This document shows, one piece after another, positions 1 to 58,223 of a stretch of DNA of 58,223 bases (position 1 is its first letter; each line of letters opens with the position of its first letter). The notes beneath the pieces are model-generated. The model had not been told where the DNA came from and did no database searches. It worked only from the letters and a program-made list of their open reading frames with translations. The stretch comes from Methanoculleus formosensis (lineage in GTDB: Archaea; Halobacteriota; Methanomicrobia; Methanomicrobiales; Methanoculleaceae), in contig NZ_VHLL01000009.1 of assembly GCF_025384765.1 (NCBI RefSeq), positions 1 to 58,223 of the forward strand. The letters run 5' to 3'. Position numbers and translations under genes: made by a program.

Positions 1-454
1 AACAGGACGGCATTCCCGGGAAAACCCATTCACCGCCGCCGCCCCCGCCTTCTCTTCTCCTGCACCCCCGGCACGGCCTCCCGGATTGCGGCGAGCGCCT
101 CAGGGAGTAGCGTGCCTTTCTTTGCGAAGCCGGGAAGAGCGATGGATGGAACGCGAATGGCTGAAGGTGCGACGTTCCTCCGGAATGCGACTGTCCATAG
201 GACAGGAGTTTGGGCACTGGAGGTGCGGGGGCAGGAGCGTGAGCACCGTTAGGTGCGAACGCCCGGAGCATGAGCACTGTCAAGGTGCGGAGGAGGGCGA
301 AATAATTCCCCGGACTTCGCGGCTTCGCGCTCTTCGCGTGAGGCGGCGTTCTGCACCGGGATCCACCTGATACGGTGAAATGCCCATTACGATCCTATAA
401 AACAAAAATGCCCATTACGATCCTATAAAACAACCCTGAGGCCGCAGCAATCCT
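1..454. other. Window start without a confident gene
   Basis: No open frame here looks like a protein. A minus-strand ATG at position 29 could begin a gene running off the left edge, but too little is visible. Bases 215-300 hold degenerate direct repeats built on GTGAGCAC and AGGTGCG, and 378-433 is an exact tandem repeat described separately. The sequence lies downstream of the PAS sensor gene. Confidence 0.5.
378..433. repeat. Two-copy 28-bp tandem repeat
   Basis: Two adjacent exact copies of a 28-base unit containing TGCCCATTACGATCCTATAA. The 11-base core ATTACGATCCT occurs again at 2263-2273, just upstream of the PAS gene start, so copies of the core bracket that gene. The minus-strand reading contains TTATAGGATCG, but no gene starts nearby, so a promoter role is not obvious. 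Confidence 0.8.
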
Positions 455-2203
455 TCAGAGTTCGTAGCGCTTCAAGAACTCCCGGATCTTCCGCGACTCC
501 ATCCATTCCCGGTCGAGTTCGTGGATCTGCACGTTGATCCGCCGGACCTGCTCCCGGAGTTTCTCCGCGACCGCTTCGTCGTCGAGGAGATCCGCGGCAC
601 CCATGATCACCTGGAGCGGGTGGCGGACGTGGTCGGCCAGGACGGCGAACTGAGCGATGTTCCGTTCGGTCATATCAAACGCCTGCTCACGGAGCCGCTC
701 GTGCAAGATCCGCTCGGAGATGTCCCTGCCGATCACCTGGAACCCCACAACTGTCTTCTTCTCGACGATCGGCGACTCGTTCAGTTCCAGTATGGCGGTC
801 TCCCCGTTCTTTCGCCGGACCTCGATCTGGAGCCTCTCGACCTGCTCGCCCCGGAGAACTCTCCGTCGCCCCTCTTTCCAGGCCAGAAGGCTTGTCGGGA
901 GGATGTAGTCCTCCCAATCGGTTCCCACCATCTCTTCGGGAGAGTACCCGAGTATCCGCTCCATCGCCGGCGAGATGTAGTTCAGTCCGCCGTCCCGGTA
1001 CGACGTGACGATGAGGTCGAAACTCCGCTGGGCAATCCCCCTGAACTTCTCCTCGCTCTCCTCGAGCGCCGCTTCCACCTGCAACCGCTCGATGATCCGG
1101 CCGATCCGCTTCGTGATAGAGTCGAGCAGCATCTGCTCTTCCGGCAGGAACGGCCCCTCACTGCCCTGCGGGACCTCGCCGAGGTACCGCACCTCGACCT
1201 CACCGACCTCTTCGCCGTGGACGGCGATCAGGCTCTTCTGCATCCAGGGGGAGTCCACCGGACCGCCCCGGTAGTAATCCCGGCCGTCGACGGTGATCCG
1301 TACCCCGGTACTCTCCGGGTACTGCCATCCCATGGGGAGGGTATCGGCAACCGCCTGCAGGAGTTTCTCGAGCGTCATTCCGGGCGTCTCGACGAGGTGC
1401 GCGACGGTGTAGAGGCACCGGAGTTCGTCCATCCGTTCCTTCAGTTCGTACGTCTTCTCCCGGAGCGCCTCCTCCACCCGGTTCTGCTCGGTCACGTCGA
1501 AGGCTGTCCCGGCAACGCCGACGATCGTCCCGTCCGCATCACGAAACGGCTTGAGTGTCAGGTCGCGGACACGCCGCTTGCCTGCGATGGTGAACGTCAC
1601 CGCAGTCCGTAGGCTCTCTCCCGTCTCAAGAACCCGCCGCTTCAGCGCGATAAGATGATCGGCGTTCTCGGGAAAAGCATCCTCTTCGCGCATACCGATG
1701 ATGGACGCGTCCGTGGACCCCAACTGCTGGTTGTACGACCAGATGTACCGCAGGTCTGCATCCTGCACGAAGACGACCACCGGGGATCCCTCGAGCGCGG
1801 CCCTGAAGTGATACGCATCCAGATCCGCAGTGGCGTCCCGGATCTTGATGAGCCGCTGCCCGGTCGCGGCGAAAGTCCGTCTGCTGGATATCGAGATCCA
1901 GCGCCGGGCATCGTCGGGGGTCCGGGCGCGGCAGAGAAGAGGAGGCAGGTCCGCGCCGTTCTCAAGGGCGCGGCGGAGCAGCCGCACGGAGTCGTCCTCT
2001 TCGATCATCGGCAGGAGGTATGTTTCGAGGAGAGAGTCGAGCTCCATACCGATGGCATCTTCCTGCCGGATACCGAGAGTCCGTGCGAGGGCGGGGTTGT
2101 ACCACCAGACCTTCCGGTCGTCGCCTACCACAAGAAGTCCATCTTCGAGAGCGTTGAGCACCGCATGGTGAAAGGGTGCCCGGTCCAGGTGCGAGTCCGC
2201 CAT
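455..2203 (-). CDS. Multi-PAS/GAF sensor protein with HisKA-like tail, no ATPase domain
   Basis: A 582-residue cytoplasmic sensor. I see a PAS domain near residues 10-120, a second near 125-245, a helical linker leading into a GAF-like region (about 255-375), and a third PAS near 385-505. The tail (523-582) resembles a histidine-kinase dimerisation helix with DHVRHPLQVI, H525 and H528 being candidate phospho-acceptors, but the protein ends before any HATPase domain. It may therefore act as a docking or signal-input partner, or be a shortened kinase. No receiver gene is adjacent. No transmembrane segment is visible. Large PAS proteins of this type are common in Methanomicrobiales; the ligand cannot be predicted. 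Confidence 0.85.
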   Translation of the reverse strand: MADSHLDRAPFHHAVLNALEDGLLVVGDDRKVWWYNPALARTLGIRQEDAIGMELDSLLETYLLPMIEEDDSVRLLRRALENGADLPPLLCRARTPDDARRWISISSRRTFAATGQRLIKIRDATADLDAYHFRAALEGSPVVVFVQDADLRYIWSYNQQLGSTDASIIGMREEDAFPENADHLIALKRRVLETGESLRTAVTFTIAGKRRVRDLTLKPFRDADGTIVGVAGTAFDVTEQNRVEEALREKTYELKERMDELRCLYTVAHLVETPGMTLEKLLQAVADTLPMGWQYPESTGVRITVDGRDYYRGGPVDSPWMQKSLIAVHGEEVGEVEVRYLGEVPQGSEGPFLPEEQMLLDSITKRIGRIIERLQVEAALEESEEKFRGIAQRSFDLIVTSYRDGGLNYISPAMERILGYSPEEMVGTDWEDYILPTSLLAWKEGRRRVLRGEQVERLQIEVRRKNGETAILELNESPIVEKKTVVGFQVIGRDISERILHERLREQAFDMTERNIAQFAVLADHVRHPLQVIMGAADLLDDEAVAEKLREQVRRINVQIHELDREWMESRKIREFLKRYEL

Positions 2204-2359
2204 AACCCACCGGCATCGAGATGCAGTCGCTGTAGTGGTTGTGCTCCGGGGACTTTAAAATAATTACGATCCTGTTATCGGGTGAAATCCGGGCTCTTTC
2301 GACCTCCTGGACGGTTCAGCGAGATCTCCGGGTTACCGGGGAAGCAGGCGAGAGGCCGG

Positions 2360-2548
2360 GAGGTCATCCCGAAAAAGATCTTGAACGTTCCTTACACCCC
2401 GGTCGGAACACCCACCTCTGAGGTTTCTACCCTTTGTTCTCTATCCTGGGCAAGGAGGGTGAAACGGCTTCCCGTCGGGTATCGCCACTCGGGGGAGGGA
2501 TCGGGAGGGGGTGTCCCCCTCCCGGCAAAGAGATTTTGGGACAACCTC
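2360..2548 (-). repeat. 189-bp MITE-like element, copy A (minus orientation)
   Basis: The ends are inverted repeats: GAGGTCATCCCGAAAAAGAT on the left and, read on the other strand, GAGGTTGTCCCAAAATCTC on the right. The interior has a GGGAGGGGGTGTCCCCCTCCC hairpin-type stretch next to a CTCGGGGGAGGG motif. It has the same length and ends as copies at 6331, 36060, 36262 and 58085. It carries no transposase. It fills the interval before the nitroreductase gene, whose promoter (TATAAATA, 2553-2560) begins five bases after it. Confidence 0.85.
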
Positions 2549-2586
2549 AAGGTATAAATATCGCCGGCAGGCCATAGCCGGAGTTC

Positions 2587-3174
2587 ATGATGACGGGTGC
2601 CGAGTCCATCGAGATCTTCTCCGTGATCCGGGAGCGCCGGAGCGTCAGGAACTATACCGACCGGGACGTTCCGGAAGAGGGCCTGAGGGCGATCATCGCT
2701 GCGGGCATCCAGGCCCCGACCGCCCTCGGGCTTCAGCCCTGGCGATTCGTGATCGTGAAGGATCGGGCCCTGATACAGCAGGTGTCCGATTACTGCAAAC
2801 CGATCCTCATCGAGAGGATCGGAGAGGAGGGCGGAGCGGGGACAGAAGAGTTTCTCGCGGCGCTCAAAACCCCCGTGTTCAGTATCTTCTACAACGCCCC
2901 GGTGCTGGTCCTGGTTCTCGGCGCCCGGGAGGCCGTATCGAGCTTCCTCGACTGCGCGCTCTGCGCGGAGAACATGATGCTTGCCGCCTGGGCGCTCGGG
3001 ATCGGCAGTTGCTGGATCGGTTCGGCGGCTCTCGTCCAGGAGAGACCCGACCTCCTCGCGGCGCTGAAGGTTCCGGACGACCACCAGATCGTGGCCCCGC
3101 TGATCTTCGGTTATCCCGGACCCCTCTCACCGAAACCGGTGCGCCGGGAGCCCCGGATAGACTGGGTCCCCTGA
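2587..3174 (+). CDS. Nitroreductase family FMN oxidoreductase
   Basis: A 195-residue nitroreductase-fold flavoprotein. The N-terminal RERRSVRNYTDRDVP is the FMN-phosphate binding signature of the family, and the APTALGLQPWRF stretch (about residues 38-50) fits the conserved segment that follows. These enzymes bind FMN as dimers and reduce quinones, nitro compounds or other electrophiles; the physiological substrate is unknown. No ferredoxin domain is fused. ATG at 2587 is followed by another at 2590, so the start is uncertain by one codon. A TATA-like TATAAATA lies about 30 bases upstream, giving a short leader. It is a monocistronic gene convergent with the HtrA gene. Confidence 0.9.
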   Translation: MMTGAESIEIFSVIRERRSVRNYTDRDVPEEGLRAIIAAGIQAPTALGLQPWRFVIVKDRALIQQVSDYCKPILIERIGEEGGAGTEEFLAALKTPVFSIFYNAPVLVLVLGAREAVSSFLDCALCAENMMLAAWALGIGSCWIGSAALVQERPDLLAALKVPDDHQIVAPLIFGYPGPLSPKPVRREPRIDWVP

Positions 3175-3185
3175 CCGTACCTCCT

Positions 3186-4247
3186 TCACCCGGAGGCGGG
3201 GCACGCGACCGCTTCCGCAGGGATGATCGCGAGCATGATCCGCCGCCGGTTCCGGACTACCGCGAGGGTAGCGGGTTCCGCGATAGGCCAGGCGGCGAGG
3301 AACCGGTGCAAATCGTCGACGCAGACTACAGGAGTATCGTTGATCGCGACGATCAGGTCGCCCGGCCTGATTCCGGCCCGCCCGGCGGGGCTCGCCCGGT
3401 TCACCGAGACGACCTCGACCGCCTGGTTCGCGGAGAGGCCGAGCGCCGCGACGAGGTGCTGCGGGAGCGGCTGCGACTGGCCGGAAATACCGAGGTAACC
3501 GCGCCGCACCCTGCCGTCGGCGACCAGCTGCGGGAGAACCCACGAGGCGGTGTTTGAGGGGACCGCGAAGCAGATGCCCTGAGCCATCGGGATGATGGCC
3601 GTGTTGATCCCGATGACCCGGCCACGGGAGTCTACCAGCGGGCCGCCGGAGTTCCCGGGGTTCAGGGGAGCGGTGTGCTGGATGATCTTCTCGATCAGGC
3701 GGCCGTCCCGGCTCCTGAACGCCCTCCCGAGAGCACTCAGGACCCCTGTCGAGACGGTCGAGTCGAAACCAAGCGGGTTGCCGATGGCTATCGCGAGCTG
3801 CCCGACCGCGAGCGCCCCGGAGTCGCCGAATGAGGCGTAGGCGAGATCCCCGGCATCGGCGCGGAGCACGGCGAGGTCGGTCGCCGGGTCGGCCCCGACC
3901 AGGCGTGCGGGAAGAGTGGTTCCGTCGGCCGTGCGAACCTCGATCCTTCCCGCCCCCTGTACCACATGATTGTTGGTCAGGATGTAGCCCTCCGGCGACA
4001 CGGCCACGCCCGAGCCTGCTCCTACCTGCTCGCCGCGCCACCCGGGAGAGTTCGTCCCCACGACCACGCTCACGACCGCGGGGCTCACGGTTTCGACGAC
4101 CCGGACGACGGCGCGGGAGTAGGCGTCGAGGAGGTCAGCATCGGACTCCTCCGAATCGGGGCTTGCAGCGTGTCTTTCTGAAACGGATCTCTGAGAAGAA
4201 TCTCCGATATGCCGGAAGAGACTGGGCTTCATTTTATCCATCGCCAT
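3186..4247 (-). CDS. HtrA/DegP-type serine protease with PDZ domain
   Basis: A 353-residue S1C protease. The catalytic triad is visible as H94 (LTNNHVV), D124 (ATDLAVL) and S200 (NPGNSGGP), followed by a PDZ domain from about residue 250 to 340 (RRGYLGISG, GIRPGDLIVAIND). HtrA proteins degrade or refold damaged proteins; PDZ domains bind exposed C-termini. The N-terminus is polar with no signal peptide or membrane anchor, so this copy should be cytoplasmic, unlike most bacterial HtrA proteins. Met codons at 4247, 4241 and 4232 are all possible starts. A TATA-like ATTTATAA (4246-4253) overlaps the first of them, which favours one of the later starts and a leaderless mRNA. Confidence 0.92.
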   Translation of the reverse strand: MAMDKMKPSLFRHIGDSSQRSVSERHAASPDSEESDADLLDAYSRAVVRVVETVSPAVVSVVVGTNSPGWRGEQVGAGSGVAVSPEGYILTNNHVVQGAGRIEVRTADGTTLPARLVGADPATDLAVLRADAGDLAYASFGDSGALAVGQLAIAIGNPLGFDSTVSTGVLSALGRAFRSRDGRLIEKIIQHTAPLNPGNSGGPLVDSRGRVIGINTAIIPMAQGICFAVPSNTASWVLPQLVADGRVRRGYLGISGQSQPLPQHLVAALGLSANQAVEVVSVNRASPAGRAGIRPGDLIVAINDTPVVCVDDLHRFLAAWPIAEPATLAVVRNRRRIMLAIIPAEAVACPASG

Positions 4248-4388
4248 TTATAATTCGTAACAAATAGTAATGTACTTTCCGCACGGGTCTACGAACACTA
4301 TCCTGGTTGCGCCGGATCGCTCTCTCCCGGGCATGCGGGTGACCTCCCTGCCGCAAAGGCCAAATAGCCCCGGCATCTATTGCCCCCC

Positions 4389-5087
4389 ATGCCCGGAACG
4401 ATTGCAATAGAAGTGGAGGGTGCGAGAGTCGACGTGCGCCCTACGGATATCAGGCGAACACCGCAGGCCGGCGAGGCCTACGACACCGTGGAGATCGAGA
4501 CCGACCGGGGGACGACCGTCTGCCGCTACTACGAAGCGCAGGGGACCAGGGTCGGCGTCGTCATGGTCGGCGGAACCGGAGGCGGGTTCGACACCCCGGC
4601 ACGGGGACTCTACCCGCGGCTGGCACAGGATCTCCCAAACCACCGGATCAGTGCGCTCCGGGTGCAGTACCGGCACCCGACCGACCTCGTGGAATCGGTC
4701 TTCGACACTGTCCTCGGGCTGCGCTACCTCGAAAGCCGGGGTGTCACGGCCGCCGGGGTCGTCGGGCACTCGCTCGGGGGAGCGGTGGCGATCCAGGCAG
4801 CGGCGAACGTCCCGGCGGTCAGGGTCGTCGTCGCCGTCGCGACCCAGTCTGCCGGGACCGAACCGGTCGCCGCCCTCGCCGGCCGTGCCGCGATCCTCCT
4901 GGTGCACGGGGACCGAGATCCGGTTCTCTCCCATACCTCCGCGGAGGAGGTCTACCGGCGCGCCGGCGAACCCAAACGGCTGATCGTCTACGAAGGGGCG
5001 GGGCACACCCTCGACGAGACAGCCGAAAGCCTCTACGTCGAGGTGAAGGCGTGGCTCCTTAAGCACCTCCCGGGGACGCTGGTCTGA
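4389..5087 (+). CDS. Alpha/beta hydrolase
   Basis: A 232-residue alpha/beta-hydrolase. The nucleophile elbow GHSLGG places Ser at about residue 128; the acid is probably the Asp of GDRDPV and the base the His of GAGHTLD near the C-terminus. An oxyanion-loop type GGTGGG sits near residue 61. The family includes esterases and dienelactone hydrolases, so the substrate is open. I chose ATG 4389 over the upstream in-frame TTG at 4380. The 3' end overlaps the convergent glycerophosphodiesterase gene by 29 bases. Confidence 0.85.
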   Translation: MPGTIAIEVEGARVDVRPTDIRRTPQAGEAYDTVEIETDRGTTVCRYYEAQGTRVGVVMVGGTGGGFDTPARGLYPRLAQDLPNHRISALRVQYRHPTDLVESVFDTVLGLRYLESRGVTAAGVVGHSLGGAVAIQAAANVPAVRVVVAVATQSAGTEPVAALAGRAAILLVHGDRDPVLSHTSAEEVYRRAGEPKRLIVYEGAGHTLDETAESLYVEVKAWLLKHLPGTLV

Positions 5088-5778
5088 CCGGGAGCTCCGC
5101 GGCCAGCCCTTCAAGATACCTCCGGGCTGCACAGGGATCGTCGCTCGAGAACCCATCGATGCTGAGCCGGAGTGCTTCGCGGATATCGTCCTCCGTGTTC
5201 AAAACCCAGGGAACGACGAGCAGCCCGGCCGCGTGCGCCCGCTCGACCAGTTCGTGCGAGACCCGATCCCATCTCGGAAGGAGGAGACCGGCCTGCACCG
5301 AGCGGGCGAGCGCTATGGGATCGCCGGTCGCTTCGGAGTAGACGAGGCCCGCTTGCGCCCCGGGCAGGAGATTCTTCATCGTCGCAACGCTTCCAGGGTG
5401 GAACGAGACGAGGAAGAGTCGCTCCGGCATCATCTCCATGAGTGCCGAGACGACGATCGCCTCCATTCCGGGCTCCTTGATCTCCACGACAAGCCCCGTT
5501 TTACTATGGACGAGGCCGAGAATCTCCTGGAGCGCAGGAATCCTCTCGCCCTCGCCGGCGTCCAGTCCGGCCAGGTCTTCGACGGTATACCCCTTGACCG
5601 GCCCGACCCCATTCGTCGTCCGGTCGACGGTCGCGTCGTGGATCGCAACAGGAATACCGTCCCGTGTGAGGCGCAGGTCGACCTCGACGAGATCGGCGCA
5701 CGCCATACCCTTTCGGAGAGCGCTCAGGGTGTTCTCCGGCCCGAGCGCCCTCGCTCCCCGGTGTCCGATGATCAGCAT
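5059..5778 (-). CDS. Glycerophosphodiester phosphodiesterase family protein
   Basis: A 239-residue GDPD-fold protein. The N-terminal IIGHRGA, PENT and VEVDLRLT, then HD in AIHDATVDRT, are the metal and phosphate-binding signatures; EIKE supplies another acidic ligand. It would cleave glycerophosphodiesters to glycerol-3-phosphate (or glycerol-1-phosphate from archaeal lipids) and an alcohol. An open frame continues 40 codons upstream, but MLIIGHRG at 5778 is where the fold begins. No signal peptide, so cytoplasmic. Its 3' end overlaps the convergent hydrolase gene, so the last ten residues are probably not structurally important. Confidence 0.88.
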   Translation of the reverse strand: MLIIGHRGARALGPENTLSALRKGMACADLVEVDLRLTRDGIPVAIHDATVDRTTNGVGPVKGYTVEDLAGLDAGEGERIPALQEILGLVHSKTGLVVEIKEPGMEAIVVSALMEMMPERLFLVSFHPGSVATMKNLLPGAQAGLVYSEATGDPIALARSVQAGLLLPRWDRVSHELVERAHAAGLLVVPWVLNTEDDIREALRLSIDGFSSDDPCAARRYLEGLAAELPVRPASPGGA

Positions 5779-5908
5779 GCCACGGCATACACCCGGGAAT
5801 TTGAATAGGTTGCTGGTTGATAGGCCAGGATGCCAGGCGGCGGACCGGACCTTCGGTGCGGGCCGCCGCCCTGTAAAGCAGGGCCGGCAGACACCCATCT
5901 GAAAATGG

Positions 5909-6163
5909 TTATCTCTGTCGGATCCTCTTCAGTTCGGATCGGATATCGTCCATGCTTTTGTAATTTCGTTCCTGAAACAGGTTCACCGTATCGAGGACAC
6001 CCTGCGATGCTCCGCTATCCTGCACCCGGGTGATAAGATCGCTCTTTGATGCAGGGAAGTTGATCCGGGACATGATCATCTCGATCTCCCGCGGGTCGAC
6101 CTCCTGCAGTGGTCCGGCAACTTTTGACATCCCGCTCGTGGTAGACTCTTTCATACCTTTCAT
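5909..6163 (-). CDS. DUF2795 domain protein, copy 1
   Basis: An 84-residue protein of the DUF2795 family, whose function is not established. The conserved core SRINFPASKSDLITR is followed by a helical tail. It is the same length as the paralogue at 6599-6853, and both keep a SKVAGPLQEVDP-like N-terminus. ATG at 6163 is chosen because a GGTGAG ribosome-binding site lies six bases upstream in both genes; an in-frame GTG at 6175 is less likely. The promoter has ATAAATACC (6224-6232, read on the minus strand GGTATTTAT), also shared with the paralogue. Confidence 0.85.
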   Translation of the reverse strand: MKGMKESTTSGMSKVAGPLQEVDPREIEMIMSRINFPASKSDLITRVQDSGASQGVLDTVNLFQERNYKSMDDIRSELKRIRQR

Positions 6164-6330
6164 ACCTCTCACCACTGTGTTCGCGCTCCCTTCAAGGAGA
6201 CGGCCTCCGGTGGCTAAGGCCGAATAAATACCTGTCGTTCATGCCGCAGCAGCAAGGCTTGCCCTGCACCCGCTAGGACACCGAGTTCCGGGAACCCCGG
6301 GGCAACCTGACTTCTCTTTCGTGGGACATC

Positions 6331-6519
6331 GAAGTTATCCCAAAACGCTGTTACCGGGAGGGGGTGTCCCCCTCCCGGACCCTCCCCCGAGTGGCGATAT
6401 CCAGTGGAAAGCCGTTTCACCCCCCTGGCTCAGGATGTGGCTCAGATGGCGGATACCTGAGAATTAAGGGCTCCGATCGGGGTATGCCGGGGGTTCGGAG
6501 ATCTTTTTGGGATGACCTC
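6331..6519 (+). repeat. 189-bp MITE-like element, copy B
   Basis: Ends are GAAGTTATCCCAAAACGC and, on the right, AGATCTTTTTGGGATGACCTC (reverse complement GAGGTCATCCC...). The interior has GGGAGGGGGTGTCCCCCTCC and CCCGAGTGGCGATATCC. It differs from copy D (36262-36450) at eight positions, all transitions, so about 96% identity over 189 bases. It sits between the two DUF2795 genes. No coding capacity. Confidence 0.9.
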
Positions 6520-6598
6520 ATCCATCCGGAATCCAGGGGCTATACAGGTCCAGGCAAAAGGGCGGCAGGTACCGTCTCCGGCACCTGTCGAGAATAGG

Positions 6599-6853
6599 TT
6601 ACTTCTGCTGAATTTTAAGGAACTCGGACTTCACATCTTCCGGATCATTGTACTGCCTGTCTTCAAACTGGTTCAGTGCGTCAAGAACGATCTGGGGTAC
6701 CTCGGTTCCCTTCGCACGGCTAATGAGGTCGTTCTTCGATGCGGGGAAGTTTACTCCCGAGGTGCTCACCTCGATGATCTGCGGGTCGAGTTCCCGTATG
6801 GTCCCGGCAACTTTGGACTGCCCGCTCATGCCGGATTCCTGTGTACCTCTCAT
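6599..6853 (-). CDS. DUF2795 domain protein, copy 2
   Basis: An 84-residue paralogue of the 5909-6163 protein, aligned without gaps. The most conserved part is VNFPASKNDLISRAK. It starts at ATG 6853 behind GGTGAGAATT; frames upstream of this are not conserved with copy 1. The promoter element ATAAATACC recurs at 6915-6923, at the same distance from the start as in copy 1. Both genes point the same way and are separated by repeat element B, which suggests a tandem gene duplication later split by an insertion. Function unknown; such small proteins can be stress- or nucleic-acid-related, but nothing here proves it. Confidence 0.85.
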   Translation of the reverse strand: MRGTQESGMSGQSKVAGTIRELDPQIIEVSTSGVNFPASKNDLISRAKGTEVPQIVLDALNQFEDRQYNDPEDVKSEFLKIQQK

Positions 6854-7120
6854 AATTCTCACCATCCGATCTCTAGTTCCCTCACGGGAGCGACCCCACC
6901 AGAGGTATAGTATCATAAATACCTATCGTCACCGCAATGAAGGGTGAAGAATTGTCCCCTATCAGCCGGGGGGGCGAGAACCCCGAGGTGATCCCTGGGG
7001 GCTCACACACGACAGGATTTTTACGATTGAGAAGGTTCCGGAACAGGCAGCCGAAAGAACCGGCTCTCCGGCAGGGCCATATCAAAAGGTTCATTGTCCT
7101 TACCTGACTAACCCATTTTC
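6854..7120. promoter_or_regulatory. Divergent promoter region, DUF2795 / amino-acid binding protein
   Basis: Contains the minus-strand TATA-like element of DUF2795 copy 2 (6915-6923). Toward the right, near 7010-7095, there are A/T-richer stretches (GGATTTTTACGATTGAG; ATATCAAAAGG) that may be the promoter of the binding-protein gene at 7121. No gene is visible. Confidence 0.4.
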
Positions 7121-7894
7121 ATGAGAACGCATGGCATTCTTATACTGCTCGTCGGTATCGTTACGGTGCTGGCAGTCGCTGGTGCAGGGTGCACCGGCAC
7201 GACCACCGAACCGGACTACGTCGTCGGCATCGACGGCGCGTATCCTCCCTTCAGCTATGTCGACAAGGACGGCAACGCCCAGGGATTCGACGTCGACTCC
7301 ATGAGGTGGATCGCCGAGAAAAAGGGCGTCACGGTGACGTTCATGGCAGTCGACTGGGACGCCATCATCCCGACCCTCCAGGCAGGGAAGATCGATATGG
7401 TCTATGCCGGGATGTCGATCACCCCCGAGCGGCAGGAGAAGGTCAACTTCAGCAACCCCTACTGGTCGGTCAACCAGGACGTCGTAGCCCGTGAGGACTC
7501 GAACGTGACGCTTGATGATGTCCTTGCCGGAAAGGCGATCATCGGAGTGCAGCGGGGATGCACCGCAGCCCTCTGGATCGAGGAGAATCTGGTCGGGAAC
7601 GAGAAGATGCCCAAAGACAACCTGAAATACTACCCCGACACACCGGCCGCCGTCAGCGACCTCGAGATCGGCAGGATCGACGCGGTCATGTATGACGACG
7701 TCTCCATCCAGGATATCATCAAGGACAAGCCGGTCAAGACCATCGGCTCCGTCGAGACGCAGGAGCAGGAGCAGTTCGGCGTCGCCATCAGAAAGGAGGA
7801 CACCGCGCTCCTCGAGTTCATGAACGAGGGTATTGCGGAACTGCAGGCTGATCCCTACTGGGAAGAGCTCAAAGAGAAGCACAACCTGAAGTAA
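7121..7894 (+). CDS. Polar amino-acid ABC transporter substrate-binding lipoprotein
   Basis: A 257-residue type-3 extracellular solute-binding protein. A hydrophobic signal (residues 5-23) ends in a lipobox-like AGAGC with C24, so it should be lipid-anchored on the outer face of the membrane. The fold is read from VVGIDGAYPPFSYVD (start of lobe 1), GMSITPERQEKVNFSNPY, whose Arg normally pairs with the ligand carboxylate, and DAVMYDD, whose Asp normally binds the alpha-amino group. It is therefore most likely an amino-acid binder. No permease is adjacent on this strand; the matching permease-ATPase-permease operon lies 1.8 kb away on the other strand. A terminator hairpin follows directly. Confidence 0.92.
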   Translation: MRTHGILILLVGIVTVLAVAGAGCTGTTTEPDYVVGIDGAYPPFSYVDKDGNAQGFDVDSMRWIAEKKGVTVTFMAVDWDAIIPTLQAGKIDMVYAGMSITPERQEKVNFSNPYWSVNQDVVAREDSNVTLDDVLAGKAIIGVQRGCTAALWIEENLVGNEKMPKDNLKYYPDTPAAVSDLEIGRIDAVMYDDVSIQDIIKDKPVKTIGSVETQEQEQFGVAIRKEDTALLEFMNEGIAELQADPYWEELKEKHNLK

Positions 7895-7896
7895 CC

Positions 7897-7920
7897 GGGG
7901 ACGAGTCGTCCCCCCTTTTT
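7897..7920 (+). terminator. Hairpin plus T-run terminator
   Basis: GGGGAC (7897-7902) pairs with GTCCCC (7908-7913) across a five-base loop, followed by TTTTT at 7916-7920. It sits three bases after the stop of the binding-protein gene and 32 bases before the probable start of the EamA gene. Confidence 0.8.
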
Positions 7921-7951
7921 ACGATACTTACCCCTTTCGGAGGCACCTCCC

Positions 7952-9097
7952 CTGTACCCGCGCAGACCCGCCGCCATAGAGACCAGATCCACCCTGGCGC
8001 ATTACCGGACACCCGTCCTCTGTGCACTGGCGACAGCGATCCTGATCGGGGGAAGCGCCCCGTTCACGAAACTTCTCCTCGGTGAGATCGGGCCGCTCGC
8101 TCTCGCTGCGCTCGTCTCGCTCGGGAGTGGTTCCGGCGCCCTGCTCTTCTCCCTCGCCGGAACGGCGGCGGGTACCCGGAGGAGCCAGATCGAGGCACCG
8201 CCCGGGAGGAACGACATCCCCTGGCTCATCGGCGTGACGCTCTTTGGAGGGCTTCTCGCGCCGGTCACCCTGGTATACAGCCTCCCGGGAACACCGGCGG
8301 CGACGGCAGCCCTCCTCCTGAACTTCGAGGCCGTTGCGACGACACTGATCGCCGCGGTTGTCGTTGGTGAGTGGGTGGGCCGCCGCGTCTGGGCTGCGCT
8401 CGGGTGCATCACCGCGTCGTGCCTCATCCTCACCTGGAACCCGGCAGGCGGACTCGGCCTCTCCCTCCCGGCGCTCGGCATCCTGCTCACCTGCCTCTTC
8501 TGGGCGGTCGACAACAACCTGGGGCAGCGGCTCTCGGCAAAGGATCCTCTCCTCGTCATCTCCATCAAGGGGCTTGGGGCCGGCACCGTCGTGCTTCTCA
8601 TCGCGCTCGCCACCGGGGAACACCTCCCGGGCCCGGCCGCTGCCGGTGCCGCCATGCTCGTCGGATTCCTCTGCTACGGGGGGTTGACGAGCATCTTCTT
8701 CCTCCTCGCCCTCCGGGGCATCGGTGCAGCCCGGGCAGGCTCGCTCCTTGCCGTCTCCCCGTTCTTCGGCGTCCTCTTCTCGCTCCTGCTCTTCGCCGAA
8801 CTTCCGGCGGGCGCCTTCTACGTCGCGCTGCCCGTCATGGCCGTCGGGGCCTGGCTGATGGTCTCCGAGGAGCACTCCCATCCCCACCGGCACCCGGGCG
8901 TCGTCCATGAGCACCGCCACCGCCACGACGACCTGCACCACAATCACGGCCACGAGGCCGGCGACCCGCCGCTCCCGGCGGCCGGGGAACACTCCCACGT
9001 GCACGCCCATGCCGAGCTCGCCCACGAGCACCCGCACCAGCCCGACATCCACCACCGGCACCTGCACCGGCGTCAGGGCGGGGGTGGACGCGAGTGA
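7952..9097 (+). CDS. EamA/DMT-family permease with histidine-rich tail; probable CTG start
   Basis: About 381 residues. The frame encodes two EamA repeats: helices appear from about residue 23 (LCALATAILIGG) onward, with QRLSAKDP between the repeats. The region before the first ATG/GTG/TTG (GTG at 8234) still encodes clear hydrophobic helices of the first repeat, so the start must lie upstream. The only good candidate is CTG at 7952, eight bases after GGAGG (7939-7943). The last 75 residues are soluble and extremely His-rich (for example HEHRHRHDDLHHNHGHE), suggesting metal binding or metal export, which is inference. EamA proteins export metabolites such as amino acids. The terminator at 7897 separates it from the binding-protein gene. 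Confidence 0.75.
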   Translation: MYPRRPAAIETRSTLAHYRTPVLCALATAILIGGSAPFTKLLLGEIGPLALAALVSLGSGSGALLFSLAGTAAGTRRSQIEAPPGRNDIPWLIGVTLFGGLLAPVTLVYSLPGTPAATAALLLNFEAVATTLIAAVVVGEWVGRRVWAALGCITASCLILTWNPAGGLGLSLPALGILLTCLFWAVDNNLGQRLSAKDPLLVISIKGLGAGTVVLLIALATGEHLPGPAAAGAAMLVGFLCYGGLTSIFFLLALRGIGAARAGSLLAVSPFFGVLFSLLLFAELPAGAFYVALPVMAVGAWLMVSEEHSHPHRHPGVVHEHRHRHDDLHHNHGHEAGDPPLPAAGEHSHVHAHAELAHEHPHQPDIHHRHLHRRQGGGGRE

Positions 9098-9699
9098 GCA
9101 TATGGCGCCCGGCGGTGTGAGATTGGAGTAAAGAAAGGGGGCGGAGTCCTGTCCCGGTAATTCACTAATTTCGGCTTTGTTGAAACCCCACCTGCTTGTT
9201 CCAGATGGCCACAATCAGGGGGTACTCAGGGGCACGGCTTTCCACCCGGTATCGCCATGACTGCCCCCGCCCTTAGGGCGGGGGAGGAGGCCGGAGGCCG
9301 GGTGGGGTGGGGTCGATGAGGCATGCGGATTTTCGCGCGAGACAGGGGAGGGGGAGACCCCCTCCCCGTCAGCCCCACCCCCAATGGCGATAGCCACCAC
9401 GGTCCACTGTATGAGGACATGCCCGAGAAGAAAGGTCGTCCCAGGGACAGGCCTAGTCCGGCACCAGCCTCATCAGGGTTAGGATGAAGATCAGAATAGG
9501 GTTTCAACAGAGCCCTAATTTCGGCACCCGACACTGAGCAATGCGGCCTCGTACAATACGGTAACGAGGAGTTGGCAGCACCCGGAGACCGGACTCAGGA
9601 AAGACAATGGTTTGACCTCTTGAAAACTACCTCAGCCATTTTAGCGAAGTACTGTGTCCTGCCGGCAATCGGCTCCAACGAACCTGCGCCTTCAAAAAG
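9098..9699. other. Intergenic region around the IS6-like element
   Basis: Lies between the EamA stop and the convergent permease gene end. It is mostly the MITE-like element (9165-9522). The remaining 9523-9699 shows no gene, hairpin or repeat I can support. Confidence 0.6.
9165..9522. mobile_element. 342-bp MITE-like element with IS6-type ends and 8-bp target duplication
   Basis: The 8-base repeat CTAATTTC occurs at 9165-9172 and again at 9515-9522. Between them, the element (9173-9514) starts GGCTTTGTTGAAACCCCA and ends with the inverse of GGCTCTGTTGAAACCCTA, an 18-base terminal inverted repeat with two mismatches. Eight-base duplications and GGYTCTGTTGCAAA-like ends are known from the IS6 family, so this looks like a non-autonomous relative; that link is inference. 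There is no transposase. Inside are both modules of the GC-rich repeat also found at 25345-25550. Confidence 0.75.
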
Positions 9700-10386
9700 T
9701 TACAACTGGGCCGAGGGCGTTGCCCGGACGGTCCCGGGAACCGCCACCCGTTTCTCAAGGATATTGACCGCAATCGTCGTGATCGAGACCAGCACAAGGT
9801 AGACGATGCCGACAGCCGCAAACGACTCCGTGTACGTGAAGTACTTCGTTGCCACCAGCTTCCCCGCCCCGGAGAGTTCGATGACCGTGATCATGTAGGC
9901 GAGCGACGAGTACTTGATCAGGTAGATGAACTCGTTCGAGAGCCCCGGTATCGCCCGGCGGAGCGCCTGCGGCAGGATGACGCTTCTGATCGCCTGCCAC
10001 CGGGTCATCCCGAGCGACCTCGCCGCGACCATCTGGCCTTCCTTGATCGATATCAGCGCGCCCCGGATGTATTCGGCGTTGTACGCCCCGTTGCAGAGGA
10101 TGAACCCGAGTATGGATGCCATGAACGCCGTGAGGGTTATCCCCACCGACGGGAGCCCGAAGTAGAGGATGAAGAGAAGGAGGAGGAGCGGCGTACCCTT
10201 GATGAGGAAGACATACGTCCTGCAGAGCCAGGATATGGCGGGGTGGCCGTACTGCCTTCCCACCGCAACGGCGATGCCGAGCGCGAGGCCGAACGGAGCA
10301 GAGCACGCGATCAGCTGCAGGGTTATCACCAGCCCCTGCATCAGCGCCGGGAGGAGAATATCAAAGAGGAATACTGCCTGGTCCAT
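9700..10386 (-). CDS. Amino-acid ABC transporter permease
   Basis: A 228-residue HisM/GlnP-type permease with about five membrane helices and the ATPase-coupling loop YNAEYIRGALISIKEGQMVA followed by ARSLGM. It is the third gene of a minus-strand operon (permease 11154, ATPase 10395, this gene), eight bases after the ATPase stop. It should form a heterodimer with the other permease. The substrate is a polar amino acid by family; the likely binding protein is the one at 7121. Confidence 0.93.
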   Translation of the reverse strand: MDQAVFLFDILLPALMQGLVITLQLIACSAPFGLALGIAVAVGRQYGHPAISWLCRTYVFLIKGTPLLLLLFILYFGLPSVGITLTAFMASILGFILCNGAYNAEYIRGALISIKEGQMVAARSLGMTRWQAIRSVILPQALRRAIPGLSNEFIYLIKYSSLAYMITVIELSGAGKLVATKYFTYTESFAAVGIVYLVLVSITTIAVNILEKRVAVPGTVRATPSAQL

Positions 10387-10394
10387 GCCGCTCC

Positions 10395-11150
10395 TCAGTC
10401 ACTCATCCGGGAATCGATCCGGCCGATGAAGTCCTTCATCCGGGTGAACCGCGGGTCGTTCAGGAGCAGGTCGGGCGACCCCTGCTCGGCAACCACACCG
10501 TTCTCCATGAAGAGGACCTCATTTGCAACCGAGCAGGCAAACCCCATCTCGTGGGTGACGACGAGCATCGTCATCCCGTTCTTGGCCAGTTTCTTCATGA
10601 CCTCGAGCACCTCCCTCGTCAGTTCGGGGTCGAGCGCAGAGGTCGGTTCGTCGAAGAGGATAACGTCCGGATCCATGGCAAGCGCCCGTGCGATGGAGAC
10701 CCGCTGTGCCTGGCCGCCCGAAAGTTCCGCCGGGTAGTGTTCGGCCCAGTCCTCCATCCCGACCTGCCGGAGTTCGGTGAGCGCCTTTTCGCGCGCCTCC
10801 GCTTTGCTCATGCCCCTGACCTTCAGGAGTGCCAGTTCGACGTTCTTTACTGCCGTGAGGTGGTCGAAGAGGAAGAAGTTCTGGAAGACCATCCCGATCT
10901 TCTGCCGGAAGTGGTTGATCCGGGCTCCGGAGTTCGTGACCTCCTCCCCGTCGAGCCAGACCCTCCCGCGGTCGGGCGGCGTCAGCTGGTTGATACACCG
11001 CAGAAGCGTGCTCTTCCCGGTCCCCGAGGGGCCGATGAAGACCTTCGTCTCGCCGCGGCGGACGTCGAAAGAGACCCCGCGCAGCACCTCGATGCCCCCG
11101 AAGGACTTGTGGATATCCTCGACTCTCAGCACAATGTCGTTGTCGTTCAT
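10395..11150 (-). CDS. Amino-acid ABC transporter ATP-binding protein
   Basis: A 251-residue GlnQ/HisP-type ATPase. Walker [10 protein letters not shown] is at residues 40-48, signature [15 protein letters not shown] follows, and Walker B is [12 protein letters not shown] with the H-loop in VVTHEMGF. It energises uptake through the permeases on either side. It starts three bases after the stop of the upstream permease gene, so the three genes are almost certainly co-transcribed. Confidence 0.95.
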
Positions 11151-11153
11151 GTT

Positions 11154-11831
11154 CTACGTCGCTCCGGTTCCAAATCCAGGGATTGCGACTCTCTTCTCCA
11201 GGCCGTGCAGGAATTTGAGGCCCCCGTAGTTCAAGATGATGAAGATCCCCGCCGCAACGAGGTAGACCGGCATCGTCATGTGGGTCTGCGTGACGATCCG
11301 GGACGTGATGGTGAGCAGCTCCACGACCCCGATCGCGTAGCAGACCGCTGAATCGGTCAGGATGTTGGGGTACTCGTTCGACCATCCCGGGAGTGCTATC
11401 CGCATCGCCTGGGGAAGGATGACCGATTGAATGGCGGTAAACTTGCTCATCCCGAGAGACCGCGCTGCGATCATCTGTCCTTCGCCGACCGACTGGATGG
11501 CCCCCCGGAAGATCTGGGACTGGTATGCCGCCCCACGGAGGCCCAGCACGACCGCCCCGACGACGAACGCCGAGAGATGGCCGAGCCCGATCGCCGGGAA
11601 TATGCCGAACCAGAAGAGGAAGAGCAGGACGAGGATGGGGAGACCCCTGAAGAACCAGACGTAGACCCCGACGACCGCCCGAACCGGCCACGCCCCGTAG
11701 ACCTGGCCGAGCGCCATAGGGAGGCCGAGAAGGATCCCGAGGCCGAGGGCGGTGAGGACAAGGCCGAGGGTAGAGGCGACGCCTGAAAGGATATACGGCG
11801 ACCAGTCGATGAGAATCGGTAGAATGTCCAT
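11154..11831 (-). CDS. Amino-acid ABC transporter permease
   Basis: A 225-residue permease of the same family as the 9700 gene, with the coupling loop YQSQIFRGAIQSVGEGQMIA and ARSLGM. It is first in the operon. Upstream, the 255 bases shared with the divergent aldolase gene hold a TTTATTTTGA-like element (minus strand, near 11917-11926) as the likely TATA box. The two permeases differ by much more than a recent duplication would allow, so they are probably obligate partners. Confidence 0.93.
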   Translation of the reverse strand: MDILPILIDWSPYILSGVASTLGLVLTALGLGILLGLPMALGQVYGAWPVRAVVGVYVWFFRGLPILVLLFLFWFGIFPAIGLGHLSAFVVGAVVLGLRGAAYQSQIFRGAIQSVGEGQMIAARSLGMSKFTAIQSVILPQAMRIALPGWSNEYPNILTDSAVCYAIGVVELLTITSRIVTQTHMTMPVYLVAAGIFIILNYGGLKFLHGLEKRVAIPGFGTGAT

Positions 11832-12086
11832 GGAGCAATCCCTGAAGTCTTGTGCGGCACCTTCTCCGGCCGGGAGAGCGGTGCCGATACTCTATGCATG
11901 AATCTGACGGATATCAAAATAAACGTTGCCAAATCCCCCTCAATCGAGCGGGACGACCGCTCGCCGGAACGGGAGGTCCTTATCTCAGAAGGTGGATTCG
12001 ATCGTATCCGCTGCAAACGCTCTCTACGGCACGCTCATCGGGGTTCCAGCAAGACTTAAGTATCTAGGGGAGGGGGAAGGAGGGGT

Positions 12087-13010
12087 ATGCCACCTGCACA
12101 CGATGTCAGGATCCCTCTTGATGTGCCCTCCGAGGAGCAGGAGAGGTACCGGGAGAATTACCGGACAATCACGCACGGTACCGGGAGGCTGATGCTCTTT
12201 GCCGGTGATCAGAAGATCGAGCACCTCAACGACGATTTCTACGGCGAAGGCATCCACCCCGACGACGCCGATCCCGAACACCTCTTCCGGATCGCGAGCC
12301 GGGCGAGGATAGGGGTCTTTGCGACGCAACTCGGAATGATCGCCCGTTACGGCGATGATTACCGGGATGTGCCGTATCTCGTCAAGCTAAACTCGAAGAC
12401 CCACCTGGTCAAGACCGCCCAGCGCGATCCGCTCAGTTCGGAACTCCATCTCGTCCGGCAGGTCGTCGACCTCCGCGACCGGACGGGGCTAATCATCCTC
12501 GGCGTCGGTTACACGATCTACCTCGGGAGCGAGTACGAGCCGATGATGCTCTACCAGGCCGCGCAGATCGTCAGCAACGCGCATGCGAACGGCCTTATCA
12601 CCGTGCTCTGGATATATCCCCGGGGCAAGGCGGTCAAGGACGAACGCGACCCGCACCTGGTTGCGGGGGCGGCGGGCGTCGCGGCGACCCTCGGGAGCGA
12701 TTTCGTGAAGGTGAACCCGCCGAAGAAGGACGGAACGGTCGACGCCGCCCTGCTCCAGGAGGCGGTGGCGGCCGGCGGCAGGACGGGCGTCGTCTGTGCG
12801 GGCGGGTCGCATGTCGATATGCAGGAGTTCCTGCAGCAGCTCCACGACCAGATCCACATCGGCGGCACGGTCGGGAACGCGACGGGGAGAAACATTCACC
12901 AGCGGCCGCTCGAGGAGGCCGTCCGGTTCTGCAACGCGATATCGGCGATCACCCTCGACGATGCGAGCGTGGAGGAGGCGAACCGGATCTGCACGGGAGG
13001 CAGGTGCTAG
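12087..13010 (+). CDS. Class I fructose-bisphosphate aldolase (DhnA type)
   Basis: A 307-residue aldolase of the archaeal class I DhnA/DeoC superfamily. K208 in SDFVKVNPP is the Schiff-base lysine; LFAGDQKIEH (37-46) and VLWIYPRGKAV (173-183) form other parts of the barrel's active site. It interconverts fructose-1,6-bisphosphate with dihydroxyacetone phosphate and glyceraldehyde-3-phosphate. The same superfamily includes a shikimate-branch enzyme (ADH synthase), but direct coupling to a phosphofructokinase gene one base downstream supports the glycolytic role. AAGGAGG precedes ATG 12087, and TTAAGTATC (12055-12063) is a possible TATA box. Confidence 0.85.
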   Translation: MPPAHDVRIPLDVPSEEQERYRENYRTITHGTGRLMLFAGDQKIEHLNDDFYGEGIHPDDADPEHLFRIASRARIGVFATQLGMIARYGDDYRDVPYLVKLNSKTHLVKTAQRDPLSSELHLVRQVVDLRDRTGLIILGVGYTIYLGSEYEPMMLYQAAQIVSNAHANGLITVLWIYPRGKAVKDERDPHLVAGAAGVAATLGSDFVKVNPPKKDGTVDAALLQEAVAAGGRTGVVCAGGSHVDMQEFLQQLHDQIHIGGTVGNATGRNIHQRPLEEAVRFCNAISAITLDDASVEEANRICTGGRC

Positions 13011-13011
13011 G

Positions 13012-14046
13012 ATGACGACGGTCGGTATCCTCACCGGGGGAGGAGACTGCCCCGGCCTGAACGCGGTCATCCGGGCGGTCGTGCGGACGGGGGCGAAGCA
13101 CGGGTTCGACGCGATCGGGATCCGGGACGGGTGGCTCGGGCTCGTGGCCGGGAACGTCGAGCCGCTCACGGATTATTCGGTGACGGGTATCCTCCCGAAG
13201 GGCGGGACGATCCTCGGGACGTCACGGACGAACCCCTTCAAGAACGAGGCCGATCTCCAGCGGCTGCGCGACAACATCAGGAAGTTCGGGCTCGACGCGA
13301 TCGTTGCGATCGGGGGCGAGGATACCCTCGGCGTCGCGAACAAACTATCCCAGCTGGGCATCCCGGTGGTGGGGGTCCCGAAGACCATCGACAACGACGT
13401 CGCCGCGACCGACTACACATTCGGATTCGACACCGCGGTCTCCATCGTCACCGAGGCGATCGATCGGCTCCACACGACGGCGGAGTCGCATCACCGGATC
13501 ATGGTGGTGGAGGTGATGGGGCGGTATGCCGGGTGGATCGCGACCATGGCCGGGATCGCGGGCGGAGCCGACGAGATCCTGATCCCGGAGATCCCGTTCG
13601 ACCTTGACGAGGTCACTCACCATCTCCGGGTGCGCTACGAGCGGGGGAAGAAGTTCAGCATCGTCGTGGTCGCCGAGGGCGCCCAGCCGAAGGGGATGGT
13701 GGAGGCGATCGCGCAGTCGGCCCGGACGGATGAGTTCGGCCATGTCACCCTCGGTGGTGTCGGGAACTACCTGCGCGACGAACTCGAGAAGAGGCTCGAT
13801 ATGGAGGTGCGGGTGACGGTCCTCGGCCACGTCCAGCGCGGCGGTTCGCCGACGGCGCGCGATCGGGTGCTCGCGACCCGGTTCGGGGTGGCGGCGGCGG
13901 ATCTCATCAGGGACAAGGACTTCGGGAAGATGGTCGCGCTCCGGGGGGACGATATCGTCGCGGTCCCGCTCGAGGAGGCGGTGGCGAACCTCAAGACGGT
14001 GGATATGGATCTCTACAAGATCGCGAGCATCTTCTACGGGGGGTGA
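13012..14046 (+). CDS. 6-phosphofructokinase, probably PPi-dependent
   Basis: A 344-residue phosphofructokinase family A protein. The open frame extends upstream, but ATG 13012 directly follows the aldolase stop and begins the fold (TVGILTGGGDCPGLN). Two residues that separate donor types are readable in E. coli numbering without gaps: D104 in IGGEDT (Gly in ATP enzymes) and K124 in PKTIDND (Gly in ATP enzymes). Both are the pyrophosphate-type choice, and D127 is the catalytic base. It would phosphorylate fructose-6-phosphate reversibly with PPi, useful for both glycolysis and gluconeogenesis. Many methanogens instead use an unrelated ADP-dependent enzyme. Confidence 0.9.
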   Translation: MTTVGILTGGGDCPGLNAVIRAVVRTGAKHGFDAIGIRDGWLGLVAGNVEPLTDYSVTGILPKGGTILGTSRTNPFKNEADLQRLRDNIRKFGLDAIVAIGGEDTLGVANKLSQLGIPVVGVPKTIDNDVAATDYTFGFDTAVSIVTEAIDRLHTTAESHHRIMVVEVMGRYAGWIATMAGIAGGADEILIPEIPFDLDEVTHHLRVRYERGKKFSIVVVAEGAQPKGMVEAIAQSARTDEFGHVTLGGVGNYLRDELEKRLDMEVRVTVLGHVQRGGSPTARDRVLATRFGVAAADLIRDKDFGKMVALRGDDIVAVPLEEAVANLKTVDMDLYKIASIFYGG

Positions 14047-14058
14047 GGGACGACCCCT

Positions 14059-14841
14059 TCAACCCTCCACACCATCAGCACCCCTCGCACCGGAACTCGC
14101 CCGCACAACCGCGCCGGCAACCCCGGCGGCGGCCCCGAGGAGGGGGAAGAGTAATCCCAGCGCGACTGCGGCCATTCCGGCAAGCCCGGCGGCGAACCCC
14201 GTGCCGGAGGAAGCGGTCCAGAGCATCGGGATCAGGAAAAGGCCGGTCCCGAAGAGCGCCGCGACAAGCCCGGCCTCGAGGCCGTCTTCCGGCCTGCTCC
14301 CGGCGGAGTATCCCGCGATAAATCCGCCGACGAGCGGGACGACTATGATGAACGGGGCGATATAGACAAGCACGAGAGCCGAACCGGCGATGACGGCAGC
14401 GCCGATGCCGATCCCGACCCACCGGCCCCGCTCGCCTTCCCCGGCGGTGCCGCTCCTCCGGAGACCGTTTCGCACCGCCGTCCCGGCCGCCCCGCCGACG
14501 GCGCTGTAGGGGAGGAGGAGCGCCATAAGGATGAGGGCGTAGAAGAGGAACGTCATCCAGAACGGGGGATACTGCGGGTTGCCCTCCACCAGGCTCGTGA
14601 GAGTCGTTGCGGAGGCCATGATCAGGGCCACGAGTACCCCGCAGATGGCACCGGAGATAGCCCCATCCTTCACCGATCCCGGAGTGAGGAGCCCGGCAAT
14701 GAGTCCCCCGCAAACGAGGAACGCCACCGTTTCAAACGACCCGGGGAGGACCTTGAGAAGACCAAGGAGTGAGGCTGCGCCGATCGTCAGTGCTCCCACA
14801 ACCGCCCCGCGGAAGCGTCTGACTACGGCGCGCGATATCAT
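14059..14841 (-). CDS. Glycine-rich multi-pass membrane protein, possibly DUF5518-like
   Basis: A 260-residue membrane protein with roughly seven hydrophobic stretches. Two halves resemble each other: FLVCGGLIAGLLTPGS followed by DGAISGAICGVL (about 40-70), and VVPLVGGFIAGYSAGS followed by DGLEAGLVAALFG (about 172-205). This pattern, a GGxIAG helix followed by a GxxxG helix, is typical of DUF5518-like archaeal proteins. No catalytic residues are evident and function is unknown. It converges with the phosphofructokinase gene 12 bases away. Confidence 0.75.
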   Translation of the reverse strand: MISRAVVRRFRGAVVGALTIGAASLLGLLKVLPGSFETVAFLVCGGLIAGLLTPGSVKDGAISGAICGVLVALIMASATTLTSLVEGNPQYPPFWMTFLFYALILMALLLPYSAVGGAAGTAVRNGLRRSGTAGEGERGRWVGIGIGAAVIAGSALVLVYIAPFIIVVPLVGGFIAGYSAGSRPEDGLEAGLVAALFGTGLFLIPMLWTASSGTGFAAGLAGMAAVALGLLFPLLGAAAGVAGAVVRASSGARGADGVEG

Positions 14842-15008
14842 GCGTGGATCTCATACCATCGCACATTATCTGTTTCGGTTTATCCCGGTCGCCGGAGGAG
14901 AGGTATTATACACGAGGAGGGTATGGAACAGGGATATGGCAGGAGACTGGAGGGCGACAATCCGGGGTCAGGCCTCAGACCCGTCCATCCCTCGACCGGA
15001 CTTATACC

Positions 15009-16868
15009 ATGAGCATCACTGACCGCTGTCGCCGTACCATCGCCTTCACCCTTGATGTCATGCGGCAGCCAACGAAGGCCGACGGGACCCTCCGGTTCTC
15101 CGACCTCGCCTTCTTCCTCCGGTTCGCCCGGCCGATCAGGACGGTGGGCGTATTGGCCCTCGCAGCGACTGCTCTCGTCTCGGCGGCAAAGACTGTGCTC
15201 CCGCTCAGCATCAAGTTCTTCATCGACAACATCCTGCTCGGCGGGACGGAGGCCTCCGACTCCCTCACCGCAGAAGCCGGCGGGCTCCTCTCGTCGCTCG
15301 ACACCCTCATCGCCGCTCTCCTGGTGCTCGGGCTCTTCACCGGCGGCATGGACCTGCTGCGGAACTACTGGACCGCCCGGTTCCGGGAAGGTTACGCCTT
15401 CAACCTCCAGACCGCCCTCGTCGAGCACGTCCTGAACTTCCCGCTCTCGTACTTCAAGTCGCAGCAGACCGGCTACATCATGTCCCGCCTCTCCGACGAC
15501 GTCCAGATCCTGCAGTACACCGTCTCCCAGTATCTCCCCCTGATCGTCGCAAACGGCCTCTACGTCGCCTTCACCCTCGCTATACTCTCCATCCTGAGCC
15601 TGAGGCTCACCCTCGTCATCGCCGCCTTCATCCCGCTCTACCTCCTCGTCAACGCCGTCTTCATCCGGCGGATCCGCGCCGCCACCCACCGGGAACGCGA
15701 ACGGCAGGCCTACGTCTCCCGCGACATCCAGGAGGTGATCTCCGGCATCGACACCGTAAAGACTCACGCCGCTGAGGAGCGAGAGGTGTACCGGGTCTCC
15801 GGAACGCTTGCAGGGATGGTCGATGCCCGGGTCAGAACCACGATGCTCTCGGCGTTCTCGGAGTACTTCAGGATCGGTACGATGTCGCTCATGCTGATCG
15901 CTGTCTTCTGGGTCGGCGGGACCGAGGTGCTCGCCGGTGCCATGACCGTCGGGGACTTCGTCGCGTTCGCGGTCTACGTCGTGACGTTCGCCCCCGCCGT
16001 CAACACCTTCTTCGCCTTTCCCGTCGTCATGCAGCCCGCCCTCACCTCCGCCGCTCGCCTGCGCGACCTCTTTGCGATGCACGGAGAGCCGGCCGGCAGC
16101 GGGGTCGTACCCGACGCGGCGCAGGGCAGGATCGAGTTCTCCAGCGTCTGGTTCGGGTACACGGAGTCGGAACCGGTCCTTTGCGACGCAACCTTTGTCG
16201 CCCGGCCCGGCGAGGTGGTCGCCGTCGTCGGGAGGACCGGTGCCGGAAAGACGACGCTCGTAAACCTGATCCTCCGGGCATTCACACCGCAGGAAGGCAC
16301 GATCACCCTCGACGGCCGCGATCTTGCGTCGCTCGACCCCAGGTGGCTGCGGCGGCAGGTATCGCTCGTCTCGCAGGATCTCTTCCTCTTCCACACCACC
16401 ATCGAGGAGAACATCCGCTACGGCAGGCCTGAAGCCACATTCGAGGAGATCGTCACGGCCGCCCGGAAAGCGCAGATCCACGACGAGATCATGGGGTTTT
16501 CGGAGGGTTACCGGACGATCGTCGGGGAGCGTGGGACGCAGCTCTCCGTCGGCCAGCGGCAGCGGGTTGCCATCGCGAGAGCCTTCCTGAAGGATGCTCC
16601 CATCCTCATCCTCGACGAACCCACGTCTGCGCTCGACATCCAGACCGAGGAGCAGATCCGCCGGACGCTCCGGCTCCTGGTCCGGAACCGGACGACCATC
16701 CTCATCACCCACCGTCCGTCGCTCCTGACGCTCGCCGACCGCGTCATCGCGATCGAAGGCGGACGGTTGCGGGAAGAGCAGTGGACGGATCTCCCGCCGG
16801 GAGACGAGGGCGGCCGCATGCACCGCCCCGGCCGATCCGCGACCACGTTGATGGGGCCGGGATTATAG
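15009..16868 (+). CDS. ABC exporter, fused transmembrane and ATPase domains
   Basis: About 619 residues. The N-terminal half has six membrane helices (about 40-340) of the type IV exporter fold; the C-terminal half is the ATPase with Walker A GRTGAGKTTL, signature LSVGQ (LSGGQ is usual), Walker [13 protein letters not shown] and an H-loop in LITHRPS. As a homodimer it would export a lipid, peptide or drug; the substrate is not readable. ATG 15009 is preferred because the upstream part of the frame (from 14844) is not protein-like; ATG 15060 is an alternative. The DUF5714 gene begins three bases after its stop. Confidence 0.9.
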   Translation: MSITDRCRRTIAFTLDVMRQPTKADGTLRFSDLAFFLRFARPIRTVGVLALAATALVSAAKTVLPLSIKFFIDNILLGGTEASDSLTAEAGGLLSSLDTLIAALLVLGLFTGGMDLLRNYWTARFREGYAFNLQTALVEHVLNFPLSYFKSQQTGYIMSRLSDDVQILQYTVSQYLPLIVANGLYVAFTLAILSILSLRLTLVIAAFIPLYLLVNAVFIRRIRAATHRERERQAYVSRDIQEVISGIDTVKTHAAEEREVYRVSGTLAGMVDARVRTTMLSAFSEYFRIGTMSLMLIAVFWVGGTEVLAGAMTVGDFVAFAVYVVTFAPAVNTFFAFPVVMQPALTSAARLRDLFAMHGEPAGSGVVPDAAQGRIEFSSVWFGYTESEPVLCDATFVARPGEVVAVVGRTGAGKTTLVNLILRAFTPQEGTITLDGRDLASLDPRWLRRQVSLVSQDLFLFHTTIEENIRYGRPEATFEEIVTAARKAQIHDEIMGFSEGYRTIVGERGTQLSVGQRQRVAIARAFLKDAPILILDEPTSALDIQTEEQIRRTLRLLVRNRTTILITHRPSLLTLADRVIAIEGGRLREEQWTDLPPGDEGGRMHRPGRSATTLMGPGL

Positions 16869-16871
16869 GAT

Positions 16872-17606
16872 ATGGCGACATACCCCTGTGGCATGGAGCA
16901 TAAGGCAGGATGTCTGATCTGCGGCCGGGATCTCATATACGGTGAGGAAGCCCGCGACCTTCCCTGCGCCGTCTGCGGGGAGATCATGAGCACTGCGGTC
17001 GCCTGCGAAGCCGGGCACTTCGTCTGCGACCGGTGCCACGGCCTCGCAGCGCTCGACCTCATCGAGCGGTTCTGCATCGCAACGGAACTTGAGGATCCGC
17101 TTGCCATCGCCTGTATCCTGATGCGGTATCCGGCGGTGAGGATGCACGGGCCGGAGCACCACTTTCTCGTGCCTGCATCCCTCATCGCCGCCTACTGCAA
17201 CCACCGGGGGGAACCGGGGCGAAAGGGGGAACTGCTCAGGCAGGCGCGCACGAGGGCGGGCGTGGTTCCGGGAGGGGCCTGCGGAACCCACGGCACCTGC
17301 GGGGCGGCGGTCGGCACCGGCATCTTCGTGAGCCTGATCACCAGATCGACACCCCTGAAGAAGCAGGAATGGTCGCTTGCTAACCTGGTGACCGCAGAGA
17401 GCCTGATGACGATAGCCCGGCACGGCGGCCCCCGGTGCTGCAAGCGCGACTCGTGGCTTGCCATCCGCACCGCGATCGCGTTCCTTCGCGAGCGGTTCGG
17501 GGTGAACCTCCCGGCAGAAGAAGCGGTACGGTGCGAGTTCAGCGATATCAACCGCGAATGCCTGCGGGGGGAGTGCCCCTTCCACGCCGGCTACCCGACC
17601 GGATGA
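16872..17606 (+). CDS. DUF5714 cysteine-rich protein
   Basis: A 244-residue protein with a cysteine-rich N-terminus: CLICGRDL, CAVCGEIM, then CEAGHFVCDRCHG, enough for two zinc or iron sites, plus later cysteines in GACGTHGTCGAA and PRCCKRD. DUF5714 is seen in methanogens and some anaerobic bacteria and has no assigned activity that I know. The histidines and cysteines in GPEHHF and HGTCG may belong to an active site. It follows the ABC exporter by three bases, so they are one transcription unit. The 3' end overlaps a small convergent gene by 16 bases. Confidence 0.8.
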   Translation: MATYPCGMEHKAGCLICGRDLIYGEEARDLPCAVCGEIMSTAVACEAGHFVCDRCHGLAALDLIERFCIATELEDPLAIACILMRYPAVRMHGPEHHFLVPASLIAAYCNHRGEPGRKGELLRQARTRAGVVPGGACGTHGTCGAAVGTGIFVSLITRSTPLKKQEWSLANLVTAESLMTIARHGGPRCCKRDSWLAIRTAIAFLRERFGVNLPAEEAVRCEFSDINRECLRGECPFHAGYPTG

Positions 17607-17782
17607 CCCGCGGCCCGGAGAACCGTTACAATGATGAAATAGCCGAGAACGGTTCCGATGAGCGTCGCGGCGACGGCAATGAGGCCGTCACCCCAGTGTG
17701 TGCGGCTCCACCACCCTGCCGCGCTGCCGATGAGGAAGGAGGCGAAGATGATGAGGATCTCCTGCCGGTCCACCGTTGCCAT
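17591..17782 (-). CDS. Small two-helix membrane protein
   Basis: A 63-residue protein starting at ATG 17782 (MATVDRQEIL). Two hydrophobic helices (about 9-24 and 34-55) are joined by WWSRTHWGD. The frame continues upstream but loses protein character. Function unknown. It overlaps the end of the DUF5714 gene by 16 bases and is divergent from the 17875 gene. Confidence 0.6.
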   Translation of the reverse strand: MATVDRQEILIIFASFLIGSAAGWWSRTHWGDGLIAVAATLIGTVLGYFIIVTVLRAAGHPVG

Positions 17783-17874
17783 GATAGAGGGAGGTATCGG
17801 CGCTCTTCGCCCATATCGTTTGCCCCACCCCGGACAGCAGGGATATAACCGATCGGCATCACTATTATAGAAAA

Positions 17875-18561
17875 ATGTTCGCCGCCTGCCACCTCTTTCT
17901 CGGCCTGATCCTGGGCCTCGCATTCGCCGGACGCCTGGACGACCGGCGGCTCATCGGTTTCGCTGCTCTCGGGGCCATCCTCCCCGACCTGCTCGATAAA
18001 CCGGTCGGTCACCTTCTTCTTGCAGGGTCCCTCAACTCCGGTCGGCTCTTCGGGCACGGGCTGCTCTTCCTCACCCTCCTCGCGGTCGCGGGCATCGCCC
18101 TGTACCGGAGACGGGAGTCGTTTGCGCTCCTCGCCGTCGCGGCGGGAGCACTCTCCCACCAGATTCTCGATGCGATGTGGGCGATGCCCCTCACCTGGTA
18201 CTTCCCGCTCCTCGGCCCATACCAGCCTTACGAGTTCACCGACTACTTCGGCGGCGCCATCCTTGCCGAGGTATCGTCGCTCTCCGAATGGATATTCCTC
18301 GCGGCAGCGGCCGGGATCGCTCTCGCCGCCTGCCGGGGCTCCGGTTCGGGCAGCTCCAGACTCGCCGCGGCACTCGTCCGCGTCTCCGTCCCGCTCCTTG
18401 CCATCCTCGCCCTCGTCTCCGTCCTCGTATGGGCGGCCGGCAGCCCGGAGAGCATCCTGATGGCCGGGGCGGGGCCGGAGGATTACCTGCTGCTCGCAGC
18501 GGTGGCGGCAGTCGGGGTCGTCGGGACGATACGCCACCGGGAGTTCCTGTACACCGGGTAG
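17875..18561 (+). CDS. DUF457/YbcI-type membrane-bound metal-dependent hydrolase
   Basis: A 228-residue membrane protein. The conserved polar residues of the family are present inside or next to helices: H6 (AACHLFLG), GAILPDLLDKP, GHGLLFL and LSHQILDAMW. These His and Asp residues are thought to bind metal. Family members (DUF457, formerly YdjM-like) have no settled substrate. About six membrane helices are visible. It ends six bases before the convergent archaellin gene. Confidence 0.8.
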   Translation: MFAACHLFLGLILGLAFAGRLDDRRLIGFAALGAILPDLLDKPVGHLLLAGSLNSGRLFGHGLLFLTLLAVAGIALYRRRESFALLAVAAGALSHQILDAMWAMPLTWYFPLLGPYQPYEFTDYFGGAILAEVSSLSEWIFLAAAAGIALAACRGSGSGSSRLAAALVRVSVPLLAILALVSVLVWAAGSPESILMAGAGPEDYLLLAAVAAVGVVGTIRHREFLYTG

Positions 18562-18566
18562 AGCCG

Positions 18567-19148
18567 TCAGTCAAGCCGGGTTATCGGGGTGATGCTGCCC
18601 GGCACCGTCCTCTCCACCCGGAGCGCCGGCCTCCCCGCCGGTTTGATCTCGACGGCAAACGTCCGGTACGGCTTGCAATCCGCTCTGCCGTCCGGCGAGA
18701 TGTTCAGGATGTACTGTTCTCCGGTCTCGAGAAGGTGATCGGAATCGGCGTTCAACCGCTCCTGGACGCTCCAGTACCCCTTTCCGGGGGCGACGTCTAT
18801 GAGAGGTTCGTTCCGGTCAATTATCTCCCTGTGCGCGGAGCCGACCAGGCGGACGGATACCGTGGTGATATCGATAGGATCGCTGCCGGGGGTGAGACTG
18901 ACCGGGATGATGATCGAGGTTATCATTTCGGGAGAGTTGCTGACGCCATATACGCTGCCGGTCACGGTGAGGCTCGACCCCGCCTCCTGGATGCCGCGGT
19001 GAACGGTGGATCGGCTTGCCTCCGAGAAGAAGATGCCCGCCCCCAGGACGACGTACGCAAAAACGGCTGCAACGACGACAAATGCGATGAGCACGATCGC
19101 TGCCTCGAGCCCGGTGAACCCGGCGTCAGAAGAGTTCGACGTAGTCAT
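18567..19148 (-). CDS. flaB: Archaellin (archaeal flagellin), downstream copy
   Basis: A 193-residue type IV pilin-like protein. A short polar N-terminus (MTTSNSSDAG) precedes the hydrophobic assembly helix FTGLEAAIVLIAFVVVAAVF; cleavage by preflagellin peptidase (FlaK/ArlK) should occur between Gly10 and Phe11. The remainder is a beta-rich outer domain typical of archaellins. Its start overlaps the end of the upstream archaellin by 23 bases, so the two are translated from one mRNA. No motor or chaperone genes of the archaellum follow within this window. Confidence 0.85.
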   Translation of the reverse strand: MTTSNSSDAGFTGLEAAIVLIAFVVVAAVFAYVVLGAGIFFSEASRSTVHRGIQEAGSSLTVTGSVYGVSNSPEMITSIIIPVSLTPGSDPIDITTVSVRLVGSAHREIIDRNEPLIDVAPGKGYWSVQERLNADSDHLLETGEQYILNISPDGRADCKPYRTFAVEIKPAGRPALRVERTVPGSITPITRLD

Positions 19149-19686
19149 TCTTCCCGATACCCGTGGGAACGTTCCTGGTCAACGCAACGGTCTCTCCCCC
19201 TCCGGCGATCACCTGGAGGGTGAACGTATCCCCCCGCCCGATGCCCACACCGACCGTATTCAGTCTCACCGTGACGACCTCCCCTGCCTCAAGGAGGGTT
19301 CCGCCGTCCTCCGGATACCGCCAGGTGACGGTTACACGGGAATCGCCGGGAGGGAACGTGACGAGGGTCTCTTTCGTCGCGATGGTGTAGGTCATCCTCC
19401 CCAGGTCGATGACGGCGAGATCGGTCGCGGTCTCGAGATCGAACTCCATGAACTTGACGAGACCCTGATCGTTGTCCAGCTTGGCGATGATCGTCTGGCC
19501 CGGACGGAGGGCGGATCCGGCTTCGCCGAGAGCGGCATGCATCGTCTCCTGGCTCTTCTGCGACGTGGTCATGCCCACCCCGAGAACGACGTACCCGAAG
19601 ACCGCAGCGACGACGATAAAGGCGATGAAGACGATCGCCGCTTCAAGTCCGGTGAACGCTCGATCGTCCCAGTCTTCCCGGGGCAT
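19126..19686 (-). CDS. flaB: Archaellin (archaeal flagellin), upstream copy
   Basis: A 186-residue paralogue of the 18567 gene. MPREDWDDRA precedes the assembly helix FTGLEAAIVFIAFIVVAAVF, with processing expected before Phe11. The N-terminal helix is nearly identical to that of the partner, whereas the C-terminal domains have diverged, as in other multi-archaellin operons. ATG 19686 is chosen because the signal peptide begins there, although the frame runs 34 codons further. The promoter should lie in the AT-rich stretch near 19707-19735 (GATTAAAAGATGCTG on the plus strand). Confidence 0.85.
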   Translation of the reverse strand: MPREDWDDRAFTGLEAAIVFIAFIVVAAVFGYVVLGVGMTTSQKSQETMHAALGEAGSALRPGQTIIAKLDNDQGLVKFMEFDLETATDLAVIDLGRMTYTIATKETLVTFPPGDSRVTVTWRYPEDGGTLLEAGEVVTVRLNTVGVGIGRGDTFTLQVIAGGGETVALTRNVPTGIGKNDYVELF

Positions 19687-19797
19687 ATGAATGCGAGTTG
19701 GTCGCGCTTCGATTAAAAGATGCTGATTTTTCTCACAGACCGGCCTCCCGTGACCCCAGGTCTTCGTATCTCCCAAACAGGCCCTCACCGGAGAACC

Positions 19798-19807
19798 TAT
19801 TTATACC
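19798..19807 (+). promoter_or_regulatory. TATA box of the DUF1616 gene
   Basis: CTATTTATAC is centred about 29 bases before ATG 19831, so the transcript would be leaderless or nearly so. Confidence 0.6.
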
Positions 19808-19830
19808 ATGGCTATTTATGGGGTAGCAGC

Positions 19831-20802
19831 ATGACATCCGAGACCGCCGCAGGAGTTCTCATCAGGTCGCTGGACCCCCGCACCATCCCGCCGGACTTAA
19901 AGGGCGTCTATCTCTGGGTCTTCCTCGCCCTTGCCGGAATCTACGCCCCGATCATCAGCGAGAGCCTTCTCCGCGTGGTCTTCGTCCTGCCGTTCATCCT
20001 CTTCATCCCCGGCTACCTCCTGACCGCGGCACTCTTCCCGGCAAGGGACGACCTCGACGGGATAGAACGTGTTGCCCTCTCACTCGGGGTCTCCATCGCC
20101 GCCGTACCGCTCCTCGGCTTCGCGCTCAACTACACGCCCTGGGGTATCGGGCTCGACTCCATCGCCGTCACCCTTCTGGCATTCAGCCTCGTCGTCGGCA
20201 TCGCCGCCCAGTTCCGGCGCCGTGAACTCCCGGAAGAGAGCCGCTTCACCGTTCCTTTTGCCATGTACCGGGCTTCGGCACGGGAGGAGTTCTCCGGCGG
20301 TTCCGCATCCCGGTTCGACCGCGTCCTGAGTGTCGTCCTCATCGCTGCCGTCCTCGTGGCCGTGGTAACGACGGTCTTCATCATCATGGTCCCGAAAGAG
20401 GGCGAGAAGTTCACCGAGTTCTACATCCTCGGCCCGCGGGGAAAGGCGGCCGACTACCCGACCGAGTTCATGTCCGGGACACCGCAGACGGTGATCATCG
20501 GGATCGGAAACCACGAATACCGGGATATCACCTACACGGTGGAGACGTTTGCCGTGGAGAGCAGGTTCAATAACGCAACAAACCAGTCGACGATCGTCTC
20601 GGCGACGCCCCTCGACCGGTTTTCCGTCACGGTGCCGCACAATCGGACCGTCGAGCAGCCCTACTCCTTCCGGATCATGGACCCGGATACGAACAGGATC
20701 GAGTTCCTCCTCTTCAAAGAGCCGCCGCCCGACAACATACCGAGAAACACTCTCGCCGAGGCCAGCTACCGCAACCTGCACCTCTGGCTGCGGGTGCACT
20801 GA
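19831..20802 (+). CDS. DUF1616 membrane protein
   Basis: A 323-residue protein. Five hydrophobic helices occupy about residues 25-200 (for example VYLWVFLALAGIYAP, FVLPFILFIPGYLLTAALF, VVLIAAVLVAVVTTVFII). The C-terminal 120 residues form a soluble, probably extracellular domain beginning KFTEFYILGPRGKAADYP, with an NHEYRDITYTVE immunoglobulin-like pattern. These match DUF1616, a family often found near surface-polysaccharide or sortase-like systems; its activity is not known. ATG 19831 fits the TATA box at 19798, though the frame continues upstream. Confidence 0.85.
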   Translation: MTSETAAGVLIRSLDPRTIPPDLKGVYLWVFLALAGIYAPIISESLLRVVFVLPFILFIPGYLLTAALFPARDDLDGIERVALSLGVSIAAVPLLGFALNYTPWGIGLDSIAVTLLAFSLVVGIAAQFRRRELPEESRFTVPFAMYRASAREEFSGGSASRFDRVLSVVLIAAVLVAVVTTVFIIMVPKEGEKFTEFYILGPRGKAADYPTEFMSGTPQTVIIGIGNHEYRDITYTVETFAVESRFNNATNQSTIVSATPLDRFSVTVPHNRTVEQPYSFRIMDPDTNRIEFLLFKEPPPDNIPRNTLAEASYRNLHLWLRVH

Positions 20803-20878
20803 AGGAACCGGGGCCGGATGCAGGACGCCTCCAAAAATTTATCCATTCAAACGGCATAAGGCTCTTTGAGGTACAGAG

Positions 20879-21373
20879 ATGAAACGTGAAATTCTGGTCG
20901 CCTTGCTTCTGCTCACGGCGGTTCTCGTAACCCCGACAGGGGCTTTCAGCGCAGACCGCCTTCATATTACCGTGAACGAGGATGCGAGCGCGGAGATAAC
21001 ATTCGATTACACCCTCTCGTGGATCGAGCGGATTGCCGTCTTCTTCAAGATAGCCGATCCGGCACAGGAACTGAAGTCCGCACTTGAACGATCGCTGGGG
21101 GTTCCCGTAGTCGTGGCCTCGGTCGAGAGCGACTCCGCTACGTTCACTGCCACGAGGTTTGCAATGATCAGCGATGCCGACGGCGCTAAGACCTACTCGA
21201 CACCGGGGCTCGACTTCACTGAAGCGCAGGCGGTTCTTGATGAGTACTGGTTTGCGCCGCTGGTCCAGGCCGACTTCTCCCCCGATCAGACAGTGGTTCG
21301 GTTCTCGGACGGCCACGAGGAGACGTTCTCCAACCTGAGCGCAATCCCGCCGCTCTCCCACCAGGTTCCGTGA
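20879..21373 (+). CDS. Secreted hypothetical protein
   Basis: A 164-residue protein with a clear signal peptide (MKREILVALLLLTAVLVTP, cleavage probably after GAFSA). The mature part is beta-rich (RLHITVNEDASAEITFDYT). I do not recognise the family. No C-terminal sorting signal is visible. A possible TATA element, AAAATTTATCC, lies near 20832-20842. It is 76 bases after the DUF1616 gene, on the same strand, but probably has its own promoter. Confidence 0.65.
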   Translation: MKREILVALLLLTAVLVTPTGAFSADRLHITVNEDASAEITFDYTLSWIERIAVFFKIADPAQELKSALERSLGVPVVVASVESDSATFTATRFAMISDADGAKTYSTPGLDFTEAQAVLDEYWFAPLVQADFSPDQTVVRFSDGHEETFSNLSAIPPLSHQVP

Positions 21374-21543
21374 GCAGAACCACAACACTCTCTTTTTCGG
21401 CCCCGAATCCTTTCATATCCAGACAGAAGAAGCGGGGCAGAACCAATCCGACGTCGGATAATCTGGTTGAAGTCAGGTCTAACCGATGCGGGAGCCTCCG
21501 CTGACCGGTCGCAGCCTGCTAAAAAAAGGGGAGGAATTTCTCC

Positions 21544-22782
21544 TTACTTGAATACGTCGAAGATCTGGTCGCTGCCGGTGTCGGAGAGCCGCTGGCGTTC
21601 CGCCTGCTCCTCGACGAGCGCGAGGACCGGGAGCTCCATGTCCACACCCGGGGTGTGACCGAACATCTTCTCCATATCCGTCTGCAGGGCGTGCATGAAG
21701 AGCGCGTTCGGGATATCCATGGCGCAGTTCTCCTCGCACTGACCGCAGTTGACACACGAATCCGAGATGTGAGCGTAGCGGATCAGGTGGAACATGAAGG
21801 GCGGCGGAACCTGACCGGGCTCGACCAGATAGGGCTTCTTCGTGCTGCACTCCACGCAGTAGCAGATCGGGCAGTTCTCGATGCAGGCGTAGCACTTGAT
21901 GCACCGGCCCGTCTCGCTCATGATCTTCTGGAGACGCTCCTTGCCCTCGCCGAGTGCCTCGAAATCTTTCGCCCGCCACTTGTCGCCGAGTTTCAGCATC
22001 GAGTTCTCGACCTTGCCGCGGATCTCGATACCCTTCGGGTTCGCGGCCTCGGTCTTGAGCCCTCCGGCCTTCACGGCCCCGTCGAGGAGGTTTGCGCCCT
22101 TCTCGGAGCAGACCTCGACGAACGTAGCGTTCCCGGCCTTATCGCCAATGACGCCCCAGTTTCCGCAGGCGAGGTCCGCCTGGCGGGGGATCTTCATCTT
22201 GCACCGGCGGCAGTTCGAGCGGCGGCCGAAGCCCGCCTCCTCGAGTTCGTCCATCGAGATGCCTTTGTGCTCACCATCCTTCGTGACGATGATGAACTGG
22301 CCCTTGTCGATCTCTTCCTTGACGACCGTGTCGGGGTCGACCCCGAACTTCTCGGCGATCATCTCCCGGGCAAGAACCGGGCTGACCGAACCGCCGCAGT
22401 TGAGGCCGATCATCAGGACGTTGTCCAGGTTGACCTGGTTGCGCTTCGCGAGCTCGTAGAGGCCCATCGCGTCGCAGCCTTTCACCGGGACGGCGATCCT
22501 CATATCCTTGGCGCCGTCGAGGTATTCCTTCACCAGTTTCGAGAGCAGGAGCGTCCCGCAGTGGAGCGAGCCAGACGTCTCTGCGATCTCCTCAGGGTTG
22601 GTGATGAGGGTCGGGACTGCGTCGTAGAGATCCTGTCCCTTCTTCACGGCAAGGACAGCATCCACCATGCCAGACGTTAGGGCGTGCGTCAGCAGAGCGG
22701 TGACCGCTCCGCCGCACTCGCCCCTCTCCTGGCAGGCGGCGTCGGCTGCCCATGCGTAGACCATATCGCCTTTTGCTGCCAT
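21544..22782 (-). CDS. fdhB: Formate dehydrogenase beta subunit (F420-reducing, FrhB family)
   Basis: A 412-residue FAD/F420 subunit that passes electrons from formate oxidation to coenzyme F420. GECGGAVTALLTHAL near the N-terminus and GLNCGGSVSP mark the FrhB-type F420/FAD region. Two C-terminal ferredoxin motifs, CIKCYACIENCPICYC and CVNCGQCEENCAMDIP, bind [4Fe-4S] clusters; RRSNCRRCKMK adds another cysteine pair. ATG 22782 (MAAKGDMVYAW) overlies the fdhA stop region by a few bases of separation, typical of coupled subunits. A short piece of this gene, 63 bases with three mismatches, reappears at 25621-25683. Confidence 0.95.
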   Translation of the reverse strand: MAAKGDMVYAWAADAACQERGECGGAVTALLTHALTSGMVDAVLAVKKGQDLYDAVPTLITNPEEIAETSGSLHCGTLLLSKLVKEYLDGAKDMRIAVPVKGCDAMGLYELAKRNQVNLDNVLMIGLNCGGSVSPVLAREMIAEKFGVDPDTVVKEEIDKGQFIIVTKDGEHKGISMDELEEAGFGRRSNCRRCKMKIPRQADLACGNWGVIGDKAGNATFVEVCSEKGANLLDGAVKAGGLKTEAANPKGIEIRGKVENSMLKLGDKWRAKDFEALGEGKERLQKIMSETGRCIKCYACIENCPICYCVECSTKKPYLVEPGQVPPPFMFHLIRYAHISDSCVNCGQCEENCAMDIPNALFMHALQTDMEKMFGHTPGVDMELPVLALVEEQAERQRLSDTGSDQIFDVFK

Positions 22783-22784
22783 CT

Positions 22785-24851
22785 TCAGGCCTCCGTGATC
22801 TTCTCGACCTTCACAGCACAGGCCTTGAACTCCGGGATCTTGGCGATCGGGTCGAGAGCGTTGTTCGTCAGTATGTTTGCCGCGCACTCGGCGAAGTGGA
22901 ACGGCATGAACATGACACCCTTCATGATATCGGGGGTCACCTTCGCGGGAACGTTCACCGTGCCGCGGCGGGTGGTCGCACGGACCATCTCCTTGTTCTG
23001 GATGCCGAGCGCCTTGGCGTCGTCGGGGTTGATCTCGATCCAGCCGGTCGGGACCTCACTGTCGAGCGTCGCGGAGCGGCGGGTCATGGTGCCGGTGTGC
23101 CAGTGCCAGAGGATACGGCCGGTCGTGAGGACGAACGGATACTCTGCGTCGGGGACCTCCGCCGGCGGTTTCCACTCGATAGGAGCGAAGATGCCGATGC
23201 CGTCGGGGTGGGAGAACTTCTCCTTGTGGAGAATCGGCGTGCCGGGGTGTTCCACGGTCGGGCAGGGCCAGTGGAGGGCTTCGGGCTTGTTGAGGCGCTC
23301 GTAGTTCATCCCATGGTAGGACGGGGTGAGTTCGGCGACCTCGTTGAAGATCTCCTCCATGTTCTGGTAGGGGAACTGGTCCGCGTAACCCATCTTTGCC
23401 GCGAGTTCGCTGATGATCTGCCAGTCTTCCTTCGCCTCACCAGGCGGGTCCTGGGCTTTACGCCACATCTGGACGCGCCGCTCGGTGCTGGTCTGGGTGC
23501 CGTCGCGCTCCGCGTAGCATGCCGCAGGCAGAACAACGTCGGCGAGTTCGCTCGTCTCGGTCATGAAGATGTCCTGGACGACCAGGAACTCCAGGCTCTC
23601 GAGGGCATGCCTGACGTGGTTGATGTCCGGGTCGGAGATCATCGGGTTCTCGCCCATGATGTACATGCACTTGAGTTCGCCGGGGTTGTCGGTCAGGACG
23701 TCCATCATGACGGTGACCTCATAGCCGTTCTTCGGCTCGCAGATGCCGTCGGGGAAACCCCAGGCGTCGGCGAACTTCTTATGGGCGGCCGGGTCGATGA
23801 CCTTCTGGTAGCCGGTGAAGACGACCGGGAGTGCGCCCATGTCACAGGCGCCCTGGACGTTGTTCTGGCCACGGAGCGCGTTCACGCCGGCGCCGGGCTT
23901 GCCCAGGTTGCCGGTCAGCATCTGGATGTTTGCGACCGACCGGACGTTGTCGACGCCGACGGTGTGCTGGGTGATACCCATCGAGTAGAGGATCGCGCCG
24001 GGCTTCGTGGTGCCGAAGATCTCGGCGGCCTGCTTAATCTGGTCGGCCGGGATGCCGGTGACCTTCGAGACGTTCTCAAGGCTGTAGTCCTCCTTCATGA
24101 CGACTTCCTTGAGCTTCTCGTAGTCCTTCGTCCTCTTCTCGATGAACTCCTTGTCCTCCCAGCCGTTCTTGATGATCTCCTGCATCAGGCCGTTCAAGAG
24201 AGCGACATCGGTGCCGGAGACGAACGGCATGTAGAGGTCGGCCAGCCGGGCGGTCGGAGTGTAGCGCGGGTCGGCGCAGATGACCTTCGCGCCGTCCTGC
24301 TTCGCCTGGACGATCTTGCGGCCGATCAGCGGGTGCTGTTCGAGGGTGTTCGACCCGAGAACGAAGATGCACTTCGACTCGGCGATATCGAGAATGGAGT
24401 TGGTCATCGCCCCGGAGCCGAACGAAGCGGCAAGGCCGGCGACGGTGGATGCGTGACAGAGTCGGGCGCAGTGGTCGATGTGACGAGATTTCATGACGCC
24501 GCGGGCGAACTTCATCATCAGGTAGTTCTCTTCGTTCGAGACACGTGCTGAGGAGAGCGCCGCGAACTCATCGGGCTTGTACGACTTGAACTTCTGTGCG
24601 ATCAGGTCGTAGGCCTCGTCCCAGGTCGCCTCGACGAATTTGCCGTCCTTCTTGATGAGCGGCTTCGTGAGGCGGTCCGGGCTGTTCACGAACTCGTGAG
24701 CGTAAGTGCCCTTGGGGCAGACTTTTCCCTCGTTGACCGGAGAACGCTTGTAAGGTTGTGTGCCGACAACCTTTCCGTCCTTCACGACGAGATTAAAGCT
24801 GCACCCTGTACCGCAGTACGGGCATGTAGTTTGTACATACTTGAGATCCAT
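22785..24851 (-). CDS. fdhA: Formate dehydrogenase alpha subunit (Mo/W-bis-MGD)
   Basis: A 688-residue molybdopterin oxidoreductase. The N-terminal [4Fe-4S] motif is C10, C13, C17 and C45. The metal ligand is C132 in HCARLCHASTVAG, the place taken by selenocysteine in some formate dehydrogenases, so this is the Cys form. It oxidises formate to CO2 at the Mo or W centre and hands electrons to FdhB for F420 reduction, feeding methanogenesis. The frame continues 16 codons upstream, but MDLKYVQTT at 24851 fits the TATA box at 24872. No fdhC formate transporter is adjacent. Confidence 0.95.
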   Translation of the reverse strand: MDLKYVQTTCPYCGTGCSFNLVVKDGKVVGTQPYKRSPVNEGKVCPKGTYAHEFVNSPDRLTKPLIKKDGKFVEATWDEAYDLIAQKFKSYKPDEFAALSSARVSNEENYLMMKFARGVMKSRHIDHCARLCHASTVAGLAASFGSGAMTNSILDIAESKCIFVLGSNTLEQHPLIGRKIVQAKQDGAKVICADPRYTPTARLADLYMPFVSGTDVALLNGLMQEIIKNGWEDKEFIEKRTKDYEKLKEVVMKEDYSLENVSKVTGIPADQIKQAAEIFGTTKPGAILYSMGITQHTVGVDNVRSVANIQMLTGNLGKPGAGVNALRGQNNVQGACDMGALPVVFTGYQKVIDPAAHKKFADAWGFPDGICEPKNGYEVTVMMDVLTDNPGELKCMYIMGENPMISDPDINHVRHALESLEFLVVQDIFMTETSELADVVLPAACYAERDGTQTSTERRVQMWRKAQDPPGEAKEDWQIISELAAKMGYADQFPYQNMEEIFNEVAELTPSYHGMNYERLNKPEALHWPCPTVEHPGTPILHKEKFSHPDGIGIFAPIEWKPPAEVPDAEYPFVLTTGRILWHWHTGTMTRRSATLDSEVPTGWIEINPDDAKALGIQNKEMVRATTRRGTVNVPAKVTPDIMKGVMFMPFHFAECAANILTNNALDPIAKIPEFKACAVKVEKITEA

Positions 24852-24871
24852 GGTAAAAACCTCGGATACCA

Positions 24872-24879
24872 CTATATAG
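24872..24879 (-). promoter_or_regulatory. TATA box of fdhAB
   Basis: CTATATAG, itself palindromic, is centred about 24 bases upstream of the fdhA ATG, implying a leaderless or nearly leaderless transcript. Confidence 0.6.
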
Positions 24880-24892
24880 ACGATTGTAATAT

Positions 24893-24909
24893 TTAACACT
24901 AGTGATTAA
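24893..24909. promoter_or_regulatory. Palindrome upstream of the fdh promoter
   Basis: TTAACACTAGTGATTAA contains the perfect palindrome CACTAGTG flanked by TTAA on both sides. It lies 14 bases upstream of the TATA box, where activators or BRE-blocking regulators could bind. Candidate operator only. Confidence 0.4.
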
Positions 24910-25231
24910 CAGATGGGTTTTTGATGAATAAGTGTGGGTAGCATAATCTTTCTTCCCGGGAGATGATCTCGATCTCCGGCATCACCGGCCGGTTCCGTTG
25001 TAGAGCATATACCCGGGCCCCGCGCCTCGACGCGCGCCTGAAGCGGCGTCCGACTGATTATAGTATAGAAAGGCCGGTCGGAGTAAGGCCCCTTATCGAT
25101 CTCCGGGTCCGAGTGCACGATCACCCCCGGTCCTGGAGCGCGGGACCCCGTAGAGGCACCGGCGGCAGCTGTTTCGGCGGGCGCCCGACCGCGGAGGCTA
25201 TTCGCCACGGGGATGGCGGCTTGCGGGAGGA

Positions 25232-25600
25232 TCTCACCCCCTGTCTCCAGCGCGCAGACGTTCCCCACCCCGCCCGCGAGGGGTGGGGTGGGGCGACGGA
25301 TAGCAACCATCCGGCGGAGACCTGGGTTGGGGCTATCGGAAAAGTCATACGCAGTAGAGACAGGGGGGGTGCCCCCCGTCAGCCTCCTCCCCAATGGCGA
25401 TACTCCCACGCTCCACTGTATGGGAAGATGCTGAAAATGGATGGGGGCCCGTTTCGCCTCCCAGACACGGCTTTCCACCGGCTATCGCCACACACTGCCC
25501 CCGCCCCCGGGGGTGGGGGAGGAGCGCCGGAGGCGCGGGCGGGATGGGAGCTACAGATATCCAGGATGGGTGGAGACAGGGGGATGCTCCACACCCTTTC
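25232..25600. repeat. GC-rich two-module intergenic repeat
   Basis: Module b (25345-25436, GACAGGGGGGGTGCC... ending near CCACTGTATGGGAAGATG) and module a (25468-25550, CGGCTTTCCACCGGCTATC...) match segments at 9346-9425 and 9233-9310 in the opposite order. CCCCCTGTCTCCA at 25238-25249 is inverted at 25570-25583, giving the block ends. A shorter module b copy is at 44963-45035. Confidence 0.7.
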
Positions 25601-25602
25601 TG

Positions 25603-25683
25603 ACGGCGAGGATATAGCACCCACCATGCCAGACGTTAGGGCGTGCGTCAGCAGAGCGGTGATCGCACCGCCCCACTCGCCCT
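25603..25683 (-). pseudogene. Fragment of fdhB
   Basis: Bases 25621-25683 match 22662-22724 in fdhB with three mismatches; the first 42 bases are identical. Read on the minus strand it encodes GGAITALLTHALTSGMV, the counterpart of GGAVTALLTHALTSGMV in FdhB. Weaker similarity continues to about 25603. The rest of the gene is absent. It may be the relic of a second fdh locus or of a recombination between copies. Confidence 0.8.
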
Positions 25684-25845
25684 ACTTCAGCACGTCGGCG
25701 CCCGTGACCTCTTCAGCCGCTCATGACCGGCGGGATACAGCAGGAGCAGAGCCTGCCCTCCGGATACCCCCTCGATTGAGGGAAGATGTTATTATCGGTG
25801 GACGCGTAACCCTCTCACACAACTGCACAGGAGAGAGTTTCCATC

Positions 25846-26472
25846 GTGAAGAAGATGCTGCCGATCCCGCCGATGCTCGTCGACCTGGTGGGAAACGCCC
25901 TCGCGTCGATGGACGGCGTTATATTCGCTGATCTCGCCGCCTGCCCATCGTGCAGGGGCCAGGTGATCGGGCACGACATGCGGGCAAAGCGGTTTGCTGT
26001 CATACTCGATCAGGGAAAAGAGCACACTATCCGGGTCTTCGTGAAGCGTTTCTACTGCCAGGATTGTAACGCCCTCTGCTATGCGGACGCCCCCTTCTAC
26101 CCCGACACCCGTCTCGCGTCGCCCATCGTCGATCTCTGCATCCTCCTCTCGCAGCAGATGCCCTTCAACCAGGTGGCGCAGCACCTCCTGGCGATGGGGA
26201 TCGTCGTCGACCGGGGAACGATCCGGAACTACGCCTCCCGCGATTTTGGGGCGATCCCCGCGACCAACCTCTTCGGGTTCCTGCTACCGCTCCCCCTGCT
26301 GAACCTCGCCACCTTCGCCCTCAGCCGGGAGGGGCGCCCCATCGTAGGGGCAGAAGTGCTCGCCGCCTGCGGTTTCCCACCCGCAAACAGGGCACCTCCT
26401 CACGGCAGAGCGACGCCCAAAGAGCGGGATCAGCGGGATGAACAGGAAGAGAAAGAAGAACGGGAACCCTGA
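25846..26472 (+). CDS. Zinc-ribbon, HTH-like hypothetical protein
   Basis: A 208-residue protein with GTG start (25846) behind GGAGAGAG. CPSCRGQVIGHD and FYCQDCNALCYADAPF form a zinc ribbon, and QMPFNQVAQHLLAMGIVVDRGTIRNYA looks like a helix-turn-helix. This arrangement resembles N-terminal halves of some transposases and of nucleic-acid binding proteins, but there is no DDE core. The last 60 residues overlap a convergent small gene by 189 bases and are highly charged at the end (ERDQRDEQEEKEE). Function unknown; either this tail or the opposite gene may not be expressed as drawn. Confidence 0.6.
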   Translation: MKKMLPIPPMLVDLVGNALASMDGVIFADLAACPSCRGQVIGHDMRAKRFAVILDQGKEHTIRVFVKRFYCQDCNALCYADAPFYPDTRLASPIVDLCILLSQQMPFNQVAQHLLAMGIVVDRGTIRNYASRDFGAIPATNLFGFLLPLPLLNLATFALSREGRPIVGAEVLAACGFPPANRAPPHGRATPKERDQRDEQEEKEEREP

Positions 26473-26514
26473 GGCCAGCGACACGATCGTGACGGCGATC
26501 GATACCGCGAGCAA
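26284..26514 (-). CDS. Small zinc-ribbon membrane protein
   Basis: A 76-residue protein with a hydrophobic N-terminus (VTIVSLASGFPFFFLFLFIPLIPL) followed by a zinc ribbon, CPVCGWETAG and FCPYDGAPL. Its TTG start at 26514 lies nine bases after the mfnF stop codon, so it appears to be coupled to mfnD-mfnF, although no strong ribosome-binding site is present; hydrophobic residues encoded just upstream hint that the true start is earlier and non-standard. It overlaps the convergent 25846 gene. Function unknown. Confidence 0.55.
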   Translation of the reverse strand: MLAVSIAVTIVSLASGFPFFFLFLFIPLIPLFGRRSAVRRCPVCGWETAGGEHFCPYDGAPLPAEGEGGEVQQGER

Positions 26515-26522
26515 AAGAAGGG

Positions 26523-27452
26523 TCAGGTACCACCGGCTCGCCGTAGCGCCACCTCCCTGACCGCGTATGCAGGGAGCGCGTCCGAGACCTCTCCGATCTC
26601 CTCATCAAGCGTAACGCCGCCGAGTTCGCGGGCAAAGAGGTCCGCACCGATACCAGCCGTGATCAAGCGCCCGGCACCGCTCCGGGACACTGCGTGCTCC
26701 ACCGCGCGGGCGATCACCGTTCGCTGGGCATCCCAGAACTGCCGGGCGACAGTTCGTGCTCCACTCTCCCCGATCTCATCGAGATCGGCGCAGACCACCC
26801 GGGCAAGCCTCCGGAGCGCCGCCTCAGGAGTCTTCTCGCCGTTGTCGGGTGCAGGGGAGGTGTAGTCCTCCGGGGCGATATGGCCGAGCACAAGGTGGGC
26901 GTCGGCGCTTGAGGCGAAGTATTCGGTGCTCACCGGGGTCACCGTCCCGTCGAGCGTGACCGACGATACCAGCGTCGCGACGTTCGTCCGGAGCATCCCG
27001 GTGTAGACGAGGTACCGCTCCTGCAGCCGCCGGGTGTCGGTCAGCCCCTTGAGATCCTCGAAACAGTTCAGGGGGATGACGTCGGCGGTGGTGCTTCCCA
27101 CGTCGAGGAGAACCGCGTCGGCGTAGTCCTCTCGCAGGTAGTCGGCCGACGCCAGCCAGTTCGCGGCGGCAAGGGCCGGAACCGGCCGGGTATGGAACGC
27201 CGCATCGGTGCCGTAGAAGACGGCGGCGGGGATGACCTCCCGGACCGCCCCGACAATCCAGCGGATGCCGTCCATCTTGTTTGTGAAGCAGTCGGCGAGC
27301 TCCCCGCTCATCACCACGGCAGCATCCTCTCCGGCATACGGTTTGAGGAGAGCGGCGAGCGGTGCACCCTGCCAGAGCGGGCAGTAATGGATATGCACGC
27401 CGGCATCGTCGACGACCTTGAGGTTCGCACCGCCGATATCGATCCCGATCAT
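26523..27452 (-). CDS. mfnF: Methanofuran biosynthesis protein MfnF (hydantoinase/oxoprolinase superfamily)
   Basis: A 309-residue ASKHA-fold protein of the group once called 'H4MPT-linked C1 transfer pathway protein'. IGIDIGGANLKVV is the N-terminal phosphate loop and LLDVGSTTADVIPL the second phosphate motif. MfnF joins the furan and the glutamyl-tyramine parts of methanofuran. I start at ATG 27452, which overlaps the mfnD stop in an ATGA; the upstream open frame is antisense-like and arginine-rich. Genomic pairing with the ATP-grasp MfnD supports the assignment. Confidence 0.88.
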   Translation of the reverse strand: MIGIDIGGANLKVVDDAGVHIHYCPLWQGAPLAALLKPYAGEDAAVVMSGELADCFTNKMDGIRWIVGAVREVIPAAVFYGTDAAFHTRPVPALAAANWLASADYLREDYADAVLLDVGSTTADVIPLNCFEDLKGLTDTRRLQERYLVYTGMLRTNVATLVSSVTLDGTVTPVSTEYFASSADAHLVLGHIAPEDYTSPAPDNGEKTPEAALRRLARVVCADLDEIGESGARTVARQFWDAQRTVIARAVEHAVSRSGAGRLITAGIGADLFARELGGVTLDEEIGEVSDALPAYAVREVALRRAGGT

Positions 27453-28336
27453 AACCGGTGAAGCCCCCCGTCCTTGTCGAACCGCACCCTCCCGGAGAGG
27501 TGCACCTCCGCCAGCGCCTCGCCGTGCGACGCTCTGACGAGGATATCGGCAATCTCTTCCTCCATGACAGCCGCGATGCCGACCAGGCTGGTCGTGGGCC
27601 TCGGGTTGACATCTACGACGTAGAGCTGCTCCCCGGCGACGACGTCGATCCCGGCGTAGCCCTGGCACCCAAGCGCGTTCATCGCCCGGACGGCAAGATC
27701 GACGATCTCCTCCTCGCGATCGGGATGGACGGGCGTCTCTCCCCCGAGGTAGAGGAACCTCCCGTCCTCCGCGATGGCGATCTCCTGCCGGTTGACGGCG
27801 AGCCGGAGCGGAGGAACGCCCGAGTAGAACTCGCAGACGTTGCCGGTCACCCGGCTCCCCACCAGGCTCACGCTCAGCGCCTCCCCTTCGACATAGGCCT
27901 GTGCAAACTCGCCGGCTCCGGGCTCCTCATCCGTCAGCCGGACCCCGAGAGCGCCGCAGCCCATGATCGGCTTGACGACCCTCTTCCCTCCCCCGGCGTC
28001 AGGGGGGACGGCAATCCCGTTCCGGGAGAGGATACCCGCCGTCCGCTGCTTGTTGGCGCAGATCGCCGCGTTCATGCTCCCGCACCCGATGTTGTGGGTC
28101 AACCCCTCGAGGAGATGCGTGTACCGGAAGAGGAGGTGATCCGGCGCGATGACCAGGCCCACATCGCATTCCGGTGCGAGTCTCTTGATCTCGCCCTCGA
28201 AGTCGGGGCGCTCGGGCGTCACCACGTCGTAACCGCACCTCTCAAAGCTGCCGCTTATGGCGGCGAGCATGGCAGCGCCCTCGGGCGCAAGCTCGGGGTC
28301 GTTGCATACCGAGTACTCGGCGAGAAAGACCTTCAT
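27449..28336 (-). CDS. mfnD: Tyramine--L-glutamate ligase MfnD (ATP-grasp)
   Basis: A 295-residue ATP-grasp ligase. The fold is read from KRVVKPIMGCGALGVRL (ATP-binding lysine and glycine loop) and DVVAGEQLYVVDVNPRPTTS, whose DVNPRPT carries the magnesium ligands. It attaches glutamate to tyramine in methanofuran synthesis, the formyl carrier of methanogenesis from CO2. First gene of the operon with mfnF (4-base overlap). It is divergent from surE, with 83 bases between the starts. Confidence 0.88.
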   Translation of the reverse strand: MKVFLAEYSVCNDPELAPEGAAMLAAISGSFERCGYDVVTPERPDFEGEIKRLAPECDVGLVIAPDHLLFRYTHLLEGLTHNIGCGSMNAAICANKQRTAGILSRNGIAVPPDAGGGKRVVKPIMGCGALGVRLTDEEPGAGEFAQAYVEGEALSVSLVGSRVTGNVCEFYSGVPPLRLAVNRQEIAIAEDGRFLYLGGETPVHPDREEEIVDLAVRAMNALGCQGYAGIDVVAGEQLYVVDVNPRPTTSLVGIAAVMEEEIADILVRASHGEALAEVHLSGRVRFDKDGGLHRL

Positions 28337-28419
28337 TGCAGTAGAGGTCAGCTACAGAGAACTTGACCCTGACGATCGGGCAGGTTTTTGATGCGCGGAA
28401 ACTATCCCTATAGACAAGG

Positions 28420-29211
28420 ATGAAACCCAAGATTCTGCTCACCAACGACGATGGAATAACCTCTACGGGACTCTGGGCGGCATACGACGCGCTCGCGCCG
28501 ATCGCCGACGTCACCGTGGTCGCCCCCTCGACCCAGCAGAGCGCCGTAGGCAGATCCATCTCCATCTTCGAGCCGATCCGTGCAACACAGGTGACGATGA
28601 ACGGCGTGACCGCCTACTCGGTCGGCGGGAAACCGACCGATGCCGTGATCATCGGGCTCTTCGCGCTGCGTCTGAATCCCGACTTTGTGGTCAGCGGGGT
28701 CAACATCGGCGAGAACCTCTCGTTTGAGTCGATCATGACCTCGGGAACCGTCGGGGCTGCGCTCGAGGCGTCGAACCAGGGGGTGCCGTCCCTTGCCTTC
28801 TCGCTCCAGGTGGAGGATCAGGGCGACAAGTTCGACGATCCCTCGCGGATCGCCGACCGGTACTCCGATACGAAGCGGGTGGTTCGCGAGATCTGCGAGA
28901 GGGTGTTTGCAAACGGGTTCCCTGGAAAGGCCCACGTCATCAACGTGAATATCCCGGCCCAGGTGCGCGGCGGATACGAGATCACCCGTCTCGCCGAGAA
29001 ACTCTTCTATACCGGTGTCGAGGAGCGCCTCGACCCGCGCGGCCGCCCCTATTACTGGATCGACGGGCCGCTGTACGAGGATGCGGAGGAGGGCACCGAC
29101 GCGCATGCGGTGCAGAAGGGCAACGTCTCCATCACGCCGATCACGCTCGACTGCACTGCGTATGCCGCCGCGGATGAACTGAAGGATATCTTCGACGGCA
29201 TGCATATCTGA
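28420..29211 (+). CDS. surE: 5'/3'-nucleotidase SurE
   Basis: A 263-residue SurE-family phosphatase. ILLTNDDGITS at the N-terminus supplies the paired Asp residues that hold the metal, and SGVNIGEN the conserved Asn. It removes phosphate from nucleoside monophosphates. rpiA follows after 20 bases on the same strand, and a GGGGGAGGAAGG ribosome-binding stretch precedes that gene, so the two probably form a nucleotide/ribose recycling operon. Confidence 0.95.
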   Translation: MKPKILLTNDDGITSTGLWAAYDALAPIADVTVVAPSTQQSAVGRSISIFEPIRATQVTMNGVTAYSVGGKPTDAVIIGLFALRLNPDFVVSGVNIGENLSFESIMTSGTVGAALEASNQGVPSLAFSLQVEDQGDKFDDPSRIADRYSDTKRVVREICERVFANGFPGKAHVINVNIPAQVRGGYEITRLAEKLFYTGVEERLDPRGRPYYWIDGPLYEDAEEGTDAHAVQKGNVSITPITLDCTAYAAADELKDIFDGMHI

Positions 29212-29231
29212 ACGGGGGAGGAAGGTACAGC

Positions 29232-29930
29232 ATGAATACATCAGCACAGGCAGCATCGAAGCAGAATGCAGGCTACCGGTCAGCAGAGGAGGTCGGTGAC
29301 GGGATGATCGTCGGGCTCGGCACCGGGTCGACCGTCTTCTTTGCGATGGAGCGGCTGGGCGCGCGGATAAGAGAGGAGGGGCTCTCCATAGCCGGCGTCC
29401 CGACTTCATACCAGGCGGCCATCCGGGCGCGCCGGTACGGCATACCGCTCACGAGCCTCGATGAGCACCCCGGACTCGATATCGCCATCGACGGCGCCGA
29501 CCAGGTCGACCCGGCGCTCCGCCTGATCAAAGGGCGCGGAGCCGCGCACCTCCGGGAGAAGTGCGTCTGCGACGCGGCTGAGAGGGTGCTTATCGTCGTC
29601 GACCGCACGAAGATGGTCGAGACCCTTGACGCGCCCGTGCCGGTCGAGGTGCTCCCGTTCGCCGTGGAAACGGTCTCCCGCCGGCTTGCGGCGCTCGGTG
29701 CCGATCCGGTTCTCCGGGAAGGGGTGAAGAAAGACGGGCCGGTCGTCACCGACAACGGCAATTTCATCGTCGACTGCAGTTTCGGGGCGATTGGAGACCC
29801 TGACCGCCTGGAGGCCGAGATCGCCTCGATCCCGGGGGCACTCGAGTGCGGCCTCTTCACGACCTACACGGAAAAAATAACGGTTATTATCGGTGAGGAG
29901 AAGGGTTGCAGCGTCGTATCACTGCGTTGA
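29232..29930 (+). CDS. rpiA: Ribose-5-phosphate isomerase A
   Basis: A 232-residue RpiA. MIVGLGTGSTV is the phosphate-binding loop, DIAIDGADQVD and LIKGRGAAHLREK carry catalytic Asp, Lys and Glu residues. It interconverts ribose-5-phosphate and ribulose-5-phosphate; methanogens lacking an oxidative pentose pathway need it for ribose supply. Its final 12 bases overlap the convergent regulator gene. Confidence 0.95.
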   Translation: MNTSAQAASKQNAGYRSAEEVGDGMIVGLGTGSTVFFAMERLGARIREEGLSIAGVPTSYQAAIRARRYGIPLTSLDEHPGLDIAIDGADQVDPALRLIKGRGAAHLREKCVCDAAERVLIVVDRTKMVETLDAPVPVEVLPFAVETVSRRLAALGADPVLREGVKKDGPVVTDNGNFIVDCSFGAIGDPDRLEAEIASIPGALECGLFTTYTEKITVIIGEEKGCSVVSLR

Positions 29931-30299
29931 GATGCATTCCCGCATCTTCTGGATAAGGTCCAACTGGTGCCGGGCTTCCTTCTTCTTCTCTTTCTCGATC
30001 GTGTCCATGATCTCTGATATTGAGCGCGAGAGCGCGTAGATCTTCACCGGCCTTCCTTTGCTCTCCGACTTGCTCTCGCGGGTATCGATCCAGTCGCACT
30101 CTTTGAGGAAGCGCATTGCGATGCTGACTTCGGGCTGGCGGAGATCGGTGCCGCGCTCGATGTCCCGGGAGGTCGCTTCCTCCGTGTTTGCCAGGTATAC
30201 GAGCACTTTGGAGACGTTTCTCTTGATCCCGATGCCCATCAAGAGCTCGGCGAGTTCTTCATCGCGCGGCGTAAAATATCGTACCTTATCGGACCTCAT
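29919..30299 (-). CDS. Winged-helix transcriptional regulator
   Basis: A 126-residue DNA-binding protein. The winged helix spans about residues 25-90: VSKVLVYLANTEEATSRDIE, then RQPEVSIAMRFLKECDWID as recognition helix and SKGRPVKIYALS as the wing. The C-terminus is a charged coiled coil, probably for dimerisation. It resembles MarR/TrmB-type regulators of methanogens; no sensor domain is present. A near-palindrome, AGATAGTTATCT, lies 12 bases upstream of its start and may be its own operator. Confidence 0.8.
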   Translation of the reverse strand: MRSDKVRYFTPRDEELAELLMGIGIKRNVSKVLVYLANTEEATSRDIERGTDLRQPEVSIAMRFLKECDWIDTRESKSESKGRPVKIYALSRSISEIMDTIEKEKKKEARHQLDLIQKMRECISTQ

Positions 30300-30631
30300 C
30301 CATTCACCATCAGATAGTTATCTAGTGTTTTAAATCTGACTATAAAAATATTATTATTTCAATGGGAGATTCAGCGATTGCATCTCTTTAAAGTGAACGG
30401 ATGAACCATCAAACCTTTGAAAACTGTCTTTTTTTCACCGGAACGCGCTGTCGCGGGAAGGAAGAGGGTACTCTCTGAAACGGGGAGAAAGCGATCGGGA
30501 TGACGGAAAGGCGGGAAGGCGACAGGCACGCCGCCAGCGGGGAGACTGTCGTCACCTGATTCTGCTCGATCTTCAAAACGGCCCGGACGGCCCCGTGAGA
30601 TTAAAAAGAGAAGAGGACTACCAGACAGCCT
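30300..30631. other. Regulator promoter and intergenic space
   Basis: 30300-30370 is AT-rich and contains the promoter of the regulator gene. 30420-30630 is GC-richer and precedes the end of tbp; I see no gene, and only short G/A-rich runs (GACGGAAAGGCGGGAAGG). Confidence 0.5.
30312..30323. promoter_or_regulatory. Inverted repeat at the regulator's start
   Basis: AGATA-GT-TATCT is centred about 18 bases upstream of the regulator ATG, between it and a minus-strand TATA-like TTTTTATA (30341-30348). A repressor bound here would block its own transcription. Position and symmetry only. Confidence 0.4.
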
Positions 30632-31195
30632 TCAGATGAGACCGAGACTCGAGAGTTCGGAGAGGATCCGCCGTACCGCACGCTGAGCATCCTCGGCCAC
30701 CTTGCCGCCTGTGATGATCAGTTTGCCGGACCCAAACAGGAGGACGACCACCTTGGGGTCGTCGAGCCGGTACACGAGCCCGGGAAACTGTTCGGGCTCG
30801 TACTCGATCTTGTCCAGATTGAAGCCCACGGCAATCTTGTTCAGGTTGATCGGCGTCCCGAGGTCTGCGGACGTGACGATGTTCTGGACCTTGTAGGTCG
30901 GGTTCTCGGCGATCTCGATGCCGAGCGCCCGCAACTTCTCAACGAGAATCTCCAGGCCACGCGAGAGGTTGTCAATGCTCTTCGCTCCGGTCAGGACGAC
31001 CTTGCCGGAACCGAAGACGAGCGCGGCGATCTTCGGGTCCTGCATCCGGAGAACGACGCCGGGGAACCGCTTCTTATTGTATTCCGCGTCCTTCAACTGG
31101 GATGCAAGAGATGGCAGATCAAGAGAATCCGTCACTTTCGCGGAAGCGACGATATTTTCTATCTTGAGGGACTCCTCTGGTCTGTGCTCATTCAT
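30632..31195 (-). CDS. tbp: TATA-box-binding protein
   Basis: A 187-residue TBP made of two imperfect direct repeats (about residues 10-95 and 100-186), each with a LVYRLDDPKVVVLLFGSG or VVLRMQDPKIAALVFGSG strand. It binds TATA boxes and recruits TFB and RNA polymerase. Archaeal TBPs are around 180 residues, so it is full length. Its own promoter TATA box (31219-31229) lies about 29 bases upstream. Confidence 0.97.
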   Translation of the reverse strand: MNEHRPEESLKIENIVASAKVTDSLDLPSLASQLKDAEYNKKRFPGVVLRMQDPKIAALVFGSGKVVLTGAKSIDNLSRGLEILVEKLRALGIEIAENPTYKVQNIVTSADLGTPINLNKIAVGFNLDKIEYEPEQFPGLVYRLDDPKVVVLLFGSGKLIITGGKVAEDAQRAVRRILSELSSLGLI

Positions 31196-31218
31196 ATATA
31201 TAGCATGCTTAAAAATGG

Positions 31219-31229
31219 TATATAAATAG
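31219..31229 (-). promoter_or_regulatory. TATA box of tbp
   Basis: The minus strand reads CTATTTATATA, centred about 29 bases before the tbp start, with short AAA tracts upstream that could serve as BRE. It predicts a very short 5' leader. Confidence 0.65.
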
Positions 31230-31236
31230 TGGTATT

Positions 31237-33135
31237 CTACTCTTCTAGAGTCGAGATATCACCGGGATCCATACCCATCTCCTGTGCCTTCAAGACCCGC
31301 CTCATGATCTTGCCGCTCCGGGTCTTGGGGAGCGACTCGACGAACTCGATCTCGGACGGTATGGCGATGGGGCCGAGCGTCATCCTGACATGGTAGACGA
31401 GATCGTTTCTCAGTTTCTCGCCCGGCTTGTGGCCGTTCCTGAGGATGACGAAGGCCTTTATGGTGTTCCCCTTCAGGGCATCGGGTTTCCCGATGACGGC
31501 GGCCTCCGCCACCGCCTCGTGGGAGACGAGCGCGCTCTCGACCTCGGCCGTCCCGATGTTGTGCCCGGCGACGACGATCAGGTCGTCGGACCGCCCGATG
31601 ACCATGATGTAGCCGTCCTTGTCCTTCACCGCGAGGTCGGCCGCAGTGTAGCAGCCGGGAATGGTGTTCCAGTAATTGCAGTATCGCTCATCGTCGTCCC
31701 AGATCGTCCGCATCATCGACGGCCAGGGCTCTTTGATGACCAGGAGGCCGCCCGTACCCGGCGGGACCGGGTTGCCCTCCATATCGACGACATCCGCGAC
31801 AACGCCCGGTAACGGCCTTCCCACGAATCCGGGGCGCATCGGTTCGCCGATCATCGTGGTCAGCATGTGCATCCCGGTCTCGGTCTGCCACCAGGTATCC
31901 ATGATCGGGCACCGGTCTTTGCCGATGGTGCGGTAGTACCACTCGAACGCCTCGGGATTGAGTGGTTCGCCGACCGACCCCAGGATGCGCAGCGATGAGA
32001 GATTGTAGCGGTTCGGCCACTCTTCACCCACCCGCATGAACATCCGGATGGCGGTCGGGGCGGTGTAGAAGATGGTGACGCCGTACTCCTCGATGAGGTC
32101 CCAGTAAGTGCCCGGGTTCGGGTAATCGGGGGTCGCCTCCGTGATGAGACAGGTTGCACCGTTCAGGAGCGGGCCATAGACGCAGTAACTGTGGCCGGTG
32201 ATCCAGCCGGGGTCGGCGGTGCACCAGAAGATGTCGCTGTCTTTGATGTCAAAGACGTTCTTCGTCGTGTAGTATGTCCCGACCATGTACCCGCCGCATG
32301 TGTGGACGATGCCCTTCGGCGTCCCGGTGGTGCCGCTCGTGTACAGGACGAAGAGCGGATCTTCCGCATCCATCGGTTCGGCGGGGCACTCCCGCTCGAC
32401 GCCTTCCATCAGCTCGTAGTAGTCCACCTCCATCTCGGGGTGGAGTTCGACGGGCTTGTCGAGATCCCGCCGGAGAATGACGATGCGCTCGACGGAGGGC
32501 GCGTTGACGACCGCCTCCTCGACGACGTTCTTGAGCGGGATCGCTTTCCCGCGCCGGTAGGTGAAGTCGGCGGTGACGATCACCTTGGCGCCGATGCCGT
32601 TGATCCGCTGGTTGAGTGCCTTGACGCCGAACCCGCCGAAGACGACCGAGTGGATCGCCCCGATGCGGGCGCAGGCGAGCATCGCGATGACCTGTTCGGG
32701 GACGAGCGGCATGTAGATGCAGACCCGGTCGCCCTTCCCGACGCCGAGACGCGAGAGGCCGTTCGCGAACCGGCAGACCGCGTGGTAGAGCTGGCGGTAG
32801 GTGAGGATCCGCTCCTCCTCCTCGGTCTCTCCCCGCCACATGATCGCGACCTTATTGCGCCGCTGGTTCTGGACGTGGCGGTCCAGACAGTTGTGGGTGA
32901 TGTTGAGCTTGGCGTTGATGAACCACTTTGCGTACGGGTACTCCCACTCCTTCACCCGGTCCCAGGGCTGGAACCATTCCAATTCCCTGGCGACGCTGTC
33001 CCAGAACAGATCGGGGTTCGCAAGGAACTCCCGATAGGTCCGGTCGTAGTCGCCGATCCAGGAGTGCTCCTTGCAGCTGGCCTCGGGAGTATAGTACTTC
33101 GCCTCCTCGAGTTTGACGTTAAAGCTTTCAGCCAT
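31237..33135 (-). CDS. acs: Acetyl-CoA synthetase (AMP-forming)
   Basis: A 632-residue ANL-family synthetase. LYTSGTTGTPKG is the P-loop (P3 motif), DTWWQTETG the A5 motif, and TRSGKIMRR near the C-terminus holds the catalytic lysine that is regulated by acetylation in other organisms. It makes acetyl-CoA from acetate, ATP and CoA; a hydrogenotroph uses it to assimilate acetate as carbon source. A perfect 18-base palindrome lies 17 bases upstream of the start. Confidence 0.96.
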   Translation of the reverse strand: MAESFNVKLEEAKYYTPEASCKEHSWIGDYDRTYREFLANPDLFWDSVARELEWFQPWDRVKEWEYPYAKWFINAKLNITHNCLDRHVQNQRRNKVAIMWRGETEEEERILTYRQLYHAVCRFANGLSRLGVGKGDRVCIYMPLVPEQVIAMLACARIGAIHSVVFGGFGVKALNQRINGIGAKVIVTADFTYRRGKAIPLKNVVEEAVVNAPSVERIVILRRDLDKPVELHPEMEVDYYELMEGVERECPAEPMDAEDPLFVLYTSGTTGTPKGIVHTCGGYMVGTYYTTKNVFDIKDSDIFWCTADPGWITGHSYCVYGPLLNGATCLITEATPDYPNPGTYWDLIEEYGVTIFYTAPTAIRMFMRVGEEWPNRYNLSSLRILGSVGEPLNPEAFEWYYRTIGKDRCPIMDTWWQTETGMHMLTTMIGEPMRPGFVGRPLPGVVADVVDMEGNPVPPGTGGLLVIKEPWPSMMRTIWDDDERYCNYWNTIPGCYTAADLAVKDKDGYIMVIGRSDDLIVVAGHNIGTAEVESALVSHEAVAEAAVIGKPDALKGNTIKAFVILRNGHKPGEKLRNDLVYHVRMTLGPIAIPSEIEFVESLPKTRSGKIMRRVLKAQEMGMDPGDISTLEE

Positions 33136-33447
33136 CTGACTAACTCCTATTCTACATTATTAATAATGTATATTGTATATCAACATTCTGGTCGAAGGGA
33201 CGGGTGCACCAGAGGGAGACGGCAGGCAACCGTTGCCAAAAACGCACCGAAATGGCCGGCAGTTGCAACGGGGAACGCGTTATCCGCGCCCCTATGAGGA
33301 ATCAAAACCCGGAGAGGCCGGGGCGCCGGGTTGGCGGCGGCGGCGAGCGAGGTGGGGTTGCCGCCCCCGGGAGTGACAAATGCCAACCTTTTTTGCCGGG
33401 CCCTTTTCCATATTCAAAGGATCACCATGCACGATGGGGTGATTCCA
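33136..33447. other. Intergenic region, acs promoter side
   Basis: Holds the acs palindrome and an AT-rich stretch (33153-33185), then about 260 bases with no gene I can support. A run GCGGCGGCGAGCG near 33330 is compositional. GGGGTGAT at 33436-33443 is the ribosome-binding site of the 33448 gene. Confidence 0.5.
33153..33170. promoter_or_regulatory. 18-bp perfect palindrome upstream of acs
   Basis: TACATTATTAATAATGTA reads identically on both strands. It lies 18-35 bases upstream of the acs ATG, overlapping where the TATA box or transcription start should be; GGAG at 33143-33147 (minus strand) is the ribosome-binding site. A dimeric regulator could bind here. The neighbourhood (GTATATTGTATAT) is also AT-rich. 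Confidence 0.55.
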
Positions 33448-33570
33448 ATGGCCGTCTCCTTCCGGAACCGCGGGCGCGAGGTGCCCGCCGGGATGAGCGA
33501 CGCGACCGACCGGCAGATCGACCTGCGGGTATACAAGTCGCGTCGGCTCGCGGAGGGGGCGAAGGGATGA
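33448..33570 (+). CDS. Small 40-residue hypothetical protein
   Basis: ATG 33448 follows the strong ribosome-binding site GGGGTGAT by four bases, which is why I accept so short a gene. The product is basic (MAVSFRNRGREVPAGMSD) with no membrane helix. Its stop overlaps the next gene's ATG in an ATGA, so the two are translationally coupled. Function unknown; small upstream partners of HEPN-type proteins are sometimes antitoxins, but nothing in the sequence proves it. Confidence 0.5.
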   Translation: MAVSFRNRGREVPAGMSDATDRQIDLRVYKSRRLAEGAKG

Positions 33571-34449
33571 GGGAGACCGAAGGGATCGAGCAGACGATAA
33601 ACGAACTTGAGACGGATGCAATTGAGATCGAGAAGACTGTAATCGCGTTACTTCGAGCTGTGGAACTGATCCACAAGCCCGATCCTGCAGAAGCACTCTT
33701 CTTCGCTCCGAGTAACCAGTGGGGTGAGTTGTCTGAGGAGGAGCAGCAGAAACAGCGAGACGCGCTACGAAGATACCAACGGTGGTACACGGTTGCCCAC
33801 CGGTATGTCGGGGAGTACACCCCCGAAAGAGTTGATGAGTTCAACAAATGCTATTCTGGCGATAAAAACGGCAACTACGGTGTCATCGATTACATCAGGC
33901 TAGAACGGCTCCAGTGGTCACGCAACAAGTCCAGGATCATCGATGAATTCTGGCGGGTCTTCGAGATTCAACGGAGCATCCTCCTCTCGGTATCGGATGT
34001 TATCGGGATAGAGCGGATAAACCTTCGGGAACTCATATCAGCGGACTTCACCGACCGGGAGATCAACGAAGCCGACCGCCTGCAGGACAGGTCATCCTCG
34101 TGCCGCAGGCGTCCTTCTCGGGGTTGCGCTCGATCGTCAGCTGAGAACGTTGTGCGACAGGTATGGCCTCGAATACCAGAAAGAGGATAGCATCGAGCCC
34201 TTGATCCAACGACTGTATGAGAACGACTACATCGGTCTCACGCAGCTCGAAACCATCCGGTATCTCGCCGAGGTTGGGGGGAAGTGCGGCCATGCAGACA
34301 ACGTCACCAGCGATGAGGTCAGAGCATCGATAGACCACCTAAAGGAGTTGATACGGCAGAGTCTTCAGACCGGCCCCACCTGGTCGGAGGATGCACTGGC
34401 AGAGCAGACGCGAGACTCCCCATCCACCCGTCACCGCGAAACCGGGTAA
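33567..34449 (+). pseudogene. HEPN/DUF4145-like protein, broken by a frameshift
   Basis: Reading from ATG 33567 gives a helical protein (ETEGIEQTINELETDAIEIE; YTVAHRYVGEYTPERVDEF) until about residue 174. The frame then turns into arginine- and serine-rich nonsense, while the next frame continues sensible sequence: HPRAAGVLLGVALDRQLRT, then GLTQLETIRYLAEVGGKCGH. Removing one base near 34089 joins them into a product of about 293 residues. The C-terminal part resembles HEPN-like DUF4145 domains, with GKCGHADN in the place of the usual NxxxH-type motif; this is inference. Either a natural pseudogene, a programmed shift or a sequencing error. Confidence 0.7.
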
Positions 34450-34602
34450 CTCCCACCCGGAGTCTGAGGCTGCCCTCACACTCGCAGGTTCACGGGGGGA
34501 TACGGGCATGTACGTGAGAACAGGCTCCGTCGAGAAGAATCTGCCAGGATCAACAGAAAGAAATGCGCCCGGGAAGGGCGCCAGAACAGGAAAGCGACTG
34601 AA

Positions 34603-34917
34603 TCAGTCGTACTCGCGCCAGGTCTTGCCGCAGGCGGTGCAACGGTAGAACCTGACTTCGCTCTCATCCGCCGCACGCAGCTGCCGCAGCCACCAGTATG
34701 CCGTCGTGCAGTCGCACTCCGGGCACTTGATCGTCGCGGTCGGGAGGGTTGCAATCTTGTCCTCCTCGTCGACGATGGTGATCTCTTTCTCCACGCGTTT
34801 GTCTGTCTTCTTTAACCGGTCGGACTCATCGATCTCCCGGATATAGCCACATTTTTTGCATTTCAGCTGACCACCGGACGATATCATCAGACCCTTGCAC
34901 TGCGGACAGAACATCAT
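34603..34917 (-). CDS. tfs: Transcription factor S (TFIIS/RPA12-like)
   Basis: A 104-residue protein with two zinc ribbons: N-terminal MFCPQCKGLM with CKKCGYIRE, and C-terminal CPECDCTTAYWWLRQLRAAD then YRCTACGKTWREY. The C-terminal ribbon normally carries the DE pair that enters the polymerase active site; here the position reads ADESE, consistent with cleavage-stimulating activity. It helps stalled RNA polymerase restart by cutting the transcript. It is divergent from artA. Confidence 0.95.
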   Translation of the reverse strand: MMFCPQCKGLMISSGGQLKCKKCGYIREIDESDRLKKTDKRVEKEITIVDEEDKIATLPTATIKCPECDCTTAYWWLRQLRAADESEVRFYRCTACGKTWREYD

Positions 34918-35041
34918 TGTAATGAATGGGGCGTGATCGCAATTAATTCTTGGTCATGCCGCATGATCGGTCTGCACGACGGGCGACCCGGGCAGGAGAG
35001 GTGCACAAATAATTATAGCCGGATATGCCAAAGGGTAAAGG

Positions 35042-35866
35042 ATGAAGGATTACCTGGTGCTGATCTCCTGCATCTGCTTTCTCGTCTTTCTGATCCCGGG
35101 CAGGTTCCGGAAGTACTTTGCACTAGGCGGGTGGATAAGCATCGTCGGATACCTCTTCTTCGAGCTCCCCTACTACTTCTCCCTCAATAACTTCGTGTAC
35201 CCGGCGATAGCCGTCCTCTCGGTACCCTTCCTCTACATCACCGCAAAGTACTTGCTCCGCGACGATTCCCGGGTGATGCAGCTCTCGATGATAGCGGCTG
35301 TGGCGTTCCTGATATACGCTCCCTTCGGCTACATACCCGCACTCGGGGACTGGCTGATTACCGTTGTCACCGACCAGACCTCGGCGGCGCTCGCGGCCAT
35401 CGGCTATCCCGTAACCCTCCAGGCCTGGAACCTGATGGAGCGCAACGGGCTCCAGACGGAGATCATCCTCGCCTGCACCGGCATCCAGAGTATCGCGATC
35501 ATGCTCGGGGTCGCCTGGGGCGTCCAGTCGACGCTGAAGCAGAAGATTGCCGGCTTTCTCATCGTCGTCCCGACGATCTATATCCTCAATATCGTGAGGA
35601 ACCTGTTCGTGATCTCGGCTTACACCGAGCAGTGGTTCCCCTACCTCCCCGAGATCGCCGGCAACGGCCAATTCGGGTATGAGAGTTTCTTCTGGGCGCA
35701 CAACGTCATGGCGGAACTGGGGGCACTCGTCTTTCTCGTGGTCCTCGCCTACACCCTCTTCCTGGTCGTGCCCCAGCTCGGCACCCTCGCCGAAAGCCTC
35801 TACCGTCTCTACCGCGGCGAAGTGGAGCGAGTTCTTCGGCCGAAGTCCGGGAAGATCGAGAGCTGA
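35042..35866 (+). CDS. artA: Archaeosortase A
   Basis: A 274-residue membrane protein with about eight helices. The exosortase/archaeosortase triad is present: C145 (ILACTGIQSIAI), R186 (NIVRNLFV) and H220 (WAHNVMAELGA). ArtA removes a C-terminal sorting signal (PGF-CTERM type) from surface proteins and attaches them to a lipid. No protein with a recognisable sorting tail is encoded in this window. The nearest downstream coding gene, convergent, is a CDP-alcohol phosphatidyltransferase, the enzyme type that makes the lipid partner in haloarchaea. Confidence 0.93.
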   Translation: MKDYLVLISCICFLVFLIPGRFRKYFALGGWISIVGYLFFELPYYFSLNNFVYPAIAVLSVPFLYITAKYLLRDDSRVMQLSMIAAVAFLIYAPFGYIPALGDWLITVVTDQTSAALAAIGYPVTLQAWNLMERNGLQTEIILACTGIQSIAIMLGVAWGVQSTLKQKIAGFLIVVPTIYILNIVRNLFVISAYTEQWFPYLPEIAGNGQFGYESFFWAHNVMAELGALVFLVVLAYTLFLVVPQLGTLAESLYRLYRGEVERVLRPKSGKIES

Positions 35867-36005
35867 CGCCGGACGGGGAGCATCCGACTCCTGAAAGATC
35901 TTCCCCGCAGAGGGAACTGCGCGGGGAGGACACCCTCTGAGAGCAATGTGCGCGAAGCGTAGCGCCAACAGAACCTGAACAACCTGCAAAGACGCGAAGC
36001 GCGAC

Positions 36006-36052
36006 CTCCCCTCCAGGGAATGGGGCATGAACATCCCTTGATGGGAGGGGAG
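36006..36052. terminator. Strong hairpin downstream of artA
   Basis: CTCCCCTCC (36006-36014) pairs with GGAGGGGAG (36044-36052), with a further AGGGAATG/CATCCCT stem inside. It could end artA transcription or be a remnant of a repeat. There is no long T-run. Confidence 0.4.
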
Positions 36053-36059
36053 AAACGCC

Positions 36060-36247
36060 GAGGTTGTCCCAAAACCTCTTTGACGGGAGAGGGGGTTCCC
36101 CTCCCGATCCCTCCCCCGAGTGGCGATACCCGATGAGAAGCCGGTTCACCCCCCTTGCCCAGGATATCGAACAGATGGGAGGAAACCTGGAGGTGAGTGT
36201 TCCGAACAGGGGGTGCCGAACGTCCAGGATCTTTTCGGGATGAACTC
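36060..36247 (+). repeat. MITE-like element, copy C
   Basis: 188 bases with ends GAGGTTGTCCCAAAACCTC and AGGATCTTTTCGGGATGAACTC. The interior has the same GGAGAGGGGGTTCCCCTCCC and CCCGAGTGGCGATA motifs as the other copies but is more diverged from B and D. Copy D follows 14 bases later in the same orientation. Confidence 0.85.
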
Positions 36248-36261
36248 GCCCACGCACCACC

Positions 36262-36450
36262 GAAGCTATCCCAAAACGCTGTTACCGGGAGAGGGTGTCC
36301 CCCTCCCGGACCCTCCCCCGAGTGGCGATATCCAGTGGAAAACCGTTTTATCTCCCTGGTTCAGGATGTGGCTCAGATGGCGGATACCTGAGAATTAAGG
36401 GCTCCGATCAGGGTATGCCGGGGGTTCGGAGATCTTTTTGGGATGACCTC
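36262..36450 (+). repeat. 189-bp MITE-like element, copy D
   Basis: Ends GAAGCTATCCCAAAACGC and GATCTTTTTGGGATGACCTC. It matches copy B at 181 of 189 positions, every difference being a transition. It is directly downstream of copy C. Confidence 0.9.
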
Positions 36451-36493
36451 ACCCTCTATCTGCATCGATCCAAAAAAAAGAGACACGAACCGG

Positions 36494-37126
36494 TCAGGAA
36501 TACCGCCGGTAGAGGTAGACGACCCGCTGGATCGCGGAGAGGTTGGTGCAGACCGCGATGAGGAGCACCGAGACCCAGAGGAGCCCGGTCACGCCGCCGA
36601 GCACCAGCACGAGGATCGTCTCGGGCCGACCGAAGAAACCAACCCCTTCGAGGGGATCCTCGATCTTCCCGGCGACCCTCTCGGAGAACCCGATCTCCGC
36701 GTAGGTGACCGGCTTGATGAAGGTGTTCAGCAACGATCCCGCAAGTGCCAGCCCCACAATACCGAAGTCGACGACCTGCGGAACCTCGATGAGGTGGCTG
36801 ATGATGGGGATGCCGGAGAACCCTATGCCGAGGATGACCGCCGCGTCGACATATTTGTCGGCGATCCAGTCAAAGACCGCCCCGAACCGGCTCTCCGTGT
36901 GGTTCTTCCGGGCCACGTTCCCGTCCACCAGGTCGAGGATCGCCGAGACGAAGAGGAGCAGGCTGCCCGCGACGAAGTGACGCCCGGCGAAGGCGAGGGC
37001 GCATGAAAAGCCGAAGAGCAGAGAGAGCATCGAGACCTGGTTCGGCGTAACGCCCAGGCGTATGAAAATCGACGCGATTCGCTCTGTATATTTGATGAAT
37101 TTCGGCCGCAGGGAGGTTATATTCAT
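36494..37126 (-). CDS. CDP-alcohol phosphatidyltransferase
   Basis: A 210-residue membrane enzyme with about six helices. The family signature is intact: DLVDGNVAR, eight residues, G, three residues, D (FDWIAD), matching D-x2-D-G-x2-A-R-x8-G-x3-D-x3-D. It joins a CDP-activated archaeal lipid to an alcohol phosphate (serine, inositol phosphate or glycerol phosphate); which is not readable. Its closeness to artA suggests the polar lipid used for surface-protein anchoring, by analogy with haloarchaeal PssA. Start ATG 37126. Confidence 0.85.
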   Translation of the reverse strand: MNITSLRPKFIKYTERIASIFIRLGVTPNQVSMLSLLFGFSCALAFAGRHFVAGSLLLFVSAILDLVDGNVARKNHTESRFGAVFDWIADKYVDAAVILGIGFSGIPIISHLIEVPQVVDFGIVGLALAGSLLNTFIKPVTYAEIGFSERVAGKIEDPLEGVGFFGRPETILVLVLGGVTGLLWVSVLLIAVCTNLSAIQRVVYLYRRYS

Positions 37127-37270
37127 CGCATAAATTTATCAGCCTGTATGGAGTTTAACCTTTGCTCTGTTCTGTCGCGGCGCAACGCTTCATCCGGAAT
37201 ACCGTTTGCCGGCTAAAATCATCAGATTCATAAACGCTCCCGCAAGATAGATCACCGGGAACGAATTTCA

Positions 37271-37963
37271 ATGCCAGAACACGACAGGCCGCACGTGCTC
37301 ATGATGTCGGAGATCACCGTCGACGGGAAACTTACCCTGAAGCGCGGGGCTTCGAGCAAGATCCTCATGAAGTATATGGCTCCCGAAACCGAACTCCTCC
37401 TTCACCAAACACGGGCGGAATACGATGCCATCATGGTAGGGGCGAACACCATCAGGATCGACAACTCATTCCTGACGGTCAGGCTGGTCGAGGGAAAAAG
37501 CCCGCTCCGCGTCATTCCGAGTAATCGGGCAGATATCCCGCCGAACGCAAACATCCTCGGCCCGGATGCGCGGACGGTCATCGCCGTCAGTAAGGCCGCG
37601 CCGACGGAGAATGTCGTCCGGCTCCGGGAGAGCGGCGTCGATGTCGTTGTCGCGGGCGAGGACGAGGTCGACCTGCCGGGACTGATGGCCATCCTCTCGC
37701 GAGATTACGGTGTCGGCCGGATGATGATCGAGGGGGGCCCGACGCTGAACTGGTCGATGCTGAACCACCGGCTCGTGGACGAGATTCGCCTGATCCACCT
37801 GCCGTTCATCGTCGGCGGCGCAGACACCCCGTCGCTCGTCGGCGGCATGCATATCGAGAGCGAGGACGAGATGTTCCGGCTCTCCCTGAAACGCCACTTC
37901 ATGTGCGGGAGCAATCTGGTCACCGAGTGGGACGTGATCTATCATCCCGTCCCCCACGAATGA
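37271..37963 (+). CDS. arfC: 2,5-diamino-6-ribosylamino-pyrimidinone 5'-phosphate reductase
   Basis: A 230-residue RibD C-terminal-type reductase. MSEITVDGKL, then VGANTIRIDNSFLTVR and MIEGGPTLNWSML are the NADPH and substrate-binding stretches of the archaeal riboflavin/F420 pathway enzyme. It reduces the ribosyl group of the GTP-derived pyrimidine to the ribityl form, a step towards riboflavin and F420. No deaminase domain is fused, as in archaea generally. It is divergent from the phosphatidyltransferase gene and convergent with truD. Confidence 0.9.
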   Translation: MPEHDRPHVLMMSEITVDGKLTLKRGASSKILMKYMAPETELLLHQTRAEYDAIMVGANTIRIDNSFLTVRLVEGKSPLRVIPSNRADIPPNANILGPDARTVIAVSKAAPTENVVRLRESGVDVVVAGEDEVDLPGLMAILSRDYGVGRMMIEGGPTLNWSMLNHRLVDEIRLIHLPFIVGGADTPSLVGGMHIESEDEMFRLSLKRHFMCGSNLVTEWDVIYHPVPHE

Positions 37964-37984
37964 TCCTTTTCTGACGCCGAACCC

Positions 37985-39256
37985 CTAGATCATCACGTAG
38001 GGGTCGGCCTTCATGTACTCCCGGCAGACCGTCGTCGCATAGTGACCGGGAGGGAGCGTGAATTTGAGCCGGACATCCGCACCGGATACGTCCGCCTCCA
38101 CGTCGGCGGAGAGGCTGATCGGTCTCGAGACACCGGCAAACGCGGTCTTCACGAACCGGGAGGCGCGCTCGAAGTCCCCGGCGTCGATACCCGACTCGAT
38201 CAGCAGGCCCTGCATGATCTCGTCCATCGGCCCGTGCGACGCCACGGGCCCGGATCCCGGGATGAAGAGGGCGATCCGGCACCGGCCGCGCCGGGCCTGC
38301 ACCAGAGCCGCCTGCCGGTTCCGCGCGGAGACGACATCCTCGCGGCCGCCTGAAAAGAGGAGACGGTCGCCGACTTCAGGCTCGGTGAGCGACATGCCGG
38401 CGTCGATACGAGAGGAGAGAGCGCGGTTGAAGAGGTAGGACTGGTATGCGCTCACGAGGAGCGAGAGGAGCTTCGGGGGGAGGGCCCGGAGCGCGCCGGC
38501 GTAGTCGCCGGGGTTCGCGACGAGGTGGTTCGCCATCGCCCGCTCGTAGGTCATCCGGACGGGGAGGTCGGCGAGCGCCGCCCGCGCATCGCATGTCTCG
38601 GCAAAATGGGTCCGGGCGCGCTGCACCTCCTCCGGCTCCCGGGGGTAGGCCCGGCCGATATAGGTGGTCACGGCGCCTTCGTAGTCGCCCTTGAGGATCC
38701 TCTCGCCGACGAGGTGCGTGACCGGCCGGACGACGCCGAACCGCTGCAGCCCGTAGTAGTTCGGTATCCCGGCGGACGCAACCTCCGTCGCCGCCTGCAC
38801 CCGTTCCGCGAGGCCCTCTTCGATGCAGTCGCGGATGACGATATCGAACCGGTTGCCCGCGAGGCTGCCGAGGGCGAGCGAGTGCTGCGACCGCCCGACG
38901 ACCTCAAGCGTGATGTCCGCGAGGTGCACCTGCTCGACCGCCTCGGGCGGGACGTCGTAGATCGATATGAACTGGGTGGTCACCGCGTTCTTGTCCTTCG
39001 TCCCCGCCCAGGCGATCCGCCGGTGGCTGATGCCGAGCCTCTTCGCGATCTCCTTGACCGCTCGCTGGAGTTCCCAGTTCGTCTTGGTGAGCCGGCAGAT
39101 GAGGTAGGGGCCGTCCGGATCGCTGATCGGGAGCGGGAGTTCCTCGACGACGAAGTCGGCGGGGCTTGCGCGGAGACGCCCGCCGATGCCGGGGGCAACG
39201 GACGCGTAGTAGCGCATCCCGAGGTCCACCTCAAGGGGATAGGGCGAGGGCATCAT
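37985..39256 (-). CDS. truD: tRNA pseudouridine synthase D
   Basis: A 423-residue TruD. D88 in AGTKDKNAV is the catalytic aspartate; NYYGLQRFG and GYYLFNRAL-like segments complete the fold. It makes pseudouridine-13 in tRNA. Its start overlaps the pth2 stop region in a 4-base ATGA arrangement, so it is the second gene of a two-gene operon. Confidence 0.95.
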   Translation of the reverse strand: MMPSPYPLEVDLGMRYYASVAPGIGGRLRASPADFVVEELPLPISDPDGPYLICRLTKTNWELQRAVKEIAKRLGISHRRIAWAGTKDKNAVTTQFISIYDVPPEAVEQVHLADITLEVVGRSQHSLALGSLAGNRFDIVIRDCIEEGLAERVQAATEVASAGIPNYYGLQRFGVVRPVTHLVGERILKGDYEGAVTTYIGRAYPREPEEVQRARTHFAETCDARAALADLPVRMTYERAMANHLVANPGDYAGALRALPPKLLSLLVSAYQSYLFNRALSSRIDAGMSLTEPEVGDRLLFSGGREDVVSARNRQAALVQARRGRCRIALFIPGSGPVASHGPMDEIMQGLLIESGIDAGDFERASRFVKTAFAGVSRPISLSADVEADVSGADVRLKFTLPPGHYATTVCREYMKADPYVMI

Positions 39257-39615
39257 AGCAGGGAGAGGTCTCCGGTGATTCGGTCGAGGTCTTCGGAGCG
39301 GGCGGGGCCGAGCCCGAGGGCCGTCACGGTTCCCGGCGGGATCTCGGTCATCCCGGCATCCTGGATGATCGATGCGGGGATGCCCGCCCGCTCTGCGATC
39401 GTCTTGAGTTCAAAGAGCTGCCGTTCGTTTGACGCCTTCAGCACCACCTTCTTCTGCCCCTCGTCGAGCCAGGCCTTCTTTGCGATCTTGTCGGCCCTCT
39501 CGTAGGCCCCGATGGCGGCATGGGCGATCTGGGCACACTTCTTGCCGCAACTCATCTTGATGTCGGCGCGCACGACCAGACACTGTTTCCACTTGAACTC
39601 CCGCATATCAGGCAT
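39253..39615 (-). CDS. pth2: Peptidyl-tRNA hydrolase, Pth2 type
   Basis: A 120-residue Pth2. KMSCGKKCAQIAHAA and TVTALGLGPA are the conserved stretches of the archaeal/eukaryotic enzyme, which frees tRNA from peptidyl-tRNA released by stalled ribosomes. Alternative starts are ATG 39615 and 39606. First gene of the operon with truD, linking two tRNA-related functions. Confidence 0.95.
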   Translation of the reverse strand: MPDMREFKWKQCLVVRADIKMSCGKKCAQIAHAAIGAYERADKIAKKAWLDEGQKKVVLKASNERQLFELKTIAERAGIPASIIQDAGMTEIPPGTVTALGLGPARSEDLDRITGDLSLL

Positions 39616-39972
39616 CTCCTACTACCTGGGGCATGATCCATCAAATACGCAGCTATGGGGGCGGAGGCCAAAAGAGGTCACCGGCGTTCCTCCCGCCTGT
39701 CCTCGCCTATGGGGCGGCGGAGGAGCGCGTTGCACCGCCTGTGCGGGAGATCTTCTCTCGACGCACCTGCCGGGGCAAAAGGCAGAGGAACACCAACCCG
39801 CCGGAGATCGTGCCGGGCTGCCCGGATATCCGGGCCTGATCCCCGGACGGTATCGGATTTCGTTCGATGACACCGGCCCTTTTCCCCGGGAAAGGTTTTT
39901 ATAGGCCCGCCTTTCCGGGAAACTTATTTATAGGCCGCCGTCCATAACACTCCATCGAACGAGGTGATTTTT
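39616..39972. other. Intergenic region with duplicated promoter
   Basis: About 357 bases between pth2 and the 39973 gene. The left two-thirds hold nothing I can support beyond short inverted repeats (GCCCGGATATCCGGGC, 39819-39834). The right end contains two promoter copies described next. Confidence 0.5.
39886..39936 (+). promoter_or_regulatory. Tandemly duplicated TATA promoter
   Basis: CCGGGAAAGGTTTTTATAGG (39886-39905) recurs as CCGGGAAACTTATTTATAGG (39915-39934), 29 bases later, with three mismatches in 22 bases. Both contain TTTATAGG TATA boxes facing the 39973 gene. Two start points are predicted. Confidence 0.6.
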
Positions 39973-40566
39973 ATGGTAAACCGCGAACAGTTACTTGCCG
40001 AATCCCGGCAGGAGATCTACGACAGCATTCCAAAGATTGCGGTCGGCGTCGCCATCGCATTCCTCATATGGCTCTTTGGCGTGCTCATCTTCCTGCCGCT
40101 TGCAACGATGCTCGGGAACCCGTTCCTCTTCGGCCTGATCGGTCTTGACAGCCTGATCTCAGGGATAATTCTCGTCGCGCTCGTGATCATCGTCCTCGGT
40201 ATCTTCGGGGAGGTCCTCGACGTCGCCGAGGCGACCGCGGGGTACGCTGCCGCGGCATACTCGCGAGGCGAGACGCCTGACGAGAAGGTGGAGCGTTACC
40301 GGCTGGCATTCCGGGGTATCGCGTACGTGCTCCTTGCCGTCGTCGCGTTCCTGTTCTTCCTGCCGTTCATCGCGGGGATCTTCCCGGTCCTTGCAGGCAT
40401 AGTCCTGGTCATCCTGGTCCTCTGGGCGATCTTCGTCCTCTTCCGGACAGGCAGGCTCTTTTCGGGGGAGATCGAGCGGTGGGCCGCGGAGTTCTCCCGG
40501 AAGGTCGAGTTAGAGCGGCAGGATATGGCCTTAAAGGAGCAGCAGGCACAATACCGCGAAGAGTAG
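39973..40566 (+). CDS. Multi-pass membrane protein with cytoplasmic tail
   Basis: A 197-residue protein. Four hydrophobic helices (about 22-50, 55-80, 115-140, 142-160) are followed by a charged coiled-coil-like tail (WAAEFSRKVELERQDMALKE). ATG 39973 is fixed by GAGGTGAT at 39961-39968, close to the full anti-Shine-Dalgarno complement. The family is not recognised. A 74-residue membrane protein gene follows after four bases, so the two may work together. Confidence 0.7.
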   Translation: MVNREQLLAESRQEIYDSIPKIAVGVAIAFLIWLFGVLIFLPLATMLGNPFLFGLIGLDSLISGIILVALVIIVLGIFGEVLDVAEATAGYAAAAYSRGETPDEKVERYRLAFRGIAYVLLAVVAFLFFLPFIAGIFPVLAGIVLVILVLWAIFVLFRTGRLFSGEIERWAAEFSRKVELERQDMALKEQQAQYREE

Positions 40567-40570
40567 ACCC

Positions 40571-40795
40571 ATGAGGAAACTATCGGTCTACCTCATTTTT
40601 GTGGCGATATGGGTCCTCGGCGCCGTGGCAGTTGCCGCATTTCCCGGCCTCATGGCCCCGGCCGCCGGGGCGCTCATGTTCCCCCTCGATGAAACGGTCG
40701 CACTCTTCCTCTCCGCGATGGTCGTGCTGACCATGATCTTTCTCGCCCTCATCGGCCTTGAGACGGGCCGGTTCGTGGCGGAGTATCTCAGGTAG
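40571..40795 (+). CDS. Small two-helix membrane protein
   Basis: A 74-residue protein with two membrane helices (about 5-33 and 40-63) separated by MFPLDET. It starts four bases after the stop of the preceding membrane-protein gene and must be co-transcribed. Not recognised; no conserved polar motif. Confidence 0.6.
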   Translation: MRKLSVYLIFVAIWVLGAVAVAAFPGLMAPAAGALMFPLDETVALFLSAMVVLTMIFLALIGLETGRFVAEYLR

Positions 40796-40890
40796 GCGGG
40801 GCGACCGACCCCGCCGACCGTGCCCATTTCATTTATACCCGCCGGGCCCTATTATTCGAGGGAAAGGGATCGCCGGCCGGTCGGGATCTC

Positions 40891-42063
40891 ATGTATGCGA
40901 GGCATGGTAGTCTGACCTGGGATGTTGTTGTTGTGGGCGCAGGCCCCGCCGGGAGTGCCGCCGCGCGGGCGTGCGCGAAGGAGGGGCTTACGACGCTCTG
41001 TATCGAGGAGCACGGCACGATCGGCTACCCGGTGCAGTGCGCGGGACTGCTCTCCGCATCCGCGTTCGCCGAGTGCGGTGTTTCAAGGCGTTCGGTCCAG
41101 AACGAGGTGAGCGGGGCCCGGATGGTCTCGGATCTCGGGGGAGAACTCCTCTTCGACGCCCGGACCACAAAGGCCTATGTCGTAGATCGGTGCCTCCTCG
41201 ACCGGGAGATGGCAGAGAGAGCAGCGGACGCCGGGGCGGAGTTCCGCTTGAAGACCAGCGCAGCGGGCATCAGCGGCACCTCACTCCTGACCCGTGGCAT
41301 CCGCGGGCGGGAGGAGATCCCCTTCCGCCTCCTGATCGCCGCCGACGGCCCGCGGAGTTCCATCGCCCGCATGCTCGGCTTCCGGAGACCGGAGACCTAC
41401 CTCGCCGGGGTGCAGGCGGAGATCCCCTACGAAATGAACCCGCGCCACGTAGAACTCCACCCCAACGCCGCTCCCGGCTTCTTCGGATGGGTGATCCCGG
41501 TCTCGCCGACCCGGGCCCGAGTCGGCCTCTGTGCCCAGGAGCACGCAAACGACCACTTCAACCGGTTCATCGCCCGTTACGGGAAAAACTCGCTCCACCT
41601 CGTGAGCGGGGTCATCCCGCTCGGGGTCATGCCGCAGACCTATGGCCGCCGGGCGCTCATCGTCGGCGACGCCGCGGGGTTCGCGAAACCGACATCGGGC
41701 GGCGGGATCTACACCGGTATCCGGTCCGCAAAACACGCGGCCGCCGTCGCCGCGGCCTGCTGCGCGCGCGCCGAGTTCGACGACGGGAGTCTCCGTGACT
41801 ACGAGCGGCGCTGGAAGGAGGACTTCGGAAAAGAACTCGATATCGGGATGAAAGCGTTCCGGATGCGGCAGAAGATGACGCCGGAGGATATCGACCGCCT
41901 CTGCCGGGCCCTCGACGATCCGGATCTCATCGCAACGATCGTGGAGCACGGCGACATGGACAGGCCGGGCACCCTGCTCCGCAAACTTGCCCTGAAACCT
42001 GCATTGGCCCGGGCAATGGGCATACTTTTTGCATCGGGAGTACGTCGGATTCTTACTGGCTGA
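40891..42063 (+). CDS. Geranylgeranyl reductase family FAD-dependent oxidoreductase
   Basis: A 390-residue flavoprotein. [18 protein letters not shown] is the FAD-binding loop, PVQCAGLL the family's PxxCAG motif ([10 protein letters not shown]), and [18 protein letters not shown] the second FAD motif. These enzymes saturate geranylgeranyl chains of archaeal membrane lipids (digeranylgeranylglycerophospholipid reductase) or related isoprenoids. Several paralogues usually exist, so the exact substrate is uncertain. A TATA-like CATTTATACCC lies at about 40828-40838. Confidence 0.85.
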
Positions 42064-42080
42064 TACAACCCTCACGGTTA

Positions 42081-42108
42081 GTAATACATTTATACAAAGA
42101 TGTAATAC
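42081..42108 (+). promoter_or_regulatory. Direct repeats around the TATA box of cbiMNOQ
   Basis: GTAATAC occurs at 42081-42087 and 42102-42108, 21 bases apart (two helical turns), with CATTTATACA between them. A metal-responsive repressor is possible; the repeats are direct rather than inverted, unlike classic NikR sites. Confidence 0.4.
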
Positions 42109-42127
42109 CACTGCACAAGGTGTTGTT

Positions 42128-42766
42128 GTGCATATACCTGATGCATTTATACCGGTGGGGCAGGCCCTGGTCTACTGGGTCATCGCCCTGATCTTCATCG
42201 CTCTCGCCCTCCGGTGGGCGCGGCGTTCGATGGGAGAGGAGAAGATACCGCTGGTCGCCGTCCTCGCCGCCGGCATCTTTGCCATCCAGGCGTTGAACAT
42301 CCCCATCCCCTGGGGGACGAGCGGCCACATGGTCGGTGCGGCGCTCGCGGCGATCGTCCTCGGATCACCGTATGCAGGCATCTTCGTCCTGACGCTGGTA
42401 CTCCTCGTACAGGGCGTCATCTTCGGCGACGGCGGCATCACTGTCATGGGCGCGAACATCGTCAACATGGGCGTCATCGGCGGGTTCGTCGGCTACTACG
42501 GGTATACCGGCATCAAAGGCGTGATAGGAAACGCATACGCCGCCGCGTTCATCGCCGGATGGGCGGCGCTCTTCGTCTCCGCAATCCTCTGTGCGGTCGA
42601 ACTCGCCATCGCCGGCACGTTCCCGCTGGTTCCAGCACTCATCGGCCTTGGACTCTACCATGCGGTCATCGGCCTGATCGAGGGAGGCATCACCGCGGGC
42701 GCCCTCTACCTGATAGCCTCGGCACGGCCAGATATCCTCGAACGTCCCACGGGGGTGAGCGCGTAA
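42128..42766 (+). CDS. cbiM: Cobalt/nickel ECF transporter, substrate component CbiM
   Basis: A 212-residue membrane protein. I start at GTG 42128 because MHIPDAFIP is the hallmark N-terminus of CbiM/NikM, whose Met, His and an Asn ligand bind the metal ion after processing. [14 protein letters not shown] and [14 protein letters not shown] are other conserved segments. It selects Co2+ or Ni2+, both needed for methanogenesis enzymes and cobamides. First gene of the cbiM-cbiN-like-cbiO-cbiQ operon. Confidence 0.92.
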
Positions 42767-43116
42767 TGGAGACGAAACAGTTTATCCTCATCGGCGTCGC
42801 TATCGCCCTTGTGATCGCGGTTGCCGCACCGTTCCTTGCGTCCGGGGACCCCGACGGGCTTGAGAGCGCGTTCTTCAGCATTTACGGCGCAAAGCCCTTC
42901 ATGGGGAGCGAACTCGACGAAGATGCCGCCGGCGCCGCAGAGGAGCAGGTGGTCGCCGCGACCGGGAACGACTTCTCGTATGAGGCGCTCATGCCCGACT
43001 ACAGCATCCCCGGAATGGATAAAACCGGAGAGGTTCTTGCGGTCGTGCTCGGTACGCTCATGATCCTCGTCCTGGGGGTCGTCGTTGCGAAGATCTCAGC
43101 GCGGCCCGATAACTAA
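42766..43116 (+). CDS. PDGLE/CbiN-like component of the cobalt/nickel transporter
   Basis: A 116-residue protein with two membrane helices (about 6-23 and 88-110). GDPDGLESAF matches the PDGLE motif, found in NikN/CbiN-like partners of M components. It stimulates metal uptake by the M subunit. ATG overlaps the cbiM stop by one base (TAATG). Confidence 0.88.
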   Translation: METKQFILIGVAIALVIAVAAPFLASGDPDGLESAFFSIYGAKPFMGSELDEDAAGAAEEQVVAATGNDFSYEALMPDYSIPGMDKTGEVLAVVLGTLMILVLGVVVAKISARPDN

Positions 43117-43146
43117 ATACCCAAAAAACTCCAACTTTTTGCTACC

Positions 43147-43980
43147 ATGCACCTGCTCGAGACACGCGATCTCACTCACATCTACCGAGGCGACGTCCAC
43201 GCTCTCGAAGGCGTGAACTTCGCTGCCGAAAGAAAGTCCCGTATCGCCGTCATCGGGCCGAACGGTGCCGGGAAGAGCACCCTGTTCAAGCATCTCAACG
43301 GCATCCTCAAACCCACCTCCGGCGAGGTGCTGGTCAGGGGCGAGCCGATCACGAAGGTGAACCAGAACGAGGTGCGCAAGTTCGTCGGGATCGTCTTCCA
43401 GAACCCCGACGACCAGATCTTCTCTCCCACCGTAGAGCAGGACGTCGCGTTCGGCCCGATCAACATCGGCCTCGACGAGACGACGGTCGCCCACCGCGTC
43501 GAGGAGGCCCTGCACCTCCTCGGGATCGAGGGGCTGCGCGAGCGCGTGCCGCACCATCTCTCGGGCGGCGAGAAGAAACGGGTCGCCATCGCCGGCATCC
43601 TCGCGATGGAGCCGCAGGTGCTGGTGCTCGACGAACCGACCGCGGGGCTCGATCCCCAGGGCGTCGCCGACCTCGTGGCGTTCGTCAACCGGCTGCCCGA
43701 GGAGTACGGCATGACGGTGATCTTCTCGACCCACCACCTCGACCTCGTGGCGGAGATGGCGGACTATGTCTACGTGATGGATAAGGGAATGATCGTGGGC
43801 ACCGGGACGGTCGAGGAGGTCTTCGCCCGGCCGGAACTGCTCGCCCGGACAAGGCTCGACGTGCCGCCCATACCGAAACTGATCCGGTCGCTCCGGGAAA
43901 ACGGCGTCGCCATCGATATGGCCTACACCTACGAGGACGCGAAGAGATCGTTTCTCAACGCCTACGCGAGACGAGGATGA
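43147..43980 (+). CDS. cbiO: Cobalt/nickel ECF transporter ATPase CbiO
   Basis: A 277-residue ATPase. Walker A GPNGAGKST, Q-loop FQNPDDQIF (typical of ECF ATPases), signature LSGGEKKRVAIAG and Walker B VLVLDEPTAGLD are all present. It powers the CbiM/CbiQ complex. The stop overlaps the cbiQ start in ATGA. Confidence 0.95.
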   Translation: MHLLETRDLTHIYRGDVHALEGVNFAAERKSRIAVIGPNGAGKSTLFKHLNGILKPTSGEVLVRGEPITKVNQNEVRKFVGIVFQNPDDQIFSPTVEQDVAFGPINIGLDETTVAHRVEEALHLLGIEGLRERVPHHLSGGEKKRVAIAGILAMEPQVLVLDEPTAGLDPQGVADLVAFVNRLPEEYGMTVIFSTHHLDLVAEMADYVYVMDKGMIVGTGTVEEVFARPELLARTRLDVPPIPKLIRSLRENGVAIDMAYTYEDAKRSFLNAYARRG

Positions 43981-44792
43981 TCGACGACCTCTACTTCATC
44001 GAGAAGTATGCTTACCAGACGAGCATCGTCCACCGTCTGGATGCGAGGATTAAACTCCTCATAGCCCTCGCTGCCATCGTGGCCATCGTTGCCGTGCCAT
44101 ACTCGACGAAAGTCTACGAACTCGGTGCTGTCCTTTTTGCTCTCTTCATCGTACTCTGGGCCGCTTCACGCCTCCCGCCGACTGTCTACTTGAAGAGGCT
44201 CATACTCATTCTACCGTTCGGGATCTTCCTGGTCGGTTTCCAGGCATTTGTAAAAAACCCCTATTATGACGTATTCCATACGATTGCGACCCTGCCGCTC
44301 GGGATCGAGATCTACGCGGAGTCGGTGGAGTTCGCGTCGATCCTCCTCGTGAAGTTCGTCATCAGCATATCGTTCATCATCCTGCTCTCGTCGACGACAA
44401 AGATGCAGGATATGATCGAGGCGGCGGGGAGGCTCGGCCTGCCCCGGGAGTTCACCCTCACGCTCGGTATGATGGTCCGCTACATCTTCGTCTTCGCCGA
44501 GATGTTCAACAGGATACGGACCGCAATGGCGACCCGGTGCTTCGACCCCCTCGACCGCACCCTCCCCTACCGCTACCGGCTGCACCAGATCGGTTACACG
44601 GTCGGGACGATCTTCATCCGGTCCTACGAGCAGGGCGAACGCACCTACACGAGCATGCTCTGTCGGGGATACGGGGCGAACGCCGGCCTGTATGTCAGGA
44701 AAAAACCTCTCCGCACCCAGGAGATCGTCTTCTTCGCCGCAACGCTCGGTTTCGTCGTGCTTTCTGCGGTTCTGATCTACGTGCAGCCGTAG
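43977..44792 (+). CDS. cbiQ: Cobalt/nickel ECF transporter transmembrane component CbiQ
   Basis: A 271-residue T component with about five helices. The coupling region contains AMATRCF and the second cytoplasmic MLCRGYG, the paired A-R-G signatures that contact the two ATPase subunits. It overlaps cbiO by four bases and ends the operon. Confidence 0.93.
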   Translation: MIDDLYFIEKYAYQTSIVHRLDARIKLLIALAAIVAIVAVPYSTKVYELGAVLFALFIVLWAASRLPPTVYLKRLILILPFGIFLVGFQAFVKNPYYDVFHTIATLPLGIEIYAESVEFASILLVKFVISISFIILLSSTTKMQDMIEAAGRLGLPREFTLTLGMMVRYIFVFAEMFNRIRTAMATRCFDPLDRTLPYRYRLHQIGYTVGTIFIRSYEQGERTYTSMLCRGYGANAGLYVRKKPLRTQEIVFFAATLGFVVLSAVLIYVQP

Positions 44793-45305
44793 ATGAGTGT
44801 TCGGTTGCCGTAGTCCCTTTTGCTGTGGAGGCCAATGCCTGCACCTCTACTCTTCTCGAGTTCCGGATGTCCCAGCAGAGCTTGGTTAGCGGAAGTACAA
44901 GCTGCGACAAACAAAGCGGACGGTGCGTGGAAAATTCCAGCAGACTGGACCGTGGAAATATCGCCGAAGTGGGGTGGAGACAGGGGAGGGGGGATGCTCC
45001 CCCCTCCCCGTCAGCCCCTCCCCAAGTTGCGATAGCCCGTGGGAATCCGTATCCGGGGGCGTGATATTCCGAAGTATGACCTGCCGTAACGAACAGAACA
45101 TCCGGAGCACGCGGAGCCATCAGATTTCGAGATGCGACAGTTCGTTAGAACCTGAGCAGGGGCACTCGCAGGTGCGAACGGGGGAACCTTAGCGGAAACC
45201 AGCGATGTAATTACGTGTTTGAGACGAGCCGGGATCATCTCAGAGACGCCTTTCGACACGCGAAAAACCAGATCGTTCATATTCCCCGGCGATGCATAGG
45301 GTAGT
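44793..45305. other. Intergenic region with a GC-rich repeat copy
   Basis: Between cbiQ and the 45306 gene. 44963-45035 is a copy of repeat module b, with GGAGGGGGGATGCTCCCCCCTCC able to fold back on itself. The rest has no supportable gene; 45170-45305 presumably contains the promoter of the next gene. Confidence 0.6.
44963..45035. repeat. GC-rich repeat module b, third copy
   Basis: GGGGTGGAGACAGGGGAGG, a G-run/C-run hairpin, then CCCCGTCAGCCCCTCCCCAA and GCGATAGCCC. The same order occurs at 9346-9402 and 25350-25405. Confidence 0.7.
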
Positions 45306-45620
45306 ATGCCTGCAAAGAGCGAATTCGGCAGAGGGTTTGTCGTCAACCTGATGCTGCTTTCACGGCACTTCGGCCTGCCTCCTGAGCGAGCATTCTTTGG
45401 CGCCGCAGACCACCTCAACGACTTCACCATACCGGAACAGTTCCGGGGAACCGAGATCGAGGAACTCGTCGAGCGGCTCCGCAAGACGGTGATCTGGCAC
45501 CAGCCGGGAATCCTGGACAAGGAGGACGCGGCCGATGTGAAACGGCTCCTCAACCGGCTCGCGGTCGCGGTCGATAAAGAACTCGGCATACCCGATCCGG
45601 ATACGGGAAAATACGATTAA
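45306..45620 (+). CDS. Conserved hypothetical protein
   Basis: A 104-residue soluble, mostly helical protein (FGRGFVVNLMLLSRHFGLPP; LVERLRKTVIWHQPG; KRLLNRLAVAVDKELGI). I do not recognise the family; no catalytic or metal motif stands out. It lies upstream of gyrB on the same strand, but with about 216 bases and an independent promoter between them. Confidence 0.75.
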   Translation: MPAKSEFGRGFVVNLMLLSRHFGLPPERAFFGAADHLNDFTIPEQFRGTEIEELVERLRKTVIWHQPGILDKEDAADVKRLLNRLAVAVDKELGIPDPDTGKYD

Positions 45621-45754
45621 CGGGAGCGCGCGCTTACCGCGCGGAAGTCGGGACCGGCCGGGACGCAGGGGCTTCCCGGGCTGGTCTGCACTGGAGCCCC
45701 ATCGAACCACGATGCAGCAGGATCACCTCAAAACAGGGAATTTCCCGGATCCAA

Positions 45755-45789
45755 ACAGTATAAGAGGCTACACGACCAATATATACTGT
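45755..45789. promoter_or_regulatory. Inverted repeat at the gyrBA promoter
   Basis: ACAGTATA (45755-45762) is repeated inverted as TATACTGT (45782-45789); the second half lies in the TATA element AATATATACT. The CGGAGGTCACAA ribosome-binding site precedes ATG 45837. Confidence 0.5.
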
Positions 45790-45791
45790 GA

Positions 45792-50223
<4,432 letters not shown>

Positions 50224-50441
50224 ACAGTCTCTCTCTTTTTCGTTCACGCTGTTTGCGTATTTACGCGTCGTCCTTCCCTGTAGTCATGAAGGACATCCGA
50301 TCTAACTGGTTGGTGCGGCACCGATAACGTGGCAGGCTGCGCACCAGTCTTTGTTACAGACTCTCTTTAGCGCGGGATATCTGGAGATGATTTTGACATT
50401 CGCATATGCCACATTCGATTGTTATGAGCGACAATTCCACG

Positions 50442-50452
50442 TAATATATAAA
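50442..50452 (+). promoter_or_regulatory. TATA box of the 50489 gene
   Basis: TAATATATAAA lies about 43 bases upstream of ATG 50489, predicting a transcription start near 50473 and excluding the upstream in-frame starts at 50351 and 50387. Confidence 0.55.
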
Positions 50453-50488
50453 TTGCATTGGTCCATTGATTATTTGGGGCGTGTAACG

Positions 50489-50842
50489 ATGCGGGAAGAT
50501 CTCGAACAGGAACTCGAAGAATTTGCGGTGTACTGGAGGGAACGGCGCATTCCAATAATCAAAGAATCCGCACTAACACATAAAGAATCGGAGATAACAT
50601 TGTTGGACTTTGAAAATAGTGCGCGCCGTTTCATTATGTTCCGCCCTCTCTCCGAGGAGGAAAATGTCAAATATCTAGAGAAAACCGAAAGAGTCCATGG
50701 TGAAGTATCTGCTGCGATTTCTCAAGCGAAAGAAAATTTCCGCGAAAAGCAAAATGTCCGGACAGCCAGATTACTTCGGTACATCGTGGCAGGAATTATA
50801 GGACTAACCGCGCTCATCTGCATCACACTCAGGTTTCTTTAG
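50489..50842 (+). CDS. AT-rich orphan gene, coiled coil plus C-terminal membrane anchor
   Basis: A 117-residue protein. A long charged helix (MREDLEQELEEFAVYWRERR; EKTERVHGEVSAAISQAKEN) is followed by one membrane helix (about 95-115, YIVAGIIGLTALICITL) ending the protein, so it is probably tail-anchored. The codons are much AT-richer than in all neighbours (ATA, AAA, TTT frequent), suggesting recent transfer. The open frame continues upstream, but the TATA box supports ATG 50489. Not recognised. Confidence 0.6.
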   Translation: MREDLEQELEEFAVYWRERRIPIIKESALTHKESEITLLDFENSARRFIMFRPLSEEENVKYLEKTERVHGEVSAAISQAKENFREKQNVRTARLLRYIVAGIIGLTALICITLRFL

Positions 50843-51041
50843 CTCGTTAATCATCTCACTTAATTTACCGATACCCAAGGTGCCGAAGATGCGCCCGAAA
50901 TCATGCCTTGCTTAAACGCGTTTGCACCCCCTGGAATAGGTACTGCCGCGTAACATTCCAGATCCCAGTACCCCGGATCACAGTTACTCTCCGCGGGTTT
51001 TATCCGACCGAACGACAACAGGTCGTCTGGATGAGGTGTCC

Positions 51042-51458
51042 ATGATGTTTCATACGACAATCAAGGTAGATACGCACGGGGAAGGAGAGATCGTCGACCT
51101 CACGCCCCGGGTGGCGCAGGCGGTCGCCGAGAGCGGTGTTCGGGAAGGCCTCGCAAACGTCTTCGTCGCGGGCTCGACCGCCGCCGTCACCACTATCGAG
51201 TACGAGCCGGGCGTACTCACCGATCTCTCCCGGGCGCTCGCGGTCATCGCCCCGGCCGACATCTCCTACGCCCACGATGCGGCATGGGGCGACGGCAACG
51301 GCCGCTCGCATGTCAGGGCGGCGATCGTCGGCCCGTCGCTCTCCGTCCCGGTCATCGGCGGTGCGCTCGGATGCGGCACCTGGCAGCAGATCGTCCTCCT
51401 GGAACTCGACGTGCGGTCGAGACGCGAGCGGACGGTCTACGTCACCGTCACGGGTTGA
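51042..51458 (+). CDS. YjbQ/UPF0047 family protein
   Basis: A 138-residue YjbQ-type protein. FVAGSTAAVTTIEYEPG, HVRAAIVGPSLSVPV and GTWQQIVLLELD are the family's signatures, with the conserved His and the Gly-rich strand. Some members have low thiamine-phosphate synthase activity; the in vivo role is unsettled. Two in-frame ATG codons (51042, 51045) and one at 51036 are possible starts. Confidence 0.9.
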   Translation: MMFHTTIKVDTHGEGEIVDLTPRVAQAVAESGVREGLANVFVAGSTAAVTTIEYEPGVLTDLSRALAVIAPADISYAHDAAWGDGNGRSHVRAAIVGPSLSVPVIGGALGCGTWQQIVLLELDVRSRRERTVYVTVTG

Positions 51459-51572
51459 GATTATGGCCCGATCGCGGCACGACGGGCAAAAGGGTAAGTG
51501 TTCGGGCCGAGACCCGGGTAGTATCGCCCTGCTTCCGGCCCGGGCCGGGATCGCCCGGGGAGAATGAGTGGT

Positions 51573-51836
51573 TTAATCGAGAGGTACCGTCTCGAGTTGA
51601 GATACCAGTTCCCAGATGCGGGTCCGTGCATGAACCGGCATGTTCGGATCGTTGCTGATCTCGTCGATCATGGAGATTGCGGTTGCCGCGCGAAGACCGA
51701 TGCTTCTCGATTCGTCCTGGAGAACCGATCTGGTTGAGTCTGCGACGCGCCGGATATTTCTTGGAATAGTAGAATCCTCACTGATATTCTGCAGCATCTG
51801 AATGCAGATCCGTATTGTTTCGTCTGGACTTGCCAT
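51573..51836 (-). CDS. UPF0147 family protein
   Basis: An 87-residue, all-helical archaeal protein: [20 protein letters not shown] and [20 protein letters not shown] are typical UPF0147 segments. No function assigned; it may bind nucleic acid or protein partners. It is divergent from the 51903 gene, and the 66 bases between them hold an ATATATAA TATA-like element facing that gene. Confidence 0.9.
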
Positions 51837-51902
51837 TAAAATTACCCCTCTATTATTAATGGCATCCAGACATATATAAGTTCATTAAGGGAGTTCAACG
51901 AA

Positions 51903-52277
51903 ATGACGGCGGATCAGGCTGACGAAGTTATGGCCGGGTACCTCCTCAAGGGAGGAAAGATGCTCGCTAAATCCTGTAAGGTCTGCGGCTACCCCCTATT
52001 TGAGTATAAGGGAGAGACACAGTGCGTCATCTGCCCGCTTGCTGCGCAAATTGAGCCTCTTCCCGAACCGGAGCCCCCGGCACCGACCCCAAAACCCGGA
52101 CGGTCCCCGGCGCCGGCCGCACCAGAGATGCAGGGCGAGGCTGCCGCCGAGATCGAGCGGACGATCATCCATCTCTGCGAGCGGATCAGGGGCGAGCAGA
52201 GGCCCGACGAATGCCTGACCCTGATGCGGGCGGTCGAGCGGGGTGCCAGAGCCCTCGCGAGACTGGGTCAGCGGTAA
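51903..52277 (+). CDS. Sjogren's syndrome/scleroderma autoantigen 1-type zinc protein
   Basis: A 124-residue protein. MLAKSCKVCGYPLFEYKGET followed by CVIC is the zinc ribbon of the autoantigen p27 family. A proline-rich linker (PEPEPPAPTPKPG) leads to a short helical C-terminus. Function is not known in archaea. It is convergent with hef, overlapping its stop by ten bases. Confidence 0.88.
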   Translation: MTADQADEVMAGYLLKGGKMLAKSCKVCGYPLFEYKGETQCVICPLAAQIEPLPEPEPPAPTPKPGRSPAPAAPEMQGEAAAEIERTIIHLCERIRGEQRPDECLTLMRAVERGARALARLGQR

Positions 52278-54523
52278 GGTCTGCGAGCGAGATCCCATAT
52301 CGCACGGGCGGTCTTCTCCCCGATCCCGTGCACCGCCGAGAGTTCCTCCGGTTCGGCATCGACGATCGCCTTGAGCGACCCGAAGTGTTCGAGGAGGAGC
52401 CGTGCGCTTTTTAAACCGACGTTCGGGAACGCAGCGAGCGCGTATTCCTGCTCCTCGCGGACCGAGCGGTACGACTTCTTCGGATGCATCTTCCGCTCCC
52501 CCCGCTCGCTCCCCTCCCGCTGTGCGAGGACGTAGAGCGTCTCGGCGGTGTCGTCCGCATCCCGGGTGCGTATCAGCGCGACACCCATATCGACCGTGAT
52601 GGCCGCAAGCGTGCCCCGGATTGCGTTTGGATGGATGTTTCGCACCGAGTAGAGGTCTTCATTCCCCTCGATGATCAGGACGGGGCGCAGCACCGCGTTG
52701 GCCATCGCCTTGATCTGCCCGAAGAGATCGCGCTCGACGAGGGTGTTCATGAAGTCCTGCACGGTCTTCCTCTCCACGAGGATGCGGTCGCCGATGGCGT
52801 AGTCACCGTACTCGAGACGTTCCAGGGCGATCGACGCCCCGAGTTCGTGCAGGCGCTCAGCGACCCTTGACGACGTCTCCCGGTCGTCGACGGTGATCGC
52901 CGGCCCCGCCGGAGTAAACGCGAGGAAGTCCGTCTGCCTGGTGGCTGCCGGGACGGGCGGAGCCGGGGCGGGAACGGGAGCGGGTGCGGCGCTCATCCCC
53001 TTTATCCCCGTCACCATCGCCCGCTCCCGGCTCTGGCTCACGTACCGGAACGTCTCATCAGACGTGCCTTTCGTCACCAGCACGACGATCGTGCCGCTGC
53101 CGCTTCGCCCGGTCCGACCCTTCCGCTGGATGCTCCGGATCTCTGAAGGGACGGCCTCGTAAAAGATCACCATATCCGTCGAAGGGACGTCGAGCCCCTC
53201 CTCGCCCACGGAGGTCGCGATCAGGCACCTGAACTCGCCCTCCCGGAACCGGGCGAGGCTCGCGATCTGCTCCTTCTGCGAGAGCCCCCGCTCCGCGTCC
53301 CGGGACGCCTGGCCGACGAACCGCTCGCAGACAATTCCGGCAGCAGTGAGCGTATCCACGAGCGTCTGGACGGTGTCGCGATAGGTGGCGAAGACGATGA
53401 TCCTGCTCTCCGGGTGCGCCGCAAGCTGTGTCTGCACCAGTTCGCGGACGAGCGAAGCCTTGGGGTGCAGCTCCTCCTTCCAGCCGGCGGCGGCCTCGAC
53501 GAGACCCAGGTAAGCGGGATCGGCGATGAGGCGCTTGCTCGCCTTGCTCCCCGAGATGGAGGCCCCTTCCGCGCCGAGCCGGTCGAGGTAGTGTTTGAGC
53601 GCCTCGCTCCCTTGAGTCTCGGCGAGCGTTATGGCGTGCCGGAGTTTCATGCACTCGGCGTGCAGGGATGCCGCGGCGAACGCCGATGAGTCGCGCGTCC
53701 GTATACGCTGCTGGATCTGGGCGTTCAAGGCGTTCAACGCCTTCATCGAGAGTTTGTCCGGTTTCGGGACGCGGAAGTTGAGTTTCGCAAGGTGGGAAAG
53801 ACGCGACTCCACGAGCCCCCGGAGAACGGCGATCGCCGCCTGTAGTTCTTCAGGCAGGAAGACGTCGACATAATGGATCTCACGCTCGTGGATGTAGGGC
53901 CGGACATCTTCGTCGGTCTCCACCCGGGTCTCGACCGCCTCGATCTGCAGGTTGTTGCAGACCTCCTGCACCTTCGCCGGGTCTCCGCCGGGGGAAGCGG
54001 TCATCGCGAGCAGCAGGGGGTCTTTCGCCGCGGTGCAGTAGTGCTGTGCGAGGAAGACGTAAGCATAGTTTCCTACCGCCCGGTGGCACTCGTCCACGAC
54101 GAGCAGCACGACGTCGGCGAGGCTGTACCTCCCCGCGAGGCAGTCGTTCTTGATCACCTGCGGGGTGGCGAAACAGACCCGGCACGCCTCCCAGGCCCGC
54201 GCCCGCTCCTCCGGGGAGGTGTCGCCGGTGAACATGGCAAAATCGGATTCGGCCGGCTCGGAATCGTTCCGGACGAGCAGGAACTGCTTGAAAAAACGGA
54301 GGTGCTGCTCGACCAGCGGTTTCGTAGGCGCAAGAACGAGCACTCTCCCCTGGTGAGAGTAGAGGCGGGACGCCGCAACGATGAGCGCGACGGCCGTCTT
54401 CCCGAGCCCTGTCGGGAGGACGACCATCGTGTTCGCGTCAAGCGCCCGGAGCGCGACGGAGAGTTGATACCGCCGTTCCTCGATGCTCTCCGGCCGGATC
54501 AGCGGGTGGGAGACGTAGTTCAT
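52268..54523 (-). CDS. hef: Hef-type helicase/nuclease
   Basis: A 751-residue fusion. The N-terminal superfamily 2 helicase has GLGKTAVALIV (Walker A), VVDECHRAVG (DECH box), and QRKGRTGRSG (motif VI). The C-terminal XPF/ERCC4 nuclease has VDDRETSS and VERKTVQDF, the ERKxxxD active site; two HhH motifs follow (AFPNVGLKSARLLL, VHGIGEKTARAI). Hef processes stalled replication forks. It overlaps glyS by four bases (ATGA). Confidence 0.96.
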   Translation of the reverse strand: MNYVSHPLIRPESIEERRYQLSVALRALDANTMVVLPTGLGKTAVALIVAASRLYSHQGRVLVLAPTKPLVEQHLRFFKQFLLVRNDSEPAESDFAMFTGDTSPEERARAWEACRVCFATPQVIKNDCLAGRYSLADVVLLVVDECHRAVGNYAYVFLAQHYCTAAKDPLLLAMTASPGGDPAKVQEVCNNLQIEAVETRVETDEDVRPYIHEREIHYVDVFLPEELQAAIAVLRGLVESRLSHLAKLNFRVPKPDKLSMKALNALNAQIQQRIRTRDSSAFAAASLHAECMKLRHAITLAETQGSEALKHYLDRLGAEGASISGSKASKRLIADPAYLGLVEAAAGWKEELHPKASLVRELVQTQLAAHPESRIIVFATYRDTVQTLVDTLTAAGIVCERFVGQASRDAERGLSQKEQIASLARFREGEFRCLIATSVGEEGLDVPSTDMVIFYEAVPSEIRSIQRKGRTGRSGSGTIVVLVTKGTSDETFRYVSQSRERAMVTGIKGMSAAPAPVPAPAPPVPAATRQTDFLAFTPAGPAITVDDRETSSRVAERLHELGASIALERLEYGDYAIGDRILVERKTVQDFMNTLVERDLFGQIKAMANAVLRPVLIIEGNEDLYSVRNIHPNAIRGTLAAITVDMGVALIRTRDADDTAETLYVLAQREGSERGERKMHPKKSYRSVREEQEYALAAFPNVGLKSARLLLEHFGSLKAIVDAEPEELSAVHGIGEKTARAIWDLARRPYR

Positions 54524-56250
54524 ACCCTGATGTTACGGAACGCGACGGCGCCGGAGATGAGTGCGGAGAGGGTCTCGGGCAGCCGCTCGATCGGTACGCG
54601 GACCTGCTCCATGCTGTCGCGATCCCTCACGGTCACGGTGTTGTCCTCGAGCGTATCGTAGTCGACGGTGACGGCAAAGGGCGTCCCGACCTCGTCCTGC
54701 CTCCGGTAACGCCTGCCGATGGCGCCGGAGTCGTCGTACTGGGCGAGGATGCGGCACTGCGTGAGCCTCTCCGTGATCGTCTGCGCGATATCGTCGAGAC
54801 CGTCGCGGTTCATCAGCGGGAAGACGGCGGCCTGGATCGGCGCGACCGCCGGCGGGAACCGGAGGACCTTCCGGATCTCGCCTTCGACCTCTTCCTCGGC
54901 GTAGCTGTGCTCGAGGGCGACATAGATCATCCGGTCGATCCCGTACGACGGCTCGATGACGTGGGGCATCACCTCTTCGCCGCGGACCTCGACCTCCTCC
55001 TCCCGGACCGCATAGAGGTCGGCGGGGATGAAGAACTCCTCGCCGTCGACGGTAACCCGCGCACCGTCCTCTCCCGGCTCGGATGCGGCGAGAGCGTCCG
55101 CGATCGCTTTCGCCTTGCCGCGGTACTGAGGTCCGAGAACCCCCATATCTGCCACAATCCGCCGCTTTACGACCCGTTTCGGCTCGTCGTAGGGCATGAA
55201 GACCGTCATCGAAGTGCCGGAGTGTGCGGCGTGCGAGCGCAGGTCGTAGTTGGTGCGGTCGGCGATGCCGACGATCTCCACCCACCCGAAGCGGCCGGAG
55301 TAGACCTCGGCGTCCCAGCAGTCGGCCGCATAGTGCGCCCGCTCGTCGGTCAGGTGCTGGCGGAACCGGAGTTTATCCGCGTCGACACCGATGGCGGTCA
55401 GGATCCGGTGCGTCAGCGCGATGTAGTAGGCGACGTACTCGTTCGCGATCACCCCCTCGCTTACTGCGGCGCGCATCGTCATAGCGGCCGGCTCCTGACC
55501 GTCGAGCTGCCGGGCGATGGTGAGGAGGGGGACGGTGTAGTCCGCGTAGCGGTCGAAGGCGGGATGATCCTTACATTCAGGATGGACGAAGATCTCGGCT
55601 TCCGCCTGGGAGAACTCCCGCAGCCGGATCATGCCCTGGCGGGGAGAGATCTCGTTTCGGTAGGATTTCCCGATCTGAACGGCACCGAAGGGTAGTTTGT
55701 CCCGGTAAAATCGCAGGAGCCGGGGGAAGTCGGTGAAGATGCCCTGGGCGGTCTCGGGGCGCAGGTAGCCCTTCCGCTGCGACCCGGGACCGATGGTCGT
55801 CTCAAACATCAGGTTGAACGCGAAGACGCCCGCTTCACCCAGGGGTTCCTTGCATGACGGGCAGGGGAGCTCATAGAGCGTCGCCTGGAGCGCCTCCGCC
55901 GAGAGCGTGCCCGCGTTCTCGATGCCGTTCTCCTCCGCGATATGATCGGCGCGGAGGTACTCGCCGCAGTGCGGGCACTGCACCATCTTATCGGCAAACT
56001 CTTTCACATGGCCGGACGCGACGAAGATCGCTTCGTTCCCGACGGTAGGGCACTCGATCTCATAGTAGCCTTCCTGGAAGACGTAGAACGACCGCCAGAG
56101 GTTCTCGACGTTTCGCTTCAGCATCGCTCCAAGAGGCCCGTAATCGATGAATCCGGCGACCGACCCGTATATCTCGGATGAGGGCCAGACGAAACCCCGT
56201 CTTCTGGCCACCTCCATGACTTTTTCGTAAATATCGCTCGTTTCGGCCAT
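54520..56250 (-). CDS. glyS: Glycyl-tRNA synthetase (alpha2, archaeal/eukaryotic type)
   Basis: A 576-residue class II synthetase. FVWPSSEIYGSVAGFIDYGP is the family's N-terminal signature; RPETAQGIFTDF and RNEISPRQGMIRLREFSQAE are motif 2 regions, and EPSYGIDRMIYVALEHSY is motif 3. CPHCGEYL and CPSCKEPLG may bind zinc in an insertion. The C-terminal anticodon-binding domain begins near residue 450. First gene of a two-gene operon with hef. Confidence 0.96.
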   Translation of the reverse strand: MAETSDIYEKVMEVARRRGFVWPSSEIYGSVAGFIDYGPLGAMLKRNVENLWRSFYVFQEGYYEIECPTVGNEAIFVASGHVKEFADKMVQCPHCGEYLRADHIAEENGIENAGTLSAEALQATLYELPCPSCKEPLGEAGVFAFNLMFETTIGPGSQRKGYLRPETAQGIFTDFPRLLRFYRDKLPFGAVQIGKSYRNEISPRQGMIRLREFSQAEAEIFVHPECKDHPAFDRYADYTVPLLTIARQLDGQEPAAMTMRAAVSEGVIANEYVAYYIALTHRILTAIGVDADKLRFRQHLTDERAHYAADCWDAEVYSGRFGWVEIVGIADRTNYDLRSHAAHSGTSMTVFMPYDEPKRVVKRRIVADMGVLGPQYRGKAKAIADALAASEPGEDGARVTVDGEEFFIPADLYAVREEEVEVRGEEVMPHVIEPSYGIDRMIYVALEHSYAEEEVEGEIRKVLRFPPAVAPIQAAVFPLMNRDGLDDIAQTITERLTQCRILAQYDDSGAIGRRYRRQDEVGTPFAVTVDYDTLEDNTVTVRDRDSMEQVRVPIERLPETLSALISGAVAFRNIRV

Positions 56251-56557
56251 AGTCTTACAGTACAGTTGAGCGGCGGTGCTAATAAAGAATAGTCCTCGCC
56301 TCGTGCGAGATCACGATCCTTCAAAAAATAGGTGATCCGGTGGAGGGTTTTTTCATGGCAGAAGATATCCCGGAAGATATGGTCACATCCAACGAAATGA
56401 TCCTTCTGTTTTGAGAGTTTATATGGCAAAGTTTAAATGTTAGCGGTTGTAATGTAGGGAACGTTACGCCCCGGCTGGGGGAAAATGTATATATACTTGG
56501 TCGCTATGGGTGACCATCAGAATCAGACAGTGGAATACAGAACTGAGAGAGACGGAC
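56251..56557. promoter_or_regulatory. Divergent promoter region, glyS / helix-turn-helix gene
   Basis: Contains the plus-strand TATA box GTATATATAC (56487-56496), predicting a transcript start near 56517 and a leader of about 40 bases. Toward glyS, AAAGAATAGTCC and TTACAGTACAGTTGAGC are AT-richer and hold its promoter. 56300-56480 shows no gene I can support. Confidence 0.5.
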
Positions 56558-57166
56558 ATGGCAGAAGATACCCGCAAGCAACAGCTCCTTGAGCTGTTCA
56601 CGACCATCACGAACAAGAAGACGATCGTTGAACCGATGAGGAAGGTTCACGGTACGCTCCGGGATCGCGACGCTGTGGAGCGCGAGATTGCCCTGATCAT
56701 GCGGGATATCCTCGATCGGGGGTATTTCAAAACCAAACTCGCCCCGCGGCAGCTCGCGAAACTCGTGGTCGCGTATTACGACGGTAAGAACGACACCGAG
56801 ATCGCGAGGGCGCTCGGCGATGAGAAACTGAGCAAGACCGTGGCACGCGCCCGCGTCCGGCTCAAACTCTTCCGGGAGCTCGACTTCAAGATGCCGTTCG
56901 ACCAGGCGGCGATGACGGAACTTCTTGACTCAGGCAAGACGATGAAGGAGATCAGCGAGGAACTCGATGTAAGCCCCTCGACGCTCCGTGAGTACCGCCA
57001 CGTGATCGAGCAGCAGAGGGACACCACGCTCGATCCGTTCCTGGAACGGATCAGGGACGTCATGGAAGACCGCGATCTCTCCGAGATGATGACGCGGGGT
57101 GTTGTGAACGACGGCCTTAGCGAAGCGATCGACATCACCGAAGCGATCGACATGGGGGAGTTCTGA
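56558..57166 (+). CDS. Helix-turn-helix regulator, CMI4-like
   Basis: A 202-residue archaeal protein resembling the 'conditioned medium-induced protein 4' family. Two helix-turn-helix-like segments are visible: DGKNDTEIARALGDEKLSKT (about 75-100) and SGKTMKEISEELDVSPSTLR (about 125-145). The ends are acidic (SEAIDITEAIDMGEF). A transcriptional role is inferred. ATG 56558 is used; an in-frame GTG at 56510 lies before the predicted transcript start. Confidence 0.8.
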   Translation: MAEDTRKQQLLELFTTITNKKTIVEPMRKVHGTLRDRDAVEREIALIMRDILDRGYFKTKLAPRQLAKLVVAYYDGKNDTEIARALGDEKLSKTVARARVRLKLFRELDFKMPFDQAAMTELLDSGKTMKEISEELDVSPSTLREYRHVIEQQRDTTLDPFLERIRDVMEDRDLSEMMTRGVVNDGLSEAIDITEAIDMGEF

Positions 57167-57226
57167 GCCCCGGCCCATCCTCACACTCACTCAACATTTT
57201 TTAACATCCGGGCCGATCTCTTCTCC

Positions 57227-57901
57227 ATGAGGTTGACCTGGCTTGGCCACGCGTGTTTCTCTCTTGCAGGATCGCGGACGGTCCTCGTCGATCCCTTCAT
57301 CCCAAAGGGGTCTCTTGCCGCGGAGCCCGATATCGTTGCCGTGACGCATGCTCACGCCGATCACCTGGGCATCACCGTAGAACTCTCGAAGAAGACGGTC
57401 GCTATCAACGAGGTCGCAAAGTATCTGAAGACAAAGGGCGTCCCCGCCGAAGCGATGAACCTCGGCGGCACCATCACCGTCGACGGCGTCCGGTTCACGA
57501 TGACGCCCGCGCTCCACTCATCGTGGCTTGAGGATGAAGGGGCAGGGTTCTACGGCGGCGTGGCCGCGGGATTCGTCATCACGATGGACGGCGTCAGCGT
57601 CTACCACGCCGGCGACACGGCGCTCTTCTCCGATATGCAGCTCATCCGCGACCTCTACCGGCCGGATGTGGCGCTCCTCCCCGTGGGTGGGTGCTATACG
57701 ATGGGGCCCCAGGAGGCAATGATCGCGGCGCGGTACATCGGCGCACCGCTCGTTATCCCGATGCATTACGACACCTTCCCCATCATCCAGCAGAACCTGG
57801 AGGAGTTCAAGCGGACGATCGAGCGGACGACGTCGATCCGGGTCGCGCTGCTCTCGCCGGGAGAGAGCATCGAGGTCGGTTCGGAGGAGGGCGGGGAGTG
57901 A
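57227..57901 (+). CDS. UPF0173 metallo-beta-lactamase-fold hydrolase
   Basis: A 224-residue UPF0173 hydrolase. H41-A-H43-A-D45-H46 (THAHADHLG) is the zinc motif, with ALHSSW, YHAGDTALFSDM and VIPMHYDTFP supplying further ligands. Members hydrolyse phosphodiester or ester bonds, substrate unknown. It follows the regulator gene by 60 bases on the same strand and may be co-transcribed. Confidence 0.93.
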   Translation: MRLTWLGHACFSLAGSRTVLVDPFIPKGSLAAEPDIVAVTHAHADHLGITVELSKKTVAINEVAKYLKTKGVPAEAMNLGGTITVDGVRFTMTPALHSSWLEDEGAGFYGGVAAGFVITMDGVSVYHAGDTALFSDMQLIRDLYRPDVALLPVGGCYTMGPQEAMIAARYIGAPLVIPMHYDTFPIIQQNLEEFKRTIERTTSIRVALLSPGESIEVGSEEGGE

Positions 57902-58223
57902 GGGATCCCACACCCCGTTTTGCGGTTACAGAAGCGTATGCCCGTCTGCCCGGGGTGATGTTGCTTCAGTGGCATGTGTGACCGAGGATTGAGGGAGAGC
58001 AACTCATACTTTCGGAGTTCGCGCCCCTCCGGCCACATTCTGGGGCATCTTAAGTCCCGTGAACGGATTTCCATTGGATATCGGGAGGTCGTCCCAAAAA
58101 GATCTCCGAACCTTCGGTATACCTTATCTATCATTTGAACCCCATTCTGAACAAGAAGGGTGAAACCGGCTTTCCATAGGATATCGCCACACGGGGGAGG
58201 GTCTGGGAGGGGGTGTCCCCCTC
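57902..58223. other. Right-edge intergenic region
   Basis: After the UPF0173 stop. No gene is visible before copy E of the MITE-like element begins at 58085. Confidence 0.5.
58085..58223 (-). repeat. MITE-like element, copy E (cut by window edge)
   Basis: Starts GAGGTCGTCCCAAAAAGATC and keeps the order of copy A: GAAGGGTGAAACC, then GATATCGCCACACGGGGGAG and GGGAGGGGGTGTCCCCCTC. Oriented like copy A; its far end is outside the window. Confidence 0.8.

Follow-up and report, generated by a model that had tools for sequence, protein, structure and literature searches.

Why does a piece of a formate dehydrogenase gene lie in the spacer upstream of the fdhA and fdhB genes of Methanoculleus formosensis? 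The window analysed here is a stretch of 58,223 nucleotides. A sequence-only reading had described 63 bases in this spacer that match fdhB with three mismatches, including a 42-base identical run, on the same strand as fdhB and 2.9 kb away. It suggested that a second fdh copy was lost, or that recombination through repeats left a piece. We find that the scrap is best explained as a fossil of fdhB2 from a deleted tandem operon, fdhA2B2, with an fdhB1 tract that would have been placed in it by ectopic gene conversion. On comparative sequence grounds this reading has a probability of about 0.88.

In the proposed history fdhA2B2 once stood between fdhA1B1 and orf208. As the comparison shows, its deletion in this lineage left fdhB2 in two collinear pieces, flanked on one side by the upstream region of the surviving fdhA and on the other by the orf208 spacer. 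Ectopic gene conversion would have placed a short tract of the live fdhB1 into the main piece. The scrap would need no function.

Relics in the spacer upstream of fdhA

A repeat search of the window returned a direct repeat pair, 22657-22741 in fdhB and 25616-25700, of 85 nt with 86% identity and a spacing of 2959. The pair bears out the match described earlier, together with its distance: 25621-25683 aligns with fdhB over 63 nt with 3 mismatches, and the scrap has the orientation of fdhB (minus strand). It lies between the 5' end of fdhA and the start of orf208. The full homology of the main scrap to fdhB2 (Table 1) extends beyond the 63-nt match with the resident fdhB. Alignments with fdhB2 of nine two-copy relatives cover 106-117 nt at 78-81% identity, with E values of 4e-19 to 5e-25, and this match is not due to chance.

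Table 1. Features of the fdh locus, with positions in the window.
Feature	Position	Strand	Remarks
fdhB, fdhB1 type	21544..22782	-	live F420-linked formate dehydrogenase beta subunit; from internal ATG; 134/151 diagnostic sites fdhB1-type
fdhA, mosaic	22785..24851	-	fdhA1-type at the 5' end up to a point between nt 147 and 286, fdhA2-type beyond it
fdhA1 upstream region (P1)	24852..24951	-	identity to the P1 of relatives about 72-90%, highest with G014
Second fdhB2 scrap, 46 bp	25138..25183	-	overlooked by the sequence-only reading; 39-40/46 to fdhB2, 30/46 to own fdhB1
Dispersed palindromic repeat element	25237..25583		perfect 13-bp inverted repeat at ends; core 25462-25583
Main fdhB2 scrap, 117 bp	25588..25704	-	about codons 13-51 of fdhB2; in-frame TAG, Cys-to-Trp change, 2-bp insertion
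Run identical to own fdhB, 42 nt	25621..25662	-	contains the fdhB1-type tract of the main scrap
End of ancestral fdhA2-orf208 spacer (P2 end)	about 25776..25845		77-87% identical to P2 of two-copy relatives
orf208	25846..26472	+	conserved neighbour bounding the locus; mostly 70-87% in congeners

The resident FdhB contains the Pfam domains FrhB_FdhB_N and FrhB_FdhB_C (PF04422, PF04432), and FdhA scores 892.2 bits against TIGR01591 (curated cutoff 666.25). A search of the genome with FdhB gave three full-length strong matches (C9, which is the window, C13 and C10) and two weak distant ones. The sole short match was the scrap itself, at 25607-25693, with 66% amino acid identity and one TAG. By eye on the alignment, an origin of the scrap from the C10 or C13 genes is unsupported. 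The relic is inactivated by the TAG and the 2-bp insertion, and most of the gene is missing. No function was found for the scrap.

The spacer between fdhA and orf208 is 994 bp long in the window, where a single operon is present. On the map of G003, a two-operon relative, it keeps four remnants in the ancestral order: P1, fdhB2 557-598, fdhB2 1002-1116 (the main scrap) and the P2 end. The second scrap corresponds to fdhB2 557-598 of G003 at 25138-25179, and reaches 25183 with other relatives. Its score of 57.2 was attained by 0/500 dinucleotide shuffles of the region (best 38.3), and it is fdhB2-type at 7/7 diagnostic sites. A further hidden fdhB2 piece between the scraps (25184-25587) seems unlikely, most of this space being the dispersed repeat. 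Weak similarity to the transposase models ISL3 and IS66, far under the cutoff, was seen in the first part of orf208, yet the gene keeps its place genus-wide.

Tandem fdhAB operons in related genomes

In relatives the gene order, in window orientation, is fdhB1, fdhA1, fdhB2, fdhA2, orf208, C1-transfer protein, MfnD-like ligase, surE and rpiA. The earlier suggestion that a second fdh copy was lost agrees with this arrangement, which has fdhA2B2 at exactly the place where the window spacer holds its four collinear remnants. The scrap had been described as one of fdhB; it derives not from the present fdhB but from a diverged paralogue, fdhB2, with about 70% protein identity to fdhB1. Finding the fragment also in distant relatives that lack any duplication would have spoken against the earlier reading, but 0/26 genomes outside the genus matched at the DNA level.

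A search with the FdhB2 of G003 identified fdhB2 at 89% identity or more in 19/35 genomes of the genus; it returned no other fdhB2-type match in the window genome (G000), where no intact copy is left. The single-copy locus is contiguous in 11 of the 16 genomes without an fdhB2 match (G000, G001, G002, G014, G017, G020, G021, G023, G025, G031 and G033). The remaining genomes (G012, G024, G026, G032 and G034) were left out of the single-copy count, as their contigs end in or near fdhA.

Scraps of fdhB2 or fdhA2 are kept in 4/11 contiguous single-copy loci, and the pieces differ in each. Besides the window, G014 retains the 3' end of fdhB2 (73 bp), G033 retains 166 bp, and G031 retains 100 bp plus 158 bp of the fdhA2 5' end, all of them collinear. 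Only P1 and the P2 end are left in G025, with no fdhB2 or fdhA2 scrap, and none were seen in the contiguous loci of G001, G002, G017, G020, G021 and G023. In a species tree of three genes and 35 genomes, G014 is sister to the two-operon G003 (100/99) and G000 joins them at 94/88. Given the different pieces and this tree, several independent losses are the simplest reading. As 7/11 contiguous single-copy loci have no scraps, an ancestral single-copy state is possible for some of them. We consider that fdhA2B2 was probably lost several times, the number of losses being an estimate. Recombination through repeats, as proposed earlier, may have been the mechanism of loss.

Among 13 loci looked at, the tandem fdhAB pair is present in L221 (Methanoculleus sp. 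FWC-SCC1), where the C1-transfer protein is only 75% identical, and in L194 (57%), while a single operon stands in L175 and L216, both labelled Methanofollis. The pair thus seems to predate the genus. In G001 (L097:997-8005) the single fdhAB has a further fdhAB operon directly next to it, more distantly related (71% and 76%); an operon of similar identity is found on another contig in the window genome.

The fdhB1-type tract and the fdhA mosaic

A site was taken as diagnostic when all 8 fdhB1 genes of the clade shared one state and all 5 fdhB2 genes of the clade another. The main scrap has 18 such sites in the pattern 22222222 111111 222x, that is, 11 fdhB2-type, 6 fdhB1-type in one block, and 1 of neither type. 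The fdhB1-type block has fdhB2-type sites on either side. By hand calculation, the chance of six type-1 sites standing in one block among 17 typed sites is 12 in 12,376. Counting clade-fixed sites, the tract is at least 13 nt long; codons found only in the resident fdhB would extend it to about 25 nt, and its upper limit is about 60 nt.

Without any lost operon, 42 identical nucleotides on the same strand could also come from the present fdhB by a recent small duplication, put upstream of fdhA by a replication or repair error. Such an event would give neither the fdhB2-type flanks on both sides of the block, which contradict a recent copy of the neighbouring fdhB, nor the other scrap, which is fdhB2 alone, nor the two spacer remnants in the ancestral order. 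We regard such a duplication as very improbable. The scrap is best read, from the alignment, as fdhB2 sequence with a short fdhB1 tract acquired by gene conversion from the live gene. A local assembly error at the locus is formally possible.

The tract is a pattern in the alignment, from which we infer conversion and its direction. The peptide at the tract is LLT in 33/33 fdhB1 rows and LQQ in 19/19 fdhB2 rows, and the codons CTA-ACG-TCT occur in no alignment row except the window's own fdhB1 and the scrap. These features favour transfer from the live fdhB1 to the relic, after this lineage diverged from G003 and G014. To the right of the block, the first type-2 site of the main scrap is a GCC codon also present in the resident fdhB1, and some of the tract may instead have passed from the relic into the gene. 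Type-2 sites make up 12/151 diagnostic sites of the window fdhB1. In the fdhB1 gene of G011 (L091:62-1306) the fdhB1-type LLTH directly follows ADVLKK, a stretch resembling fdhB2 that may be a further conversion; the contig starts 61 nt upstream, and an assembly effect is possible.

It is the fdhB1-type tract that makes the 42-nt identity. The sequence-only reading took the near-identity to mean that the event is recent or maintained by conversion. One short tract does look converted, but a short tract in a stop-bearing fdhB2-type sequence does not date the operon loss, and elsewhere too a close local match of a scrap to a live gene calls for the same caution, since it can stem from conversion. 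The tract may have been transferred before or after the operon was lost.

The identity also means that a plus-strand RNA from the scrap would be perfectly complementary to the resident fdhB message over 42 nt. The scrap might accordingly be kept for a candidate function, for instance as an RNA antisense to this message, with the match renewed by conversion. One simple archaeal TATA pattern had no match on the plus strand of 25180-25625, an Rfam search at the locus gave no match at E up to 1, and the other genomes that lost the operon keep different pieces or none. Such a function seems very unlikely, and we retain the fossil reading.

The fdhA gene is itself a mosaic. Nucleotides 4-147 are fdhA1-type at 21/22 diagnostic sites, with one neither, and the sequence after that is fdhA2-type at 78/89. 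Segment trees place the window fdhA in an fdhA1 clade of 11 rows for nt 1-230 (96/94) and outside an fdhA1 clade of 14 rows for nt 450-950 (99/100). The mosaic was initially read as a product of the loss in this lineage, but much the same pattern occurs in 7/7 other single-copy genomes tested (G031, G025, G023, G001, G021, G002 and G017; G021 is the least clean of these). The fdhA genes of G014 and G033 are fdhA1-type throughout.

Loss of the operon by one unequal crossing-over between fdhA2 and fdhA1 is a further alternative, suggested by the mosaic and by identical stretches of 72-156 nt that the fdhA copies share in nine two-copy relatives. Such a crossover predicts an fdhA2 start joined to an fdhA1 body, and it would leave the upstream side of fdhA free of fdhB2. 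In the window the mosaic runs the other way round, and fdhB2 pieces do lie upstream of fdhA. The order of the parts contradicts a single crossover, which we consider extremely improbable. The preferred reading of the window fdhA is conversion of fdhA1 by fdhA2. A Methanofollis fdhA is nearer the fdhA2-type body, and together with the mosaic in the other single-copy genomes this makes it possible that the body was retained from the ancestor.

In L221 (11936-18832) the two fdhA copies show no difference over 1981 nt, a stretch that starts at nt 151 of fdhA and ends at nt 2131, some 70 nt inside fdhB; over the first 150 nt or so they are only about 80% alike. Unless this is an assembly artefact, it reflects recent fdhA homogenisation with a boundary similar to that in the window.

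Known systems and the neighbouring repeat

Loss of a tandem gene copy ordinarily leaves pseudogene relics that are collinear, stop-bearing and deletion-ridden, at the ancestral site. The fdhB2 scraps share all of these properties. What sets them apart from ordinary relics is that the same operon has left different pieces in four congeners, and that one of these pieces contains a tract of the live gene. Titles and abstract openings yielded no literature on the loss of tandem fdhAB copies in Methanoculleus or on the neighbouring repeat. Established processes, operon loss and ectopic gene conversion, account for the locus, which is well resolved and represents no new system. It points to an fdh operon lost repeatedly among related methanogens, and the pieces left behind still document the former content.

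Gene conversion between mtrA-1 and mtrA-2 is described in Methanomicrobiales and Methanococcales (PMC4632066). As that system is described, it resembles the present one in that adjacent paralogues of a methanogen core gene, in the same order, have one part homogenised and the other distinct. Both mtrA copies persist, whereas here one operon was lost, the tract lies in a decayed scrap, and the genes are fdhA and fdhB. More tentatively, and as something we hold to be possible rather than probable, the tandem fdhA copies of this group could provide, after mtrA, the second example of a methanogen core gene under long-running gene conversion. The upstream region and N-terminus would stay private to each copy, set off by a recurrent boundary near nt 150, with a common body and two fdhB genes that remain distinct. 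After decay began, the live gene and the relic would have gone on exchanging sequence. The tandem fdhAB pair may lend itself well to studies of gene conversion in methanogens.

The dispersed repeat element stops four bases short of the main scrap. In the window genome, positions 25300-25600 matched 69 pieces distributed over 40 sites, the stretch itself included. The core was found in 23/120 genomes of the order, 22 of this genus (the window genome included) and 1 of another genus of the family. At the fdh locus of G014 and G033 there was no match among the best few candidates scored per genome, and the repeat has no match in Rfam. Like REP-type repeats as described in PMC12306157, whose main text contains 0 occurrences of Methanoculleus, it is dispersed, GC-rich, hairpin-forming, intergenic and sometimes clustered. 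It differs from them in its greater length, with a core of about 120 nt plus another module, and in being almost confined to a single genus. The consensus from 30 aligned copies has 19 pairs, 5 of them with both-sided changes, and two neighbouring pairs are swapped in 9/30 copies. The repeat is made of two modules, which often alternate.
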